64,000 bases of DNA from Microthrixaceae bacterium (GTDB lineage Bacteria > Actinomycetota > Acidimicrobiia > Acidimicrobiales > Microtrichaceae), in the NCBI GenBank assembly GCA_019694615.1, contig JAIBBP010000242.1:1-64000 (forward strand). The letters are read 5' to 3'. Position 1 is the first letter of the stretch. Every line of letters begins with the position of its first letter. The notes beneath the pieces were generated by a model that worked only from the letters and a program-made list of their open reading frames with translations, searched no databases and had not been told where the DNA came from. Positions 1-64,000 of this stretch are shown here, in pieces. Position numbers and translations under genes: made by a program.

Positions 1-226
1 GTTCCTGATCCAGTACTGGGGCGGGCCGACGACCTACTCCGATGAGCGAGGCCATCCGCGACTGCGGATGCGGCACGCCCCGTTCGTCGTCGACCACGAC
101 GCTCGGGATCGCTGGCTTTCGGCGATGCGTGGCGCGATCGATGCGATGGACGTCGATCCTGCGATCGACGCAACTCTCTGGCAGTACTTCACCAACGCGG
201 CCGAGGCGATGCGCAACTCCGACTGA
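1..226 (+). CDS. glbO: truncated haemoglobin, group II (GlbO type), 3' part only
   Basis: The gene enters from the left edge; the last 74 residues are visible, read from base 2. They contain the typical C-terminal half of trHbO globins: FLIQYWGGPTTYS followed by RLRMRHAPF, whose histidine is the expected proximal haem ligand, then the final helix ending in AAEAMRNSD. The family binds O2 through haem in the cytosol and is common in actinobacteria. The stop lies 21 bp before the palindrome that precedes the metal transporter gene. The N-terminal part, with the distal pocket Tyr and Trp residues, is outside the window. Family assignment is strong; the physiological role cannot be judged here. 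Confidence 0.9.
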   Translation, partial: FLIQYWGGPTTYSDERGHPRLRMRHAPFVVDHDARDRWLSAMRGAIDAMDVDPAIDATLWQYFTNAAEAMRNSD

Positions 227-247
227 CTGGCGCTACCTAGCCGTGGA

Positions 248-269
248 CATATGCGGAAAAGCGCATATG
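248..269. promoter_or_regulatory. perfect 8-6-8 palindrome upstream of the CDF transporter
   Basis: CATATGCG, six bases GAAAAG, then CGCATATG. The arms are exact reverse complements. The element ends 8 bp before the chosen ATG (278) and contains an in-frame ATG (251) that is probably not the start. An AT-containing dyad before a metal efflux gene resembles operators of ArsR/SmtB-type metal sensors. No such regulator gene is seen nearby, so operator function is inferred. Confidence 0.6.
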
Positions 270-277
270 ATCCACCC

Positions 278-1210
278 ATGGGTCACGATCATCACGGCCA
301 TACCCACGGCCACTCCCACGGCGCTGCGGCGGGGCGCGCCGGTGCCCGTCACCGCCGCCCGCTGACGATCGCTTTCGGGCTCACGTTCGCGTTCCTGGTC
401 GTGCAGGTCTTCACCGGCTTTGCCACCAACTCGCTGGCCCTGCTGTCCGACGCTGGCCACATGGCGACCGATGTGCTCGGGTTGGGCATGGCCCTCGCCG
501 CGATCGGCCTCGCCTCGGGTGCACGGCAGAACCGTCAGCGCACCTTCGGTGTCTACCGCCTGGAGATCCTCGCAGCGCTCGCGAACGCCGTACTGCTGAT
601 CGGGGTCGCTGTGTACGTCGTCTACGAAGCGATCGACCGGCTCGGAGAGCCGCCTCACATCGCATCGGCGCCGGTCCTGATCGTCGGAGTCCTGGGCCTT
701 GCCATCAACATCGTCGCGTTCCTGCTGCTGCGTGAGGGCTCCAGGGAGTCGCTCAACGTCGAGGGTGCCTACGTCGAGGTGATGTCGGACGCTCTCGGAT
801 CGCTCGGGGTGATAATCGGAGCGGGTCTGATGTGGGGGACCGGGTGGGCGTGGGTCGACCCGGTGATCGCGGCGGGAATCGGGCTGTTCATCCTGCCGCG
901 GGCGTTGCGCCTCGGCCGTGACGCCTTGCGAGTGCTCCTGCAGGCGGCACCGCCCGGTCTGGACATGGACGCAGTGTCGGCGGACCTCGCGTCCATCGAC
1001 GGTGTCGTCGACGTGCACGATCTCCACGTCTGGACGCTCACCTCCGACATGGAGGTGCTGACCGCCCACCTGATGACCGGCGCCAGCGTCGACAGCCACG
1101 CCGTGCTCGATCGGGCGCGGGAGGTTCTGGGCGATCGGCATGGGCTTCACCACGCGACGCTCCAGGTCGAACCCGAGGATCACACCGGGTGCGATGCGTT
1201 GGAATGGTAG
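278..1210 (+). CDS. cation diffusion facilitator (CzcD/ZitB-like metal efflux)
   Basis: A 310-residue CDF transporter, expected to exchange Zn2+ or a related divalent metal for protons across the cytoplasmic membrane. It starts with a His-rich segment (GHDHHGHTHGHSHG, residues 2-15), then about six membrane helices, then a cytosolic C-terminal domain (about 210-310) with DVHDLHVW. The TM2 metal-site motif is H61-x3-D65 (SDAGHMATD). The matching TM5 motif reads E167-x3-D171 (YVEVMSD), where the zinc subgroup usually has His. ATG 278 is preferred over the in-frame ATG 251 because the latter lies inside the palindrome. It is monocistronic, with a strong hairpin after the stop. Substrate is unproven. 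Confidence 0.9.
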   Translation: MGHDHHGHTHGHSHGAAAGRAGARHRRPLTIAFGLTFAFLVVQVFTGFATNSLALLSDAGHMATDVLGLGMALAAIGLASGARQNRQRTFGVYRLEILAALANAVLLIGVAVYVVYEAIDRLGEPPHIASAPVLIVGVLGLAINIVAFLLLREGSRESLNVEGAYVEVMSDALGSLGVIIGAGLMWGTGWAWVDPVIAAGIGLFILPRALRLGRDALRVLLQAAPPGLDMDAVSADLASIDGVVDVHDLHVWTLTSDMEVLTAHLMTGASVDSHAVLDRAREVLGDRHGLHHATLQVEPEDHTGCDALEW

Positions 1211-1220
1211 GGAGACAACG

Positions 1221-1250
1221 ACGAAGCCCCCGCCGGGGCGGGGGCTTCGT
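1221..1250. terminator. 14-bp perfect hairpin between convergent CDF gene and tRNA-Gly
   Basis: ACGAAGCCCCCGCC, GG, then the exact complement. It begins 10 bp after the CDF stop and touches the 3' CCA of the minus-strand tRNA-Gly, so it can serve as a terminator in both directions. There is no clear T tract. Confidence 0.7.
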
Positions 1251-1324
1251 GGAGCGGGTGACGGTAATCGAAACCGCATAACCTGCTTGGAAGGCAGGGA
1301 CTCTAGCCGTTGAGCTACACCCGC
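1250..1324 (-). tRNA. tRNA-Gly (anticodon UCC)
   Basis: Minus-strand cloverleaf. Acceptor GCGGGTG pairs with CACCCGC. The anticodon loop is CTTCCAA inside a CCTGC/GCAGG stem, giving anticodon TCC. The T arm contains GGTTTCGATTACC. The 3' CCA is encoded at 1252-1250. Confidence 0.95.
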
Positions 1325-1437
1325 AGGCGGGCGGAGATGATAGCCGCGGTGCAGGTGGTAGGCGTTTTGCCTTTGCCGGATCGCGCCTGAGAAACCTCCA
1401 AGCGCACCGATCCTGAAGCGAGAACGGTTCTCGATAG

Positions 1438-1710
1438 CTTCCCCGAACCGGGATCGGTTCCGGACCTGAGGTGCAGCGAGCGCAGGTCGCCGACTCGATT
1501 CGTTCACTTCTGGCGTTCAATGCGATCGTGATCGTTGACCCGGCACTGCTGCTGCGGACGGTCGAGGTGTACGAGACCGACCGGATCGACTTCGCCGAGG
1601 CGTACCTGGTTGCTTGCGCCGAGACCACCGGAGTCAATCGTGTGGTGTCCTTCGACCGCTCGATCGATCGCGTGAGGACCATTGAACGGATCGAACCCCA
1701 CAAGACGTGA
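1438..1710 (+). pseudogene. remnant of a PIN-domain (VapC-type) toxin gene
   Basis: The open frame encodes only the C-terminal half of a PIN domain: VDPALLLRTVEVYE, then DFAEAYLVA and VVSFDRSIDRV, which carry the two C-terminal acidic positions of the family. The N-terminal half with the first catalytic Asp (usually DTN) is missing. An in-frame TAG at 1435 closes the frame on the left, and the only in-frame start is GTG 1471. No antitoxin gene is visible on either side. It lies between two minus-strand tRNA genes, a common place for gene gain and loss. It most likely has no RNase activity. A short functional protein of about 79 residues cannot be excluded but is unlikely. Confidence 0.65.
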
Positions 1711-1760
1711 GGCGCACCGTTGATGCTGACGTCCGTCCAATGTCGGCTCCTGCCCGCCTG

Positions 1761-1838
1761 TGGTCGGGACGGGGAGATTCGAACTCCCGACCCCCGGCTC
1801 CCAAAGCCGGTGCGCTAGCCAGACTGCGCCACGTCCCG
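1761..1838 (-). tRNA. tRNA-Pro (anticodon UGG)
   Basis: Minus strand. Acceptor CGGGACG pairs with CGTCCCG. The anticodon stem CCGGC/GCCGG encloses TTTGGGA, giving TGG. The T arm contains GGGAGTTCGAATCTCCC. The discriminator A and the CCA end are encoded at 1764-1761. Confidence 0.95.
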
Positions 1839-1925
1839 ATCTGCCCCTGCGTCGCGCAGGGGACCGACACCGTACCGCCTCGACGACCGTTCTGATGTCG
1901 GTGGGTCACGTACTTCGGGCTCAGG

Positions 1926-1941
1926 ACGACAAATATGTCGT
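1926..1941. promoter_or_regulatory. inverted repeat in the tig upstream region
   Basis: ACGACA-AATA-TGTCGT, a perfect 6-4-6 dyad about 110 bp before the tig start, in a 212-bp stretch after tRNA-Pro that otherwise holds nothing recognised. A repressor or activator site for the tig-clp region is possible. No matching regulator is known here. Confidence 0.35.
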
Positions 1942-2050
1942 TGTGGGCCTGAAGTTCGGGGGCGGCGGGCGGGCCGAAGGCGGCATCGGCGAGCGCTCAG
2001 CACGGTGTCGTTCGGGCCGCCTCCAGGAGCGCGGGTAAGCTCCTCGCCCT

Positions 2051-3424
2051 GTGAAGTCCTCCATCGAGCCCGTTGAGGGCAACAAGGTCAAAATCTCGGT
2101 CACCATCGAAGCGGAGGAGTTCGAGCCATCCATCGACGCCGCTTGGAAGGCCATCGCCAAGGAGGTCCGCATTCCGGGCTTCCGTCCGGGCAAGGTCCCA
2201 CGCAAGGTCCTCGAGGCACGGGTTGAACCGGCCTACGCTCGGTCCGAGGCGATCCAGAAGGCGGTCCCCGAGTTCTATTTCAAAGCGGTCCGCGAGCACG
2301 ACGTCGACGCCATCGCTCAGCCCGAGCTCGACATCACCGGAGGCGAGGAGTCTGGCGACGTCGAGTTCGACGCTGTCGTCGAGGTGCGCCCCGAGATCGA
2401 GATTGCCGGCTACCAGGGGCTGTCGGTCACGATTCCGAGCCCCCACGCCGTCGACCAGGACATCGCGGATCAGATCGATCGCCTGCGCGGTCAGTACGGC
2501 GAGTTGAGCTCCGTTGAGCGGCCGGCGGCGTCGGGCGACTACGTCACGATCGACATCGTCGGAACGCACGACGGTGAGGGCGTCGACGCCCTCACCGCGG
2601 ACGACTACTCCTATGAGGTCGGCTCGGGCCGCATCGTCGCGGAGCTCGACGACCATCTCCGTGGCATGAAGGCGGGCGACACCGCCGAGTTCACCGCGGC
2701 CCATCCCGCCGTCGAGGACGGCCAGGTCGACTTCAAGGTCACAGTCAACGAGGTCAAGGAACTTGTCCTTCCCGAGCTCACCGACGAGTGGGTCTCCGAC
2801 GCCACCGAGTTCGACACCGTCGACGACTTCCGCGACGACGTCATCGACCGGCTGAGCAAGGTTCGGCGCGCCCAGGCCTCTCAGGCCGTGCAGGCACGGC
2901 TGGGTGACCAGCTCGCCGAACTCGTCGATCTCGACGTCCCCGAAGCGCTCCTGTCAGCCGAGATGCGCGCCCGCCTTGAGAACCTGGTCGGAAACCTGCA
3001 ACGGCAGGGTCTCAGCCTCGACACCTACTTGCAGGTGACCGGCACCGAGCCCACCCAGTTCAGCGAGGGTCTCCGAAGCGACTCCACTGCAGCGATCAAG
3101 GTCGACCTCGCTCTTCGGGCCATCACCCGGCAGGAGGGCCTCGAGGCGACAGACGCCGACGTCGACGAGCAGGTCGAGAAGATCGCCGCGCAGGTCGGCC
3201 TCGATGTCGAGGTTGCACGTGAGCGTCTCGATGCCAACGACCAGCTCACCGCTATCCGCTCCGATCTGGGTCGCCGCAACGCCCTGCGCTGGATGACGGA
3301 CCGCATCGATATCGTCGACGAGGCCGGTCTGCCGGTGAAGCGCGAGGACCTCGATCTGAGTTTCGACGACGACGACGACTTCGACGATCACGATCACGAC
3401 CACGACCACGACCACGACCACTGA
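2051..3424 (+). CDS. tig: trigger factor (ribosome-associated chaperone and prolyl isomerase)
   Basis: A 457-residue trigger factor, normal length. It binds the ribosome at the exit tunnel and shields nascent chains. The N-terminal domain (1-about 130) contains the ribosome-contact motif [13 protein letters not shown]. An FKBP-like isomerase domain follows (about 150-240), then the helical C-terminal chaperone domain. The last 17 residues are an unusual acidic and His-rich tail: five Asp, FDD, then alternating His-Asp ([11 protein letters not shown]). Start GTG 2051 gives the usual MKSSIEP-like N-terminus. It heads the tig-clpP-clpX-folC group, the usual order linking chaperone and protease. 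The tail may bind metal; that is speculation. Confidence 0.97.
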
Positions 3425-3446
3425 CGCGACGAACGGATTCCCCAAC

Positions 3447-4094
3447 ATGAGCATGTCCCCGCAGAACTCGATCATCCCGAACCCCGGCGTCACGCTGAAG
3501 GACGCTCAGGGTCGCGAGGTGCTCGTTGATCTCTACACCCGCATGCTCAAGGAGAACATCATCTTCCTGGGCACGCCCATCAACGACGACGTCGCCAATG
3601 TGATCTGCGGCCAGCTGCTGTACCTGGAGGCAGAGAACCCCGACAGGGAGATCAGCCTCTACATCAACAGTCCCGGCGGGGACATCAACGCACTGCTGGC
3701 GATCTACGACACCATGCAGTACGTCCGCCCTGCAGTCACGACGCTCTGCTACGGACAGGCGGCTTCGGCGGCGGCGGTGCTGCTCGCTGCCGGCGCGACC
3801 GGCAAGCGACTCGCTTTGCCGAACTGCCGCATTCTGCTCCATCAGCCCTACGCTCAGAGCTATGGGCAGGCCTCTGACGTCGAACTGGCGGCAGCGGAGA
3901 TCATGCGCCTCAAGACGGCGCTCGAGGAGATCCTGTCTCATCACACGGGCCAGTCAATCGAACGCATCGCCCGCGACACCGACCGCGACTTCATCATGTC
4001 GGCCGCCGAGGCCAAGGAATACGGGCTGATCGACGAGGTGTTGAGCAACCGCGACATCGTCGACACGACGGGGCCAATCAGCGCTGTCGTTTGA
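3447..4094 (+). CDS. clpP: ATP-dependent Clp protease proteolytic subunit
   Basis: A 215-residue ClpP, the serine peptidase chamber that degrades substrates unfolded by ClpX or ClpC. The catalytic triad has classical spacing: S107 in [12 protein letters not shown]132 in LLHQPY, D181 in DTDRDF. The usual Met-Gly after the nucleophile (ASMGA) is replaced by Ala-Ala. It begins 22 bp after tig and precedes clpX. Many actinobacteria have paired clpP1 and clpP2; only one copy is in this window. A start two codons downstream (third residue, also Met) is equally possible. Confidence 0.97.
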
Positions 4095-4184
4095 CGGCGC
4101 GAAGACGGTCTGCTCACGCGGCCGACGAATGAGGCAGAATGAGGGGCCCGACGTTCGGGTGTTCTGAGGGAACGAGGTTGGATC

Positions 4185-5459
4185 GTGGCCAAATTCGGTG
4201 ACGGCGGTGAGTTGCTGAAGTGCTCGTTTTGCGGCAAGTCGCAGAAGCAGGTCAAGAAGCTGATCGCGGGCCCCGGCGTCTACATCTGCGATGAGTGCAT
4301 CGACCTCTGTAACGAGATCATCGAAGAGGAACTGACCGAGACAGCGGAGCTCGGGTTCGACGAGTTGCCCAAGCCTCGGGAGATGTTCGAGTTCCTAGAC
4401 GACTACATCATCGGGCAGGAACGAGCCAAGAAGATCCTGTCGGTCGCGGTCTACAACCACTACAAGCGAGTGCAGCACGGATCTCGCGGCGAGGGTGACG
4501 TCGAGCTCGCCAAGTCGAACATCATGCTGATCGGGCCGACGGGATGCGGCAAGACGCTCCTCGCTCAGACGCTGGCTCGAGTGTTGAACGTGCCGTTCGC
4601 CATCGCCGACGCCACCGCGCTCACCGAGGCGGGCTACGTCGGTGAGGACGTCGAGAATATTCTGCTCAAACTGTTACAGGCGTCCGACTTCGACGTGAAG
4701 AAGGCCGAGACGGGCATCATCTACATCGACGAGATCGACAAGGTCGCTCGCAAGAGCGAGAACCCGTCGATCACCCGTGATGTCTCGGGCGAGGGCGTGC
4801 AGCAGGCACTCCTCAAGATCCTCGAAGGCACTCAGGCGTCGGTGCCCCCGCAGGGCGGGCGCAAGCACCCCCACCAGGAGTTCATTCAGATCGACACGAC
4901 GAACGTCCTGTTCATCTGCGGAGGCGCGTTCGCTGGGCTCGACCGAATCATCGAGCAGCGAGTCGGCAAGCGTGGCATCGGCTTCGGCGCCGACATCCGT
5001 CCCTCGGCTGAGCGGATCACCGGCGACCTGTTTGCCGAGGTTCTTCCCGAGGATCTCATCAAGTTCGGCCTCATCCCCGAGTTCATAGGACGCCTTCCGG
5101 TCACCGCCGTCGTCGAGAACCTCGACCGCGCAGCCATGGTGTCGATCCTCGTCGAACCGAAGAACGCGCTCGTCAAGCAGTACCAGAAGTTCTTCGAGCT
5201 CGAAGACGTGGAGCTCGAGTTCACGCAGGACGCGCTCGAAGCCGTCGCCGACCAGGCGCTCGCTCGGGGAATTGGTGCCCGTGGCCTGCGTGCGATCCTC
5301 GAAGAGGTGCTCCTCGGCGTCATGTACGACCTGCCGAGCCGTGACGACATTGGTCGTTGCGTGATCGACGCCGACGTCGTGTTGGAGAAGGTGTTGCCGA
5401 CGCTGGTGCCCCGCGCCGAGTTGACCCGCAACACGCGACCCCGGCGAGCCGCGTCGTAG
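4185..5459 (+). CDS. clpX: Clp protease ATP-binding subunit ClpX
   Basis: A 424-residue AAA+ unfoldase that recognises tagged substrates and feeds them to ClpP. The N-terminal C4 zinc-binding domain has C13, C16, C35 and C38. Walker A is GPTGCGKT at about 117-124, the pore loop GYVGEDV follows, Walker B (YIDEIDK) is near 180, and the RKH-type loop reads [10 protein letters not shown]. The sensor 2 region is RGLRAILEE. The start is GTG 4185. The 90-bp gap from clpP could hold a separate promoter, but no clear one was found. Downstream folC begins 6 bp after the stop. Confidence 0.98.
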
Positions 5460-5465
5460 CAATTC

Positions 5466-6788
5466 ATGACGTCGGGCTCGATTGCGTGGCTTCGCGACCT
5501 CGTCGACCACGAGATCAGCTCCGTCGGGGTCAGCGCCGGCCAGATCGAGGGGCTGTCGCTTCGCTCCGCAGCGACTGTGCTCGACGCGCTGGGACGACCC
5601 GACGAGTCGTACCGGATCGTTCACGTCACGGGCACCAACGGCAAGGGCTCGGTGTGCCGCATGGTCGAGGCGCTGATCATGGCGGCCGGTCTCCGGTGCG
5701 GGACGTACCTGAGTCCGGAGGGGACCGTCAACGAGCGAATCCGCATCGACGGCCGTCCGATCGACGACGACGCCCTGGCCGACGCCGTATCGTCGGTTCG
5801 GGGTGCCGCCGATCACCTCGGGGAACTACTAACGGCGTTCGAGGCCGTCACTCTCGCCGCGCTGGTGGCGTTCGCCGACGCCCCCGTTGACGTCGCCGTC
5901 GTAGAGGTCGGCCTCCTCGGCCGTTATGACGCGACCAACGTCGTCGATGGCGATGTCGCTGTCGTCACCACTGTCGGCGGGGACCACACGGACTTCGCTC
6001 CCGGGTGGCGGGACCGGGTGGCGTCGGAGAAGGCCGGGATCCTCAAGGCTCGCAGCCAGGCTGTGATCGGGTCGGTGGGGTCTGACGCTCTGGCGCACTT
6101 CGTGGCCGAGGGCCCCGAGTCGTTGGTGTTGCTCGGTCGTGACTTCGACGCTGTCGACGATCGGGTGGCGTTGGGCGGTCGACGGGCCGACGTCGTGACG
6201 TCGCGTGGCTCGCGGTTCGAGGTCTTCGTGCCGCTGCACGGCGCTCACCAGGCCGACAACGCGGCGGTCGCTATCGAGGCGACCGAGTCGGTGCTGCACG
6301 CCCGACTCGATGACGATGTCGTGGCTGCAGCATTCGAGACCCTGAGAATCCCCGGGCGTGTCGAGATGGTGTCGTCCGAACCCGTCGTCGTGCTCGACGG
6401 CTCGCACAATCCCGACGCGGGGGCTGCACTCGGTCGCACGCTCGCCGAATCGTTTGTCGTGTCGGGGCGGCGCGTCGCCGTCGTCGGCATGCTGCGCGGT
6501 CGCGACCCGCACCGCTACCTGGCAGCGCTGAACGAAGAGTTCCCGATCGATCTTCTCGTCGCAGCCACCTTGCCGGCGCCGCGGGGACTTTCGGCCACAG
6601 ATCTCGCCACTGCTGGCGAGCGACTGGGACTACCCGTCGTGGTGGCCGGCTCCGTCGGCGACGCTGTCACCAGAGCGATGCGCGAGGCCGACGAAGCCGA
6701 CTTGATCGTCGTCTCCGGTTCGTTCCGCGTTGTCGATGACGCCAGGGCGGCAGTGTCCGCGCACCTGTCGGCGAATCGCTCAAGGTAG
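5466..6788 (+). CDS. folC: folylpolyglutamate/dihydrofolate synthase (Mur-ligase family)
   Basis: A 440-residue FolC-type ligase, adding glutamate to dihydropteroate or folates with ATP in the cytosol. The P-loop is GTNGKGS (56-62), followed by a substrate loop ending NERIRIDG, then FEAVTLAAL, EVGLLGRYDATNVV and EKAGILK, the usual family landmarks in order. The second loop is EVGLLGRYD where EVGLGGRLD is typical. The C-terminal Mur-ligase domain contains VLDGSHNPD. It starts at ATG 5466, 6 bp after clpX, so it is probably cotranscribed. Whether it also has dihydrofolate synthase activity cannot be read from sequence. Confidence 0.95.
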   Translation: MTSGSIAWLRDLVDHEISSVGVSAGQIEGLSLRSAATVLDALGRPDESYRIVHVTGTNGKGSVCRMVEALIMAAGLRCGTYLSPEGTVNERIRIDGRPIDDDALADAVSSVRGAADHLGELLTAFEAVTLAALVAFADAPVDVAVVEVGLLGRYDATNVVDGDVAVVTTVGGDHTDFAPGWRDRVASEKAGILKARSQAVIGSVGSDALAHFVAEGPESLVLLGRDFDAVDDRVALGGRRADVVTSRGSRFEVFVPLHGAHQADNAAVAIEATESVLHARLDDDVVAAAFETLRIPGRVEMVSSEPVVVLDGSHNPDAGAALGRTLAESFVVSGRRVAVVGMLRGRDPHRYLAALNEEFPIDLLVAATLPAPRGLSATDLATAGERLGLPVVVAGSVGDAVTRAMREADEADLIVVSGSFRVVDDARAAVSAHLSANRSR

Positions 6789-6829
6789 CGCCGCTCCCAG
6801 CCGATACCGGAGGGCGACTACCTCGACTG

Positions 6830-6855
6830 GACGACGCCGCACGGTTGGCGTCGTC
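6830..6855. terminator. 9-bp hairpin between folC and the prepilin gene
   Basis: GACGACGCC, eight-base loop, GGCGTCGTC: a perfect stem 41 bp after the folC stop and 22 bp before the next ATG. It could end the folC transcript or fold in the 5' leader of the prepilin gene. Confidence 0.45.
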
Positions 6856-6877
6856 GGTGACATGCAGAAGGCACCTC

Positions 6878-7603
6878 ATGACGCGAACGCGGCGCAATCG
6901 ACGGGCTGAACAAGAGCGTGGGGTGACGCTGGTCGAGTACGTGCTCTTCATCAGCGGCTTCGTACTGGTCGCGCTGACCGCGGTCGGAGGCATGAACTCG
7001 ACGGCCCGCTCGTACTTTCAGCAGTCCTCGAGCCGAATCGGCCAGCCGGTCAACAAGATCACCTACGACCAGAACGGCCAACGTCAGCAGCAGGCGAGCA
7101 CCACCAGCATCACGGCCCCGCCTGCATCATCCACGACCACGCCGCCGCCGACCTCGTCGACCACTACCACCACGTCAGCGACGACCACCACCACGACGAC
7201 CACGACCACGACGACCACGCCGCCGCCGACCACGTCGACTACCACCACCTCGACTACCACCACCTCGACTACGACGACGACGGCGCCCAAGAAGCTCTCG
7301 ACGAGCCTGTCGGACTACTCCTATGACGATCCGAACAGCAGCCGTTGGGTCGCCAAGGTCCGAGTCACGGTCACCGCCACCGGCGGTGCCAGCGTCAACA
7401 ACGTCGCCATAGCGGCCACCTTCACCCGTTCCAACGGATCGTCGGTGGCGAAAAGCTGCACCACCAACTCGAGCGGCGTCTGTTACATGAACTGGGGGAA
7501 CCGGCCCTACAGTCAGACTTGGATCGATGTGGACATCGACTCGGTAACTGGGGGAGCAGACTGGACCGGGTCCTCGGATTACAAGCGTCTGTACTCGCCG
7601 TGA
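6878..7603 (+). CDS. Flp/type IVb prepilin-like protein with Thr-rich linker and Ig-like domain
   Basis: A 241-residue secreted protein with three parts. Residues 1-15 are basic and end in Gly15, followed by VTLVEYVLFISGFVLVALTAVGG. This matches a Flp-type prepilin site: Glu at +5 and Tyr at +6 of the mature protein. A Thr/Ser/Pro-rich linker covers about 70-140 and includes an unbroken run of thirteen Thr. The C-terminal 100 residues resemble an Ig-like beta domain (RVTVTATGG, then SCTTNSSGVC). Start ATG 6878 has AGAAGG about 6 bp upstream. The mature protein would carry a far larger exposed domain than a normal Flp pilin, so it may be a pilus-linked adhesin or minor pilin. No pilus ATPase or peptidase gene is near. 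Confidence 0.7.
   Translation: MTRTRRNRRAEQERGVTLVEYVLFISGFVLVALTAVGGMNSTARSYFQQSSSRIGQPVNKITYDQNGQRQQQASTTSITAPPASSTTTPPPTSSTTTTTSATTTTTTTTTTTTTPPPTTSTTTTSTTTTSTTTTTAPKKLSTSLSDYSYDDPNSSRWVAKVRVTVTATGGASVNNVAIAATFTRSNGSSVAKSCTTNSSGVCYMNWGNRPYSQTWIDVDIDSVTGGADWTGSSDYKRLYSP
7099..7290 (+). repeat. coding low-complexity repeat (ACC/ACG threonine codons)
   Basis: Runs of ACC, ACG and ACT codons with TCG and CCG interruptions encode the Thr-rich linker of the prepilin-like protein. Tandem ACC/ACG runs are prone to length change by slippage, so linker length may vary between strains. Confidence 0.8.
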
Positions 7604-7659
7604 CACCAGTCGCTCGTGGCGGCTTCACGCGTGATTTCGTCGGAACCGGAGCGCGCCCC

Positions 7660-7665
7660 TAACCT
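7660..7665 (+). promoter_or_regulatory. -10 box of ndk (leaderless type)
   Basis: TAACCT ends 8 bp before the ndk ATG with no Shine-Dalgarno match between, which predicts transcription starting at or near the start codon. Confidence 0.55.
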
Positions 7666-7673
7666 CCGGCGTC

Positions 7674-8084
7674 ATGAATCGCACTCTCGTCATCTGCAAG
7701 CCCGACGCCGTCGAACGGGGGCTCATCGGTGAGATCCTCACCCGTTTCGAGCGCCGACAGCTGAAGATCGTCGCTGCCGAGCTCCGCGTGATTGACCGCG
7801 AACTCGCCTCACAGCACTATGCGGAGCACGCTGGCAAGGGGTTCTACGAGGATCTCGTCTCGTTCATCGGGCGGTCACCTTCCCTCGTGTTCGTGGTGGA
7901 GGGTCCTGAGGACACCTGGAAGGCAGTGCGCTCGATGATGGGCGCGACCAACCCGCTCGACTCGGCGCCGGGCACGATCCGCGGCGACTTCGGCATCGAC
8001 CTTGCCGAGAACCTGATCCACGGGTCGGATTCCGCCGAGTCGGCTGCTCGGGAGATCGGCATCTTCTTCCCCGGCCTGGCATAA
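7674..8084 (+). CDS. ndk: nucleoside-diphosphate kinase
   Basis: A 136-residue NDK, the normal bacterial size. It transfers the gamma phosphate of ATP to nucleoside diphosphates through a phosphohistidine. The active-site motif is NLIHGSDS, with the catalytic His near residue 117. The N-terminus [22 protein letters not shown] and the KxFY-like segment GKGFYEDLV are typical. It has its own TAnnnT box and is followed by an imperfect hairpin before mreB. Confidence 0.98.
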
Positions 8085-8092
8085 CCGGGAAG

Positions 8093-8120
8093 CACCCGCC
8101 GGAGGCCGGCCGGGCTGGTG
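8093..8120. terminator. imperfect GC-rich hairpin after ndk
   Basis: CACCCGCCGG, AGG, then CCGGCCGGGCTGGTG can pair with one mismatch and a small bulge. Its position 9 bp after the ndk stop fits a terminator. No T tract is present. Confidence 0.35.
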
Positions 8121-8229
8121 GGCTCTGGCCGCTCAGTGGAGTCGGCTCGGGGCCCGCTGTTACCATATTGCGATTCTCGTGGCGCGGATCCCCCGGAAGC
8201 GCGCCGTCCCCGGAGGAGCTGCTGCGCCC

Positions 8230-9273
8230 ATGGCATCCCGGTTCTCGTCGTTCAGCAGCGTCCTCGGGCGTGACATGGCGATCGATCTCGGCACCGCGAA
8301 CACGCTCGTGTACGTGCGTGGCGAGGGCATTGTGCTGCGCGAACCGTCGGTCGTGGCCGTCAACGCCAACACCGGCCAGCCGCTGGCCGTCGGCAGCGAG
8401 GCCAAGCGGATGATCGGCCGAACCCCGGCGCACATCCGGGCGGTCCGCCCGCTACGCGACGGCGTCATCAACGACTTCGACATCTGCGAGAAGATGCTGC
8501 GCTACTTCATCCAGAAGGTGCACCATCGTCGGTTCGCCCGGCCGCGTATGGTGATCTGCGTGCCCGGCGGGATCACCGGCGTCGAGCAGCGGGCGGTGCA
8601 GGAAGCCGCTGAGTACGCGGGTGCCGCGAAACCTGCGTACATCATCGAGGAGCCGATGGCCGCGGCGATCGGATCGAACCTCCCGGTTCAGGAGCCTCGG
8701 GGCAACATGATCGTCGACATCGGTGGCGGCACCACCGAGGTCGCGGTGATCTCGCTCGGCGGAGTGGTCGCGAGTCAGTCTGTCCGCGTTGCCGGCGACG
8801 AACTCGACGAGGCGATCATCCAGTTCGTGAAGAAGGAGTACAGCCTCGCACTCGGAGAGCGCACCGCCGAGGAGGTCAAGATGTACCTCGGCTCCGCATG
8901 GCACTTCGAGGAGGAGCTGAACGCCGAGGTCCGGGGCCGCGACCTCGTTTCGGGGCTTCCCAAGACGATCGTCACGTCCACCTCGGAGATCCGCGAAGCC
9001 ATCGAGGAGCCCGTTTCTGCAATCGTGGACGCCGTGAAGTTCACGCTCGACAAGACTCCTCCCGAACTCGCCGCCGACATCATGGAACAGGGAATCGTGC
9101 TCGCCGGTGGCGGTGCTCTCCTCGCAGGACTGAACACGCGGATCGCGAATGAGACCGGTATGCCCGTCCGCATTGCCGACAATCCGCTCGACGCGGTCGC
9201 GCTCGGGTCCGGTCAGTGTCTCGAGTCGTTCGAAGCGCTGCGGGGAGTGCTGTTCGCGTCCAGTCGCGACTGA
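8230..9273 (+). CDS. mreB: rod-shape actin homologue MreB
   Basis: A 347-residue bacterial actin that forms membrane-bound filaments guiding lateral wall synthesis. Phosphate-1 motif DLGTANT is at 19-25, phosphate-2 DIGGGTTE is near 163, and the adenosine motif contains [14 protein letters not shown] 8230 is chosen because it has GGAGGA upstream and gives the normal family N-terminus; a GTG at 8179 would add 17 residues. A TACCAT box at 8161-8166 may be the operon promoter. It heads mreB-mreC-mreD-mrdA-rodA, the complete elongasome set, so a rod-shaped or laterally growing cell is expected. MreB is absent from many actinobacteria. Confidence 0.96.
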
Positions 9274-9285
9274 TCCGTAGCGCCG

Positions 9286-10119
9286 ATGCCAGGCACACCA
9301 CGGCGCCGCCCGCGCACCACCATCATCATCATGGTGCTCCTGTCGATCACCGTGCTGACGCTCGGCACCAACGAGGACACCCCGGTCCTCGGTACGGTGC
9401 GTGGCGCAGTCATCGACGTCCTCGGGCCCGTCGGCAGAGGCTTCAAGTCGGCGACGAAGCCTGTCCGCAACTGGTGGGGTGGGGTCAGCGACTACGAACG
9501 GCTGGAGATCGAGAACCAGCGTCTCCGCGACGAGGTCGACCGCCTGGAAGCCAAACAACAGGCCAACTCCACCGCGGCGGAGGATCTGGCGCGCCTCAAG
9601 GAGCAGGAGGGCATTCCCTTCATCGCCGAGATTCCGTCGAAGCTCGCTCAGGTATCCACCGGTACCGTCTCCAACTTCGACAACAACACGATCATGATCG
9701 ATCGCGGCGCCAGTTCAGGCTTCAAGGTCGGGATGCCGGTCGTCACAAACGGGGGACTGATCGGGCGACTTTCAACGGTGACCGACGAGCGGGCGGTGGT
9801 TCGGTTGATCACGGACCCCGACTTCGCTGTCAGCGTCAAACTCGAAGGTGGGTACTACGCCCAGGGCCACGGCAACGGTGCCGACCGCCCGTTCCTCGTC
9901 GACCAGGGAGTGCCCCTCGATGTGGAGATCGAGAAAGGCCAACGCGTCGCGACGAGTGGCATCGCGACGGCGCTGTTCCCGATGAACCTGCCGGTCGGGA
10001 CCGTCACCAAGGTGTCGGCGAGCCAGTCCGATCTGACGCAGGTGCTGGAGGTCGAACTGGCTGCCGACCTCGACCGCGTCAGCGCGGTTCGGGTTCTGCT
10101 CTGGGAACCGCCGGCGTGA
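9286..10119 (+). CDS. mreC: rod-shape-determining protein MreC
   Basis: A 277-residue bitopic membrane protein linking MreB to periplasmic wall synthases. One transmembrane helix lies at about 12-28, a coiled coil at about 68-110 (EIENQRLRDEVDRLEA), and two beta-rich domains follow from about 120. The segment NGGLIGRLSTV and the end SAVRVLLWEP are typical. The gene overlaps mreD by 4 bp (GTGA), indicating translational coupling. Confidence 0.93.
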   Translation: MPGTPRRRPRTTIIIMVLLSITVLTLGTNEDTPVLGTVRGAVIDVLGPVGRGFKSATKPVRNWWGGVSDYERLEIENQRLRDEVDRLEAKQQANSTAAEDLARLKEQEGIPFIAEIPSKLAQVSTGTVSNFDNNTIMIDRGASSGFKVGMPVVTNGGLIGRLSTVTDERAVVRLITDPDFAVSVKLEGGYYAQGHGNGADRPFLVDQGVPLDVEIEKGQRVATSGIATALFPMNLPVGTVTKVSASQSDLTQVLEVELAADLDRVSAVRVLLWEPPA

Positions 10120-10628
10120 CGCCCGTCCACGTCGCTCTCAGGTGGGCGTTCGTCATCGCCGTCGCGTTCGTCCTCCAGGTCGGATTGGTAGCGCAGTTCC
10201 ATCCGTTCGGGGTCATCCCTGACGTCATGGTGGTACTCGCGGTGTGCGCTGGACTGAGCGGGGGCGCGCAACGTGGCGCCGTCGTCGGATGGTGGATCGG
10301 CCTCGTCTTCGACCTCCCCAGGACCGAGCACCCACTCGGCCTATCGGCGTTGGCATACTGCCTGATCGCGTTCGCTGTCGGCATCGCTCAGGTAGTCGTG
10401 CTGCAATCGGGTCGGACGATGTCCATGCTCATCGTCGCCGCGGCAAGCGCCCTCGGAGTGTTGTTGTTCGCTGTCGAGTCCCAGTTCTTCGGCGGCGACG
10501 CCCTCACCAGCACCGACCTCGTGCGAATTCTTCTCGTCACGGCGCTCGTCGGAGCCCTGCTCTCGCGTCTCGGCCTCAGGGTGGCAGGATGGGCCGATGG
10601 TCCAGAAACCCGGAGCGCGGCCGAGTGA
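10116..10628 (+). CDS. mreD: rod-shape-determining protein MreD
   Basis: A 170-residue polytopic membrane protein with about five hydrophobic helices. Position between mreC and mrdA and the segment GVIPDVMVVLAVCAGL support MreD, which helps anchor the elongasome. Start GTG 10116 overlaps the mreC stop. Sequence conservation in this family is low, so the call rests on context and topology. Confidence 0.88.
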   Translation: MTPVHVALRWAFVIAVAFVLQVGLVAQFHPFGVIPDVMVVLAVCAGLSGGAQRGAVVGWWIGLVFDLPRTEHPLGLSALAYCLIAFAVGIAQVVVLQSGRTMSMLIVAAASALGVLLFAVESQFFGGDALTSTDLVRILLVTALVGALLSRLGLRVAGWADGPETRSAAE

Positions 10629-10655
10629 CGGCTGCGCCGCCTGAGGTCGGTCATC

Positions 10656-12845
10656 ATGGTTCCTGATCGAGCGGAGAACGGCTCCCCGCTTTCGTTGGCG
10701 GTGATCGGTGTGATCTGCGTCGCGCTGTTCGCGTCGCTCTTCGTCCGCCTGTACTACCTGCAGATCATCGACCATCAGACCTTTCAGGTGCAGTCGAAGG
10801 CCGTCCATTTCCGAACGAAGCACGAGGAGGGTCCGCGCGGGCGAATCCTCGATCGCAACGGCAAGGTTCTCGTAGACAATCAGGTCGTCGTGGTCGTGGG
10901 GATCGACAAGGAGATCGCCCGCGGGGAGGGCCTGGGCAACGGCGACGCCACTGACTCCGAGGAGGAGCTCGCCAAGCGCAAGAAGGTGTTCCAACGGCTT
11001 GCCGGAGTGCTCACCCAACAAGGCGTGCCGCGAAAGGTCACGGCGATCGAGGCGATCTACACCGATGTTCGATACGGCCCCAACGACTTCTTGCCGATCG
11101 TCGACGAAGGTGTCAGCGAGGAGCTCAAGACGTACCTGGCGGAACGGCACGAGGAGTTCCCCGGGATCATCGCCAAAGCACGGACGATCCGGGTGTATCC
11201 CTATGGCCAACTCGCGGCTCACATTCTGGGCTACGTCGGCCAGATCATCCCCGAGGAGCTCGAGCGCAGCGACATCAAGGCGCACGGGACGCCGGCGAAG
11301 CCGGCGGGTCCCGACGCGAAGCCCTACGCCCTCGACGACCAGATCGGCAAGAGCGGTGTAGAACGCGCCTTCGAGCAGTACCTTCGGGGAACTCCGGGCG
11401 ACACGGTGATTCAGGTCGACGCGCGTGGGCAGAGCCTTGGCATCGTCAAGGAGCCGAAGCTGCGCCAGGGCGACGACCTCTGGCTGACCATCGACATCGA
11501 CAAGCAGGCGCTCGTCGAACAACGCCTCCGCGAGGAGATCCAGGCGCGCAGCAACTGCCCCGACGCGTCGGACTGTCGGGCAAAGGAAGGGTCCGCTGTC
11601 CTCATCAACCCCCAGAACGGTCAGGTTGAGGCAATGGCCTCGTACCCGACGTTCGACCCCTCGGAGCTGGTGAACGGCATCAGCACCGACCTCTGGGAGA
11701 GTCTGAACTCGAAGGAGAACGGCAAGCGGATGCTCAACCGTGCGACAGCCGAAGGCTACGCACCCGGATCGACGTTCAAGCTGGTCACCACGCACGCCGC
11801 ACTCAGCGAGAACGTGATCACCCCCGAGGACGTCTACGAGGACAAGGGCTACTACGCACTGGAAGGCTGCACCTCGGGCAAGTGCGAGTTCCAGAACGCC
11901 GGCCGTGAGCGGCTCGGCGCCGTGAACCTTCAACGGGCACTCACCGTCTCCTCCGACACCTACTTCTACCGGATCGCCGACCTGCTCTGGCGTGGGCGAG
12001 CAGCGTTCGGCGACACGCCGATCCAGGACTCGGCGAAGCTGTTCGGATTCGGCCAGAAGACCGGCATCAACCTTCCGTCGGAGTCAGCCGGTCTCATAGG
12101 CACCCCCGAATGGCTCCAGACGGTCTACGACAAGAATCCGAAGCTCTGGGACCACGGCAAGTGGACGGTCGGAGACAACATCAACACTTCCATCGGCCAG
12201 GGCCTCGTGAACGCGACCCCGCTACAGCTGGCGAACGCGTACGCGACGTTCGCCAACGGTGGGACGCGATACGTCCCGCAGATCGCGCTGAGGGTCACGC
12301 GTCCGAAGTCGCTCGCGAAGGCTGCGGGAGGTATCGCGAACGTCGATCTCATCAAGACGTTCGAGCCCCAGGTAGCCGGCACGCTCCAGTTCCCCGATCA
12401 GCACCAGTACGAGGTCGTGTACGCAGGGCTTCAAGGGGTGGCCTCGGCAGGAAGCGGTACGGCATCCGACGCCTTCGACGCCTACCCCACCGCGTGGGCG
12501 ACGGTTGCGGGGAAAACCGGCACCGCCGAGGTCGACAAGAAGGCTGACACATCGCTGTTCGTCGGCTTCGGGCCCGCAACCGGCTTCGAGCCGGTGCAGT
12601 ACGTGATGTCCGCAGTCATCCCCGAAGGTGGCTTCGGTGGCGAGGCCGCAGCACCGCTCGTCGCGTCGGTGTTCCAACGGATCTCACGTGGGGAGGTCCC
12701 TCCGGTCGCTGGGGCACCGATTCCCGGCGCGGTCGTCGGCGAGCCGCTAGCCCCGGCGCCGACAACGACCGTGCCGCAGGTGCAGATCTCCGACGGTTCG
12801 ACGCCGGCCACCACCGCGACTCCCAGCACAGAGGGAGGTCCCTGA
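10656..12845 (+). CDS. mrdA: penicillin-binding protein 2 (elongasome transpeptidase)
   Basis: A 729-residue class B PBP that crosslinks peptidoglycan with RodA during elongation. One N-terminal transmembrane helix (about 13-33) is followed by the dimerisation domain with PRGRILDRNG. The transpeptidase domain shows S372-T-F-K375, S432-S-D434 (the SxD form used by PBP2) and K620-T-G622. The C-terminal 45 residues form a Pro/Thr-rich tail outside the fold. Its stop overlaps the rodA start by one base (TGATG), a typical coupled pair. Confidence 0.95.
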   Translation: MVPDRAENGSPLSLAVIGVICVALFASLFVRLYYLQIIDHQTFQVQSKAVHFRTKHEEGPRGRILDRNGKVLVDNQVVVVVGIDKEIARGEGLGNGDATDSEEELAKRKKVFQRLAGVLTQQGVPRKVTAIEAIYTDVRYGPNDFLPIVDEGVSEELKTYLAERHEEFPGIIAKARTIRVYPYGQLAAHILGYVGQIIPEELERSDIKAHGTPAKPAGPDAKPYALDDQIGKSGVERAFEQYLRGTPGDTVIQVDARGQSLGIVKEPKLRQGDDLWLTIDIDKQALVEQRLREEIQARSNCPDASDCRAKEGSAVLINPQNGQVEAMASYPTFDPSELVNGISTDLWESLNSKENGKRMLNRATAEGYAPGSTFKLVTTHAALSENVITPEDVYEDKGYYALEGCTSGKCEFQNAGRERLGAVNLQRALTVSSDTYFYRIADLLWRGRAAFGDTPIQDSAKLFGFGQKTGINLPSESAGLIGTPEWLQTVYDKNPKLWDHGKWTVGDNINTSIGQGLVNATPLQLANAYATFANGGTRYVPQIALRVTRPKSLAKAAGGIANVDLIKTFEPQVAGTLQFPDQHQYEVVYAGLQGVASAGSGTASDAFDAYPTAWATVAGKTGTAEVDKKADTSLFVGFGPATGFEPVQYVMSAVIPEGGFGGEAAAPLVASVFQRISRGEVPPVAGAPIPGAVVGEPLAPAPTTTVPQVQISDGSTPATTATPSTEGGP

Positions 12846-13981
12846 TGATCGCCACCAACCCTGGCCGTGCGGCGGTGCGCAACCGCGACATGACCGCTGC
12901 GTGGCGTCATATCGACGTTGCACTGTGCGGGCTCGTTGCCACGACATCAATTCTGGGTGCGCTGATGATCTACAGCGCGACGCGCAACAAGGAAGCGTCG
13001 ATTCCGTTCATCGACAAGCACATCATCTTCATGGTCATCGGAGTGGCCGCCATGGTCGCCGCCGCGAGCATCGACTACATCAAGCTGCGCGACTGGGCCC
13101 GGCTCCTGTATGTGCTCGGAGTCCTCTCCTTGGTCGGCGTCCTCATTCCCGGCGTCGGCAGCGAACACAAGGGAATTCGTGCCTGGTACGACATCGGGCC
13201 CTTTCAGATCCAGCCGGCCGAGGTGACCAAGGTGCTCGTCATCATCGCCGTGGCCTCGTACCTGGGGACCTCGATCGAGAAGCTCGGCCCGAAGCAGCTC
13301 ATCACGGCCCTGGTGATGTTCGGCGTTCCCATGGGCCTCATCATGTTGCAGCCCGACCTCGGCACGAACCTCGTGTTCGTGATGATCGCTGCCGGGATGT
13401 TCGCCGTTGCCGGGATTCCGATGCGCTTTCTGGTGGCGTTGGCCATCGTCGGGATCGTGGGCGTCGTGGCGATCCTCCAGAGCGACACCCTCGAGGGGTA
13501 CCAACGCGATCGGCTCACCTCGTTCGCGTCGCCCGACGCGGCCAGCTCGGGCGCCGTCTACAACACGAAACAGTCACAGACGGCGATCTCGCTCGGCGGC
13601 CTGACGGGTCAGGGGTACCTCGAGGGCGAGTACACCGCAGGAGGGTCCGTCCCCGAACAGCAGACCGACTTCATCTTCACCGTCCCAGGTGAGGAGCTCG
13701 GCTTCATCGGCTCGTCTGTCCTTCTGGCGCTGCTGGGCGGCATCGTCTGGAGGGTGTGGCGAACCGCTCAGCTCGCACGGGATCAGGTGGGCAGGCTGAT
13801 CTCTGTCGGTGTGCTGTGCCTGTTGGTCTTCCACATCTTCGAGAACGTCGGTATGAACCTGGGGATCATGCCGGTGACGGGGATCCCGCTGCCGTTCGTG
13901 TCCTATGGCGGATCTGCGACGATCTCCGCGTTCGCGTGCATGGGTCTCGTTCTCAACGTCCACATGCGACGCTTCTCCTGA
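12845..13981 (+). CDS. rodA: peptidoglycan glycosyltransferase RodA (SEDS family)
   Basis: A 378-residue polytopic SEDS protein that polymerises lipid II into glycan strands with PBP2 as partner. Landmarks are QPAEVTKVLVI, QPDLGTNLVFVMI with the putative catalytic Asp, VPEQQTDFIFTVPGEELGF and the C-terminal GIPLPFVSYGGSATIS. It starts at ATG 12845, overlapping mrdA, and is the last gene of the operon. A dispersed palindrome lies shortly after its stop. Confidence 0.96.
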   Translation: MIATNPGRAAVRNRDMTAAWRHIDVALCGLVATTSILGALMIYSATRNKEASIPFIDKHIIFMVIGVAAMVAAASIDYIKLRDWARLLYVLGVLSLVGVLIPGVGSEHKGIRAWYDIGPFQIQPAEVTKVLVIIAVASYLGTSIEKLGPKQLITALVMFGVPMGLIMLQPDLGTNLVFVMIAAGMFAVAGIPMRFLVALAIVGIVGVVAILQSDTLEGYQRDRLTSFASPDAASSGAVYNTKQSQTAISLGGLTGQGYLEGEYTAGGSVPEQQTDFIFTVPGEELGFIGSSVLLALLGGIVWRVWRTAQLARDQVGRLISVGVLCLLVFHIFENVGMNLGIMPVTGIPLPFVSYGGSATISAFACMGLVLNVHMRRFS

Positions 13982-14010
13982 CGTTTCGCCGCAATTCGGC
14001 CGTCGGCCCA

Positions 14011-14060
14011 CGAGCCTTGGGGGATTCGCGCGACCTGTACCCGGGAATACCCCAAAGTTC
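14011..14060. repeat. dispersed palindromic intergenic element, copy A
   Basis: A GC-rich dyad: CTTGGGGGATTCGCG on one side and GGGAATACCCCAAAG on the other. The reverse complement of a second element at 25893-25945 matches it over about 47 bp with few differences. It lies between rodA and the radical SAM gene, where it may end the mre operon transcript. Confidence 0.65.
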
Positions 14061-14113
14061 ACGACCTCACGGTCGGCAGCGTCGCGTGTTCACGCCCGAC
14101 AAGCCACTGCCGG

Positions 14114-14119
14114 TAGGCT
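14114..14119 (+). promoter_or_regulatory. -10 box of the TIGR03960 gene (leaderless type)
   Basis: TAGGCT is followed by 9 bp and then ATG 14129, with no Shine-Dalgarno motif between. Confidence 0.55.
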
Positions 14120-14128
14120 GAACACACC

Positions 14129-16078
14129 ATGACATCCATGTGGCCCCAGCTCGAACCGCTGCTGGCCAAGGTTGGCAAACCAGCTCGTTACATCGGTTGC
14201 GAAGAGGGGGCGCAAACGCCTCGCCACGGTGCCGACACGGTGTCGTGGCTCCTCATCTATCCCGATACCTACGAGATCGGACTGCCCAACCAAGGGCTGC
14301 AGATTCTGTATGAGATCCTCAACGAGCGCGACGACGCTGCGGCCGAGCGCTCGTACGCGCCCTGGGTCGACCTGGAAGCCGAGCTTCGTGCCAACGGTCT
14401 GCCTCTCTTCAGCGTCGATACGCACCGGCCGGCTCCGCTCTTCGATCTGCTCGCGTTCAACCTGTCGGCTGAGCTGACCTATACCAACCTGCTCAACTGC
14501 ATCGACCTGGCCCACGTGCCGGTCCGCGCTGAGGACCGGGCACCTCATCACCCGCTGGTGTGCGCCGGTGGCCACTGCACCTACAACCCCGAGCCGCTCG
14601 CCGACTTCTTGGACTTCGTCGTCCTGGGTGATGGTGAGGAGGTCGTCTCGGAGGTCACCGACGTGATCGGGGAGTGGAAGGCGTCGGGCCGCGAGTCCCG
14701 CGAGGAGGTGCTCCACCGCCTTGGGTTGATCGAAGGGGTGTACGTGCCCTCGATGTACGAAGCCACCTACGACGGAATGCGCCTCGTGGGGGTCACGCCG
14801 CGGTACGCCGGCATCCCCGAGATCGTCCCCAAGCGAACCCTCGCCGATCTGGGTGCGTGGCCGTACCCGAAGAACCAACTCGTCCCCGTCACCGAGGTGG
14901 TCCACGACCGACTGAATGTCGAGGTGTTCCGTGGCTGCACGCGCAGCTGTCGGTTCTGCCAGGCGGGAATGATCACCCGCCCGGTCCGCGAACGCCCCGC
15001 CGATCAGGTGCGCACGATGGTCAGCGAGGGCCTGCGTCGCACCGGCTACGACGAGGTGGCGCTCACGTCCCTGTCGACGGCGGACATGAGCGGCATCGAG
15101 TCGATCGTCAGCGACATCGTCAACGACCCGGCCAACTGCGGTCAGGTGTCGGTGTCGCTGCCTTCCCTGCGTGTCGACGCCTTTACTGTCGGGGTCGCCG
15201 CGCAGATCCAGAAAGCCCGACGAACCGGGCTCACGTTCGCCCCCGAGGCGGGCACCTGGCGCATGCGTCAGGTCATCAACAAGCTGATCCGTGAGGAGGA
15301 TCTCTACGGCGCCGTCGAGTCCGCCTATTCCCAGGGCTGGCGTCGAATGAAGTTGTACTTCCTAACCGGTCTCCCCACCGAGACCGACGAGGACACGCTC
15401 GGCATCGCCGAGCTGGCGCGGAACGTCGTCAACATCGGACGCGAACACCACAAGTCACCGTCGGTGACCGTTTCCGTCGGTGGCTTCGTCCCCAAGCCGT
15501 TCACCCCGTTCCAGTGGTTCGGGCAGAACACCAGCGTCGAGCTGCAGCGCAAGATCAACCTGCTGCGCGACGAAACCCGCCGCGAACGTGGCGTCGACCT
15601 GAAGTGGCACGATCCCAAGGCGTCGGTCGCCGAAGGCATCGCCAGCCGCGGTGATCGACGCCTGGGGCGAGTGATCGAGGAAGTGTGGCGTCGAGGCGGT
15701 ACCTTCCAGGAGTGGTCGGAGTTCTTCGACATCGAGTTGTGGGAGCAGGCGATGGCCGCTCACGGCCTCGACATCGATTGGTACGTCTACCGGCACCGGA
15801 CCGAGGACGAGGTGCTCCCGTGGGACCACCTGTCGGCAGGGTTGCACAAGGACTTCCTCTGGCAGGACTGGCGTGACGCGCTCGCCGAGGTAGGGCTCGA
15901 GGATTGCCGCTGGACGCCCTGCTACGACTGCGGTGCTTGCACCGGCTACTCGATCGAACACATCGTGGCGTCCGCCACGCCTCCGGCTGGTGGGAGCCAG
16001 GGGACCGGTGTCGACCTCGCTTCGGGCGGGGCCGTGCCGGTTTCACTGTTGCCGCGACGGCCGGGGGTGGCGGTGTGA
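14129..16078 (+). CDS. radical SAM protein, TIGR03960 family
   Basis: A 649-residue cytosolic radical SAM protein. The cluster-binding Cys are C270-x3-C274-x2-C277 in RGCTRSCRFCQAG. The N-terminal 200 residues look like a B12-binding-type Rossmann region (LIYPDTYEIGLPNQGLQILY). The C-terminus has a second Cys group, C598-x2-C601-x2-C604 (CYDCGAC), which could bind an additional Fe-S cluster or zinc. The next gene (TIGR03936) overlaps by 4 bp, and the two families are regular neighbours or fusions upstream of RNase E/G and the L21/L27 genes. Substrate is unknown; the context suggests an RNA or translation-related modification. Confidence 0.88.
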   Translation: MTSMWPQLEPLLAKVGKPARYIGCEEGAQTPRHGADTVSWLLIYPDTYEIGLPNQGLQILYEILNERDDAAAERSYAPWVDLEAELRANGLPLFSVDTHRPAPLFDLLAFNLSAELTYTNLLNCIDLAHVPVRAEDRAPHHPLVCAGGHCTYNPEPLADFLDFVVLGDGEEVVSEVTDVIGEWKASGRESREEVLHRLGLIEGVYVPSMYEATYDGMRLVGVTPRYAGIPEIVPKRTLADLGAWPYPKNQLVPVTEVVHDRLNVEVFRGCTRSCRFCQAGMITRPVRERPADQVRTMVSEGLRRTGYDEVALTSLSTADMSGIESIVSDIVNDPANCGQVSVSLPSLRVDAFTVGVAAQIQKARRTGLTFAPEAGTWRMRQVINKLIREEDLYGAVESAYSQGWRRMKLYFLTGLPTETDEDTLGIAELARNVVNIGREHHKSPSVTVSVGGFVPKPFTPFQWFGQNTSVELQRKINLLRDETRRERGVDLKWHDPKASVAEGIASRGDRRLGRVIEEVWRRGGTFQEWSEFFDIELWEQAMAAHGLDIDWYVYRHRTEDEVLPWDHLSAGLHKDFLWQDWRDALAEVGLEDCRWTPCYDCGACTGYSIEHIVASATPPAGGSQGTGVDLASGGAVPVSLLPRRPGVAV

Positions 16079-16782
16079 AAGTCCGCCTCCGTTTCACCAA
16101 GCTCGGCAAGATCCGATTCCTCGGGCACCGCGATCTGGCCCGATGCTGGGAGCGGGCGATCCGCCGCGCCGGACTGCCGATCGCCTACAGCGAGGGGTTC
16201 TCGCCCCGCCCCAGAATGCACTATGGCCTCGCGTTGCCGGTGGGCGCCGAATCGCACGCTGAGTACATGGATATCGACCTGTCGGCCGAAATCGACCTGA
16301 GTGATATCGCCGAGTTGCTTGGCGAAGGCATGCCGGCCGGCGTCGACGTCACCGGGGTCGCCGAAGTGCCGTCCAACGCCGAGGCGCTCCAGGCCGTTGT
16401 CGATCGCTGCACGTGGGAGTTCGAGCTCACGGGAACCACCATCGACGAGGTGGAGCGCAGCGTCCGCGATCTGATGGAGCGCGACGACGTTCCGCTGACG
16501 TTCGAACGAAAGGGTAAGGCCCTCACCGAGAACGTCCGTCCGGCCCTGTTGTCCGTCGAGGTCTCGCCCGAACTCCGTGACGCTGCTGTCGTGGTAGTGG
16601 CCGATCTCGCGACGAAACCCCGCAGCATTCGGCCATCGGAGTTCCTGTCCTGCCTCGGCGGGACGTTCGACGTTCGCCGCACCTGCCGTAACGAACAATG
16701 GATGACGATCGACGGAGTATCCGAGCCGCCACTCGCTGCCGGAACGACGTCGCGGCCCGCTGCCGAGCAGCTGGCCTCCTGA
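16075..16782 (+). CDS. TIGR03936 family protein (DUF2344)
   Basis: A 235-residue protein starting at GTG 16075, overlapping the radical SAM gene. Family landmarks MKVRLRFTKLGKIRFLGHRDL, GFSPRPRMHYGLALPVG and ESHAEYMDIDL are clear. The family always accompanies TIGR03960 and is thought to act with it; the biochemical role is not known. The last 25 residues (from about 210) are Ala/Thr/Pro-rich and probably disordered. The rne gene follows after 13 bp. Confidence 0.88.
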   Translation: MKVRLRFTKLGKIRFLGHRDLARCWERAIRRAGLPIAYSEGFSPRPRMHYGLALPVGAESHAEYMDIDLSAEIDLSDIAELLGEGMPAGVDVTGVAEVPSNAEALQAVVDRCTWEFELTGTTIDEVERSVRDLMERDDVPLTFERKGKALTENVRPALLSVEVSPELRDAAVVVVADLATKPRSIRPSEFLSCLGGTFDVRRTCRNEQWMTIDGVSEPPLAAGTTSRPAAEQLAS

Positions 16783-16795
16783 GAGGTACTCACAC

Positions 16796-18499
16796 ATGTC
16801 CGAAACCGAACCGACACCGACTTCGAGCTCGGCCCCCTTGGTGCCGAAGGTTCCGCCGCCCGCGCCACGCAAGCCGCAGGTGGGCGACACCATCCCCGCC
16901 CCTGCCCCCGCAGCCAAGGCGCCGGGCAATCCGGGAGCGCCGGGCGAAGGAACCAGCAGCTCGGCGAAGCGCCGGCGCCGCCGCGGCCGCGGAGGCGGAG
17001 GCGGAGGCGGACAGGGCGGCCAGGGCGGCCAGAACCAGGGCGCTCAGCAGCGTGGGCAGGGCCAGGGCGCGCAGTCGAAGCAAGGGGGCGGTTCGGGTGG
17101 CGGCCAGCGGCAGAAGCGCCCCGCCGCGCAGCCGGTCGAGGCGGTACTCACCGACGAGGACGGTCCGGTCAAGCTCGACGCCAAGTCGTTGAAGAAGAGG
17201 CAGGGACGTCAGCGCAACGGTCGGGCAGTCGGTCGCTACCAGATGAATGTCCACGTCGACTCGGCGGGCCACACCCACATCGCGGTGCTCGAAGGCCGAT
17301 CCCTCATCGAGCATTACGTGTCCCGCCCATCCGACGACATCAGTCAGATCCACGGGAACATCTACCTCGGCCGAGTCGAGAACGTCCTGCCCGGCATGGA
17401 AGCGGCGTTCATCGACATCGCGACGCCGAAGAATGCCGTGTTGTACCGAGGCGACATCCACCTCGACCCCGACATCGAGCAGAAGGACGACGCCCGGATC
17501 GAGGACGTCCTCAAGTCGAAGCAGTTGATCCTCTGCCAGGTCACCAAGAACCCGATCGGCCACAAGGGGGCCCGGCTGAGGCAGGAAGTGTCGCTGCCGG
17601 GTCGATTCGTCGTTCTCGTACCCAACTCCAAGACGTACGGGATCTCCAAGCGCCTCTCCGATCAGGAACGCAAACGGCTTCGGAACATCCTCGACCGCGT
17701 GAAGCCGGCCGAGCACGGTGTCATCGTGCGAACCGCGGCCGAGAACGTCACAGCGGAGGAGATCGAGCGTGACGTGACTCGCCTGCTCAAGCAGTGGGAC
17801 CAGATCGCAGCGCTTGCGGCCAAACAGAACCGCCCTGCGCTGCTGTACCGAGAGCCCGACATGGCGGTGCGGGTGATCCGCGAGGAGTTCAACGAGGAGT
17901 ACCGCGCTGTCATCATCGACGATCCGACCCTCTACGAAGAAGTTCACGACTACGTCGCAGCGATCTCGCCCGCAACCGCCGACCGGGTTCAGCACTATGA
18001 CCTGTCCCAGGAGAACCTCTCGCTGTTCGAGCGTTACCAGATCACCGAGCAGCTCAAGAAGGGCCTCGACCGCAAGGTTTGGCTGCCGTCGGGCGGATCG
18101 CTGATCATCGAGCACACCGAGGCGCTCACCGTGATCGACGTAAACACCGGGCGCAACGTCGGCTCGTCGTCGCTCGAGGAGACGGTGTTCAAGAACAACC
18201 TCGAAGCCGCCGTGGAGATCGCCCGTCAGCTCCGCCTTCGCGACATCGGCGGGATCATCGTCGTCGACTTCGTCGACATGGAGGTCAAATCCAACCGCGA
18301 CGAGCTCGTGCGCACGTTCAAGGAGGCGCTCGCCCGCGACAAGACGCGGACGCAGGTGTTCGCCGTCAGCGACCTCGGCCTGGTCGAGATGACACGCAAG
18401 CGCATCGGTGAAGGACTGCTGGAGTCGTTCGCCGACCAGTGCTCGGTGTGCAGTGGTCGAGGCGTGGTCCTGACGAGCGCCGTAGTCGGCATCGATTAG
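16796..18499 (+). CDS. rne: ribonuclease E/G family endoribonuclease
   Basis: A 567-residue RNase E/G. Residues 1-about 120 are disordered: Pro/Ala-rich, then a basic and Gly/Gln-rich stretch (KRRRRRGRGGGGGGG). This is probably an RNA or partner contact region. The S1 domain starts near 155 and the catalytic core follows. The metal-binding aspartates are D448 (VIDVNTGR) and D491 (IVVDFVDM), 43 residues apart as in E. coli D303 and D346. The zinc-link cysteines are C549 and C552 (CSVC). The position upstream of rplU and rpmA is the usual one. There is little C-terminal scaffold, so the arm is on the N-terminal side. Confidence 0.95.
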   Translation: MSETEPTPTSSSAPLVPKVPPPAPRKPQVGDTIPAPAPAAKAPGNPGAPGEGTSSSAKRRRRRGRGGGGGGGQGGQGGQNQGAQQRGQGQGAQSKQGGGSGGGQRQKRPAAQPVEAVLTDEDGPVKLDAKSLKKRQGRQRNGRAVGRYQMNVHVDSAGHTHIAVLEGRSLIEHYVSRPSDDISQIHGNIYLGRVENVLPGMEAAFIDIATPKNAVLYRGDIHLDPDIEQKDDARIEDVLKSKQLILCQVTKNPIGHKGARLRQEVSLPGRFVVLVPNSKTYGISKRLSDQERKRLRNILDRVKPAEHGVIVRTAAENVTAEEIERDVTRLLKQWDQIAALAAKQNRPALLYREPDMAVRVIREEFNEEYRAVIIDDPTLYEEVHDYVAAISPATADRVQHYDLSQENLSLFERYQITEQLKKGLDRKVWLPSGGSLIIEHTEALTVIDVNTGRNVGSSSLEETVFKNNLEAAVEIARQLRLRDIGGIIVVDFVDMEVKSNRDELVRTFKEALARDKTRTQVFAVSDLGLVEMTRKRIGEGLLESFADQCSVCSGRGVVLTSAVVGID

Positions 18500-18531
18500 A
18501 GGGGATGAGGGGGCTCGCTCGCCGCCACGCT

Positions 18532-18585
18532 CCGAAATGTGATGCGAGGTGTGCGGTTTCGCGATTGTCTCGCATCACATTTCGG
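18532..18585. repeat. 17-bp perfect palindrome with TGTGATGCGAG arm
   Basis: CCGAAATGTGATGCGAG, a 20-base centre, then the exact complement. It lies between rne and rplU and probably ends or processes the rne transcript. The inner TGTGATGCGAG arm is identical to that of the palindrome at 38795-38844. Confidence 0.7.
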
Positions 18586-18624
18586 GAGGTGAGGGTGGGC
18601 TGGCCCCGCTACGCTCCGTGCTGG

Positions 18625-18630
18625 TAGCGT
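18625..18630 (+). promoter_or_regulatory. -10 box of rplU
   Basis: TAGCGT lies 10 bp before ATG 18641. A second candidate, TACGCT, lies about 10 bp further upstream. Confidence 0.45.
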
Positions 18631-18640
18631 GCTCGACGCT

Positions 18641-18949
18641 ATGTATGCAGTCATCAAGACCGGTGGAAAGCAGTACCGCGTGGCCGAGGGCGATCGCGTC
18701 CAGGTCGAGCGGCTCGGTGAGCCGGGCAGCGACGTCTCGCTGACCCCGGTGCTTCTCGTCGACGGCGACACCACCCTCGCCACTCCTGCCGAGCTCGCCG
18801 GAGCCTCCGTATCCGCCCGCATCGTCGAGGAGAACCGCGGTCCGAAGATCGTGGGATTCACCTACAAGAACAAGTCGAACAACCGGCGCCGCTGGGGTCA
18901 CCGTCAGACGTTGGCCACCATCGAGATCACCGGCATCACGAAGGGCTGA
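18641..18949 (+). CDS. rplU: 50S ribosomal protein L21
   Basis: A 102-residue bL21. ATG 18641 gives the canonical N-terminus MYAVIKTGGKQYRVAEGD; an upstream in-frame GTG would add four residues and is less likely. The C-terminal KSNNRRRWGHRQ region contacts 23S rRNA. rpmA follows 6 bp after the stop, the universal L21-L27 pair. Confidence 0.98.
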   Translation: MYAVIKTGGKQYRVAEGDRVQVERLGEPGSDVSLTPVLLVDGDTTLATPAELAGASVSARIVEENRGPKIVGFTYKNKSNNRRRWGHRQTLATIEITGITKG

Positions 18950-18955
18950 CCCGAC

Positions 18956-19207
18956 ATGTCGAAGACCAAGGGCGGCGGTTCCACCAAGAACGGCCGCGAT
19001 TCAGAGTCCAAGCGCCTCGGCGTGAAGGTGTTCGACGGTGGTGTGGTCACCGCCGGCTCGATCATCGTTCGTCAGCGTGGCACCAAGTTCTACCCGGGCG
19101 TCAACGTCGGCCGCGGTGGCGACGACACGCTGTTCGCCCTCGCTCCCGGAAAGGTCAAGTTCGGGTCCCGCAAGGGCAAGAAGCTCGTCGACGTACTCAC
19201 CGACTGA
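18956..19207 (+). CDS. rpmA: 50S ribosomal protein L27
   Basis: An 83-residue bL27 located near the peptidyl transferase centre. The motif [12 protein letters not shown] and the segment [15 protein letters not shown] are canonical. The N-terminus [16 protein letters not shown] is already in mature form, without the Firmicutes-type cleavable extension. It is the last gene before a convergent terminator. Confidence 0.98.
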
Positions 19208-19238
19208 GGTTCGCGACGCAACTCGCCACCAGGAACTA

Positions 19239-19272
19239 CTGCGAGGTGCACGCTGCGGCGTGCGCCTCGCAG
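19239..19272. terminator. 15-bp hairpin between convergent rpmA and dgt
   Basis: CTGCGAGGTGCACGC, TGCG, then GCGTGCGCCTCGCAG: a stem with a single G-T pair, followed on the plus strand by ACGTTTTGGGG. It is well placed to end transcription in both directions. Confidence 0.7.
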
Positions 19273-19297
19273 ACGTTTTGGGGCAGCATCCTGAGGA

Positions 19298-20503
19298 TCA
19301 GCGGACTCCCACGCCCTGAGGAAGCGTCGAACGGTCCCATCCGAGCAGACTGACAGCGGCGTTGAACGCGAACCGATCCGTCATTCCCGCGACGTATGTG
19401 ACGGCGTCGAGCAGCGCCTCGGGAGTACCCGCCGCAGCATGTGGGCGGACGAGGGCGGGCTGGTGGGCCGGCCGGTGGTGTGGATCTTCCAGCGGCAAGG
19501 TGTTCGGGCGGTCCGCGTAGTACTCGACCAGCGCTCGCAGGACCCGGATCACCGACTCGCTCTGGGCGACCGAAGCCGGGCGCATGTAGATCCGCTCGTA
19601 GTTGAACCGGCGGAATGCTGCCAGCGCCTCAGCCATAGCCTCATCCATCGCGATGTGGCCGGTAGCAGTGATCGTCGCGATCATCGCACCGATCAACGAG
19701 CCGAGCTGCTCGGCTCTGGTGGATCCGCACCGTTCTCGAACCGCGTCCGGAAGATCGGCGGGGGTGACGATTCCGGCATGAACAGCGTCCTCGAAGTCGT
19801 GGCAGACGTACGCGATCCGATCAGCCCACGAGACGGCCTCGCCCTCCGGAGTCATCGGTGTGGGGCGTGACCAGCTGTGGTTGCGGACCCCGTCGAGCGT
19901 CTCGACGCAGAGGTTGAGCGGCTCGAGTACCACGTCGGCCCCCCACACGGCATGGTCGTACCCGCCGGGGACGAATGGCCCGAACGCATCTTCCGACGCG
20001 TGGCCCCCCGGACCGTGGCCACAATCGTGTCCCAACGCGATGGCCTCGGTGAGAGCGACGTTGAGGCCGGTGGCCCGCGCGATCGCTGACGCAACCTGCG
20101 CCACCTCGAGCGCGTGGGTCAGGCGGGTTCGCTGGTGGTCCTCCGGGAAGATGAACACCTGTGTCTTGCCAGCCAGCCGACGGAACGCCGTGGTCCCATG
20201 GAGGATGCGATCCCGATCGCGTTCGAAACACGTGCGCAGCGGGTCGGGCTTCTCCGGGTGAGCTCGGATTCCCGCTCCGTCGGAGAACGTCGACCCCTCG
20301 GCCTGTGTGAGGCGTTCGAGCTGCTCTCGTGCGCCGCGATCGGCCGTTGGTCGTGGCGTTACCTCCCTGAACCCGTCCGCGTGCGCGTGCCGAACGAGCG
20401 TGTCGCGAGTGAGGTGACCGGCCATCGTCGACGCCCACTGCTCGGCGCGGCGTGACCCTGGTAAAGACGGCGTGGCGTCGCTCAGGAGTGCTGGTTCGAC
20501 CAT
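19298..20503 (-). CDS. dgt: deoxyguanosinetriphosphate triphosphohydrolase-like HD protein
   Basis: A 401-residue dNTPase of the HD superfamily, hydrolysing dNTPs to nucleoside and triphosphate in the cytosol. Metal-binding motifs are RLTHALEVAQ, GHDCGHGPGGH and WADRIAYVCHDFEDA. The N-terminal segment DRDRILHGTTAFRRLAGKTQVF is diagnostic for the family. ATG 20503 is chosen because a TACGAT box lies exactly 7 bp upstream. An in-frame GTG 45 bp further out would place the promoter inside the gene. It is monocistronic and divergent from the TadE-like genes. Substrate range (dGTP only or all dNTPs) cannot be told. Confidence 0.92.
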   Translation of the reverse strand: MVEPALLSDATPSLPGSRRAEQWASTMAGHLTRDTLVRHAHADGFREVTPRPTADRGAREQLERLTQAEGSTFSDGAGIRAHPEKPDPLRTCFERDRDRILHGTTAFRRLAGKTQVFIFPEDHQRTRLTHALEVAQVASAIARATGLNVALTEAIALGHDCGHGPGGHASEDAFGPFVPGGYDHAVWGADVVLEPLNLCVETLDGVRNHSWSRPTPMTPEGEAVSWADRIAYVCHDFEDAVHAGIVTPADLPDAVRERCGSTRAEQLGSLIGAMIATITATGHIAMDEAMAEALAAFRRFNYERIYMRPASVAQSESVIRVLRALVEYYADRPNTLPLEDPHHRPAHQPALVRPHAAAGTPEALLDAVTYVAGMTDRFAFNAAVSLLGWDRSTLPQGVGVR

Positions 20504-20510
20504 GCCGCCA

Positions 20511-20516
20511 ATCGTA
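20511..20516 (-). promoter_or_regulatory. -10 box of dgt (leaderless type)
   Basis: On the minus strand TACGAT, 7 bp, then ATG. No Shine-Dalgarno motif is present. Confidence 0.55.
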
Positions 20517-20641
20517 GGGCGCACCACCGACAGCTCGACTCGGTCCACGGTTAACGGACGGGGGGCTCAAGGAGCGCGGCGGTCCGGCCGATGTAGGGAT
20601 ATCGGACTATTTCGGCACGCGTAAGGGATGGAGGTTCGGCC

Positions 20642-21250
20642 ATGCGCGCTCGCCACCGGCGGCAGAAGCCAGTGAACTCCATGCGCCGCCGGTCAGAACG
20701 CGGGTCGGTTGTCGTGGAGTCGGCTCTGGCGCTGCCGCTGTTCCTACTGCTGATCTTCGGAACGATGGAGTTCGGGCTGGCGTTTCGGACTTACCTCACG
20801 CTGACGAACACGACCAGGGATGCTGCCCGATTCGCAGCGACACTGGGGCGAGACGCGGACGCCGACTATCAGGTGCTCAATGAGGCGATCGCGAACCTCG
20901 GCGGATACCGAGCCGGCACGCTTCAGAAGATCGTCATCTTCAAGGCGACCGGTCCGTCATCCACAACCTCCACAGGCTCTCTCGCAGCGTGTCTCGGCGG
21001 ATCGGTCGCCGGACTGTGCAACACCTACATCGGCGGGTCGATCTCCACGAACCCCGCCGACTACGGCTGCAACTACACGTCGCCCGACCGCTTCTGGTGC
21101 CCGGCCGGGCGAAAGGTCGCGGTCTCGGACCCACCGGACTACGTCGGCATCTACATCGAAGTGCGACACACCGGTCTGACCGGCGTTATCGGCATGACTC
21201 GGACGTTCACTGACGAATTCGTCATGCGGCTGGAACCGGTGCGCTCATGA
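20642..21250 (+). CDS. TadE-like pseudopilin (first copy)
   Basis: A 202-residue protein with a TadE-type N-terminus. After a basic leader comes RGSVVVESALALPLFLLLIFG; Gly followed by Glu at +5 fits prepilin peptidase cleavage. The periplasmic or surface part holds paired cysteines and the segment DRFWCP, followed by PDYVGIYIEVRHTG. Both are closely mirrored in the next gene, so the two are tandem duplicates. Start ATG 20642 has GGAGG 7 bp upstream, one of the clearest ribosome sites in the window. It heads a three-gene operon with 4-bp overlaps. It is probably part of a Tad-type pilus or surface complex whose core genes lie elsewhere. Confidence 0.8.
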   Translation: MRARHRRQKPVNSMRRRSERGSVVVESALALPLFLLLIFGTMEFGLAFRTYLTLTNTTRDAARFAATLGRDADADYQVLNEAIANLGGYRAGTLQKIVIFKATGPSSTTSTGSLAACLGGSVAGLCNTYIGGSISTNPADYGCNYTSPDRFWCPAGRKVAVSDPPDYVGIYIEVRHTGLTGVIGMTRTFTDEFVMRLEPVRS

Positions 21251-21876
21251 CTGGTGTCTCGCCGACACGACGTCGGTCACGTCAGCGGGGCGACCGGGGC
21301 GCCGTCCTCGTCGAGATCGTGATGATCGTTCCGGTGCTTCTGATCATCTCGCTCGGCGTCTTCGACATCGGGTTGGGCTGGAAGGCGTCGCTCACCGTCA
21401 CCAACGCGGTGCGCGCCGGGGCGCGGGTGGGTTCCAACCTGGGACGAGACGGCAACGCCGACAAGTCGGCGCTCGCCGCGGTCGCCGCATCGTTGGGCAC
21501 GATCCCTGCCTCTGAGATCGATACCGTCGTGATCTATCGCGCGTCGTCAGCGAGTGGCGACGTCCCTGCTGGCTGTCTCACCACTGGCGTGCGGAGTGCC
21601 GGCGGAAGCGCTTCGCTCCAGTGCAACGTGTACACAGGGGCCGAGGTGCTCGCAGCCGCGACGTCGACCGATTTCACCAACAACTGCTCGACGAGCCGCG
21701 ACCGCTTCTGGTGCCCGTCGTTACGCGCGAACAGCCAGGCACTCGCCGCCGGACCTGACTACCTCGGCGTGTACGTGCGGATCAACCATGCCACCAAGAC
21801 GCGGATGTTCGGCTCGACCATGGTCGTGAAGGACCGGTCGGTCATGCGTCTCGAACCGAATGCAGGAAACCCATGA
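21247..21876 (+). CDS. TadE-like pseudopilin (second copy)
   Basis: A 209-residue protein with leader and cleavage region RGAVLVEIVMIVPVLLIISLG (Glu at +5), then an external domain with CSTSRDRFWCPS and PDYLGVYVRINHAT. These correspond to the equivalent segments of the upstream gene and show duplication followed by divergence. ATG 21247 overlaps the previous stop. No Tad assembly ATPase is present in the window, so only the pseudopilin identity is supported. Confidence 0.8.
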   Translation: MTGVSPTRRRSRQRGDRGAVLVEIVMIVPVLLIISLGVFDIGLGWKASLTVTNAVRAGARVGSNLGRDGNADKSALAAVAASLGTIPASEIDTVVIYRASSASGDVPAGCLTTGVRSAGGSASLQCNVYTGAEVLAAATSTDFTNNCSTSRDRFWCPSLRANSQALAAGPDYLGVYVRINHATKTRMFGSTMVVKDRSVMRLEPNAGNP

Positions 21877-23438
21877 GACGGCCCCGAGCTTCCTCCGTCG
21901 AGCGCGCTGTCGGCCCGATCCTCGGCCGGCTCGGACTGGTTCGCGTGCACGCGCGTCGCGACGATCGCGGCTACGTCCTCGCCGTGTCGGGGATCATCAT
22001 GGTTCCGCTGCTCGCACTCAGCGGGATGGCCACCGATATCGGGGGCTGGTACGCGGAGGGCGCGAAGATGCAGAAGGCCGCCGATGCAGCGGCGCTAGCG
22101 GCCGTCGTCTGGCTCCCCGACCTCTCGAAAGCGACGTCTGTCGCCATCGACACAGCGCGCCAGAACGGTTTCGACGTCGCTGACTCGAACATCACGATCG
22201 TGGTCGGTCAGCTCAGCAGCACCGACCTGCGTGTCAGCATCACCGATGACAACGCACCTATCTTTTTCTCGCGATTCTTCATGTCGTCGATGACGATCAA
22301 GCGCGAAGCCGTTGCGACGTACGTGCTCCCGGTGCCGCTCGGTAGTCCCCGCAACTTCTTCGGCACGGGCAACCTTGCGCCGAGCCCTTACACCGAAGGT
22401 ATGTGGGCGTCGATCAACGGATGGTGTGCCCCGAAGGAGCAAGGTGACCCCTTCGCTCCCGGGTGGGAAGGGAACTGGCCGAGTTCCGGGCAGGTCTGCC
22501 CCGGATCGACGGCAAACGGCCAGTACCTCCCGAACCCGATGAACCAGTACGAATACGTGATCACCGTCCCGGCGGTCAGAGCTCTGCCCATCGTCGTGCA
22601 CCTCTACAGCCCGGCGAAGACCGGTAGCTCACCCGACAGCGGGTCGGCGACGATCACCACGACGTTCACGATGAAGTCCCCCGATGGCACCCCCTTCGAC
22701 GACACGGACAACCCCGTCACGTCGTGCAACGGAAGCGGGCAGAGCAACCCGCGGACGTACGCGCCGAACGAGACCGACAACGATGCATCGATCTTCGGCG
22801 CTGGGGGATGGTCCGCGTTCTGCACGATTCCAGCGGCGGCGCCAGGTGGGAAGTATGTGCTGGGCGTCAAGACGTTGCAGGGCGAACTCGGCTCGAGCGC
22901 TTCGAACAACTACTCGATCATGGCGTCGTACAACGGGCTCGGCGTGGCGTGCGACGCCCGCAGCGACGCGACCTGCCCTACGGTCGTCGGCAAGAACTGG
23001 ATTTCGGTCCTCGCGACGGCAGCGTCGTCATCGGCCGACTTCTACCTTGCCGAGATCGCCGCGGTGCATGCCGGCAAGCAGATGGAGATCACCCTCTTCG
23101 ACCCCGGGGAGGGCGGCAACTACATCGAGATTCGCGACCCGTCCGACAATCGGGTGAACTTCACCTACAGAACCGCCGACAACCTCTACAGCGGCTCCGG
23201 AAGCCAGCTCGACGTCAGTGGGTGCTCCGGCTGGGCGCAGGTTGGCCCCAACCGATCGTCGCAGTGTCGCTACAACGAACGGTTCGTCGTCCTCACGGTC
23301 GACCTTCCCACCAACTACGCGACGCTGTATCCGACGAACAAGTGGTGGAAGATCCACTACAACTTCAGCTCTTCGGTCACTGACCGGTCGACGTGGTCGG
23401 TGCGAATCATCGGTGACCCGGTTCACATCACCAACTGA
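21873..23438 (+). CDS. TadG-like secreted protein
   Basis: A 521-residue protein with an N-terminal Tad-type segment: RGYVLAVSGIIMVPLLALSGMATDIGGWYAEGAKMQKAADAAALA in spaced form, covering about residues 33-75. That is the DIG...Q.AADAAALA signature of TadG/TadE-linked proteins. The external 430 residues are rich in Ser, Thr, Asn and Gly, contain about eight Cys, and show beta-rich repeats but no VWA motif. Glu at +5 is absent, so it may not be processed like the two upstream pseudopilins. It is the last gene of the operon. Function is inferred to be pilus or surface related. Confidence 0.7.
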   Translation: MRRPRASSVERAVGPILGRLGLVRVHARRDDRGYVLAVSGIIMVPLLALSGMATDIGGWYAEGAKMQKAADAAALAAVVWLPDLSKATSVAIDTARQNGFDVADSNITIVVGQLSSTDLRVSITDDNAPIFFSRFFMSSMTIKREAVATYVLPVPLGSPRNFFGTGNLAPSPYTEGMWASINGWCAPKEQGDPFAPGWEGNWPSSGQVCPGSTANGQYLPNPMNQYEYVITVPAVRALPIVVHLYSPAKTGSSPDSGSATITTTFTMKSPDGTPFDDTDNPVTSCNGSGQSNPRTYAPNETDNDASIFGAGGWSAFCTIPAAAPGGKYVLGVKTLQGELGSSASNNYSIMASYNGLGVACDARSDATCPTVVGKNWISVLATAASSSADFYLAEIAAVHAGKQMEITLFDPGEGGNYIEIRDPSDNRVNFTYRTADNLYSGSGSQLDVSGCSGWAQVGPNRSSQCRYNERFVVLTVDLPTNYATLYPTNKWWKIHYNFSSSVTDRSTWSVRIIGDPVHITN

Positions 23439-23503
23439 CCCGGTGGCCGGCTGAGGGCGAGTCGGTCGGCGCGAACCCAGCCGGTGACGAGATCGGCCAC
23501 CCC

Positions 23504-23509
23504 TACACT
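23504..23509 (+). promoter_or_regulatory. -10 box of obgE (leaderless type)
   Basis: TACACT, 7 bp, then GTG 23517, which begins the canonical Obg N-terminus. Confidence 0.6.
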
Positions 23510-23516
23510 GTCGGCC

Positions 23517-24794
23517 GTGTCCAACTTCGTCGACGAGGCAGCACTCAATGTGAAGGGTGGAGACGGCGGTGCGGGCTGCGTCTCGTTCCGTCGCGAGGCG
23601 CACACCCCCAAGGGCGGGCCGGACGGCGGCGACGGTGGGTCGGGCGGCGACGTTTGGCTCGTCGCTGACCGCAATGTCGCATCGCTCCTCGCGTTCCGCG
23701 ATCATCCTCACCGCAAGGCAACCTCGGGAACACACGGCTCCGGCTCCAAGAAGCATGGGTCGACCGGAAAGGACCTCCTCGTACCGGTGCCCGAGGGGAC
23801 CGTCGTCAAGGACCGCGACGGAACCGTTCTCGCCGACCTGGTGAATGCGGGGGACCGTTGGCTCGCCGGGCACGGCGGGCAGGGAGGGAAGGGAAACACG
23901 CGGTTCCTGTCGAACCGTCGACGAGCGCCCTCCTTCGCGGAGCAGGGCGAAGTGGGCGAGGAACGCTGGGTCTGGATGGAGCTCAAGCTGATGGCCGACG
24001 TCGCCATCGTCGGCCTTCCCAACGTCGGCAAGTCAACGTTGATCTCCCGTGTCTCCGCGGCCAAGCCCAAGATCGCCGACTACCCGTTCACGACGCTCGA
24101 GCCCAACCTCGGTGTCGTCAGAACCGACGACGGCTTCGAGATGGTGCTCGCGGATATCCCCGGGCTCATCGAGGGCGCAGCCGAGGGCAAGGGGCTTGGC
24201 CACCAGTTCCTCCGCCACATCGAGCGGGCCCGCGTGCTGCTACTTCTGCTCGACCTGTCATCGACCGCGGTCATGACTCCCACTGAGCAGGAGACCGTGC
24301 TGCTCGACGAACTGGAGCAGTACCGCCCCGACCTGATCGAACGGCAGCGGGTTCGCGTCGGTGCCCGCGCCGATCTTGCCGACCCCGCGCTGTTGGAATC
24401 GTTCAACGGCCACATCCTGTCGAGCGTGACGGGGCGCGGCATCTCCGAACTCGTCGGGCGGTTGCGCGTCGCCGTCGAGGAAGTCCGCGCCGACACCGTC
24501 GCTCCCGATGCCTACGTAGTTCACCGCCCGACGCCCGAGGGCATCAGGATCGAGCGCAACCAGTCCGGAGAGTTCGAGGTACACGGTCGGGAAGCCCTGC
24601 GCGCGGTGGCGGTCTCCGACCTCACCAACGTCGAGGCGCTCGACTACGTGCACGAGCGCCTCGCCGCACTCGGCGTCGATCGGGCACTGGCGCGGGCGGG
24701 GGCACGAAACGGCGACGTCGTGAACATCGGCAAGCTCAGCTTCGAGTACGAGAACGCGGATGAGATCAACTTCGCCGACGGAAGTGGTCGATGA
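23517..24794 (+). CDS. obgE: Obg/CgtA GTPase
   Basis: A 425-residue GTPase acting in 50S ribosome maturation and stress control. It has a Gly-rich Obg fold (1-about 158, starting MSNFVDEAALNVKGGDGGAG after GTG initiation). The G domain has GLPNVGKST near 165 and DIPGLIEGA. The C-terminal OCT domain follows (about 335-425). GTG 23517 is chosen because the promoter box lies 7 bp upstream and homologues start there. proB overlaps its end by 4 bp. Confidence 0.96.
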   Translation: MSNFVDEAALNVKGGDGGAGCVSFRREAHTPKGGPDGGDGGSGGDVWLVADRNVASLLAFRDHPHRKATSGTHGSGSKKHGSTGKDLLVPVPEGTVVKDRDGTVLADLVNAGDRWLAGHGGQGGKGNTRFLSNRRRAPSFAEQGEVGEERWVWMELKLMADVAIVGLPNVGKSTLISRVSAAKPKIADYPFTTLEPNLGVVRTDDGFEMVLADIPGLIEGAAEGKGLGHQFLRHIERARVLLLLLDLSSTAVMTPTEQETVLLDELEQYRPDLIERQRVRVGARADLADPALLESFNGHILSSVTGRGISELVGRLRVAVEEVRADTVAPDAYVVHRPTPEGIRIERNQSGEFEVHGREALRAVAVSDLTNVEALDYVHERLAALGVDRALARAGARNGDVVNIGKLSFEYENADEINFADGSGR

Positions 24795-25852
24795 ACGTCG
24801 TCGTCAAAATCGGCACGTCCTCGATCACCGACGATGACGGGCGTATCGAACGTGGCTCCGTCGCGAAGATCGCCGCCGATATCGTCGACAGTCGCGCCGC
24901 CGGGCATGACATCGTCGTCGTGTCGTCGGGGGCGATCGCCGCCGGACTGCCGGCCATGGGGTTGACCGCTCGGGATCGCCCGAGGGACCCACGTACGCTC
25001 CAAGCCGTATCGGCCGTGGGACAGGCGCATCTGATGGGCACATGGAACGACTGCTTCGGTGCACATGACACCGTCGCCGGTCAGGTCCTACTGGTTCCGG
25101 ATGACTTCAACCGGCGATCCACCTACCTGCAGGCTCGCGCGACGCTCGCCCGCCTGACTGAGCTGGGTGTCGTGCCGATCATCAACGAGAACGACGCGAT
25201 CGCCGACGACGAGATCCGGATCGGCGACAACGATCGGATCGCGGCGCTCGTCGCTCACCTCATCCGTGCCGACCTGCTCGTCCTCCTCACTGACGCTCCC
25301 GGGCTGCTCACCGCCGATCCGCGGATCGACGATTCGGCCTCCCTGATCGAGGATGTCATCGAGGTCGATCACGAGCTCGAGGCACTGGCCGGCGGTAGCG
25401 GGTCGAACCGGGGGAGCGGCGGCATGGCGACCAAGCTCGCCGCGGCGAAGATCGCGACGTGGAGCGGGGTGCGCACGGTGATCGCGCGGGCCGGACGTCC
25501 CGACGTGATCGCCGATGCGATCGGTGGGGTTCAGGGAGTGGGGACGATCTTCCGGCCGGCGGGACGGCGACTTTCAGCGCGGAAGGTCTGGATCGCGTTC
25601 GCCGTCGGCGCGGCCGGTTCGGTTCACGTCGACGCCGGTGCACGCTCAGCCGTACTCAGTGACAAGTCCCTCCTCGCTCCCGGCATCCGGAAGGTCGAGG
25701 GAGAGTTCCGGCGCGGCGACGCCGTCGAGATTGTCGGGCCCGGAGGGGACGTGTTCGGCAAGGGCACGGTCCGCTTCGATGCAGCGCAGCTCTCGTCCGG
25801 AGTCGACCGCGGCGTCGCCGTTCACAAAGACGACCTCGTACTTCTGTCCTGA
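24791..25852 (+). CDS. proB: glutamate 5-kinase
   Basis: A 353-residue kinase phosphorylating L-glutamate in the first step of proline synthesis. The amino-acid kinase domain (1-about 255) has VVKIGTSSI, VSSGAIAAG, INENDAI and GSGGMATKLAAAKIA. A C-terminal PUA domain (about 275-353) is present. It is coupled to obgE by an ATGA overlap. The usual next gene, proA, is missing: after the stop comes a palindromic element and a convergent gene. Confidence 0.95.
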   Translation: MNVVVKIGTSSITDDDGRIERGSVAKIAADIVDSRAAGHDIVVVSSGAIAAGLPAMGLTARDRPRDPRTLQAVSAVGQAHLMGTWNDCFGAHDTVAGQVLLVPDDFNRRSTYLQARATLARLTELGVVPIINENDAIADDEIRIGDNDRIAALVAHLIRADLLVLLTDAPGLLTADPRIDDSASLIEDVIEVDHELEALAGGSGSNRGSGGMATKLAAAKIATWSGVRTVIARAGRPDVIADAIGGVQGVGTIFRPAGRRLSARKVWIAFAVGAAGSVHVDAGARSAVLSDKSLLAPGIRKVEGEFRRGDAVEIVGPGGDVFGKGTVRFDAAQLSSGVDRGVAVHKDDLVLLS

Positions 25853-25892
25853 TTGCCCGAGGCCACCTTCGCTCAGGCTCGGTCGCGGGCCG

Positions 25893-25945
25893 GTGAGCTT
25901 TGGGGATTCGCGGGGACGGGTCGCGCGACTCCCCCAAAGTTGCGG
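25893..25945. repeat. dispersed palindromic intergenic element, copy B
   Basis: The outer arms CTTTGGGG (25898-25905) and CCCCAAAG (25932-25939) pair, with TCGCG/CGCGA inside. Its reverse complement matches the element at 14011-14060. It lies between convergent proB and pspA, where a bidirectional terminator is expected. Confidence 0.65.
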
Positions 25946-25965
25946 ACGGGTGGGCGAGCCGGGCC

Positions 25966-26772
25966 CTACGCGGTGCCGGCAGTACCGGCAGTGCCACCCT
26001 CGGTCGCGGTCTGTGGTGCATCGGCGGTTGCCGTGTCGGTGGCTGGAGCCGTTCCGAGCCCGAGCTGTGAACGGATCTCCTCGAGGCGGGCCTGAGCCTC
26101 GACGTTGATCGAGGCCTGCTCGACCTCGAGCATCTTGGCCTCGACGCTCGCTCCCTCCAGCTCAGCCCCGGCCATTGCCTTCGCCTGACGCTCCTCGATC
26201 TTGCGGCTGATCTCATCGAAGGTCGGCACATCCTGTCCGACCACCTCCGACAGCGAGCCGAGCGCCTTGTTGAGCTGTTCCTGCATCTTCGCCTGGTCGA
26301 GCTGGCTGAGGAGCTTCTGCTTCTCAGCCAGCTTCTTCTGAAGCGCTGCGCTGTTCTGCTGCACCGCAGCCTTCGCCTGATCCGATGCGGTGGCGGACTG
26401 CAGCGCCAACGCCTTCAGACCCTCGACCTCGCGCTCGAGTGCGATCAAGCGGTTGGCGAACGCCTCCGCGGCCGACGTGTACTCGGCAGCCTTCGCCGTG
26501 TTACCGGCTTTAGTCGCCTCGTCCACCATCAACACCGCTTGGCGGGCGTTCGCTCCGACCTTCTCGAGCTCCTCCAACTTGCGGTTGAGCTGCATCTCGG
26601 TGGTCTTCTGGTTGGCGATGACGCTCGCCGCCTGCTCCTTGAGACGACGGTGCTGCTCCTGCGCCTCGGTGATGGCCTGCTCGAGCTGCACCTTCGGGTC
26701 GGCCTTCTCGTTGAAGGACATGTTGAGCTTCGCCCCGAGGTACTTCCACCACTTCTTCAGCGTCTTGAGCAT
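25966..26772 (-). CDS. pspA: PspA/IM30 family membrane-stress protein
   Basis: A 268-residue protein, nearly all alpha-helical coiled coil, of the PspA/Vipp1 family that assembles on the inner face of the membrane and protects it. It starts MLKTLKKWWKYLGAKLN and continues with the family landmark DPKVQLEQAITEAQEQHRRLKEQAA (residues about 22-46). The tail after about 235 is Ala/Thr-rich and low complexity. ATG 26772 is supported by a TACCAT box 6 bp upstream; an upstream in-frame start would contain that box. It is downstream of murJ on the same strand but has its own promoter. Confidence 0.9.
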   Translation of the reverse strand: MLKTLKKWWKYLGAKLNMSFNEKADPKVQLEQAITEAQEQHRRLKEQAASVIANQKTTEMQLNRKLEELEKVGANARQAVLMVDEATKAGNTAKAAEYTSAAEAFANRLIALEREVEGLKALALQSATASDQAKAAVQQNSAALQKKLAEKQKLLSQLDQAKMQEQLNKALGSLSEVVGQDVPTFDEISRKIEERQAKAMAGAELEGASVEAKMLEVEQASINVEAQARLEEIRSQLGLGTAPATDTATADAPQTATEGGTAGTAGTA

Positions 26773-26778
26773 GGGGCG

Positions 26779-26784
26779 ATGGTA
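26779..26784 (-). promoter_or_regulatory. -10 box of pspA (leaderless type)
   Basis: TACCAT on the minus strand, 6 bp before the ATG at 26772. Confidence 0.6.
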
Positions 26785-26838
26785 GTGCCGATGAGCTCGC
26801 AAGGCGTCCCGCCGGAGCTGAGAGTCGTCGTATGCGAC

Positions 26839-28446
26839 TCAGATGCGGAGCCGACGACGAGCGGCGGAAAGCGTCATCTTCGCTTCCTCGATCCCGAGAG
26901 CGAGCGTCAGAGCGAAGTACGTCACCCCGCCTGCTAACACCCCGACCATGACCGCCGCGACTGCGCCTGTCCCCGAGTCATCATGCAGGACCAGGCGAAC
27001 CAGCCACACGACGACACCCATGCCGAGCGCCGCTACGGCCATCCGGGCAATCGGAGCGAAGGGGGGGAGCGAGACGGATCCGTCGAGCTCGCGAAGTCGA
27101 CGCTCGAAGCGCCAGATCGCCAGCGCCGCGGCGAGCAGGTAGGCCACCGAGTAGGCCAGAGCGAACGAGGTCGACGTCGCAGCTCCGGCGATCGCCAGGC
27201 CGACCACACCGGCGAGGTTGATCCCGTTCTCGATCGCGTTGAGCCAGAACGGGGTGCGGGTGTCGCTCAGCGCGTAGAACCCACGACAGGCGAACAGGTA
27301 CGCGGAGAAGGCCGGGAGGCCGATCGCGAACGCGGCGACGGCGCGGCCGGTGAGCCGGGCATCTTCTGCCGTGAGGTTGCCGCGCTGCAGGAACGAGGTG
27401 ATCGGCGTTGCGAGCAGCACATAGCCGATAGCGGCGGGCACTATTAGGGCAGCGAGCAGCCGGAGCCCGCGGCCGAACCGGTCGGCAAGCGCCTGGTAGT
27501 CCGATCGAGCCGCGGCACTGGCGAGCTCCGGTGTCATCGTCGTCATGATCGAGACGGCGATGAGCCCGTGGGGAAGCTGGAAGAAGATAAACGCGTCCGA
27601 GTACCGCTTGTTGTCGGGTAGCAGTACGAGAACCGTGAGCAACGCCAACTGGTTGGCGACGACATAGCCGAACGTCCAGCCCGAGAGTCGGACGACCTGA
27701 CGCACGGCGCGGTGGCGGAACTGGGGGGCGAAGCGGATCGGGATGTCGCCTCGGCGGACTGCCCACATCAACGGGACCGACATCGCCGCGACCCCGGCGG
27801 TCGTTCCGAGCCCGAGCCACAGCAGAGTCGAAAGGTCACGCTGGGTCGCGTCCAGGATTGCGGCCTCGCCCTGGAGTCGGAGGCCGACGATCATGAAGGC
27901 GACGATCGACACCAGGTTGGTGAGCACAGGAGCGAACGCCGCGGTGCGATACATGCGCGAGGCGTTGAGATACGCCGTGCTCAGACTGGTGACCGCGTAG
28001 AAGAGGATCTGAGGGAACGTGAGATACAGCAGGTCGACGATGATCTCGAGCTTCCGGAGAGACTCGGCGTCGTGGCCCGGGCCCGACAAGACGTTTCGCC
28101 CCACAACCTCGCCCACGGCGGTGCCGGCGAGAGCCACCACCGACAGGACCACGGAGGCGACGAACCCGACCGACAGCATCACCGAGGTCGATTCGTCGTC
28201 GTGTTCCGTCCGGGCGCGCACGAAAAGTGGAACCAGCGTGGCCGAGAGAACCCCACCGACGACGAGCTCGTACACGAGGTTCGGGGCGGAGTTCGCCAGG
28301 TTGTAGAGGTCGGCGAGTTCGCTCTGGCCGATGGCGTACGCCAGCACGAAGACCCGCGCGAAACCGGTGAGTCGACTCAGGGCCGTGCCCGCTGCGACGA
28401 ACAGCGACTCGCGGCCGGCGCGCCGCGCCGAGCTGTCGTCGGTCAC
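26839..28446 (-). CDS. murJ: MurJ/MviN-type lipid II flippase
   Basis: A 535-residue polytopic MOP-superfamily protein with about 14 membrane helices that moves lipid II across the membrane. The N-terminus RESLFVAAGTALSRLTGFAR and the segments NSAPNLVYELVVGGVLSATLVPLF and FFQLPHGLIAVSIMTTMTPEL are characteristic. GTG 28446 overlaps the stop of the upstream membrane protein gene. It lacks the large C-terminal pseudokinase extension known from mycobacterial MviN. With mre, mrdA and rodA it adds to the wall-synthesis content of the window. Confidence 0.92.
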   Translation of the reverse strand: MTDDSSARRAGRESLFVAAGTALSRLTGFARVFVLAYAIGQSELADLYNLANSAPNLVYELVVGGVLSATLVPLFVRARTEHDDESTSVMLSVGFVASVVLSVVALAGTAVGEVVGRNVLSGPGHDAESLRKLEIIVDLLYLTFPQILFYAVTSLSTAYLNASRMYRTAAFAPVLTNLVSIVAFMIVGLRLQGEAAILDATQRDLSTLLWLGLGTTAGVAAMSVPLMWAVRRGDIPIRFAPQFRHRAVRQVVRLSGWTFGYVVANQLALLTVLVLLPDNKRYSDAFIFFQLPHGLIAVSIMTTMTPELASAAARSDYQALADRFGRGLRLLAALIVPAAIGYVLLATPITSFLQRGNLTAEDARLTGRAVAAFAIGLPAFSAYLFACRGFYALSDTRTPFWLNAIENGINLAGVVGLAIAGAATSTSFALAYSVAYLLAAALAIWRFERRLRELDGSVSLPPFAPIARMAVAALGMGVVVWLVRLVLHDDSGTGAVAAVMVGVLAGGVTYFALTLALGIEEAKMTLSAARRRLRI

Positions 28447-29219
28447 TGTTGCTGCGCCTGAGGCGTGCCGTCGTCGGAGTCGAGGCGAACGCTCGCCGGG
28501 CGGGTGGAAGGAGCCGTGGACGTCTCGTCGATGGCCTGACGGAGGGCTTCGAGCTCGTCGCTGATTGACGTGATCTGTGAGTCGAGTTCGTCGAACGCGT
28601 CGGCGCCTGCACCGCCGCTGACGAGTTCGATTCCGCGGACGACGGTTTCCTCGAGTCGTACCTGAAGCGTTACCAGTCGAGTCCGGGTCTTCTCGATCGC
28701 AGCGTCGATGCGGTCAGCTGCCTCCACCTTGGACCGCAACGCTGCCGTAGTCGGGTCATCGGAACCCTCAGTTCGCGACGCTTCTGAAGTCGCGAGCCTG
28801 CGCCGCGCGACCTCTGGATCGAGCTTCCGGTAGGCCTTGCTCAGATCGTTGCCTGTTCGGGCAGCGTTCCACATCTCGTCGACGGTCGTTGCGGCTCGGT
28901 CGCCGAGACTCGCCAACCGATCGCGGACGGGCCCATCGGGAACGCCGGCGACCACTTCCGCGAACTGCTTGGCGGACCTGAGTGCGTCCTGGGCGATGCG
29001 TCGCCACGGTTCCCCGACGGTGAACGGGTCGATTCGCTGGGCGGTGACGCCTGAGCCTCGACGAGGGAGCCGGAGCGCTGCCGCAACTCCGGTCCCGATG
29101 AGCAGTCCGAGGATCGCTCCCACCACGACGCCCATCGGCCCGCCCGGGATGCCGACGAGCGCGCCGAGAGCGGTACCGCCACCGGCGAGCGCCACGGCGG
29201 GGAGCGCTCGGTCCGTCAT
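28443..29219 (-). CDS. membrane protein of unknown function
   Basis: 258 residues. A hydrophobic, Gly-rich N-terminus (ALAGGGTALGALVGIPGGPMGVVVGAILGLLIG in spaced form, about 10-45) predicts one or two membrane helices. The rest is soluble and largely helical, with a coiled-coil-like region at about 165-240. The end is polar and Gln-rich. It overlaps the AAA+ gene upstream and murJ downstream by 4 bp each, so the three are translationally coupled. No family was recognised. The context suggests a cell-envelope partner of the ATPase or of MurJ. Confidence 0.75.
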   Translation of the reverse strand: MTDRALPAVALAGGGTALGALVGIPGGPMGVVVGAILGLLIGTGVAAALRLPRRGSGVTAQRIDPFTVGEPWRRIAQDALRSAKQFAEVVAGVPDGPVRDRLASLGDRAATTVDEMWNAARTGNDLSKAYRKLDPEVARRRLATSEASRTEGSDDPTTAALRSKVEAADRIDAAIEKTRTRLVTLQVRLEETVVRGIELVSGGAGADAFDELDSQITSISDELEALRQAIDETSTAPSTRPASVRLDSDDGTPQAQQQ

Positions 29220-30742
29220 GACGACGACGGTAGTTGAGTTGCCGCGCTCGGCGTTGCAGGCGGCTTCGGCGGATCGGCCGGATCGGCCGCCGGAATGTAG
29301 GGCGGAGGGCCGACCGGCGGCGGAAGCGAGTCCATACCTGGATCGGCCCCGATGTCGTCGGCGGAGAATCGTTGGAGGTCGTCGTCGGTCGGATGCTCGA
29401 TGCGCGCCACGCGTGTCGCGTGTCGCGCCACGGAGGCCTCGAACAGGTTGCGGGCGAAGCGACCGTTTCCGAAGCCCTTGTCACGCGGTTCAGCGTCGAG
29501 CACATCGCGAACACGTTGGATCGAGCTCTCATCGAGCGCGTACCGCTGCTTGCGGCAGATGCCCTCGAAGATCCGCTGCAACTCGTCGGTCGAGTAGTCC
29601 GGGAAGTTGATCGTCTTCGGGAACCTCGACTTCAGTCCAGGATTCGCCGCAATCAGATCGGCCATCTCGTCGGGGTAGCCGGCGACAACCACGGCGGTGC
29701 GATCGCGGCGGTCCTCCATGCACTTCACCATCTGGTCGACCGCCTCGCGACCGAAGTCGGCCTCTCCGCCGCGCACCAAGGTGTACGCCTCGTCGACGAA
29801 CAACATCCCACCGTCGGCCTCGTCGAACCGCTTCACCACGAGAGGAGCGGTCTGCCCGACGAACCCGGCGACCATGCCGGAGCGGTCGGTTTCGACGAGA
29901 TGGCCGCGACTCAACGCCCCGACGGAGTGGTAGATCTGCGCCAGGAGCCGCGCGACCGTGGTCTTGCCGGTCCCGGGGTTGCCGACGAACACCAGGTGCA
30001 GGCTTGTGTCGATGGTGGGGAGATCGCGTTCCTTGCGGAGCTGCTGAACCCGGAGGAGGTCGGTGACGAGACGGACCTCCTCCTTCACCTCGGTCAGCCC
30101 GACGAGCGAATCGAGTTCGGCCAACAACTCCTCGATCGGGCGGGGAGGAGTCACCGCAGGCAGGGTGGAAGGCGTGCCGGTGGGATCCGCGGATTCGGGT
30201 ATGTGTGGCTCCACCTTCGCGACCTCGGGTTGACGGTCGCGGGGCACGAGCATCCGGATGTGATTGAGGAGAAGGTTCCGATAGGAGCCGATCGCATCGA
30301 GCTCTGCTTGCGCGGTGATCTCGTCGAGCGCTGCGATGAGGTGACAAATGTCGAGCGCCCGGCGGTAGTACGTCATCGCTCGCTCGCCGCCGTCCTGGCC
30401 GTCGGCAGTCACCAGGATGTCGAACATGATCGACAGGCGACTCAACCAGTCCTTCTTGCCGGCGACGAGCGTCGACTTGCGGAGGACTGTCGGAGTTGCT
30501 CCGGCCAGGTCGGTGGGAAGCAGCGGACCGAACGTGTTGGTGAGAGCCCACAGCTCGTTGTCGGTCAGCCGGTCGTCCACGTCGATGAACGCGACGCACA
30601 GGTTGAACGCCTCGATGACGACCTCGTCGTGGAAATCGCCTCGTCGGGGAGGCGATACACGCGACGCCGCGTCGGTGACGACGACGGTGACGTCGTCGAT
30701 GAAGGCGTGAACCACCGGGGCGAGCGCGTCGGCTGCTCTCAC
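29216..30742 (-). CDS. AAA+ ATPase with TerB-like N-terminal domain (CbbX/EccA-like)
   Basis: 508 residues. The N-terminal part (about 25-140) resembles a TerB-type helical domain (DEVVIEAFNLCVAFIDVDDRLTDNE in spaced form). The AAA+ module has GLTEVKEEV, Walker A GNPGTGKTT near 253 and Walker B MLFVDEAYTL near 306, then CRKQRY and GNGRFARNLFE typical of CbbX, SpoVK and EccA proteins. The C-terminal 50 residues are Pro-rich. GTG 30742 is chosen because TAGCCT lies 8 bp upstream; a TTG start 27 bp further out would overlap that box. EccA proteins belong to type VII systems, but their N-terminal domain is different and the secretion locus is 13 kb away, so the link is weak. Confidence 0.8.
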   Translation of the reverse strand: MRAADALAPVVHAFIDDVTVVVTDAASRVSPPRRGDFHDEVVIEAFNLCVAFIDVDDRLTDNELWALTNTFGPLLPTDLAGATPTVLRKSTLVAGKKDWLSRLSIMFDILVTADGQDGGERAMTYYRRALDICHLIAALDEITAQAELDAIGSYRNLLLNHIRMLVPRDRQPEVAKVEPHIPESADPTGTPSTLPAVTPPRPIEELLAELDSLVGLTEVKEEVRLVTDLLRVQQLRKERDLPTIDTSLHLVFVGNPGTGKTTVARLLAQIYHSVGALSRGHLVETDRSGMVAGFVGQTAPLVVKRFDEADGGMLFVDEAYTLVRGGEADFGREAVDQMVKCMEDRRDRTAVVVAGYPDEMADLIAANPGLKSRFPKTINFPDYSTDELQRIFEGICRKQRYALDESSIQRVRDVLDAEPRDKGFGNGRFARNLFEASVARHATRVARIEHPTDDDLQRFSADDIGADPGMDSLPPPVGPPPYIPAADPADPPKPPATPSAATQLPSSS

Positions 30743-30750
30743 GGGGCCTG

Positions 30751-30756
30751 AGGCTA
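30751..30756 (-). promoter_or_regulatory. -10 box of the TerB-like/AAA+ gene
   Basis: TAGCCT on the minus strand, 8 bp before GTG 30742. Confidence 0.55.
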
Positions 30757-30764
30757 CCGGTTCC

Positions 30765-30830
30765 CCCAACCCGTTCTGTTGTACGAAGCGCGCGCGTGGC
30801 CGCGCGCTTTGTACAACAGAACGGGTTGGG
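30765..30830. repeat. 30-bp-stem palindrome between divergent promoters
   Basis: The outer arm CCCAACCCGTTCTGTTGTAC (30765-30784) is the exact complement of 30811-30830. A G-T pair and nine more pairs (AAGCGCGCG with CGCGCGCTT) follow, closing on a six-base loop CGTGGC. It fills the space between the two divergent -10 boxes at 30751-30756 and 30840-30845, so it overlaps both -35 regions and cannot be a simple terminator. Confidence 0.8.
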
Positions 30831-30839
30831 TGGCGCCGG

Positions 30840-30845
30840 TAGTCT
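30840..30845 (+). promoter_or_regulatory. -10 box of the MoxR gene (leaderless type)
   Basis: TAGTCT, 6 bp, then ATG 30852. Confidence 0.6.
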
Positions 30846-30851
30846 GGCCCG

Positions 30852-31766
30852 ATGTCCTACCGTTTCGAATCCCCCTCCGACGTACGCACCCGGCTCGGCC
30901 AGGTCGACTACCTGTCGGACGACGCAATCGCCGGGATCGTGTACCTCGCCGATCGGCTCGGCAAGCCGATCCTGGTGGAAGGCCCGGCGGGTACCGGCAA
31001 GACCCAGCTGGCGAAGTCGGTCGCCGACATCATCGGCGCCCGTCTTATCCGCCTTCAGTGCTACGAGGGGCTCGACGAGTCCAAGGCGCTCTACGAGTGG
31101 AACTACAAGAAGCAGCTGCTCCGGATCCAGGCGACGAAGACCGAGGGGGAGTCGGCGGACTGGGACCAGATCGAGGAGGACATCTTCTCCGACGATTTCC
31201 TCCTGACCCGGCCCTTGCTCGAAGCCATCCGTGCCGATGATCCGGTGGTGCTGCTGATCGACGAGGTCGACCGCGTCGAGGTCGAGACCGAGGCGCTACT
31301 GCTGGAGATCCTGTCGGACTATCAGGTGTCGATCCCCGAGCTGGGCACCATCGAGGCGAAACAGATCCCGCTCGTCTTCCTCACGTCCAACAACACCCGC
31401 GAGTTGTCCGAGGCACTCAAGCGGCGTTGCCTGTTCCTTCACATCGACTACCCCGACATGGAGCGCGAGAAGGAGATCGTGCTCACGAAGGTGCCCGACA
31501 TCACCGAGTCGCTCGCCGATCAGGTCGCCCGCATCGTGCGGTCGATCCGTCAGATGGAGCTCAAGAAGTCGCCATCGGTATCCGAGACGCTCGACTGGGC
31601 TCAGACCCTCATGCTCCTAGGGGTGACCAAGGTCGACGCCGAGACAGCGGCGAACACTGCGAACATCCTCCTCAAGTACCAATCGGACATCGCCAAGGCG
31701 ACCAAGGAATTCGGCAACGAAGGCTCGAGCTTCCGCAAGGGCGGCCCGCTCTCGACGTCCTCATGA
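30852..31766 (+). CDS. MoxR-type AAA+ ATPase
   Basis: A 304-residue MoxR-family ATPase. Walker A is GPAGTGKT (44-51), Walker B VVLLIDEVDR lies near 135, and sensor 1 is LTSNNTREL with RRCLFLHIDYP after it. MoxR proteins act as chaperones that mature metalloenzymes or other complexes, usually with a VWA-domain partner. Such a partner follows here with a 4-bp overlap. This sequence resembles the CoxD-like branch. It is transcribed from a leaderless promoter divergent from the TerB-like/AAA+ gene. Confidence 0.92.
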   Translation: MSYRFESPSDVRTRLGQVDYLSDDAIAGIVYLADRLGKPILVEGPAGTGKTQLAKSVADIIGARLIRLQCYEGLDESKALYEWNYKKQLLRIQATKTEGESADWDQIEEDIFSDDFLLTRPLLEAIRADDPVVLLIDEVDRVEVETEALLLEILSDYQVSIPELGTIEAKQIPLVFLTSNNTRELSEALKRRCLFLHIDYPDMEREKEIVLTKVPDITESLADQVARIVRSIRQMELKKSPSVSETLDWAQTLMLLGVTKVDAETAANTANILLKYQSDIAKATKEFGNEGSSFRKGGPLSTSS

Positions 31767-33247
31767 CGACCTCGGGTCACCTCCTCGCGAACGGTGAGGG
31801 GCTGCTCGCGTTGCTCAACGGGTTCATCGCCGAACTGCGTGAGGCCGGCCTCCCGGTCAGCCTCACCGAGAACCTCGACGCGATGGAGGCGGTGAAGCAC
31901 ATCCCAATCGAGGATCGTGCGGCCTTCAAGTACGCCCTCGCGGCGACACTCGTCAAGAACAACGCTCACTGGCGAAGTTTCGAGACGGTGTTCGAGGTCT
32001 ACTTCTCGATGCGGGGCCGCCAGTTCGCGCTCGGCGACGAGGGAGAGGCGCTGCCCGATGAATTGGCCGACGCGCTCGCAGCGGCCGCCGGTGACGGGCA
32101 GGGCGACGGACAGATGCAGGGCGGGGGCGGTGGCGAGCAGATGTCGCCCGAGGAGCTCGCCGAGATGCTCTACAAGTCGTTGATGAAGGGCGACGACGCG
32201 CTGATGCGAGCTGTTGCTCGACAAGCCGTCCGTCGCTACGCCGGCATGGAACCGGGTCGTCCGGTCGGGGGTACCTACTACTTGTACCGGACGCTTCGGA
32301 ATCTCGACCTCGACGGCGTGCTCGAACGACTGATGCAGCAGACCGAGCAGGACGCTCCCGAGGAACTCAGCCCACTCGAAAGGCGTCTCGAGGAGGACGA
32401 GTTCACCGAGCGAATCGAGAAGGTGAAAAAGGAGATCGAAGCGGAGATTCGCCGACGACTCGTCGCCGACCGTGGGGTCGAGGCGATGGCGAAGACGCTC
32501 CGAAAGCCGCTTCCGGAGGACATCGACTTCATGCACGCGTCGCGTGACGAGATGAAGCTCCTCCGTCAGGCGATCTACCCGCTGACCCGCAAGCTCGCCG
32601 TTCGTCTCGCCCGAAAGCGTCGGCACGGTCGCAAGGGTCCCTTGGACTTCCGCAACACGGTCCGCCACTCGCTCAGCTACGGCGGCGTGCCGGCGGAGCC
32701 AAAGTTCAAGTACCCCCGACCGGCCAAGCCGGAGATCTTCGTGATCGCCGACATCTCTGGTTCGGTCGCCAGCTTTGCTCGCTTCACGCTGCACCTCGTC
32801 TACGCGGTCAGTTCACAGTTCTCGCGGGTGCGATCGTTCGTCTTCATCGATGGTGTCGACGAGGTCACGCACTTCTTCGAGGGCACCGACGACATTCTCG
32901 ACGCCATCCACCGGGTCAACACCGAGGCCGACGTCGTATGGGTCGACGGCCACTCCGATTACGGGCACGCGTTCGAGGTCTTCTGGTCGAAGTGGGGCAA
33001 GGACATCGGCCCGAAGACCACCGTGATGATCCTCGGCGATGCGCGGAACAACTACCACGCCAGCCAGAGCTGGGTGATCAAAGAGATCCGCCACCGCGCC
33101 CGGCACGTGTTCTGGCTGAACCCCGAACCGAAGAGCTACTGGGATACCGGCGACTCGATCGTCGGCGAGTACGCGACGCATTGCGACGGGGCGTTCGAGT
33201 GCCGCAACATGCGCCAGCTCGAGCGGTTCGTCGACAACCTCGTCTGA
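31763..33247 (+). CDS. VWA-domain protein, CoxE-like
   Basis: A 494-residue cytosolic protein. The N-terminal helical half has a Gly/Gln-rich insert (about 110-130). The C-terminal von Willebrand A domain has the metal-adhesion motif D330-I-S332-G-S334, followed by conserved late motifs (FVFIDGVDEV, ILGDARNNY). CoxE-type VWA proteins work with MoxR ATPases in metallocofactor insertion into CO dehydrogenase-like enzymes. No such enzyme is encoded here, so the target is unknown. It starts at ATG 31763, overlapping the ATPase gene. Confidence 0.88.
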   Translation: MTTSGHLLANGEGLLALLNGFIAELREAGLPVSLTENLDAMEAVKHIPIEDRAAFKYALAATLVKNNAHWRSFETVFEVYFSMRGRQFALGDEGEALPDELADALAAAAGDGQGDGQMQGGGGGEQMSPEELAEMLYKSLMKGDDALMRAVARQAVRRYAGMEPGRPVGGTYYLYRTLRNLDLDGVLERLMQQTEQDAPEELSPLERRLEEDEFTERIEKVKKEIEAEIRRRLVADRGVEAMAKTLRKPLPEDIDFMHASRDEMKLLRQAIYPLTRKLAVRLARKRRHGRKGPLDFRNTVRHSLSYGGVPAEPKFKYPRPAKPEIFVIADISGSVASFARFTLHLVYAVSSQFSRVRSFVFIDGVDEVTHFFEGTDDILDAIHRVNTEADVVWVDGHSDYGHAFEVFWSKWGKDIGPKTTVMILGDARNNYHASQSWVIKEIRHRARHVFWLNPEPKSYWDTGDSIVGEYATHCDGAFECRNMRQLERFVDNLV

Positions 33248-33266
33248 AGTCGGCGTGCGGCCCGAC

Positions 33267-33752
33267 TCAGCCGAGCAGCGTAGCGACGAGCTTCGCCTCC
33301 TCGGCGAGGTGTTCCTTGAGCCCGTCGATGATGGCCCTTTCGACCTGACTTCCCACGAGCAGCACACGGACCCGTAGATCACCGCCAACGTTGCGGATCG
33401 ACCCCTCGGAGCTCTCGGTGAACCGGGCAGACGCCGACGCCTCGAGCTTCGACGCGTAGTGATCGGGGAGCAGCTTGGTGCGCGACGTCAACGTCGACAG
33501 GTCGTAGGTCGTCTCCTCGACCCACGTGAGGCGGTCAGGATCAATGATCGCCAGGGCTGCTGCCGGCAGGTCGGCCGTGAACTTGTACCGAAGCCGAAGC
33601 ACGACCCGATCGCCGTGCTCGGTGCGGCCGAGCATCTCGGGCCGACTGATGCGACCGAACTCGGGAAGCTGTTCGTACATCGCCTGCGACGAGTAGCAGG
33701 CGATGACTTCCTCAGGTGCGGCGTCGAAGGGCTGCCTGACATCGAACTTCAT
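33267..33752 (-). CDS. DUF2505 protein (START/SRPBCC-like fold)
   Basis: 161 residues starting MKFDVRQPFDAAPEEVIACYSS, matching the actinobacterial DUF2505 group predicted to form a helix-grip lipid- or ligand-binding fold. No signal peptide or membrane helix is visible. The gene lies 40 bp downstream of the PaaX-like regulator on the same strand and converges on the VWA gene, with a short AGTCGG/CCGACT hairpin at the junction. The ligand is unknown. Confidence 0.78.
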   Translation of the reverse strand: MKFDVRQPFDAAPEEVIACYSSQAMYEQLPEFGRISRPEMLGRTEHGDRVVLRLRYKFTADLPAAALAIIDPDRLTWVEETTYDLSTLTSRTKLLPDHYASKLEASASARFTESSEGSIRNVGGDLRVRVLLVGSQVERAIIDGLKEHLAEEAKLVATLLG

Positions 33753-33792
33753 CGCGGGGCACTCTATGCCGCGCGCTTCAGCGGTGGAGGGG

Positions 33793-34695
33793 CTACGGCA
33801 GGCTCGAAATCACTTCGTCGAAGACCCGGAACAGGCCCGGACCCTGCTTGTCCTCGCGAGTGAGCACCCCGAGTCGCCGGCATCGAGTGAGGATCTCTCG
33901 TGCCTCCCGGCCCGGCCACGGTTTCGGAAGGAGCTCCGGTGGGAGCATCGGGTCCAGCTCGAAGCATCGGTTGAAGCGGATGGCGATGTGCAACGCCCCC
34001 GGCAGAAAGTCGGCTTCCGACAGCTTCTCGCCGCGCCGCCGCATGGCGTCGAGATCATCAGGAACGTCTCGATAGGTTTCGATGAAGTCCTGATACCTCC
34101 GGGCGATCGCGTCGAGCGGCCAGAGCGCGGCGGCGATTCCCCGGGGGTCGCTCGTTCCCCCGACGGCGAGGTCGTCGGTCGTGGCCGTGGTCACGTGGTC
34201 TGCGATTCCGAGACGCTCGACCTCCGCTGCGACCTCGAAGTCCCACCGATGCGGCGATGCGTAGAGCCCGTTGTGCACGGGCGCCGCTCCGAGCGCGAGC
34301 AGGCGGTCCCGAAAGTCGTCGCGGGCAGCTCGCTTGGACTCGGGGATTGCGAACGCCACGAGGCGCCACGTGCGATCCCAGCCGCGTCCGGCCGCGTCCT
34401 GGGCGTATGCGAGGACGTGGCGGGCCATCATCGACGACAGTGCCGCCGAACCCGCGGGCGTGGCGCGAAGGATCGAGTCACGCCCGTCACCGTCGCGGGT
34501 GAACAGCCCTTCGGAGACGAGGCGGCGAAGACAGGACCGGACCTGGTCGGTCGTGAGTCCGCATGCCTCGGTGACCGGCCACAGTTCGCTCGACACGATG
34601 TCGCCGTTGCGGTGTGCGAGGCCGAGGACGAGCAACCGGGTGGGTACTGACGTGTCGTCCAGTCCGGTCGAACCCGCCACGGTCGTTTCTGTCAC
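33793..34695 (-). CDS. PaaX-like transcriptional regulator
   Basis: A 300-residue regulator. An N-terminal winged helix-turn-helix (about 17-80) is followed by the PaaX central region (WRLVAFAIPESKRAARDDFRDRLLALGAAPVHNGLYASP, in spaced form) and the PaaX C-terminal domain (about 215-290). PaaX proteins repress phenylacetate or related catabolic genes and respond to acyl-CoA thioesters. No such pathway is in the window. GTG 34695 is fixed by a TAAGGT box 6 bp upstream. It may control itself and the DUF2505 gene. Confidence 0.85.
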   Translation of the reverse strand: MTETTVAGSTGLDDTSVPTRLLVLGLAHRNGDIVSSELWPVTEACGLTTDQVRSCLRRLVSEGLFTRDGDGRDSILRATPAGSAALSSMMARHVLAYAQDAAGRGWDRTWRLVAFAIPESKRAARDDFRDRLLALGAAPVHNGLYASPHRWDFEVAAEVERLGIADHVTTATTDDLAVGGTSDPRGIAAALWPLDAIARRYQDFIETYRDVPDDLDAMRRRGEKLSEADFLPGALHIAIRFNRCFELDPMLPPELLPKPWPGREAREILTRCRRLGVLTREDKQGPGLFRVFDEVISSLP

Positions 34696-34701
34696 GACGT
34701 C

Positions 34702-34707
34702 ACCTTA
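34702..34707 (-). promoter_or_regulatory. -10 box of the PaaX-like gene
   Basis: TAAGGT on the minus strand, 6 bp before GTG 34695. Confidence 0.55.
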
Positions 34708-34728
34708 GCGTCGGATCGGGGTCGCCCG

Positions 34729-35433
34729 TCAGGACAGATGGAGCCCGCATTCTGTCTTGTCCTTGCCTGCCCAGCGACCGGAGCGGGGATCCTCGCCGTC
34801 GGCGACCGGTTTGGTGCACGGCCAGCACCCGATCGACGGGTAGCCCTGGTCGAGCAGCGGGTTGTGGGGGATGTCGTGGTCGGCCAGGTACCCGTCGCAG
34901 TCGAGTTGGGTCCAGTTCGCGATCGGGTTCACCTTGATGAGCCCACGAGGGTCGCGCCCAACGATCGGGGCGCCGGCGCGAGACGGCGCCTCGTCGCGGC
35001 GGAGGCCGGACATCCACGCCGCCTTGCCGTTGAGGGCACGGTCGAGTTGGCCGACTTTGACCGCGGAACAGCAGTTCTCCGGATCGGCTATCCAGAGCTC
35101 CTCTGCGTGCGGCGCGACCGTCATCATGCGGAGGTTCAAGCCGTAGTGGCGGCGGATTCGCTCGACCGTTTCGAGTGTCTCGGGGAAGTGGTAGCCCGTA
35201 TCGATGAAGACGACTTCGATTGCAGGGTCGACCTTCGTCGCGATGTCGATGACCAGTGCGTCGGCCATCGATGCGGCCAGCGACAGGTACGGACCGAACG
35301 AGTCCACCGCCCACTGGATGATCTTGGACGCGGACAGTCGCTCGAAGTCGGAGTTGAGATCCGCGAGTTCCTCGTCGGTGAACTCGGCGGGGGTGAAGCG
35401 GGCTGCCGGAAGGGACAGCGATGTCTCCGGCAT
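34729..35433 (-). CDS. cysH: assimilatory adenylyl-sulfate reductase
   Basis: A 234-residue reductase forming sulfite from activated sulfate. It carries the Fe-S form of the signature: C121-C122 and C203-x2-C206, plus the redox-active C229 in ECGLHLS. This pattern marks APS reductases rather than PAPS reductases. FIDTGYHFPET and WMSGLRRDE are also present. Start ATG 35433 overlaps the sulfite reductase stop, so the two steps to sulfide are encoded together. Sulfate activation genes (cysD, cysN or sat) are not in the window. Confidence 0.93.
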   Translation of the reverse strand: MPETSLSLPAARFTPAEFTDEELADLNSDFERLSASKIIQWAVDSFGPYLSLAASMADALVIDIATKVDPAIEVVFIDTGYHFPETLETVERIRRHYGLNLRMMTVAPHAEELWIADPENCCSAVKVGQLDRALNGKAAWMSGLRRDEAPSRAGAPIVGRDPRGLIKVNPIANWTQLDCDGYLADHDIPHNPLLDQGYPSIGCWPCTKPVADGEDPRSGRWAGKDKTECGLHLS

Positions 35434-37262
35434 CAGACAGCGCACTCCGAGTCGCCGATCTCGACCTCGAACGGGCCGGTCTCGTCGTAGTCGACGTAAA
35501 AGTCGGGACGCTCCTCGGGGGTGGGGAACTCGTCGAGGTCCTTGAGGGTGGCGGCAATGGCCTTGGTGCCGCCGGCCCGCTCGATCCACGACCGGAAGGT
35601 CTCGCCGGCCTGTCGTTCGTCATTGAATCGGCCGACGACACGCACGACTGCCTGGGGCGCAGCCTTGGCCGGCAGGCGGAGCGCCTTCTCGCCGAAGTGG
35701 ATCTTCTCCTGCCCGACGTAGCCGCCCAACAGCATCTGGTAGCCGGGAGCCGCCTTGCCGTGAGCGCGGCGCTCGGCACCGAAGAACCCGATGTCGGACA
35801 CGTGGTGCTGACCGCACGAGTTGGTGCAACCGGAGATGTTGGTGCGGATGCCACCGACTTCGCCGAGGCCAGCCTCCTCCAAGGCGACGCCGATGGCATC
35901 GGCGAGGCCGCGGGACTGGGTGACGGCGATGTTGCAGGTGTCTGCGCCCGGGCAGGCCACGACGTCGCGGCTCAGCTCAGCGCCCGCTTCAGCCATCCCG
36001 ATCGCGCTCAGACGCTCAAAAAGCAACGGCAGTTGCTCCTCGGTGAGGTCCCGGAACACGAGGTTCTGGCGGTTGGTGATCCTGACGTCGGCATCGAACT
36101 CGCGGGTGATGGACGCGAGCCCGCGGAACTGCTCCGAGGTGACGTCGCCGAGGCGGGACCACGCATGCGCAGACACGGTGCCGTTTGCTGTGCCCCGGAC
36201 AACGTTGGCCTGTTCCCACCGGTCGTAGGACTTGGTGGAGCGGAGCGCGACCGGTGTGCCCTGGCCCATGACCGTCGGCGCCACGGAAGCGGAGACCCCT
36301 GCCGGCGCATCGCCCCAGGCCTCGACCACGTCGGGAATGCCGCCAGGCCACGATGACGAGCCGGGGAGGAGGCGCCGCGACGTGAGGATGCGCTCCTGTA
36401 CCTCCTCCCAACCGAGTTCCTGGATCACCCATTTCAGGCGGGCGCGAAGCTTGTTCTTGCGCTTGCCGGTCTGTTCGAAGATGCGGAGGATCGCCTCGAG
36501 TGTCGGCAGGAGTTCCTCACGCGGGGTGAACTCCTCGAGGGCGAGTGCCGCGTGGGGGTTCGCCCCGAGGCCTCCGCCCACGAACACCCGGAAGCCAGCC
36601 TCGGTCGTGCCGTCCTCGAGCGTGCGGGTCACCGCGACGACGCCGGCGTCGTTGAACATCGCCTGGCCGCAGTCGGTCTCGCACCCGCTGAAGTTGATCT
36701 TGAACTTGCGCGGGAGTCGTTGGGCGAACGGGTGGTGGAGAAAGTGGCGATAGGCCGCTTCGGCCCACGCGGTGATGTCGAGCTTCTCGTACGGGCACGC
36801 TCCGGCGAGGTGGCAACCCTGCACGTTGCGGACGGTGTCCCCGCACGCCTCCCTGGTGGTGAGACCGAGGGTCGCGAACTCGCGGAGGAGATCAGGCACC
36901 CGGGTGAGCTCGACGTAGTGGAACTGGAAGTTCTGACGCGTGGTGATGTGACCCCAGCCGCGGGAGTACTCGTCCGCGACCCTTGCGAACAGGTCGAGCT
37001 GGTCGGCGTTGAGCCGGCCGTACGGCGCCTTGACCCGCACCATCTGGTTGGTGCCGCCCTGGCGCTGGCCATAGATGCCGTTGTTGAGGCGGAACACGCG
37101 GAACGTGTCGTCCTCGATCTCGCCCGCGAGGTGCAGGGCGAGCATCTTCTCGAACTTCTCGATGTCCCTGGCGATGTCGGCCGCGATGTTGGCCGGGATG
37201 GTGAAGTCGCGGCCCGACTGGGCCCGTTTCGCGAGGTCGGGATCGATCTCGATGGTGGTCAC
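35433..37262 (-). CDS. sir: ferredoxin-dependent sulfite reductase (nitrite/sulfite reductase family)
   Basis: 609 residues in the two-repeat sulfite/nitrite reductase fold. The 4Fe-4S/siroheme ligands are C437, C443, C479 and C483 (C-x5-C and C-x3-C), the spacing of E. coli SiR. GTG 37262 is chosen: it has GGAGG 7 bp upstream, and an earlier in-frame ATG would bury that site. Cotranscription with cysH indicates sulfite as substrate rather than nitrite. The mycobacterial-type enzyme has a Tyr-Cys crosslink; this was not checked. Confidence 0.92.
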   Translation of the reverse strand: MTTIEIDPDLAKRAQSGRDFTIPANIAADIARDIEKFEKMLALHLAGEIEDDTFRVFRLNNGIYGQRQGGTNQMVRVKAPYGRLNADQLDLFARVADEYSRGWGHITTRQNFQFHYVELTRVPDLLREFATLGLTTREACGDTVRNVQGCHLAGACPYEKLDITAWAEAAYRHFLHHPFAQRLPRKFKINFSGCETDCGQAMFNDAGVVAVTRTLEDGTTEAGFRVFVGGGLGANPHAALALEEFTPREELLPTLEAILRIFEQTGKRKNKLRARLKWVIQELGWEEVQERILTSRRLLPGSSSWPGGIPDVVEAWGDAPAGVSASVAPTVMGQGTPVALRSTKSYDRWEQANVVRGTANGTVSAHAWSRLGDVTSEQFRGLASITREFDADVRITNRQNLVFRDLTEEQLPLLFERLSAIGMAEAGAELSRDVVACPGADTCNIAVTQSRGLADAIGVALEEAGLGEVGGIRTNISGCTNSCGQHHVSDIGFFGAERRAHGKAAPGYQMLLGGYVGQEKIHFGEKALRLPAKAAPQAVVRVVGRFNDERQAGETFRSWIERAGGTKAIAATLKDLDEFPTPEERPDFYVDYDETGPFEVEIGDSECAV

Positions 37263-37389
37263 AGGTATGCCTCCGAGCGCTGCGTTCCCCGAGTATCCCA
37301 ATTCCCGACCATTCAGGTCAACATTCGTTCTCGATGGCCTCGGCAGGTTCGCTTGCTGCGCTCACTTCTTACGCTGCGGTACCTCGGCG

Positions 37390-38736
37390 CTAGCCCGCTC
37401 GCAGGAGTTCGGATACCTCGAAGGCCAGGTCGAGCGACTGGCGCCCGTTGAGTCGTGGATCGCAGATCGTCTCGTAGCGCAACCCGAGATCGGAGTCGCC
37501 CAGCTGCTCGGCGCCACCCAGGCACTCGGTCACGTCGTCGCTCGTGAGCTCCACGTGTACACCGCCCGGCCAGGTGCCGACGCCGTGATGGGCTTCGAAG
37601 AAGCCACGGATCTCATCGAGGATCGCATCGAAGTGGCGTGTCTTGCGGCCGCTTTGTGAGGTGAAGGTGTTGCCGTGCATCGGGTCGCACGCCCACACCA
37701 CTGAATGGCCAGCTTCGCTGACGGCCCGGAGTACGCCGGGGAGGTGGTCACGAACCTTGTCTGCACCCATGCGGCTGATGAGGGTGAGCCGGCCGGGAAC
37801 GAGGTCGGGGTTCAGTGCGTCGCACAGCGCGACGACCTCGTCGGGCGACACCGTCGGGCCTATCTTGCAGCCGATCGGGTTGTTGATGCCGCGGAAGAAC
37901 TCGACGTGGGCACCGTCGAGACGACGAGTGCGCTCGCCGATCCAAACCATGTGAGCCGAGCAGTCGTACCAATCGCCGGTGAGGGAGTCCTGGCGAGTGA
38001 GGGCTTCCTCATAGCCCAGAACCAGTGCCTCGTGGCTGGTGTAGACGTCGACTTCGTGAAGGTGGGGAACCGACGTCGTGTCGATCCCGCACGCGGCCAT
38101 GAAGCGAAGGGCTCGGTCGATGTCGTTGGCGAGCGCCTCGTACCGCGCGCCCTCAGGGCTTGCCGTGACGAACTCCTGGTTCCACGCATGTACCCGGTTC
38201 AGGTCCGCGAATCCGCCTTTGGTGAACGCCCGCAGCAGGTTCAACGTCGACGCCGACTGGTGGTACGCGGCGATGAGTCGCTGGGGATCCGGCGTGCGTG
38301 CCTCGGCGGTCGGCGCGGGGTCGTTGATGATGTGGCCGCGGAACGATGGAAGCTCCAAGTCGCCGACGGTCTCGGTGGGCGACGAGCGAGGTTTGGCGAA
38401 CTGGCCGGCGATGCGGCCGACCTTCACGACCGGCACACCGGCGGAGTACGTCAGCACCACCGCCATCTGGAGGATGAGCTTGAGGCGCTCGCGAATCGAC
38501 GTCGCGTTGAAGGCCTCGAACGACTCAGCGCAGTCGCCGGCCTGTAGGAGGAACGCCTCCCCGTTGGCGACCCGCCCGAGGTCTGCGAGGAGGTTGCGGC
38601 TCTCGCCGGCGAAAACGAGGGGCGGATACCCGGCCAACACCTTGAGCACAGCCTCGGTAGCCGCGGGGTCGGGCCACGTCGGTTGTTGATCGGCGGGGAG
38701 GTTGGCCCAGCTCGACGGGTTCCAGAGTTCTGCCAT
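37390..38736 (-). CDS. aroG: DAHP synthase, class II
   Basis: A 448-residue plant/actinobacterial-type 3-deoxy-7-phosphoheptulonate synthase, first step of the shikimate pathway. Motifs include QAGDCAE with a metal-binding Cys, CKIGPTV, RMGADKVRDHLP and WACDPMHGNT. It starts at ATG 38736 (MAELWNPSSWANLPA, typical); an upstream in-frame start would add 13 residues. The upstream GAGAAT could be its -10 box. It lies between the sigma factor gene and sir, all on the minus strand. A palindrome separates it from the sigma gene. Confidence 0.95.
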   Translation of the reverse strand: MAELWNPSSWANLPADQQPTWPDPAATEAVLKVLAGYPPLVFAGESRNLLADLGRVANGEAFLLQAGDCAESFEAFNATSIRERLKLILQMAVVLTYSAGVPVVKVGRIAGQFAKPRSSPTETVGDLELPSFRGHIINDPAPTAEARTPDPQRLIAAYHQSASTLNLLRAFTKGGFADLNRVHAWNQEFVTASPEGARYEALANDIDRALRFMAACGIDTTSVPHLHEVDVYTSHEALVLGYEEALTRQDSLTGDWYDCSAHMVWIGERTRRLDGAHVEFFRGINNPIGCKIGPTVSPDEVVALCDALNPDLVPGRLTLISRMGADKVRDHLPGVLRAVSEAGHSVVWACDPMHGNTFTSQSGRKTRHFDAILDEIRGFFEAHHGVGTWPGGVHVELTSDDVTECLGGAEQLGDSDLGLRYETICDPRLNGRQSLDLAFEVSELLRAG

Positions 38737-38794
38737 AGGCGGACATTCTCGCGTCCCCGGACGCGGTGGCCCCAACCGATTCGGCCCGCCACCT

Positions 38795-38844
38795 GTTCTG
38801 TGATGCGAGGCCGCCCCTGGAGGGGCGGCCTCGCATCACAGAAC
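38795..38844. repeat. 24-bp perfect palindrome with TGTGATGCGAG arm
   Basis: The left arm GTTCTGTGATGCGAGG continues into CCGCCCCT. After two bases (GG) the exact complement follows. It sits between the sigma factor gene and aroG. The TGTGATGCGAG core equals that of 18532-18585, and GTTCTGT also begins the long palindrome at 30765. Flanking CCCAA (38771) and TTGGG (38849) echo the outer arm of that element. Confidence 0.75.
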
Positions 38845-38857
38845 GGGCTTGGGGAGC

Positions 38858-39688
38858 TTACGCGGCGTCGATGGTGGCGAGCGCTGTCTCTCGCACGGAG
38901 TTGACCGCACGCTTCACCAAGCGTCGGGCGGCCTCCGCTGTGACTCCGAGCTCCTCGCCGACCTCCCGATAGCTCCGGCGACACCCGTCGGCGAGCCCGA
39001 ATCGCTGCTCAACCGCGGACCGGGCGCGTGCGTCGAGGCAGGACAGGACCTGATCCAGCAGCTCGTCGTCGACACGGGCCATGAACTCGGCCTCGGGGCC
39101 GGGAGCGCTGTCGGCGAGCAGATCGACCAACTCGTTCGACTCGTCGTGGCCGACCGACCGGTCGAGCGAGGTCGGCGTCGACAGACGGTGGAGGAGGGCG
39201 TTCTCGCTGTCCAGCTCGTCGCCGTCACCCGACACCGCGCGGAGCGCGGCGCGAAGTGAGGCTGACCGGTCGCCGGGAAGGCGAATGAGGCTGGCCTTCT
39301 GATCGAGGGCTCGGCCGATCGACTGGCGAATCCAGAACGTGGCGTAGGTCGAGAACTTGAAACCCTTCCGCCAGTCGAACTTGTCGACGGCGTGCTCCAA
39401 CCCGAGGTTGCCCTCCTGGATGAGGTCGAGGAGCTCCATGCCTGATGGAAGCGGGTAGCGGCGTGCGACACTGACGACGAGTCGCAGGTTGGCCCTGATG
39501 AACCGGTCCTTGGCGGCGTTGGCGGCGGCGATCTTCCGATTGATCTCCGCACCGCGCTCGCCGGCCTCCTTGCGGGCCCGGGCGTCGGCTCCGGCCTCGA
39601 TGGCCTTCGAGAGTTCGATCTCCTCCTGAGCGGTCAGGAGCGGGACCTTTCCGATCTCGTTGAGGTACACACCGACTGAATCGCTCAT
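38858..39688 (-). CDS. sigma-70 family RNA polymerase sigma factor (group 2/3-like)
   Basis: A 276-residue sigma factor. Region 1.2 is DSVGVYLNEIGKVPLLTAQEE in spaced form (about 3-25). Region 2 contains RANLRLVVSVARRYPLPSG, DLIQEGNLGLEHAVDKFDW and FSTYATFWIRQSIGRAL. Region 4 has LDARARSAVEQRFGL and a helix-turn-helix SYREVGEELGVTAEAARRL. The linker between regions 2 and 4 is about 20-25 residues shorter than in primary sigma factors, and the usual region 3 helices are not obvious. ATG 39688 follows AGGTGAGAAA, a good ribosome site. It resembles a primary-like alternative sigma. Its promoter class is unknown. Confidence 0.85.
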   Translation of the reverse strand: MSDSVGVYLNEIGKVPLLTAQEEIELSKAIEAGADARARKEAGERGAEINRKIAAANAAKDRFIRANLRLVVSVARRYPLPSGMELLDLIQEGNLGLEHAVDKFDWRKGFKFSTYATFWIRQSIGRALDQKASLIRLPGDRSASLRAALRAVSGDGDELDSENALLHRLSTPTSLDRSVGHDESNELVDLLADSAPGPEAEFMARVDDELLDQVLSCLDARARSAVEQRFGLADGCRRSYREVGEELGVTAEAARRLVKRAVNSVRETALATIDAA

Positions 39689-39896
39689 TTTCTCACCTGC
39701 GCTGCTGGCGCCTTGCTTCCTGCTCGTGGGCTGAGGAATTTCCGGAACACAGGGTGGAAATCGCACCGAGTGCCCCTACGCTTGATTTCGAGACCGGCAC
39801 GCTGGGTGTGTCTCTGAGTACCTATCGGCAGGTGTTCGACAAGGTTGAGCGGTGATCCGCGTTCAATCTGAAGTTTTTTGGGCCGAACGACCCACC

Positions 39897-39902
39897 TACG
39901 AT
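39897..39902 (+). promoter_or_regulatory. -10 box of nadD (leaderless type)
   Basis: TACGAT, 8 bp, then ATG 39911. The remaining 39689-39896 stretch between the divergent sigma and nadD genes shows no other feature I could support. Confidence 0.55.
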
Positions 39903-39910
39903 TGGTGGTC

Positions 39911-40501
39911 ATGGGTCAGCGCATCGCTGTCTTCGGGGGGACGTTCGACCCACCTCACATCGGCCACCTGGTCGTTGCCAGCGAGGTCCGTCACCGTTGC
40001 GGCTTCGACGCGGTGCTCCTCATGGTCGCCAACGACCCGTGGCAGAAGCGCTCGACGAGGCTGATCACACCTGCCGCGGATCGACTCGCCATGGTCGAAG
40101 CGGCGGTCGATGGGCACGACGGATTGGTTGCTTCCGCCATGGAGATCGGTCGGGGTGGGCCGACTTACACGATCGATACGGTCGAGGAGTTGTTGGCCGC
40201 TGACCCCAGCGGCTCCGTCTCGCTGGTGATGGGTGCGGATGCGGTCGCGGGTCTTCCGACGTGGCATCGGTCCGACGAGCTTCGCGACACGGTTGACGTC
40301 GTCGCCGTGTCCAGGCCCAGCCACCCTCCGATCGCGCAGCTCCCGCGGTGGAGGGTGACGGTTGTCGATGTTCCCGCGATTGACGTGTCCAGCACCGACC
40401 TCCGCAATCGCTGTTCCGCGGGCATCCCGATTGACTTCCTGGTCCCCGACGTCGTGCGATCCGAGATCCTGGGCCGTGGCCTCTATGGTGTTCGCCGATG
40501 A
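39911..40501 (+). CDS. nadD: nicotinate-nucleotide adenylyltransferase
   Basis: A 196-residue NadD making deamido-NAD from nicotinate mononucleotide and ATP. The nucleotidyltransferase motif GGTFDPPHIGH covers 9-19 with both histidines. The C-terminal motif is DVSSTDLRNR. ATG 39911 is supported by the promoter box; an earlier in-frame start would include it. It overlaps the next gene by 4 bp. The nadD, LytR_C protein, rsfS order is common in actinobacteria. Confidence 0.95.
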   Translation: MGQRIAVFGGTFDPPHIGHLVVASEVRHRCGFDAVLLMVANDPWQKRSTRLITPAADRLAMVEAAVDGHDGLVASAMEIGRGGPTYTIDTVEELLAADPSGSVSLVMGADAVAGLPTWHRSDELRDTVDVVAVSRPSHPPIAQLPRWRVTVVDVPAIDVSSTDLRNRCSAGIPIDFLVPDVVRSEILGRGLYGVRR

Positions 40502-41859
40502 ACGGCACCGTCAGAGCCCGCGCTGATGGGTCACGAGGGTCTGCGCCCGAAGCCGACGATGGCCGAACCGCCAGGATTCGAGCGGCTCAGCGCCGCCGCT
40601 GGGCCGTCCGAGGTTTCAGCGTGACGACCGTCGTCGCGCTCGCGGGCGTGAGTTGGCTCGGCTACCAGGGATACGACGCGAGTCTCAAGGTCCGTGGCGG
40701 CGCCACTGCGGAGGTCATCACCGACCCGAGCGCGCCCGGTTACATCGCGGCCGTCGACGCGTCGCCCGTCCACCTCGTCGCGTTGACCGATTCCGACGAT
40801 GAGTTGAGTGCTGTGCTGCTGTTCGTTCCGGACCCGTCGGGTGGAGGAACGATCGTGTGGTCACTCGGGGAACTGGTTGTCGAGCGGGCGGCGATCGGGG
40901 AGTCCTCCGACGACGTGGCCGCCGAGCCCGAGCCCGAGGACGGGACCGACACGACCGCTGTCCCGGAGACCTCTGCTCCTCCGGCGGGCGAGAAGATCTC
41001 ACTGGCCACGCTCTATGCCGACGAGGGCCTCGCCGCGATGCGGGCTGAATACGAACGGGTGCTCGGATTCGGGGCGACTGACGCCATCACTGCCGATCCA
41101 GCGGCCATCGCCACAGCGGCCGGACCGCTCGGCCAGATCGCGATCCGTAACCCCGACCCGATCTCGGTCGAGGTCAAGGGGAAGCGGTCGGTGAAGTACA
41201 AAGCCGGCGAGCTGGCGCTCGAACCCGACGAGGTGGGGGAGTTCGTGACGACCAGAGGCGCTGGCGAACAGCCGGTGAACCGTGGGGCTCGAACCGAAAT
41301 CGTCCTCGACGCTCTGATCGAGCGTCTGGCGGGCCGGTCCGAACCGGCCGGGGGATCGAGTTCGACGAGCGCGTCCACCAACCCAGCCGCGTCCGGCTCC
41401 GGTAGCGAAGGGGTTGACTTCGCTTCGGTTCTCACCGTGATGGGGAGTGCGGGGACCGACTTCGTCGAGCTCCCGACCGAACGACAGTCGTTCAAGGGGT
41501 CGTACTTGTATTCACCAGATGCCGCCGGTGTCGCCGCTGCGCTGGAGGGTGTCGTGCGGTTCCCCGTCAGCGCTTTCCCGGGCCAACGCCCCCGCGTCCG
41601 CGTGCTCAACGGGACGACCGAGAACACCAGAGCGGGTGAGCTAGCACCCGATCTTGCCCGTGCGGGAGGGGAGGTTCTGCTGGTCGGCAACTCCAACCCG
41701 CTCGATGTCGACACCAGCTCCGTCGTATATTCCGACGAGTCGTTCCAGCCGGTCGCCGACCGCATCGCCGAGATCGTGGGGGTGACCGCTGAGCGAACCG
41801 ACGAGATCTCCGACGCTGCCGACATCGACGTCGTGCTCGGCGCCGACTACTTCCGATGA
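40498..41859 (+). CDS. LytR_C-domain membrane protein, possibly with a degenerate LCP domain
   Basis: A 453-residue bitopic protein. A basic cytosolic N-terminus (1-36) precedes one membrane helix at about 38-58. The extracytoplasmic part (about 75-285) can be read as a decayed LytR-CpsA-Psr domain: it has AVLLFVPDPSGGGTIVWSL, then ISLATLYADEGLAAMRAEYERVLGF in spaced form. The conserved Arg residues and the R-D of active LCP enzymes were not found. A Ser/Ala-rich linker leads to a clear LytR_C domain (PRVRVLNGTTENTRAG onwards, about 362-435). It is coupled to nadD and rsfS. An envelope role is likely; cell-wall ligase activity is doubtful. Confidence 0.75.
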   Translation: MNGTVRARADGSRGSAPEADDGRTARIRAAQRRRWAVRGFSVTTVVALAGVSWLGYQGYDASLKVRGGATAEVITDPSAPGYIAAVDASPVHLVALTDSDDELSAVLLFVPDPSGGGTIVWSLGELVVERAAIGESSDDVAAEPEPEDGTDTTAVPETSAPPAGEKISLATLYADEGLAAMRAEYERVLGFGATDAITADPAAIATAAGPLGQIAIRNPDPISVEVKGKRSVKYKAGELALEPDEVGEFVTTRGAGEQPVNRGARTEIVLDALIERLAGRSEPAGGSSSTSASTNPAASGSGSEGVDFASVLTVMGSAGTDFVELPTERQSFKGSYLYSPDAAGVAAALEGVVRFPVSAFPGQRPRVRVLNGTTENTRAGELAPDLARAGGEVLLVGNSNPLDVDTSSVVYSDESFQPVADRIAEIVGVTAERTDEISDAADIDVVLGADYFR

Positions 41860-42260
41860 GCGACGCCATGACGAACACCACCAACGGGTCCGACCTCGCC
41901 CGACAGATCGCGCTGGTTGCGGCCCGGGCCGCCGACGAGAAGCAGGCCGAGGGCGTTCTTGTGCTCGATGTCTCCGAGATCATCGCGATCTGCGACTACT
42001 TCGTCATCTGTTCGGCGCGTAACGCGCGGCTCGTCGCGGCGGTCGCCCAGGAGATCGAGGATCACGTCGCGATCGAGTTCGACCGGCGGCCAGCGGGCGT
42101 CGAGGGTCTCGACGATCGTCGGTGGGTGCTGGTCGACTTCGGTGACGTCGTCGTTCACGTCTTCGCCGAGGAGGAGCGCTCGTACTACCGCCTCGAACGG
42201 CTCTATGGCGACGCTCCGCGCATCGACTGGCAGGTCGGTCCCATCGGCGACACGGCCTGA
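41856..42260 (+). CDS. rsfS: ribosomal silencing factor RsfS
   Basis: A 134-residue RsfS/Iojap protein, which binds L14 on the 50S subunit and blocks 70S formation under starvation. It contains DYFVICSARNARLVAAVAQEIED and DFGDVVVHVFAEEERSYYRLERLYGDAP, both typical. It starts at ATG 41856 overlapping the previous gene; ATG 41868 is an alternative. The kinase gene follows after 9 bp. Confidence 0.95.
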   Translation: MSDAMTNTTNGSDLARQIALVAARAADEKQAEGVLVLDVSEIIAICDYFVICSARNARLVAAVAQEIEDHVAIEFDRRPAGVEGLDDRRWVLVDFGDVVVHVFAEEERSYYRLERLYGDAPRIDWQVGPIGDTA

Positions 42261-42269
42261 TCTCCGGCG

Positions 42270-43268
42270 GTGTCGTTGCACGTCGACGGTTACGACAACT
42301 TCGTCGAGATCGGACGCGGCGGTCTGTCGACGGTGTACTCGGCAACGCAGCTGGCGCTTCATCGACCGGTAGCCGTGAAGGTCGTCGATCTGGATCCGGA
42401 CGATGCGACGGCGCGGCGGAGGTTTCAACGGGAATGCGCGGCGCTCGGCGTGCTCGGCGAGTCGCCCGGGATCGTTCCCGTCTACTCGGCGACCTTCACC
42501 GCTGACGGCCGTGGGTGCATCGTCATGCGCCTGATGCGGGAGTCGCTCGCGGACACGCTACGACGGGAGGGGCCACTCGACGTCGAGCGCGTCATCGACG
42601 TGGGCGTGACAGCGCTCACCGCGCTCGACCACGCACACCGCCGAGGCATCGTTCACCGCGACGTGAAACCGGCCAACCTCCTCGTAGCGGAAGGTGGCGA
42701 GATCGCGTTGGGGGACTTCGATATCTCCTCGGTCGACAGCGTCAGGTCGTCGACGGCAACGCTGGACTCGATGTCGCCTCCACATGCGCCACCGGAACGC
42801 TGGCGTGGCGATGCCGCCGCTGGACCGAGCGGCGACATCTGGTCGCTCGGATCAACCCTGTACATGCTGCTCACCGGAAGTCAGCCGTTCGGCACGGCAT
42901 CGGCTCAGGGCGGAGTCGCGGGGCTCATTGACCGCGTGATGAACGATCCGACTCCACCGGTCGGCCGTCCCGACGTCGCGCCCGCGATCGAATCGGTGAT
43001 CGGTCGCGCTCTGGCGAAGGACCCCGATGATCGATGGCCCGATGCCGCATCGATGCGAGGAGCCCTGTTACAAGCGAGCGGGCGAACGTCGGCTCCAAGT
43101 GGGCATGACACGGCGACTCCTGAGCGGTCATTGGAACGAGCGGCGTCGAGGGTCGGTCCATCCTCCGCAGATCGATCATCACGCCGACGCGAGGTCATCT
43201 CGGCTATCGCGGTGGTTGTCGCTGTTGTCATCGCTCTCGCGGTGGCGGTCCTCATCGCGTTCGGGTGA
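42270..43268 (+). CDS. Ser/Thr protein kinase, PknB-like, with C-terminal membrane anchor
   Basis: A 332-residue kinase. The Gly loop is GRGGLSTVY (15-23), the ATP lysine K37 (VAVKVV), and the catalytic loop HRD131VKPAN. The metal-binding motif reads D149-F-D151 instead of DFG, so the Gly that allows loop flipping is replaced by Asp. The APE position reads APPE. A membrane helix occupies the last 25 residues with no extracellular domain, so the protein lies on the cytoplasmic face. GTG 42270 starts the frame. It follows rsfS closely but also sits next to FHA-domain genes, natural targets of Thr kinases. Its end overlaps the convergent hydrolase gene by 17 bp. Confidence 0.85.
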   Translation: MSLHVDGYDNFVEIGRGGLSTVYSATQLALHRPVAVKVVDLDPDDATARRRFQRECAALGVLGESPGIVPVYSATFTADGRGCIVMRLMRESLADTLRREGPLDVERVIDVGVTALTALDHAHRRGIVHRDVKPANLLVAEGGEIALGDFDISSVDSVRSSTATLDSMSPPHAPPERWRGDAAAGPSGDIWSLGSTLYMLLTGSQPFGTASAQGGVAGLIDRVMNDPTPPVGRPDVAPAIESVIGRALAKDPDDRWPDAASMRGALLQASGRTSAPSGHDTATPERSLERAASRVGPSSADRSSRRREVISAIAVVVAVVIALAVAVLIAFG

Positions 43269-44286
43269 CTCGAGCACCGGCGATGACTTCGGCGATGGCG
43301 TCGAGCGTCCCGGAATGTTCGTCGAAGTAGTACGAGTGAGCGTCGAGCACACCGGGAGACTCTGCTCCTGATCGCGGCCTCGCTTCGATCACGTGAGCGC
43401 CGAACCCGGCTTCTGACGGGTCCCGCCCGAACCAGCCGGAGCTCGCGACGAGATCTGCTGGCTCGGCCACCGCGAATAGCCTCACACCGGTGGCGAGGTC
43501 GAGCTCCCGGACGTGGTTGACCCCGAGCCCCGGACTTCCGGCGACGATCACATCGACGTCGGGCGTCCGGCGAGCGGCGTGTGCCACGACGAGGGACCCG
43601 TAGGAGTGGCCGACGAGGACGACTGACGCATCGTGGGTTCGGCGCAGAGACTCGACGAACGTCACCAACGATCGCGCCCCCGATCGGGCCCTCACGGTGG
43701 TGAGCACCTCGGCGAGCGTTCGCCAGATTCCGTGACCCCCGGGAGCGTCATAGCCGAGCCAGGCGATCGCCGCGGTGCCGGAGTCGCCGGCCCGTCGATC
43801 GGTCGCTCGGACGATCGCCTCGGCATCGTCGGCGAGCCTGGGTAGGTCGTGGAGGTCGGTGCCGAGGCCGGGCACGAGAACGACGATCCGCTCCGCTGAC
43901 CCGATGTCTCCGATTGCGACGACTCCGAGGCCCGCAGCGTCATCGAGGGTGAGCACGCGGCGACTCAGCTCGCGTTCGTCAGCCGGTCGGCCCAGCATCG
44001 CCACCCGGGGCCACGCTGTGCCGTGTCCGCCGCTGTGGGCTCGCTGAGCCAACGCCTGGGCCGACAGCTCGTCGGCGGCGCCTCGGAGGGAACTCGCGGC
44101 CGCCCGTGAGAGCGGCAGCAACTCCTGCCGCACGCGTGCAACAGTCGACTCTCGGTCCTGCCCCCGCCACGCGGAGCCTTCGAGTCCCGTCGCGAGGCTG
44201 AGGACGTCTCCTTCGATAAGCATCGCGGCGCGATCGATCTCACGAGCGATGTTCTCAAGGAGATCGACGTCGCAACCGAGTTTCAT
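43252..44286 (-). CDS. alpha/beta hydrolase (DUF1023) with N-terminal WXG100-like domain
   Basis: 344 residues. Residues 1-about 85 form two predicted amphipathic helices with W40-R-G42 between them, the helix-WxG-helix layout of ESX substrates. The hydrolase domain shows nucleophile S228 in GHSYG, and the C-terminal part has DAHSYYF with a candidate His. Proteins of this layout are found beside type VII secretion genes and may be secreted enzymes or effectors. ATG 44286 is chosen because it starts just before the helix pair. Earlier in-frame ATGs at 44334 and 44307 exist, but the first lies inside the shared palindrome at 44325-44340. It is divergent from the FHA-like gene. Confidence 0.75.
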   Translation of the reverse strand: MKLGCDVDLLENIAREIDRAAMLIEGDVLSLATGLEGSAWRGQDRESTVARVRQELLPLSRAAASSLRGAADELSAQALAQRAHSGGHGTAWPRVAMLGRPADERELSRRVLTLDDAAGLGVVAIGDIGSAERIVVLVPGLGTDLHDLPRLADDAEAIVRATDRRAGDSGTAAIAWLGYDAPGGHGIWRTLAEVLTTVRARSGARSLVTFVESLRRTHDASVVLVGHSYGSLVVAHAARRTPDVDVIVAGSPGLGVNHVRELDLATGVRLFAVAEPADLVASSGWFGRDPSEAGFGAHVIEARPRSGAESPGVLDAHSYYFDEHSGTLDAIAEVIAGARVTRTR

Positions 44287-44324
44287 CTGCGGCCGATCGT
44301 CGCGCATCAGCGGCGACAGGACGA

Positions 44325-44340
44325 TGGGGGACATCCCCCT
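44325..44340. promoter_or_regulatory. G-run/C-run palindrome upstream of the DUF1023 gene
   Basis: On the minus strand AGGGGGATGTCCCCC; five G pair with five C around ATGT. The same element, one base pair longer per arm, lies upstream of the WXG100 gene at 49486-49503. Its centre is about 33 bp from a GACGAT sequence that could be the -10 of the DUF1023 gene. Confidence 0.55.
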
Positions 44341-44382
44341 GTGGATAACCCGGAAATGGGGCTGGCGTTTTCGAGCCGGCCG

Positions 44383-44396
44383 CCGCAACGTTGCGG
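44383..44396. promoter_or_regulatory. 14-bp perfect palindrome between divergent DUF1023 and FHA-like genes
   Basis: CCGCAACGTTGCGG with no spacer. It is central in the 155-bp divergent region and 45 bp before the FHA-like ATG. It is a plausible dimeric-regulator site. Confidence 0.5.
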
Positions 44397-44441
44397 TGCC
44401 AGGAGGGTTCGTGGCCGGGAAGCGGTGGAGGAACGAAGCAG

Positions 44442-45203
44442 ATGGAGGGTCTTGAACTACTCGGCGACGGATGGCGTCGCCGTTTCGGTGTGGGGACCGT
44501 GACCACGTTCGGACGTGGAGGCGGTGGCGTCGATCTGGCCCTCGCCGACGACCAACGTCTGCATCGGCACTGCGGCACCATCGTCGTGACCGACGACGGA
44601 TGGGAACTGCACAACGTCGGTCGCTGGCTGCGCATGCGTTTGACTCGTCACGACCGGTTCGGCGTCGACAGCGTGCGGCCGGGTGAGTCGATTCGTGTCC
44701 CGTGGACTGACACCCGTGTGCAGATCTTCGTCGGCGACCGAGTCCACGAGTTCACTGCGACCCGATACGGACGTCAGATGGGCACCCCGGCATCGGCGGG
44801 CGGGTCGGTGCGCGACGGCAGGGACGACGACGCTACGTGCGTGCCTGTTCCCGTCGACCGGTCTGCCGGCTACTTCCGGGCACTCGTCGCCCTCTGCGAA
44901 CCCCAACTGCTCGACCCGACGAGTCGCGACGTCGCAACCGATCTGCAGATCGCGCTCCGCCTCAATCGCACCGGCCTGGAACGGGGGCGCCTGAGCGGCA
45001 AGTCGATCGAACGGCGCCTCGACACCTGCAAGGCCAGGTTCGGGCTGAAGGATGTGGCCGATGGAGTCGCCTCGGGATTGGAACGTCGCGACTCCCGTCG
45101 CCGGCTCGTCGAGCTCGCGTTGCTGACCGCGACGGTGACGCTCGACGATCTGGTCGTGCTCGCGGGGACTTCCGATCGGGCCGAGGTCGCCGAGCACATC
45201 TGA
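44442..45203 (+). CDS. FHA-like protein with C-terminal winged-helix-like region
   Basis: 253 residues. Residues about 15-115 read as a divergent FHA domain: TFGRGGGG, then LHRHCGTIVVTDDGWELHNVG where canonical FHA proteins have GR, SxxH and NGT. The C-terminal part begins SAGYFRALVALCEPQLLDP and continues with KSIERRLDTCKARFGL, resembling the helical DNA-binding-like end of some actinobacterial FHA proteins. It starts at ATG 44442 with GGAGG 10 bp upstream; its stop overlaps the ATPase ATG. It likely reads phosphothreonine marks, perhaps from the nearby kinase, and may regulate the secretion locus. Confidence 0.65.
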   Translation: MEGLELLGDGWRRRFGVGTVTTFGRGGGGVDLALADDQRLHRHCGTIVVTDDGWELHNVGRWLRMRLTRHDRFGVDSVRPGESIRVPWTDTRVQIFVGDRVHEFTATRYGRQMGTPASAGGSVRDGRDDDATCVPVPVDRSAGYFRALVALCEPQLLDPTSRDVATDLQIALRLNRTGLERGRLSGKSIERRLDTCKARFGLKDVADGVASGLERRDSRRRLVELALLTATVTLDDLVVLAGTSDRAEVAEHI

Positions 45204-48200
45204 TGGGGCGCATCGAGCTTCGGGTCACCGTCGAGTGGAGTGTCGGCGCGAACGACACGTCGGTCGACCTCTGCATCGACGTCGGAAGCGCGGCGACCGT
45301 CGGGGATCTCCTTCTCGCATTGGCGAACTGTGACGAAGCGCTGTCGCAGCACCTCGAGGCGGTCGTCGACTCCGGCGGTTTCTTCGGAATCGCCCTCGCC
45401 CATGGCGCCGTCGCCGGAGTCGACGAGCGGATCGCCGACCTGCCGATCGCCCACGGCGACGTCGTCAGGCTGGTGGAAGTCGCCGTCCCACGATCCCCTG
45501 CGTCCCCACCGGTGATCGTCGAGTTGTCGGACCCGAAAGGCAATGCGTCGGCAGCGATCATCGAGATCGAGGTGGGAGACGCCGTCGAGGTTGGCCGGTC
45601 TCACGAGCCAGGAGCCCTGCTGGCCGATCCGTCCGTGTCCCGCCGCCACGCGCGCCTCGCTTGGGACGGCGAGCTCCTGAAACTCGATGACCTCGATTCG
45701 ACCAACGGAACCGTCGTCGCCGGTCGGGATGTCGATGGCACGGTCGAGGTTGCTGACGGTAGCTCTCTTCGGTTCGGCGACGTGGATGTGGTGCTCCACC
45801 TGCGGTACGGCGAGGCTCGGCCGGTCGTCGACGCGGCAACACGAGTCGTGAGGCAGGGGGTCGTCGAGCTGCGGAGACCGCCGATGGCATCGGTGGTGCC
45901 GACACCGGTGGTGCTCGACGCACCGTCGCTTCCGCCGGCGCCGGTCGAGCACCGCCTCCCGTGGATCTCCGCCTCGGTGCCGCTGCTGATCGCCGCTGTC
46001 TTCGTCGTCGTCACGTTGCGAACCGGGCAGGGGTTCGACAGTTCGTACACATGGCTCTCGATCGCGTTCCTGCTGCTCAGCCCGGTGATGCTCGTTGCCG
46101 GCCATTGGGAGGCGGTGCGATGGACACGCCGTCGAGAGCGCTCGTCCCAGCGCCGTTTCGAGGCTGACTTCATGGCGGTGAGCGACGCGGCCACATCGGC
46201 GAAACGAGTCGAGGAGTCCGTTCGTCGGAGGGCACACCCTGGGCCGCGGCAGATGGAGCTGCGGGCAGCGCTCCTCACGCCCGGACTGTGGGATGGCGCT
46301 GACCGGCCGGACGAGCGGCTGCGCGTCGGAGTCGGCGAGCAGCCGTCGGGCGTGGAGATCCGTCGATCGACGACTGCGGACTGTTCGGATTCGGCGAAGC
46401 AGGTGGAGGAGCTGGCCGAGTCGGTAGCGGTCGTCGGTGACGTGCCGATTCTGGTTTCCGTGCCGTCAAGGGCCCTGACCCGCATCGGAATCGCCGGCTC
46501 TGACAGCTGGCGTCGTTCGGTGGCTCGCGCCCTGGTGCTGCAGTTCGCTTCGACGCTTCCGCCCGAAAGGCTGGCGTTCCGGCTCCCTCACGAATGTGAG
46601 GTCGCCGGGTGGGCGTGGGTGAAGTGGCTGCCTCATGACGTGACAGTCGGTCGGTGCGACCAGCCGACGAGCGCGGTCGGAACGACGCGTGTGGTCGTGG
46701 TCGACGGCAACGTCACTCCGTGGCGCTCTGGTGTCCGGGTCGACGGTCGAGTTGTGGAACTCTGGGTGGGATCGTCAGTGGACGACCTCCCGTCGGACTG
46801 CGCAGTCGTGCTGGAGCCGGGCGTGTCCACCGACATCCGCACCGGTGCTGCTACTGCGGTCATCGTGGATGTGGTCGACTCGTCGACAGCGGAGCGCTGG
46901 GCGCGGAGGCTCGCCCCAGTCGTCGACAGCGCCGCCGGCCCGCGTGCGGCCGTGCCGTCACGAGCGTCGCTTCGCGAAGTCGTCGGACCCGACGGCGTCG
47001 ACGCAGAGACCGTCCTGAGTGCGTGGCGCGCCCGTCCCGGCTCCCTGGTTGCTCCGATCGGACTCCACCACGACGGTGTTCTCACGGTGGATCTGGTCGA
47101 GCACGGCCCTCACGCGATCATCGCCGGCATGACCGGCTCGGGGAAGAGCGAACTCCTTCAGACGCTGGTGGTATCCCTCTCGGCGAGCCGACCACCGTCG
47201 GAGGTCACGTTCCTCCTCGTTGACTACAAGGGCGGCGCCGCGTTCGCCGAGTGCGTCCACCTCCCTCACTGCGTGGGACTCGTCACCGACCTCGATGAAC
47301 CGCTCGTGGGTCGGGTGCTCGTATCCCTGAAGGCCGAGCTACGCAGGCGCGAGCGACTGCTTGCGGACGCTGGGCACCCCAACATCGCGTCGTGGGGATC
47401 GGCCTTCCGCTCCGGCGCTGCGGTGAAAGCCCCTCCGCCGAGCCTGGTGGTCGTGGTCGACGAGTTTGCGGCCCTCGCTCTGAGCGTCCCGTCGTTCGTC
47501 GACGGCCTGGTCGACGTGGCCCGACGAGGCCGCTCTCTCGGCGTCCACCTGGTTCTCGCGACGCAGCGACCGACCGGTGTGGTGAGCGACCAACTTCGCT
47601 CGAACGCCTCGATTCGCATCGCTCTTCGTGTGAGCGATGTCGCCGACAGCATGGACGTTGTCGGGATACCCGACGCCGCGTCGTTCGATCGCTCCACGCC
47701 TGGCCGTGCGCTCGCCATTCTCGGAAGGCCGGAAACTGTCGAGTTCCAGACGGCCTTCTGTGGCGGACACGACGGCGTCCACCCCGAGGCCGCCGATCCG
47801 TCCGCTGTCCGTATCACGCCCTTCACCTTCGCCGAGAGCCCCCCGTATCGACCGAGTGATGGGGCTGACCCGGTTCGTTCCGACCTCGCTGAAATGGTCG
47901 AGGTCATCGGTGAGGCGTTTGACGCGTCGGGCGAGGGTCGACCGGTCCGGCCATGGATCGAGCCGCTTCCCAACCGGCTCCGGTTGGCCGACCTCCTCGA
48001 TCGTCCCGACGGCATCAGTCCTGGCGATGACGCTGCGATGTCGTGGCCTGCGCTGCTGGGGCTCTGCGATGTGCCCGACGACCAGCGCCAGGAGGTTCGC
48101 TTCCTCGACCTCGCAGATGGCGCGACCGTGCTGTTCGGTGGTGGTTCATCCCCACTTGAAGCAGTCACGGCGATCGTCACTTCCGCGGTGCGGGGCCGAT

Positions 48201-49465
48201 CTCCGGAAACTGTTCGCGTCGACGTCCTCGATGACGAGTCGGGCTCGCTTCGCCGCCTCGATGTGTTTCCGCAGGTCGGGTCGGTGATCGCTCCTGACGA
48301 TCTGGAGCGAGTGGTGAGGCTGGGTCGCGACCTTCGCGGGGAGGTGGGACGCCCGACGGGAAGGTTCCCTCGCCGCCTGCTCGTCATTGCCGACCTCGCC
48401 GGGCTCACAATGACACTGGAGTCGCGGGGTCTTTCCTCGACGCTCGATGATCTCGCACGCGTGGCGGCCGACGGCGGCCCCGGCGGCGTCCACGTCATCG
48501 CGGTCGCAGATCGGAGGATCGGGCTACCCGGTGGCCTGCTTGCTGCGATGAGTCGACGGATCGTGATGCGGATGGCTTCGCCCGACGATCTCTCGACTCT
48601 GGGGGTGCCGGAGGGTGACCTTCCGGCGGAAGCGCCGGGTCGGGCGGTGCTCGACGGAGTCCAGATCCAGACAGCGGTTGCAGGCGACGAGGAGTTGGCC
48701 GCGACCGCAGCGATCGACCGGGCGTTGTTCTGCGGAATCTCGGCAGATCCGATCGGCGTGTTGCCGGCGTCGATCGCCGCGGCGTCGATCACTCGGGCCG
48801 GCGGTGCGTCGGGCTGGTCGGCGTTGGTGGGGATCGGTGACACTCACCTGTCAGCGGCCCGAATCGACCTCGGTGCGGGAAACCTGATGATCGCCGGGCC
48901 GATGGGGAGTGGTCGCACGTCCGCTCTGCTTACCGTCGCAGCCTCGACGGCCGTCGACGGTTCAAGCGTTCGACGGGTACTGGTGGTTCCTCGCTCGTCG
49001 TCGTTGGAGGCCTGGTCAGGGTGGGATCTCGTGGCAGTCGGAGACGAGGGCGCGGGCATCGCTCGGCGACTCGCATCGGAGGCGACGTCGGGCGCTGGCC
49101 CGACCGTCGTGTACGTCGATGACGCGACGGAGCTCGGCACCGAGGTCGACGCGGAGCTGGCATTACTCGCGGCGGTTTCTCGACGGCACGACCTCCGCCT
49201 GGTCGTCGCAGCCGAAGCGGCGCTCGCCCGCTCGTCCTACGGCGGAATTCTCGCCGCGCTGCGGCGTGAACGGAGGGCGTTGCTGTTGCAGCCAGACGTG
49301 GAGCTTGACGGCGATCTCGCAGGCGTTCGCCTCCGTCGACGCCCGTGGGTGGCGGTTCCTCCGGGGCGAGGAGAGCTCGTCCTTCGCGGTCAGGTCGAGT
49401 TGGTCCAGGTTGCGCTCACGTCGTTGACCGACGACCTCGACCCAGATCGTCGAGAGGTCATGTGA
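45203..49465 (+). CDS. FHA/FtsK-SpoIIIE type VII secretion ATPase (EssC/EccC-like)
   Basis: A 1420-residue protein, the size of EssC. Residues 1-90 may form a ubiquitin-like fold. An FHA domain follows (about 110-205) with G131-R132, SRRHA near 147 and NGT near 168. Two membrane helices lie at about 252-274 and 283-302. The first ATPase domain is intact: Walker A GMTGSGKS with K648, Walker B D753-E754. A second domain (about 960-1150) has lost its Walker A (GGGSSPLEA). The third has GPMGSGRTS with R1238 replacing Lys and VVYVDDATEL. FHA plus FtsK in one chain is the Firmicutes EssC layout rather than mycobacterial EccC. The locus also encodes a WXG100 protein, its expected substrate. Confidence 0.85.
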   Translation: MGRIELRVTVEWSVGANDTSVDLCIDVGSAATVGDLLLALANCDEALSQHLEAVVDSGGFFGIALAHGAVAGVDERIADLPIAHGDVVRLVEVAVPRSPASPPVIVELSDPKGNASAAIIEIEVGDAVEVGRSHEPGALLADPSVSRRHARLAWDGELLKLDDLDSTNGTVVAGRDVDGTVEVADGSSLRFGDVDVVLHLRYGEARPVVDAATRVVRQGVVELRRPPMASVVPTPVVLDAPSLPPAPVEHRLPWISASVPLLIAAVFVVVTLRTGQGFDSSYTWLSIAFLLLSPVMLVAGHWEAVRWTRRRERSSQRRFEADFMAVSDAATSAKRVEESVRRRAHPGPRQMELRAALLTPGLWDGADRPDERLRVGVGEQPSGVEIRRSTTADCSDSAKQVEELAESVAVVGDVPILVSVPSRALTRIGIAGSDSWRRSVARALVLQFASTLPPERLAFRLPHECEVAGWAWVKWLPHDVTVGRCDQPTSAVGTTRVVVVDGNVTPWRSGVRVDGRVVELWVGSSVDDLPSDCAVVLEPGVSTDIRTGAATAVIVDVVDSSTAERWARRLAPVVDSAAGPRAAVPSRASLREVVGPDGVDAETVLSAWRARPGSLVAPIGLHHDGVLTVDLVEHGPHAIIAGMTGSGKSELLQTLVVSLSASRPPSEVTFLLVDYKGGAAFAECVHLPHCVGLVTDLDEPLVGRVLVSLKAELRRRERLLADAGHPNIASWGSAFRSGAAVKAPPPSLVVVVDEFAALALSVPSFVDGLVDVARRGRSLGVHLVLATQRPTGVVSDQLRSNASIRIALRVSDVADSMDVVGIPDAASFDRSTPGRALAILGRPETVEFQTAFCGGHDGVHPEAADPSAVRITPFTFAESPPYRPSDGADPVRSDLAEMVEVIGEAFDASGEGRPVRPWIEPLPNRLRLADLLDRPDGISPGDDAAMSWPALLGLCDVPDDQRQEVRFLDLADGATVLFGGGSSPLEAVTAIVTSAVRGRSPETVRVDVLDDESGSLRRLDVFPQVGSVIAPDDLERVVRLGRDLRGEVGRPTGRFPRRLLVIADLAGLTMTLESRGLSSTLDDLARVAADGGPGGVHVIAVADRRIGLPGGLLAAMSRRIVMRMASPDDLSTLGVPEGDLPAEAPGRAVLDGVQIQTAVAGDEELAATAAIDRALFCGISADPIGVLPASIAAASITRAGGASGWSALVGIGDTHLSAARIDLGAGNLMIAGPMGSGRTSALLTVAASTAVDGSSVRRVLVVPRSSSLEAWSGWDLVAVGDEGAGIARRLASEATSGAGPTVVYVDDATELGTEVDAELALLAAVSRRHDLRLVVAAEAALARSSYGGILAALRRERRALLLQPDVELDGDLAGVRLRRRPWVAVPPGRGELVLRGQVELVQVALTSLTDDLDPDRREVM

Positions 49466-49485
49466 ACCGACTCGCTGCCCTGTCA

Positions 49486-49503
49486 AGGGGGGATGTCCCC
49501 CCT
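49486..49503. promoter_or_regulatory. G-run/C-run palindrome upstream of the WXG100 gene
   Basis: AGGGGGG-ATGT-CCCCCCT, a perfect 7-4-7 dyad 78 bp before the WXG100 ATG. It matches the element at 44325-44340. A possible -10 box, TACGTT, is at 49526-49531, placing the dyad centre about 34 bp upstream of it. Confidence 0.6.
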
Positions 49504-49580
49504 ATGAACCGAGTGGCCTGCTGCATACGTTCACCTCGTCCGTTCGCCACCGTGGCGAGCGGAGAAACGAGGAGAACGAA

Positions 49581-49847
49581 ATGGCACAGCTGGGTGCGGA
49601 CGTCGAACAGCTCGATCGGCTCGGAGCGAGGTTCAAGGAGAAGGCCGCGGAGATCGACCAGATGCAGGCGCAGATCTCGTCGCAGATCACCGGGACGTGG
49701 TGGCAGGGCGGTGATGCCGACAAGTTCAGGGGTGAGTGGACCGGCGAGATGCGAGGACAGCTCACCAAGCTGAAGGCGCTTCTCGAAACGACGGCGGCAA
49801 CGATCGCCCGACAAGCGGCCGATCAGCGGGCGGTCAGCCAGAGCTGA
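49581..49847 (+). CDS. WXG100 family protein (ESAT-6-like)
   Basis: An 88-residue helical hairpin protein with W41-Q-G43 (TWWQGGDADKF) between two amphipathic helices, the standard size and form of small type VII substrates. The secretion signal Y-x3-D/E is not obvious at the C-terminus, which ends AVSQS. ATG 49581 has GAGGAG about 6 bp upstream. A 115-bp gap separates it from the ATPase gene and contains the shared palindrome and a likely promoter, so it may be expressed separately and strongly. No second WXG100 partner gene is adjacent; it may act as a homodimer. Confidence 0.9.
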   Translation: MAQLGADVEQLDRLGARFKEKAAEIDQMQAQISSQITGTWWQGGDADKFRGEWTGEMRGQLTKLKALLETTAATIARQAADQRAVSQS

Positions 49848-49870
49848 CGCGTCGCCGCTCGGCGAACGCG

Positions 49871-49906
49871 CCTCAGTGGTGCGCCGAACCGGGCGCACCA
49901 CTGAGG
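49871..49906. terminator. 15-bp hairpin between convergent WXG100 and RCC1 genes
   Basis: CCTCAGTGGTGCGCC, six bases, then the exact complement. It is well placed as a bidirectional terminator. No T tract is present. Confidence 0.75.
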
Positions 49907-49939
49907 ACCGGGAACGAGTGGATCGGCCTGTCGTCAGGT

Positions 49940-51190
49940 TCAGAGCCCTTGTACCAGCACAGCGGTTGTTGAGGACCCGCCGGCGCCGTTGCCGAGTTGG
50001 CCGGTGTTGTCCGAGCCCCAGCAGTACACCTGATCGGGAAGGTAGGCCCCGGGGTCGTAGACGGCACAGGCGTGGTTGCGCCCGGCGCTCACCGAGCCGG
50101 TCGTTTGGTTCATCGTCGGGATACCTCGGACCGCGACGGGGGTGGTCCGGCTGGTCGTGGTCCCGTCTCCGACCTGGCCGGAGATGTTGGAGCCCCAGCA
50201 GCGGTACTGCCGGGCGACCCGCTCGAAACCGCACGAAACGTTGGAGTAGCCGGACGTTGCCATCGAGAAGACGCCGGGAGGCGAAACGGGTGTTGTTCGA
50301 GTGAGGTTGGTGCCGTCTCCGAGACCGCCATTGCCGTTGCTCCCGACGCAACGGACTTGGCCGGTTGTCGACTCGGCGTGGCATCGATGGGTCGACCCTT
50401 CGACCACGGTCGGATCGGTGCCGGCCGACAGCGTGGGCACTGTCTTGAACGAGGTCGACCCTGCGAGGGAGCCGTTACCGAACATGCCCAGATTGGAGCC
50501 CGAGCACGCGGTGAGCCCGCTGGCGGTCTGGCCACACGTAGAAGTGTTGAACGCTCCCAGTGCGACGAAGTCGCGGTCGCCGAGTCCAACCACGACCGGA
50601 GCGGTGCGGTCCTGGGTGTCGTTGGTGCCGAGCTGGCCGGACTCGTTCGCACCCCAGCACCGCAGCGTCGAGCCCGACGCCGCGCACGCGTGGTTGTTGC
50701 CGACCGCCAGCAGGGAGACCCCCGACAACGCCAGCTTCACAGGCGTGGTGCGATCCGTGGTGGTGCCGTCCCCCAGCTGGCCCCGATTGTTGCGGCCCCA
50801 GCAGAACACCTCGCGGTTCCAGGTGAGCGCGCACGTGCTGTGGGATCCGGACGCGAGCTGCCTGACGCCCGAGAGGCCACGGACAACGACGGCGGCGGTC
50901 TGCTTCGCGGTGCCGCCGTTGCCGAGGCGACCGTGGGACCCAGCGCCCCAACAGGCGACGATGCCGTCAGCCCGAAGGGCACAGGTGTGGTCCCAGCCGC
51001 TCTCGACGCTGCGGATGGCGTACTGCGGGCCGAGAGTGGTGGGCGGGTTCGGGGGTGCGGTGGTGGTGGTGGTCGTCGCCTGAGCGAGTGTCGCTCCTGC
51101 GGTCGAGCCGAGCGTTGACACGGCCGCCGTCGCAATCGATGCGATGGCGATCACTGCGGCAGTTCGGTTGCGAAGCTGGGTGATGTTCAC
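49940..51190 (-). CDS. secreted RCC1-repeat (seven-bladed propeller) protein
   Basis: A 416-residue exported protein. The signal peptide is about 1-37 (hydrophobic AAVIAIASIATAAVSTLGS ending near AQA). A short Thr/Pro linker precedes seven RCC1-type repeats of about 50 residues with GQLGDGTTT-like turns. Each repeat has a Cys pair of the type HTCALRADGIVACWG, so every blade may carry its own disulfide. GTG 51190 has AGGAGG 7 bp upstream. Function is unknown; such propellers usually mediate protein contacts outside the cell. It converges on the WXG100 gene. Confidence 0.85.
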   Translation of the reverse strand: MNITQLRNRTAAVIAIASIATAAVSTLGSTAGATLAQATTTTTTAPPNPPTTLGPQYAIRSVESGWDHTCALRADGIVACWGAGSHGRLGNGGTAKQTAAVVVRGLSGVRQLASGSHSTCALTWNREVFCWGRNNRGQLGDGTTTDRTTPVKLALSGVSLLAVGNNHACAASGSTLRCWGANESGQLGTNDTQDRTAPVVVGLGDRDFVALGAFNTSTCGQTASGLTACSGSNLGMFGNGSLAGSTSFKTVPTLSAGTDPTVVEGSTHRCHAESTTGQVRCVGSNGNGGLGDGTNLTRTTPVSPPGVFSMATSGYSNVSCGFERVARQYRCWGSNISGQVGDGTTTSRTTPVAVRGIPTMNQTTGSVSAGRNHACAVYDPGAYLPDQVYCWGSDNTGQLGNGAGGSSTTAVLVQGL

Positions 51191-51294
51191 GGTGAGACCT
51201 CCTGGTAGGTGGTCTGATCGTCCCCTCCCGCAACGACCGCGACCGTAGCGAGCGGCGCAGTCCCGTGGTGACGGTGGTCACTCCAACAGCATGA

Positions 51295-51318
51295 AAGCCC
51301 GACCTGGCGGTCGGGCTT
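51295..51318 (-). terminator. terminator of tRNA-Ala
   Basis: AAGCCCGACC, four-base loop, GGTCGGGCTT. On the minus strand it is followed by TCATG after the TT, and it lies 34 bp past the tRNA 3' end. A smaller CCCGG/CCGGG stem lies between the two. Confidence 0.7.
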
Positions 51319-51351
51319 CCGTCATCCCCCGGGAGTTCCGGGTTTTCGATG

Positions 51352-51424
51352 TGGAGCTGATCGGGATCGAACCGACTACCTCTTCCATGCCATGGAAGCG
51401 CTCTCCCAATTGAGCTACAGCCCC
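51352..51424 (-). tRNA. tRNA-Ala (anticodon GGC)
   Basis: Minus strand. Acceptor GGGGCTG pairs with CAGCTCC with one G-T pair. The anticodon stem CTTCC/GGAAG encloses ATGGCAT, giving GGC. The T arm has GTCGGTTCGATCCCGAT. CCA is not encoded, unlike in the two other tRNA genes of the window. Confidence 0.95.
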
Positions 51425-51508
51425 GCGGGACGCGGCCACGATAGCAGCAGCTCGACCGATCCGCGAACCGCCTGGGCTCCTCGTTCGAGGCCGGTGACGC
51501 ACCCTCAC

Positions 51509-51514
51509 TACGCT
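51509..51514 (+). promoter_or_regulatory. -10 box of leuS (leaderless type)
   Basis: TACGCT, 6 bp, then ATG 51521. There is no room for a T-box leader. Confidence 0.6.
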
Positions 51515-51520
51515 GGCGCG

Positions 51521-54043
<2,523 letters not shown>

Positions 54044-54084
54044 TGCGGGTCCGGTCGACGGCGCGCGAGAATCGGAAAGTGTTG

Positions 54085-55743
54085 ATGTCAGAACGGTTGA
54101 CTCTTCCTGAACGCATTGAGCACGCGGCCACCCTCGGTGGAACCGTGACGTTCATCGACGGGGACTCCCACGAGACCATCACCTGGGCCGAGCTCCATCA
54201 CGACGCCAGGGTGTTCGCCGCCGGCCTCCAGGCGCGAGGGGTCGGTGAGGGCGATCACGTCGCCATCATGGGCCCCACGACGCGGGATCTGGTGACCACG
54301 ATCCAAGCGGTGTGGCTCGCCGGTGGCGTGCTTGTGATGTTGCCCCTCCCAATGCGCATGGGGTCATTGGAGCAGTTCATCGAGCAAACCCGAGATCGCA
54401 TTCGATTCGCCAAGGTCGGCACGGTGGTACTCGACCCACAGTTGGCCGAGTTCATCGAGCACCAGCCGGGTGACCCCACGTTCCTCAGCTACGCCGACCT
54501 GTCGTCCGAGTCGACCGGGCAGGTGGCGGATGACTGGAAACGTCCCACCCCCGACCCCGACGCGTTGGCGGTCCTTCAGTTCACCAGCGGTTCCACCAGC
54601 GAGCCGAAAGGCGTGATGCTCGCCCATCGGCAGCTCTGCGCCAACATCGACGGTTGTTACTCGGCGGCGCAGATGACCCTCGACGACACCGTCGTCTCCT
54701 GGTTGCCGCTCTACCACGACATGGGTCTGATCGGGCTGTTGACCATCCCGATGACGAGCGGTGCCGGACTCGTGCAGGGTGCACCGCAGGACTTCCTGTC
54801 GAAGCCGGCTCGATGGATGCAATGGGTCTCCGAACTCGACGGCACCATCACCGCGGGTCCGAACTTCAGCTTCGCCCTTGCCCGCCGCGCTCTCAATCGG
54901 GCCGAAGGCCTCGACCTGTCGCGACTGCGGATCTGCCTCAACGGCGCAGAGCCCATCGACTGTGAGGGCTTCCGGGAGTTCCTGGACGCCGGTGCCCGGT
55001 TCGGCATGGATCCCAACGCGGCGTTTCCGGCCTTCGGGATGGCGGAGGTGTGCATTGCAGGAACCTTTCCGGTCCCGGGTTCCGGCCTTCAGACCGACGT
55101 GGTCGACGGCCATGCTCTTGAACACGACCATGTCGCGACTCCGGTTGCGCCGGGCACCGATGGCGCCCGCGAGCTTGCCAAGCTGGGATTCGCGATTCCA
55201 GGCCTCGAGTTCCGGGTCGTCGCCCCCGATTCCGGTGAGGTGCTCGGCGACCGACAGGTCGGCGAGCTGCAGATTCGTGGAACTTCGCTCACGCTCGGCT
55301 ACTACGAGCGCCCCGACGCCACCGACGCTCTGTTCGACGGCGACTGGCTCCACACCGGTGACCTCGCGTACCAGGTCGACGGACAGATCGTGATGTGCGG
55401 GCGGATCAAGGACGTCATCATCATCGGCGGTCGCAACATCTACCCCCAGGACATCGAGCAGGTCGTCGGCCGGATCGATCAGGTACGCACCGGCAATGTG
55501 ATCGCCTTCGGTGAGGAGGGCGCGCACGCCAAACAGCACATCGTCGTGGTCGCTGAGACCCGCACCGAGGACCCGGTTGCGCTCAGGAAGGCGATCGGTC
55601 GCAGCGTTACCGAGGACATCGGGGTGCCGCCCCGCGAGGTGGTGCTGGTCGCTCCGGGCACGGTGCCGAAGACATCGTCGGGCAAGCTGCAGCGCTCGGC
55701 GTGCCGTCAGATGCTGCGCTCCGGCGAGCTCGTCGGGCTCTGA
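54085..55743 (+). CDS. fatty-acyl-AMP ligase-like adenylate-forming enzyme
   Basis: A 552-residue ANL-superfamily enzyme that activates a carboxylic acid, probably a fatty acid, as acyl-AMP. Motifs are FTSGSTSEPKGVML (P-loop), AFGMAEVC, HTGDLAYQVDGQIVMCGRIKDVIIIGGRN in spaced form, and a C-terminal SSGKLQRSACR with the catalytic Lys. The FAAL-type motif DMGLIGLL and the general order fit FAAL or related acyl-CoA ligases; the diagnostic FAAL insertion was not verified. ATG 54085 is preferred (GAGAAT 12 bp upstream), but ATG 54043, overlapping leuS, is possible. The transporter genes follow, suggesting that imported or exported acids are its substrate. Confidence 0.8.
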   Translation: MSERLTLPERIEHAATLGGTVTFIDGDSHETITWAELHHDARVFAAGLQARGVGEGDHVAIMGPTTRDLVTTIQAVWLAGGVLVMLPLPMRMGSLEQFIEQTRDRIRFAKVGTVVLDPQLAEFIEHQPGDPTFLSYADLSSESTGQVADDWKRPTPDPDALAVLQFTSGSTSEPKGVMLAHRQLCANIDGCYSAAQMTLDDTVVSWLPLYHDMGLIGLLTIPMTSGAGLVQGAPQDFLSKPARWMQWVSELDGTITAGPNFSFALARRALNRAEGLDLSRLRICLNGAEPIDCEGFREFLDAGARFGMDPNAAFPAFGMAEVCIAGTFPVPGSGLQTDVVDGHALEHDHVATPVAPGTDGARELAKLGFAIPGLEFRVVAPDSGEVLGDRQVGELQIRGTSLTLGYYERPDATDALFDGDWLHTGDLAYQVDGQIVMCGRIKDVIIIGGRNIYPQDIEQVVGRIDQVRTGNVIAFGEEGAHAKQHIVVVAETRTEDPVALRKAIGRSVTEDIGVPPREVVLVAPGTVPKTSSGKLQRSACRQMLRSGELVGL

Positions 55744-55757
55744 CCGACGCTCGTCAC

Positions 55758-57743
55758 GTGATCGAGCTGCGGTCGGGTGCTTACGCCGCGGCTCCCGCTG
55801 CGGGCATCGTGCTGGTGCAGCAGGTGTTCTGGCCGGTGTCGGCCGGAACGTTCGTTTCCGGACTGATCCTCGGCGGCCTCGGCGCGTTGATCGCCCTGGG
55901 GATGGCGCTCGTCTATCGGGCGAACAATGTCGTGTCGTTCGCCCAGGCTGATCTCGGCACCTTGCCGGCCACCGCGGCGATCGTGGTGATGGAGGTGTGG
56001 GGTTTCACCTACTGGATGTCGCTCGTCGGTGGTGTCGTGGCGGCGGCGATCGTCGGAGCAGTCGTCGAGTTGGCATTCATACGACGGTTCTTCACGTCGT
56101 CGCGCATGATCGTGACGGTCGCCACGATCGGGGTCGGTCAGCTCCTGAGCTTCGGAGCGTTGACCTTCCCGAACATCTGGGATCTCACGCCGACGATCCG
56201 GACGTTCGACGCTCCCTTCGAGCTCCGCCTGTCGATCGGTGCGGTTGTGTTCGACGCGAACGATCTGCTGGCAGCGATCGTGGCGCCGGTGATCCTCGTC
56301 GCTCTCACCTGGTTCCTGAGTTCGACCGATACCGGCGTCGCCATCCGCGCAGCCGCATCAGCGCCGGACCGGGCGTCGATGCTCGGCATCCCCGTCAAAC
56401 GGTTGCAAACGGAGGTTTGGGTCATCGCCGCGGTGATGTCGTTCCTCGGTGTGTTTCTCCAAGCCGGGGTCACCGGACTTCCGCCCGGTGGGTCGTTCAC
56501 ATGGTCCGTGCTGCTTCGCACACTGGCGGCGCTGGTCCTGGGAAGAATGACCAACCTCGGCGCTGTCGCAGCATCGTCGGTCGCTCTCGGGGTTCTGGAG
56601 AACGCAATGCAACGAGGCGGCGACGGCGCTCTCGTCGGGCCGGTGCTGCTCACCGTGATTCTGGTCGGACTCCTCGCTCGACGGCGCGGCGCAACGAGGC
56701 TCGCAGCGCACGAGCACGGGTCGTGGGCGCTCGCCGGCGAGTTCCACGCTCTCCCCCTCGATCTCGCAAGACTCGGTCGGGTTCGGGCGTTTCGTGTCGC
56801 TGTCGGCTCCGCCGTTACCCTGCTGGTGGTGGTCGCGCCGCAGGCGATGGGTACGGCCGGCGTGCTCAAGGCGGGCGCGATGTTGGTGTTCGCCACGATC
56901 GGGCTGTCGATGGTCGTGCTGTCGGGCTGGGCGGGCCAGGTGTCGGTCGGTCAGATGGCGTTCGTCGGAACCGGTGGTGCCGTCGGCGCCTGGTCGATCG
57001 CAGAGCGCGGGGACGACCCGGTGATCGCCATGGTGCTCGCTGGTACCGCCGGCGCTGCGCTCGCCGTGATCGTGGGCATCCCCGCGTTGCGACTGCGTGG
57101 CTTGCACCTCGCCGTCGTGACGTTGGCGCTCGCCGTCGCGGCGTCATCGGCCCTCTTCTCCAACGCCATCTGGCGCTGGATTCCGACGGGGACCTTCGAG
57201 CGCCCGAAGCTTCTCGGCCGCGTCGACATCGACTCGCCTGAGCGGCTCTACTGGCTCGCGTTCGTCGTGCTGGTTCTGGCTGTCGTCGCCGTGACCGGGC
57301 TTCGCCGGAGCCGGTTCGGACGCGTGCTCGTCGCCCAGCGGGACAACGAGGTGGCAGCGAGCTCCTTCGGCGTCCGCGTTGTGGCTGCCAAACTCGCAGC
57401 GTTTGCACTCTCGGGCTTCATCGCAGCGGTCGCCGGTGCCGTGTTCGTACTGCATCAGGCGGCGTTCCGCGACGAGAACTACGACGTCGGCGCGGGACTC
57501 GCGGTGTTCGTGGCCGCCGTGATCGGCGGTCTCGGGAGCCCACTCGGCGGAATCCTGGGGGCGGTGTATCTCCGTGGGGCGCAATGGCTGCTGCCCGGCA
57601 ACTGGCAGATCATGGCGTCGGCCGCCGGCGTCCTGATTGTGCTGCTCATGGTTCCCGATGGGTTGGCAGGGCTGTGGTTTCGAAGCCGAGACCAGCTGAT
57701 CCGGGCAATGACGCGCTCAGCGGTAGCGAAAGCCTCCGAATGA
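55758..57743 (+). CDS. LivH-LivM fused ABC permease
   Basis: A 661-residue membrane protein joining two permease halves. LivH-like covers about 20-300 (GLILGGLGALIALGMALVYRANNVVSFAQ in spaced form, then LGIPVKRLQTEVWVIAAVMSFLGV). LivM-like covers about 340-645 (LSGWAGQVSVGQMAFVGTGGAVGA, then FGVRVVAAKLAAFALSGFIAAVAGA and AVIGGLGSPLGGILGAVYL). Family members import branched-chain amino acids, amides, short fatty acids or similar. GTG 55758 is the likely start, 14 bp after the ligase stop. The stop overlaps the next gene (ATGA). Both halves in one chain ensures 1:1 stoichiometry. Confidence 0.88.
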   Translation: MIELRSGAYAAAPAAGIVLVQQVFWPVSAGTFVSGLILGGLGALIALGMALVYRANNVVSFAQADLGTLPATAAIVVMEVWGFTYWMSLVGGVVAAAIVGAVVELAFIRRFFTSSRMIVTVATIGVGQLLSFGALTFPNIWDLTPTIRTFDAPFELRLSIGAVVFDANDLLAAIVAPVILVALTWFLSSTDTGVAIRAAASAPDRASMLGIPVKRLQTEVWVIAAVMSFLGVFLQAGVTGLPPGGSFTWSVLLRTLAALVLGRMTNLGAVAASSVALGVLENAMQRGGDGALVGPVLLTVILVGLLARRRGATRLAAHEHGSWALAGEFHALPLDLARLGRVRAFRVAVGSAVTLLVVVAPQAMGTAGVLKAGAMLVFATIGLSMVVLSGWAGQVSVGQMAFVGTGGAVGAWSIAERGDDPVIAMVLAGTAGAALAVIVGIPALRLRGLHLAVVTLALAVAASSALFSNAIWRWIPTGTFERPKLLGRVDIDSPERLYWLAFVVLVLAVVAVTGLRRSRFGRVLVAQRDNEVAASSFGVRVVAAKLAAFALSGFIAAVAGAVFVLHQAAFRDENYDVGAGLAVFVAAVIGGLGSPLGGILGAVYLRGAQWLLPGNWQIMASAAGVLIVLLMVPDGLAGLWFRSRDQLIRAMTRSAVAKASE

Positions 57744-60700
57744 GGGCGCCGAACCGAGTGGCATCGCTCAAGCCATACGTCGAGGGGATGTTCAGCCCCA
57801 AACGCTGGGCCGCAAATGCGCGCCACCCGGTCGAGGCCTTGAGATCAGTGGCCGGCGATGGCCCGGTGTTCGCTCTCCTGGTTCTGTTCGGACTCAACGC
57901 CGTCGATGAGCTCGACCGTTCCGGGTTCGGCATCCTCCTGCCGACGATCCGCGATCACTTCGGAATGACCGACACCGAGATCCTGTCGCTCGTGGCGCTC
58001 ACCGCGCTCGGAGCGCTTCTGCTGCAGCTGCCCATCGCCTGGTGGGCCGATCGCGGTTCGCGCGTCCGGCTCGCGGTGTTCGGTGGTGTCGCGTGGGGAG
58101 CTTTCTCGTTTCTGACCGGCACGTCGACGTCGGTCTGGATGCTGGTGCTGGTCCGCGCCGGCGCCGGGGTCGGCCGGGCCGTCGTGGACCCGACCCACGG
58201 CTCGCTGCTGTCGGACCTGTACAGCGTCGACCGCAGGCCGGCGGTGTTCTCGTTCCACCGTTCCGCAAACGCGGTCGGCCAGTTCGTTGGTCCATTGCTG
58301 GCAGGGGCCTTGTCGCACTGGTTCGGTTGGCGGGTGCCGTTCCTCGTGTTCGCGATTCCGACGGTCGTACTCGTCGTCCTCGCCACGCGCCTGCGCGAAC
58401 CGCTCCGGGGAGCGCAGGAGCGCCGCGCCATGGGCGCATCCGCGGAGGTCGTCGACACCGAGGAGCCGAACGCCTCGTTCGGTGAGGCGTGGCGCATGGT
58501 CTGGAAGATCGAATCGCTGCGGCGGATCTGGTACGCAATTCCCTTCCTCGCAGTGTCGATCATCGGCTTCGTGTCGCTCGCCGGGCTGCTGTACGACCGG
58601 GTGTACGGCTACAACGACCTCGAACGGGGTGTTCTCGCCGCGCTCGTCGAACCGTTCCAACTGCTCGGCCTCGCCATCGGTGGCCGCGTGGGCGTGCGGC
58701 TCATGGCGAAGGACCCCGCTCTCGTGTTCGGGTTCTTTCGCTACGTTGCGTTCGCGTCGGGGCTGTGGGCGGCGGCTTTCGCATGGTCGCCGAACATCGT
58801 CGTTACGGTCGTCGCGAACCTCCTGCTGTCCTCGACGCTGGCGATCCTGCTTCCCGGGATCCTCGCCGCGCTGTCCTTGGCCATTCCCGCGCGGGCCCGA
58901 TCCGTCGGGTTCTCTGTAGCCAGCTACTGGGCGATTCCGGGTCTGGTCTTCGTGCCGGCGATCGGATGGTTGTCGGACAACCTGGGCATCCGCTGGGGGA
59001 TGCTCACCATGACGCCTCTGCTGGTCGTCGGCGGGCTGATCATCTCGACGGTTTCGGGAACGATCAAACGCGACATCGACGACGTGTGGGCGGCGTCGTC
59101 GACCCGCAGCAAGGCGTTGTTCCTCCGGCGGAAGGGCGACGCCAAGCTGCTAATCGTGAAGGACCTCAACGTGTCCTACGGCAGCCTTCAGGTGCTCTTC
59201 GACGTGAGCCTGGAGGTCGGCGAAGGAGAGGTCGTGGCGCTGCTCGGTACCAACGGAGCCGGCAAGTCGACGTTGCTCAAAGCGATCTCGGGTATCAGCG
59301 AGGCGGAGTTCGGCGCCGTGATCTTCGACGGCCGTGACATCACCCACGCGCCCCCACACGAGATCGCGACCCTGGGTGTCGGGCAGATGCCGGGTGGTCA
59401 CGGGGTGTTCCCGACGTTGACCGTTGCCGAGAACCTGCGCGCCGCCGACTGGATGGGCCGACGCGACCGCGCGAAACGGCAGGCGGCGATCGAGCAGGCC
59501 TACCAGTCATTTCCGATTCTGCGCACACGCTCCGATGAGCCGGCTGCCAATCTGTCCGGCGGCCAACAGCAGCAGCTGGCACTGGCGATGAATCTGATCG
59601 GAGCGCCTCGTTTGCTCATGATCGACGAGCTGTCTCTCGGATTGGCCCCGGTTGTGGTGGAACGCCTCGGCGACATGGTGCGCTCTGTAGCGAAGTCGGG
59701 CACAACCGTGATCCTGGTGGAGCAGTCGGTGAACGTGGCGTTGGCCCTCGCCGACCGGGCACTCTTCATGGAAAAGGGGGAGATCCGCTTCTCCGGACCG
59801 ACCTCGGAGTTGCTCGACCGCCCAGACCTCCTGCGATCTGTGTTCCTCGGAAAGGCGATCCAGGCGGCTCCGGGCCGACGCACCGGTGTATCCCAGGGAA
59901 CCGAGGGTTCGTCTGAGATCCCTGGACCTGCGCTGGCGACCCACGACCTGACCGTCTCCTTCGGTGGTATCCGCGCCGTCGACGAGGTAGGTCTCGATGT
60001 GCGTCCACATGAGATCGTCGGCCTCATCGGCCCGAACGGTGCGGGAAAGACGACGTTGTTCGACCTCATCTGCGGCTACACCGCTGCGGACCATGGTCGG
60101 GTGGTGCTCGATGGTCACGACGTTGCCGGCTTCTCTCCTCACCGCATAGCCAGGATGGGGCTCGGTCGTTCCTTTCAGGATGCGGGCCTGTTCGCGTCGC
60201 TTACCGTCGAGGAGACCATCGCCGTTGCGTTGGAACGGTGGGTAGCGGTCAGGGATCCGATCAGCGCCATGCTCCGACTCCCGGGATCGATCGAGTCCGA
60301 GGATCACGTCTCGCGTCGCGTCGACGAGCTGATCGAGCTCTTCGACCTCGGCCGATTCCGCGACAACTTCATCAACGAGCTGTCGACGGGCTCGCGCCGC
60401 ATCGTCGATCTGGCTTGCGTCGTCGCGCATTCGCCGAATGTGCTGCTGCTGGACGAGCCGTCATCGGGGATCGCTCAGCGCGAGGCTGAAGCACTCGGGC
60501 CGCTCATCGTTCGCCTCCGTGACGAGTTGGGCTGCGCCATTGTCGTGATCGAACACGACATGCCACTCCTGGCCTCGATCTGCGATCGACTCATCGCGCT
60601 CGAGTCCGGCGCGGTGATTGCGAGCGGGCCGGTCACCGACGTGCTCACCGACGAGCGGGTGATCTCTGCCTACCTCGGCACCTCGCCGAACGTGATCGCA

Positions 60701-60775
60701 CGGTCCGGCGCGGTGGCCGGCGGTGATCCGGGTGCCCCCGCACCATCCGAATCCGACCAAGGAGGCGCGCCATGA
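57740..60775 (+). CDS. MFS transporter fused to LivF-like and LivG-like ABC ATPases
   Basis: A single 1011-residue chain. Residues 1-about 455 form an MFS transporter with about 12 helices (ALGALLLQLPIAWWADRGSRVR in spaced form, then FSFHRSANAVGQFVGPLLAG). ABC domain 1 (about 470-705) has Walker A GTNGAGKS (K509), signature LSGGQ (605-609) and D629-E630, and looks like LivF. ABC domain 2 (about 730-985) has GPNGAGKT (K770), an atypical signature LSTGSRR (881-887) and D905-E906, and looks like LivG. No stop or frameshift interrupts the joints, so the fusion is real in this sequence. It is coupled to the fused permease and to the binding protein by 4-bp overlaps. Confidence 0.88.
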   Translation: MRAPNRVASLKPYVEGMFSPKRWAANARHPVEALRSVAGDGPVFALLVLFGLNAVDELDRSGFGILLPTIRDHFGMTDTEILSLVALTALGALLLQLPIAWWADRGSRVRLAVFGGVAWGAFSFLTGTSTSVWMLVLVRAGAGVGRAVVDPTHGSLLSDLYSVDRRPAVFSFHRSANAVGQFVGPLLAGALSHWFGWRVPFLVFAIPTVVLVVLATRLREPLRGAQERRAMGASAEVVDTEEPNASFGEAWRMVWKIESLRRIWYAIPFLAVSIIGFVSLAGLLYDRVYGYNDLERGVLAALVEPFQLLGLAIGGRVGVRLMAKDPALVFGFFRYVAFASGLWAAAFAWSPNIVVTVVANLLLSSTLAILLPGILAALSLAIPARARSVGFSVASYWAIPGLVFVPAIGWLSDNLGIRWGMLTMTPLLVVGGLIISTVSGTIKRDIDDVWAASSTRSKALFLRRKGDAKLLIVKDLNVSYGSLQVLFDVSLEVGEGEVVALLGTNGAGKSTLLKAISGISEAEFGAVIFDGRDITHAPPHEIATLGVGQMPGGHGVFPTLTVAENLRAADWMGRRDRAKRQAAIEQAYQSFPILRTRSDEPAANLSGGQQQQLALAMNLIGAPRLLMIDELSLGLAPVVVERLGDMVRSVAKSGTTVILVEQSVNVALALADRALFMEKGEIRFSGPTSELLDRPDLLRSVFLGKAIQAAPGRRTGVSQGTEGSSEIPGPALATHDLTVSFGGIRAVDEVGLDVRPHEIVGLIGPNGAGKTTLFDLICGYTAADHGRVVLDGHDVAGFSPHRIARMGLGRSFQDAGLFASLTVEETIAVALERWVAVRDPISAMLRLPGSIESEDHVSRRVDELIELFDLGRFRDNFINELSTGSRRIVDLACVVAHSPNVLLLDEPSSGIAQREAEALGPLIVRLRDELGCAIVVIEHDMPLLASICDRLIALESGAVIASGPVTDVLTDERVISAYLGTSPNVIARSGAVAGGDPGAPAPSESDQGGAP

Positions 60776-62514
60776 CCGACACGGGTGGCTCAAGTCTTCG
60801 ACCCAGTGAGCGTCCGCCGCTCAGCCCATTCACCAAGTACGGGCCGCTGGCCCTGATGTGCGTTGCGCTCCTCGCCCTGCTCGCGCTGGCCGCAACCGGT
60901 GGAGGGGACGGTTCTGACGTGGTCGCGGCGCCGGAGTCCACCACCGTCGCCAACGGCCGTTCGGACGACGCCTATGCGAACCTGCCCGACGGCGTCGAGG
61001 TGTTCGCTCGGGCTCGGGCCGAGGGAAGAGCCGGCGACATCGACTGGGGTGAGCGGTGCGACACCTCGACCGGCAAGGTGAAGCTGCCCCTCTGGCCACA
61101 GCCTGACTGCTTCAAGCCGTTCGAGGGCGAGAACGGCGGCGTGACCGAGACCGGGGTGGACGAGGAGTCGATCAAGGTCGTTGTGTACCTACCGCAGAAG
61201 GACGACCCGGTCCTCAAGTTCATCTACGCGCAGATCGGCAACAACGACACCCCCGACCAGTCGTTCGCGACGTTCGAAGGCTTCGTCGAGATCTTCAACA
61301 GGTACTACGAGACGTATGGCCGCAAGGTTCAGCTGATCCGCTACGACGCCACAGGGCCGATCAGCGATCCGACCGCTGCGACCGCCGACGCCGAGACGAT
61401 CGCCCGGGACATCCGGCCATTCTTCGTGATCGGTGGCCCGAACCTGACCAACGCGTTTGCGGACACCCTCGCTCGTAACCAGATCGCCTGCATCGGCTGT
61501 ACGCCTCCTCAACCAGCAGCGTGGTACGACGAGCGCTCTCCGTATGTGTGGGACGTGGCTCGCAACGCGGATCAGGCGTCTCAACAGGTCGGCGAGTACA
61601 TCGGCAGGCGGCTGGCCGGACGACCGGCGGTCTTCGCGGGTGACGCGGCGATGCATACCCGAGAGCGGGTGTTCGGCTACGTCCACGTCGTGAGCTCCGA
61701 TTCCTCACAGGAGCTCGAGGACCGCTTCACGGCGATGCTGCGAGACGAGTACGACACCGAGTTCGCCACTATCCAGACTTACGGTCTGCCGACGGAGCTC
61801 GCCGGATCGGGCAAGGACATCATCACCCGCCTCAAAGAAGCGGGCGTGACGACGGTGCTGTTCACCGGCGACCCGCTGGGACCGCAGACGCTGACGAGGA
61901 TCGCGACCCAACAGGAGTACTTCCCCGAGTGGGTGCTCGGCCAGACCGTGCTCGTGGACACCGCCGTGTTCTCGCGGACCTACGACCAGCGTCAGTGGGC
62001 GCACGCCTTCGGCCCGTCGGGACTCTTCGCTCGGACCGCACCGAGCGCCGCTGGTGCTGGGTTCCTCTACGAGTGGTACTTCGATGAGCCCCCGCCGGCG
62101 CGCGGCGTTGCGCTGATCATCGGTCCGCTCCAGGTGATCTTCGGCGCCGTCCAGGGCGTCGGCCCCAACCTCACCCATGAACGATTCCGGGCAGCGATTT
62201 TCGCCGCTCCGATCATCCCGTCGACCTCGGTCACTCCACAGGTGTCGTTCGGGAATCACGGATACTTTCCCGTCACGGACTACTCGGCCGTTGATGATTT
62301 CACCGAGGTCTGGTGGGACGCGGATGCGGTGGGACCCGACGAGATCGGCAACGAGGGCCGAGGCCTGTGGCGATACGTATCGGGCGGAAAACGCTGGCTT
62401 CCAGGCGAGCTTCCCGACGAGGCGCCGAATGTGTTCGATCCCGAGGGTTCGGTGCTGATCTACGACGAGCCGCCTGCGGGGGCTGAGCTTCCCGCGTACG
62501 AGCCGCTTCGCTGA
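60772..62514 (+). CDS. membrane-anchored substrate-binding protein (Liv type)
   Basis: 580 residues. A short cytosolic N-terminus precedes a hydrophobic helix at about 24-44 (GPLALMCVALLALLALAATGG, in part). There is no lipobox Cys, so it is an uncleaved anchor or signal. The large external part has the two-lobe periplasmic-binding fold of the Liv family (VDEESIKVVVYLP, then RDIRPFFVIGG and ADTLARNQIACIG). It is longer than usual (about 400) because of N-terminal and C-terminal extensions, and contains at least four Cys. It starts at ATG 60772, overlapping the ATPase fusion, so it is the receptor of this transporter. The ligand is unknown. Confidence 0.85.
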   Translation: MTDTGGSSLRPSERPPLSPFTKYGPLALMCVALLALLALAATGGGDGSDVVAAPESTTVANGRSDDAYANLPDGVEVFARARAEGRAGDIDWGERCDTSTGKVKLPLWPQPDCFKPFEGENGGVTETGVDEESIKVVVYLPQKDDPVLKFIYAQIGNNDTPDQSFATFEGFVEIFNRYYETYGRKVQLIRYDATGPISDPTAATADAETIARDIRPFFVIGGPNLTNAFADTLARNQIACIGCTPPQPAAWYDERSPYVWDVARNADQASQQVGEYIGRRLAGRPAVFAGDAAMHTRERVFGYVHVVSSDSSQELEDRFTAMLRDEYDTEFATIQTYGLPTELAGSGKDIITRLKEAGVTTVLFTGDPLGPQTLTRIATQQEYFPEWVLGQTVLVDTAVFSRTYDQRQWAHAFGPSGLFARTAPSAAGAGFLYEWYFDEPPPARGVALIIGPLQVIFGAVQGVGPNLTHERFRAAIFAAPIIPSTSVTPQVSFGNHGYFPVTDYSAVDDFTEVWWDADAVGPDEIGNEGRGLWRYVSGGKRWLPGELPDEAPNVFDPEGSVLIYDEPPAGAELPAYEPLR

Positions 62515-62534
62515 TTCGCCGGCACGTTGGTACC

Positions 62535-63401
62535 TCAGCTCTCCTGGTCGCGGAGGAACTTCTCGAACTCGTCGGCGAGCTGGTCGCCGGTGGGGAGTGG
62601 CCCCAGGTCGTCGGGCGGTGGCGACGAGTCGACGACCTCTTCGAGCTGACGCAGCATCTCCTCGTGCTGGTGATTGCCGCTGACCAGTTCGTCGAGCCGA
62701 TGACGGGTCTCCGATGCCTCGATGGCCAAAGTCGCGGTGGGAAACGACAGCCCGGCGACCCGACCCAGACCCTCGACCAGCGCGAGCGACCCGGCCGGGT
62801 AGCCCATCCCTGAGATGTAGTGCGGGACTTGGGCCCACAACGCCATCGATGGGATTCCGGCGGTGTGAGTGCTCACCTCTATCGCCGACTGGATGCCCGC
62901 TGGCACATCGATCGTGCCTTTGAAGAATCCGGTGTGGGCGTCGAGCACATCCGGCGACGGACTCGTGAGCGCCAGATTTGTGTCCCGGGTGTGTGGCACC
63001 GGCGCCGGATAGGCGCCGAGGCCGATCACCATTCGCACGTCGAGGTCCAGAGCGAGATCGGTGACCGCCGTGCAGAACCGGCGCCACCCGTGGTCCGGCT
63101 CGGCACCCACGACGAGCACCACATGGTTGCCGACGTCGTCCATTCCGCCGCGTACCTCGATCGACGGCCACGTCAGTTCCTCGACGTGACCTTCGACGAG
63201 GCTCATCATCGGTCGTCGGGCGCGATGGTCGAGCAGCACATCGGTGTCGAACGTGGCGAGCGGCTCGGTGTCGATGCCGTCGAGGATCGCCGTCATCGCT
63301 CCCGCTGCGGCCATCCCGGCGTCGATCCAGCCCTCCAATGCCAGGATCATCACCGGCGACGACAACGTCGGGTGGCCGTGGAGTTCGACGAGATCGGACA
63401 T
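62535..63401 (-). CDS. PAC2 family protein
   Basis: A 288-residue protein of the PAC2 (proteasome assembly chaperone-like) group: VMILALEGWIDAGMAAAGA, DTDVLLDHRARRPMM, WAQVPHYISGMGYPAGSLALVEGL in spaced form. The C-terminal 60 residues are an acidic helical extension ending FEKFLRDQES. Actinobacteria usually have one or more of these; a link to proteasome assembly is suggested by family only. It starts 1 bp after the phosphotransferase stop region, so the two are probably one operon. Confidence 0.88.
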   Translation of the reverse strand: MSDLVELHGHPTLSSPVMILALEGWIDAGMAAAGAMTAILDGIDTEPLATFDTDVLLDHRARRPMMSLVEGHVEELTWPSIEVRGGMDDVGNHVVLVVGAEPDHGWRRFCTAVTDLALDLDVRMVIGLGAYPAPVPHTRDTNLALTSPSPDVLDAHTGFFKGTIDVPAGIQSAIEVSTHTAGIPSMALWAQVPHYISGMGYPAGSLALVEGLGRVAGLSFPTATLAIEASETRHRLDELVSGNHQHEEMLRQLEEVVDSSPPPDDLGPLPTGDQLADEFEKFLRDQES

Positions 63402-63402
63402 G

Positions 63403-64000
63403 TCAGGCCACCTTCTCCGCGGCGTCAGCGGCGAGCTCGGCGAGCAGGCTCACCATGTGCGCGAACCCTTGCACTTCCTGGTCACTCGTGTCGCCCATCG
63501 ATCCGGCCGCGTACCGGGCGTAAACGCCGGCGATGATGCAGGTCAGCTTCCAATAGCCGAAGGCGATGTAGAAATCGATGCTCGAGACGTCCCGCCCGGA
63601 GATCTCGCCGTACATGGCGACCATCTCGTCGCGGAGTCGAAAGCCCTCCAGCGACGTCGGTGACGACTGCGGAAGGACGGCGTTCGAACCCGGATCGGTC
63701 CAGTACACCCAGAGGAGCCCAACGTCGGCGAGTGGGTCGCCGAGCGTGCAGATCTCCCAGTCGAGGACTGCAGCGATCGAACCGTCCGCACCGAGCATGC
63801 AGTTGTCGAGGCGGTAGTCGCCATGCACGATCGCGGTTCCCTGCTGAGCGGGGATGCGAGCGCTGAGGTGGTCGAACACCTCGTCGACCTGCTTGAAGTC
63901 GATGGAGGCGTTCTGTGCCTGGCTTCCCTGGTACTGGCCGTACCAGCGCTTCAACTGGCGTTCGATGTAGCCGTCGTGCCGGCCGAGCTCGTCGAGCCCG
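63403..64000 (-). CDS. aminoglycoside phosphotransferase-family protein (ACAD10/11-like), 3' part
   Basis: The gene enters from the right edge; 198 residues are visible, read from base 63999. The kinase-like catalytic loop IVHGDYRLDN (His-Gly-Asp...Asn) and the metal motif VLDWE are intact, followed by the family segment LADVGLLWVYW. The visible part matches ACAD10/11-type phosphotransferases, which in bacteria accompany acyl-CoA dehydrogenases and act on hydroxyacyl substrates. The N-terminal lobe is missing at the window edge. Given PAC2 next to it and lipid genes upstream, a lipid-related role is possible. Confidence 0.85.
   Translation of the reverse strand, partial: GLDELGRHDGYIERQLKRWYGQYQGSQAQNASIDFKQVDEVFDHLSARIPAQQGTAIVHGDYRLDNCMLGADGSIAAVLDWEICTLGDPLADVGLLWVYWTDPGSNAVLPQSSPTSLEGFRLRDEMVAMYGEISGRDVSSIDFYIAFGYWKLTCIIAGVYARYAAGSMGDTSDQEVQGFAHMVSLLAELAADAAEKVA

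Follow-up and report, generated by a model that had tools for sequence, protein, structure and literature searches.

A Liv-type ABC ATPase pair fused to a Spinster-like MFS domain: an apparently undescribed type of transport complex in Actinomycetota

Introduction

No transporter superfamilies are larger than those of the ABC pumps and the MFS carriers, which are usually treated as separate energy modes. The ATPases of HAAT/Liv importers (LivFGHMJ, UrtABCDE) act as a LivF/LivG pair on a LivH/LivM permease, which recruits them to the membrane, and the pair is asymmetric in any case. The arsenite pump ArsAB combines a secondary-carrier fold with an ATPase, ArsA energizing the carrier ArsB, but ArsA falls outside the ABC ATPases, ArsB falls outside the MFS, and no ABC permease stands alongside. 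In UhpC, a sensor of glucose 6-phosphate, the MFS fold has a regulatory use, but the target is a two-component system and not ABC ATPases. Two ABC domains share one chain in DppD/OppD of the mycobacterial DppABCD/OppABCD systems, which have a separate permease and were among the top Foldseek matches in this analysis; they lack an MFS domain and belong to another ABC family. Spinster (Spns) carriers, represented by HnSpns (6E9C), MsSpns, and human SPNS1/2, have a 12-TM MFS fold with motif A and move lipids or drugs by proton coupling. HnSpns uses an Asp87-Arg91-Asp142 charge relay, a loop tether at Arg233/Gly234, and proton switches at Glu129 (the master switch) and Asp41, with Arg42 and Arg122 (PMC9440201).

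The window analyzed here is a 64,000-nucleotide stretch of contig JAIBBP010000242.1 from a Microthrixaceae genome (assembly GCA_019694615.1). It encodes homologs of LivH, LivM, LivF, and LivG with the ATPase motifs and BCA_ABC_TP_C tail of the HAAT/Liv importers. The two BPD_transp_2 units, the LivF/LivG-like ATPases, and the type I binding protein place the locus in that class, and ATP-driven uptake of an amino acid or related solute is predicted for it. It differs from described members in having fused permeases, fused ATPases, an MFS domain on LivF, and a binding protein of about 580 residues that is mostly unrecognized by Pfam. The first-pass annotation, made from the DNA letters alone, gave the impression that no characterized transporter has this layout, and that impression held up. 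No description of an MFS-ABC polypeptide was found by term searches of 5.39 million open-access papers, and none of the best 50 Foldseek PDB matches to the fusion has a description that mentions both an MFS and an ABC domain. The MFS-LivF-LivG system is real and conserved, and it is apparently an undescribed type of transport complex.

Architecture of the fusion protein

A reading-frame check of the window found the 1011-residue frame uninterrupted from its ATG at 57740 to its stop at 60775 on the plus strand. The domain-architecture search that the first-pass annotation had proposed for this protein matched MFS_1 at residues 50-395 (Pfam, E = 1e-42) and two ABC_tran domains (whole-protein E = 1.8e-58) with a BCA_ABC_TP_C tail. 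The best NCBIfam models were UrtE/LivF-like at residues 471-691 and UrtD/LivG-like at residues 731-981, so the order along the chain is a 12-helix MFS domain followed by a LivF-type and then a LivG-type ATPase (Table 1). AlphaFold2 was used to model the fusion with 39 family members, giving a mean pLDDT of 86.6 and a pTM of 0.75. Residues 43-440 of the model contain the 12 membrane helices, and a linker helix (442-464) then runs into LivF. Its pLDDT drops below 50 only at residues 1-6, 703-727, and 982-1011, the second of these being the linker between the two ATPases. The catalytic landmarks named in the first-pass annotation, K509, LSGGQ (605-609), and D629-E630 in the first ATPase and K770, LSTGSRR (881-887), and D905-E906 in the second, are all where it had put them. 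D445 in the linker helix was considered as a fusion-specific joint and rejected, as four unfused MFS relatives also have it.

Table 1 Features of the MFS-LivF-LivG locus in the window
Feature	Position	Strand	Evidence
Acyl-CoA/acyl-AMP ligase (FadD-like), probably cotranscribed	54085..55743	+	AMP-binding E 3.6e-63 (Pfam)
LivH-LivM fused permease, 661 aa (GTG start; other starts possible)	55758..57743	+	BPD_transp_2, synteny in relatives
MFS-LivF-LivG fusion gene, 1011 aa	57740..60775	+	Frame, Pfam, NCBIfam, AlphaFold2
MFS domain, residues 43-440, 12 TM helices, Spinster-like	57866..59059	+	AlphaFold2 helices, PDB profile matches
Linker helix, residues 442-464, TM12 to LivF; D445 invariant	59063..59131	+	AlphaFold2, alignment
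LivF-type ATPase domain, residues 465-705 (K509, LSGGQ, D629-E630, Q662 at H-loop position)	59132..59854	+	Pfam, NCBIfam, alignment
LivG-type ATPase domain, residues 728-1000 (K770, LSTGSRR 881-887, D905-E906, H939)	59921..60739	+	Pfam, NCBIfam, alignment
Large solute-binding protein, 580 aa, N-terminal hydrophobic segment, type I periplasmic-binding fold	60772..62514	+	AlphaFold2, Foldseek

Conservation and distribution

Strong matches to the fusion were present in 40 of 61 genomes (the window's own and 60 relatives), many of them full-length with no internal stop. A class sample yielded matches at E ≤ 1e-180 in 52 of 295 genomes and 40 of 157 genera, and a phylum sample yielded matches at 1e-165 in 15 of 396 genomes, including families outside the class. 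A pattern scan of genome contigs, which reaches close relatives only, named Acidimicrobiaceae, Acidimicrobiia, and other Actinobacteria metagenome-assembled genomes as carriers; outside Actinomycetota it returned mostly plain ABC ATPases. The unbroken fusion recurs in independent genomes down to 40-50% identity, and the single-contig genome G076 has it at 54% identity over residues 34-991 with no stop inside. The assembly behind the window is a draft in 284 contigs, but dozens of independent genomes carry this fusion unbroken, which refutes a missed stop, frameshift, or misassembly joining two genes; the chance of such an artefact is negligible. The single MFS-to-both-ATPases polypeptide claimed in the first-pass annotation is thus borne out by the frame, the domain searches, and the genomes of relatives. 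Two genomes (G045 and G039) hold about eight paralogous MFS-LivF-LivG copies on several contigs, which suggests expansion for different substrates.

Fifty-seven loci with the window's layout were extracted, and residue counts are based on the 53 that are not truncated (4 are). Of the 57, 55 include a LivHM permease and the other two are contig ends, which agrees with the earlier proposal that the tethered LivF-LivG pair serves the adjacent LivH-LivM permease. A binding protein similar to that of the window is recognizable in 48 of the 57. The checked Walker A, Walker B, Q-loop, and H-loop positions are invariant in the 53 fusions, K509, D629-E630, K770, and D905-E906 among them; the LSGGQ and LSTGSRR signatures vary slightly, the latter reading LSTG[S/T]RR in the fusions.

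The close relatives that lack the MFS part comprise 12 LivF-LivG proteins and 17 single-chain LivH-LivM-LivF-LivG proteins. LSTGSRR had been read as a possible special asymmetry of this fusion, a reading that fails because the LivG signature is LSTG[S/T/M]RR in 29 of 29 MFS-free relatives examined. The signature is a lineage trait common to the fusion and the MFS-free relatives. The Gln at the LivF H-loop position is likewise common to fusions and MFS-free relatives.

The MFS domain resembles Spinster carriers

A PDB profile search was used to find the closest solved structures to the MFS domain, which were HnSpns (6e8j, E = 2.8e-29) and human SPNS1 (9boi, E = 7e-18). The motif A residues D104 and R108, D159 in TM4, and the loop-tether pair R223-G224 are each present in 53 of 53 fusions and are equivalent to HnSpns D87, R91, D142, R233, and G234. 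The HnSpns positions D41, R42, and R122 are mostly retained (46, 39, and 47 of 53, respectively). In the residue numbering of the fusion, the membrane charges kept are D59 (46/53), R139 (47/53), H153 (47/53), and R174 (43/53). The exception is the master proton switch. No fusion has Glu at the HnSpns E129 position (0/53), which is occupied instead by Arg (22), Lys (12), Gln (6), Ala (5), Leu (5), Asp (2), or Gly (1). H153 lies seven residues, or two helical turns, past this position. The Glu129 equivalent is missing from most unfused MFS relatives as well, so its absence is a property of the subfamily, and the idea that fusion caused the loss of the proton switch was rejected.

Divergence of the MFS domain keeps pace with that of the permease in close comparisons and is somewhat faster in distant ones, and the two correlate (r = 0.78). 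The domain is Spns-like in fold and relay but is not classed as a Spns member, since the TM4 Glu is absent; being joined to an ABC ATPase is a further difference from Spns carriers. The retained residues point to a domain that can probably still switch between conformations and probably has an anion as its ligand, with no Spns-type proton switch.

A second layout links the MFS domain to the permease complex

A search with the MFS domain only uncovered eight loci (L164, L165, L166, L167, L168, L177, L179, and L180) in which MFS-LivF (about 750 aa) is encoded by one gene and LivH-LivM-LivG (about 940 aa) by a neighboring gene. Pfam confirmed this layout for three of the eight, and two of the eight lie in single-contig genomes (G004 and G038). 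The second layout forms a separate clade (99*), and the spacing from the MFS C-terminus to LivF is similar in both layouts. In a further locus (L169), MFS-LivF occurs with LivG as a separate gene.

The second layout is the strongest evidence on mechanism in this analysis. If LivF and LivG pair here as is established for Liv-type importers, the MFS-LivF and LivHM-LivG chains must meet through the LivF/LivG dimer, which brings the MFS domain and the permease into one complex and removes the reading of the MFS unit as an unrelated passenger. The MFS domain thus very probably belongs to the same physical complex as LivHM. The first-pass annotation had left the MFS unit as a second transport route, a membrane anchor, or a regulator; that choice is now narrowed, with a pure anchor disfavored. 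In a sub-branch within the second layout (L169, L179, and L180), the motif A Asp and the L6-7 tether Arg are gone although the fusion is kept, and there the MFS domain possibly has a non-transport role.

Neighboring genes and the predicted substrate

The fusion gene begins within the last codons of LivHM (ATGA overlap), and the binding-protein gene begins likewise at the fusion stop; with overlaps at both junctions, the permease, fusion, and binding-protein genes look translationally coupled. BPD_transp_2 matches the permease in two stretches (Pfam, E = 6.3e-51), corresponding to two permease units. The 580-residue binding protein itself had no Pfam or NCBIfam match, and Peripla_BP_6 was matched weakly by 5 of 19 members of its family. 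The AlphaFold2 model of the protein (pLDDT 86.1) gave 4evs and 4n0q as the best Foldseek matches, with LivJ also among the matches. The closest structural relatives are Liv-class binders of 4-hydroxybenzoate, leucine, and coumarate, and a fatty-acid binder ranks lower; all are at about 11-16% identity. The protein is longer than LivJ-like proteins and has conserved cysteines, C96 and C113.

A FadD homolog (≥50% identity) accompanies 16 of 53 MFS-fusion loci, including that of the window, and none of the 29 MFS-free loci. With only 16 of 53 fusion loci having it, FadD was rejected as an obligatory partner. The binding-protein fold and the presence of FadD in a subset of loci make a small or lipophilic carboxylate the best guess for the substrate. 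The genes around the window locus, leuS and FadD upstream and PAC2 and APH-like genes downstream, are found again at about a dozen MFS-fusion loci, and the locus therefore seems mainly vertically inherited. Several antisense "neighbor" clusters that recur in the locus comparison were disregarded as shadow frames of high-GC genes.

Role of the MFS domain

The proposed system is a Liv-type (HAAT-class) ABC importer with a Spinster-like MFS carrier domain covalently joined to its LivF ATPase. The working complex would consist of the binding protein, the LivH-LivM permease, the LivF/LivG pair, and the MFS domain. ATP hydrolysis by LivF/LivG would power LivHM uptake of a small acid handed over by the binding protein, by its predicted class probably an aromatic, branched-chain, or fatty carboxylate, which the neighboring FadD ligase may activate. 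LivF would hold the MFS domain beside the permease, where it probably still alternates between conformations and most likely would handle a related anion along a second route or exchange path that operates without the Spns proton switch. An ABC importer with an integrated MFS carrier as a second or exchange route is, on balance, the overall explanation preferred here. The transport role of the MFS domain taken by itself is put forward tentatively, as a reading of conserved residues that could well hold. The replacement of Glu129 in all 53 fusions means that the domain may not transport as Spns does, and the MFS-free relatives (12 LivFG and 17 LivHMFG) make it dispensable for ABC function as such.

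The same residues can be read another way, with the MFS domain as a substrate sensor or regulator in which solute binding triggers a conformational change that turns the ATPases on or off and no solute is moved. The retained conformational machinery with an absent proton-switch Glu, the direct helical tether to LivF, and the decay of motif A in the still-fused sub-branch all fit such a role. It is nevertheless unlikely, if credible, because motif A and the tether serve the transport cycle and are invariant in 53 of 53 window-type proteins, and no example of an MFS domain that regulates an ABC ATPase was found in the literature searched. A more ambitious version of the carrier reading has one ATPase pair mechanically coupled to both the ABC permease and the MFS carrier, with ATP binding and hydrolysis gating or powering the MFS half, as in export of a counter-ion or product during permease import; this is distinctly unlikely.

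That the MFS domain only anchors the ATPase pair at the membrane is improbable. MFS-free relatives, judged by their intact genes, work without it, which would fit a simple anchor, but the permease recruits LivF/LivG anyway and a 12-helix carrier far exceeds what anchoring needs. The invariant charged residues of the MFS machinery and a divergence roughly at the permease rate speak against it as well. Direct energization of the MFS domain by the ATPases, as ArsA does for ArsB, would account for the covalent tie to LivF in both layouts and the missing Spns proton switch but is highly improbable, since a complete cognate permease, the normal LivF/LivG partner, lies alongside wherever the contig shows it and MFS proteins are not known to have coupling helices.

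If an importer with an integrated MFS carrier is the right reading, primary (ATP-driven) ABC and secondary (gradient-driven) MFS transport are joined in one complex, in two layouts and in many Actinomycetota genera. The system makes it testable whether an ABC ATPase gates, senses through, or powers an MFS domain, and sister systems that lack the MFS part, in some cases within one genome, are a clean natural control. Annotation can easily reduce such a fusion to an "MFS transporter" or to an "ABC ATP-binding protein".

Gain and loss of the MFS part

The existence of MFS-free relatives marks the MFS part as an optional, separable module. In a LivFG tree the MFS-bearing proteins fall in one cluster that has some MFS-free proteins inside it (SH-aLRT 92), and the single-chain LivHMFG proteins lie outside. 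This tree, from one sampling and unrooted for this purpose, requires at least five state changes for MFS presence. The MFS tree places four unfused MFS genes inside the fused group. With the second layout forming a clade of its own, a single clean gain of the MFS part is unsupported; the trees indicate gain or loss on several occasions, and no single origin is claimed.

One of the four unfused genes (L171:6959-8347) is divergent from an operon of a binding protein and a single-chain LivHMFG. An MFS gene near another locus (L104) was dropped as an unfused counterpart, being only 23% similar and grouping far away. The window's own genome carries, on contig C72, one of the single-chain LivH-LivM-LivF-LivG proteins (L009:7739-12067, 1443 aa) with binding-protein sequence adjoining, and there are 16 further single-chain cases. 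Two LivF-LivG proteins have about 200 extra residues with no Pfam match, at the C-terminus in L136 (7226-9565) and at the N-terminus in L120 (7648-9864).
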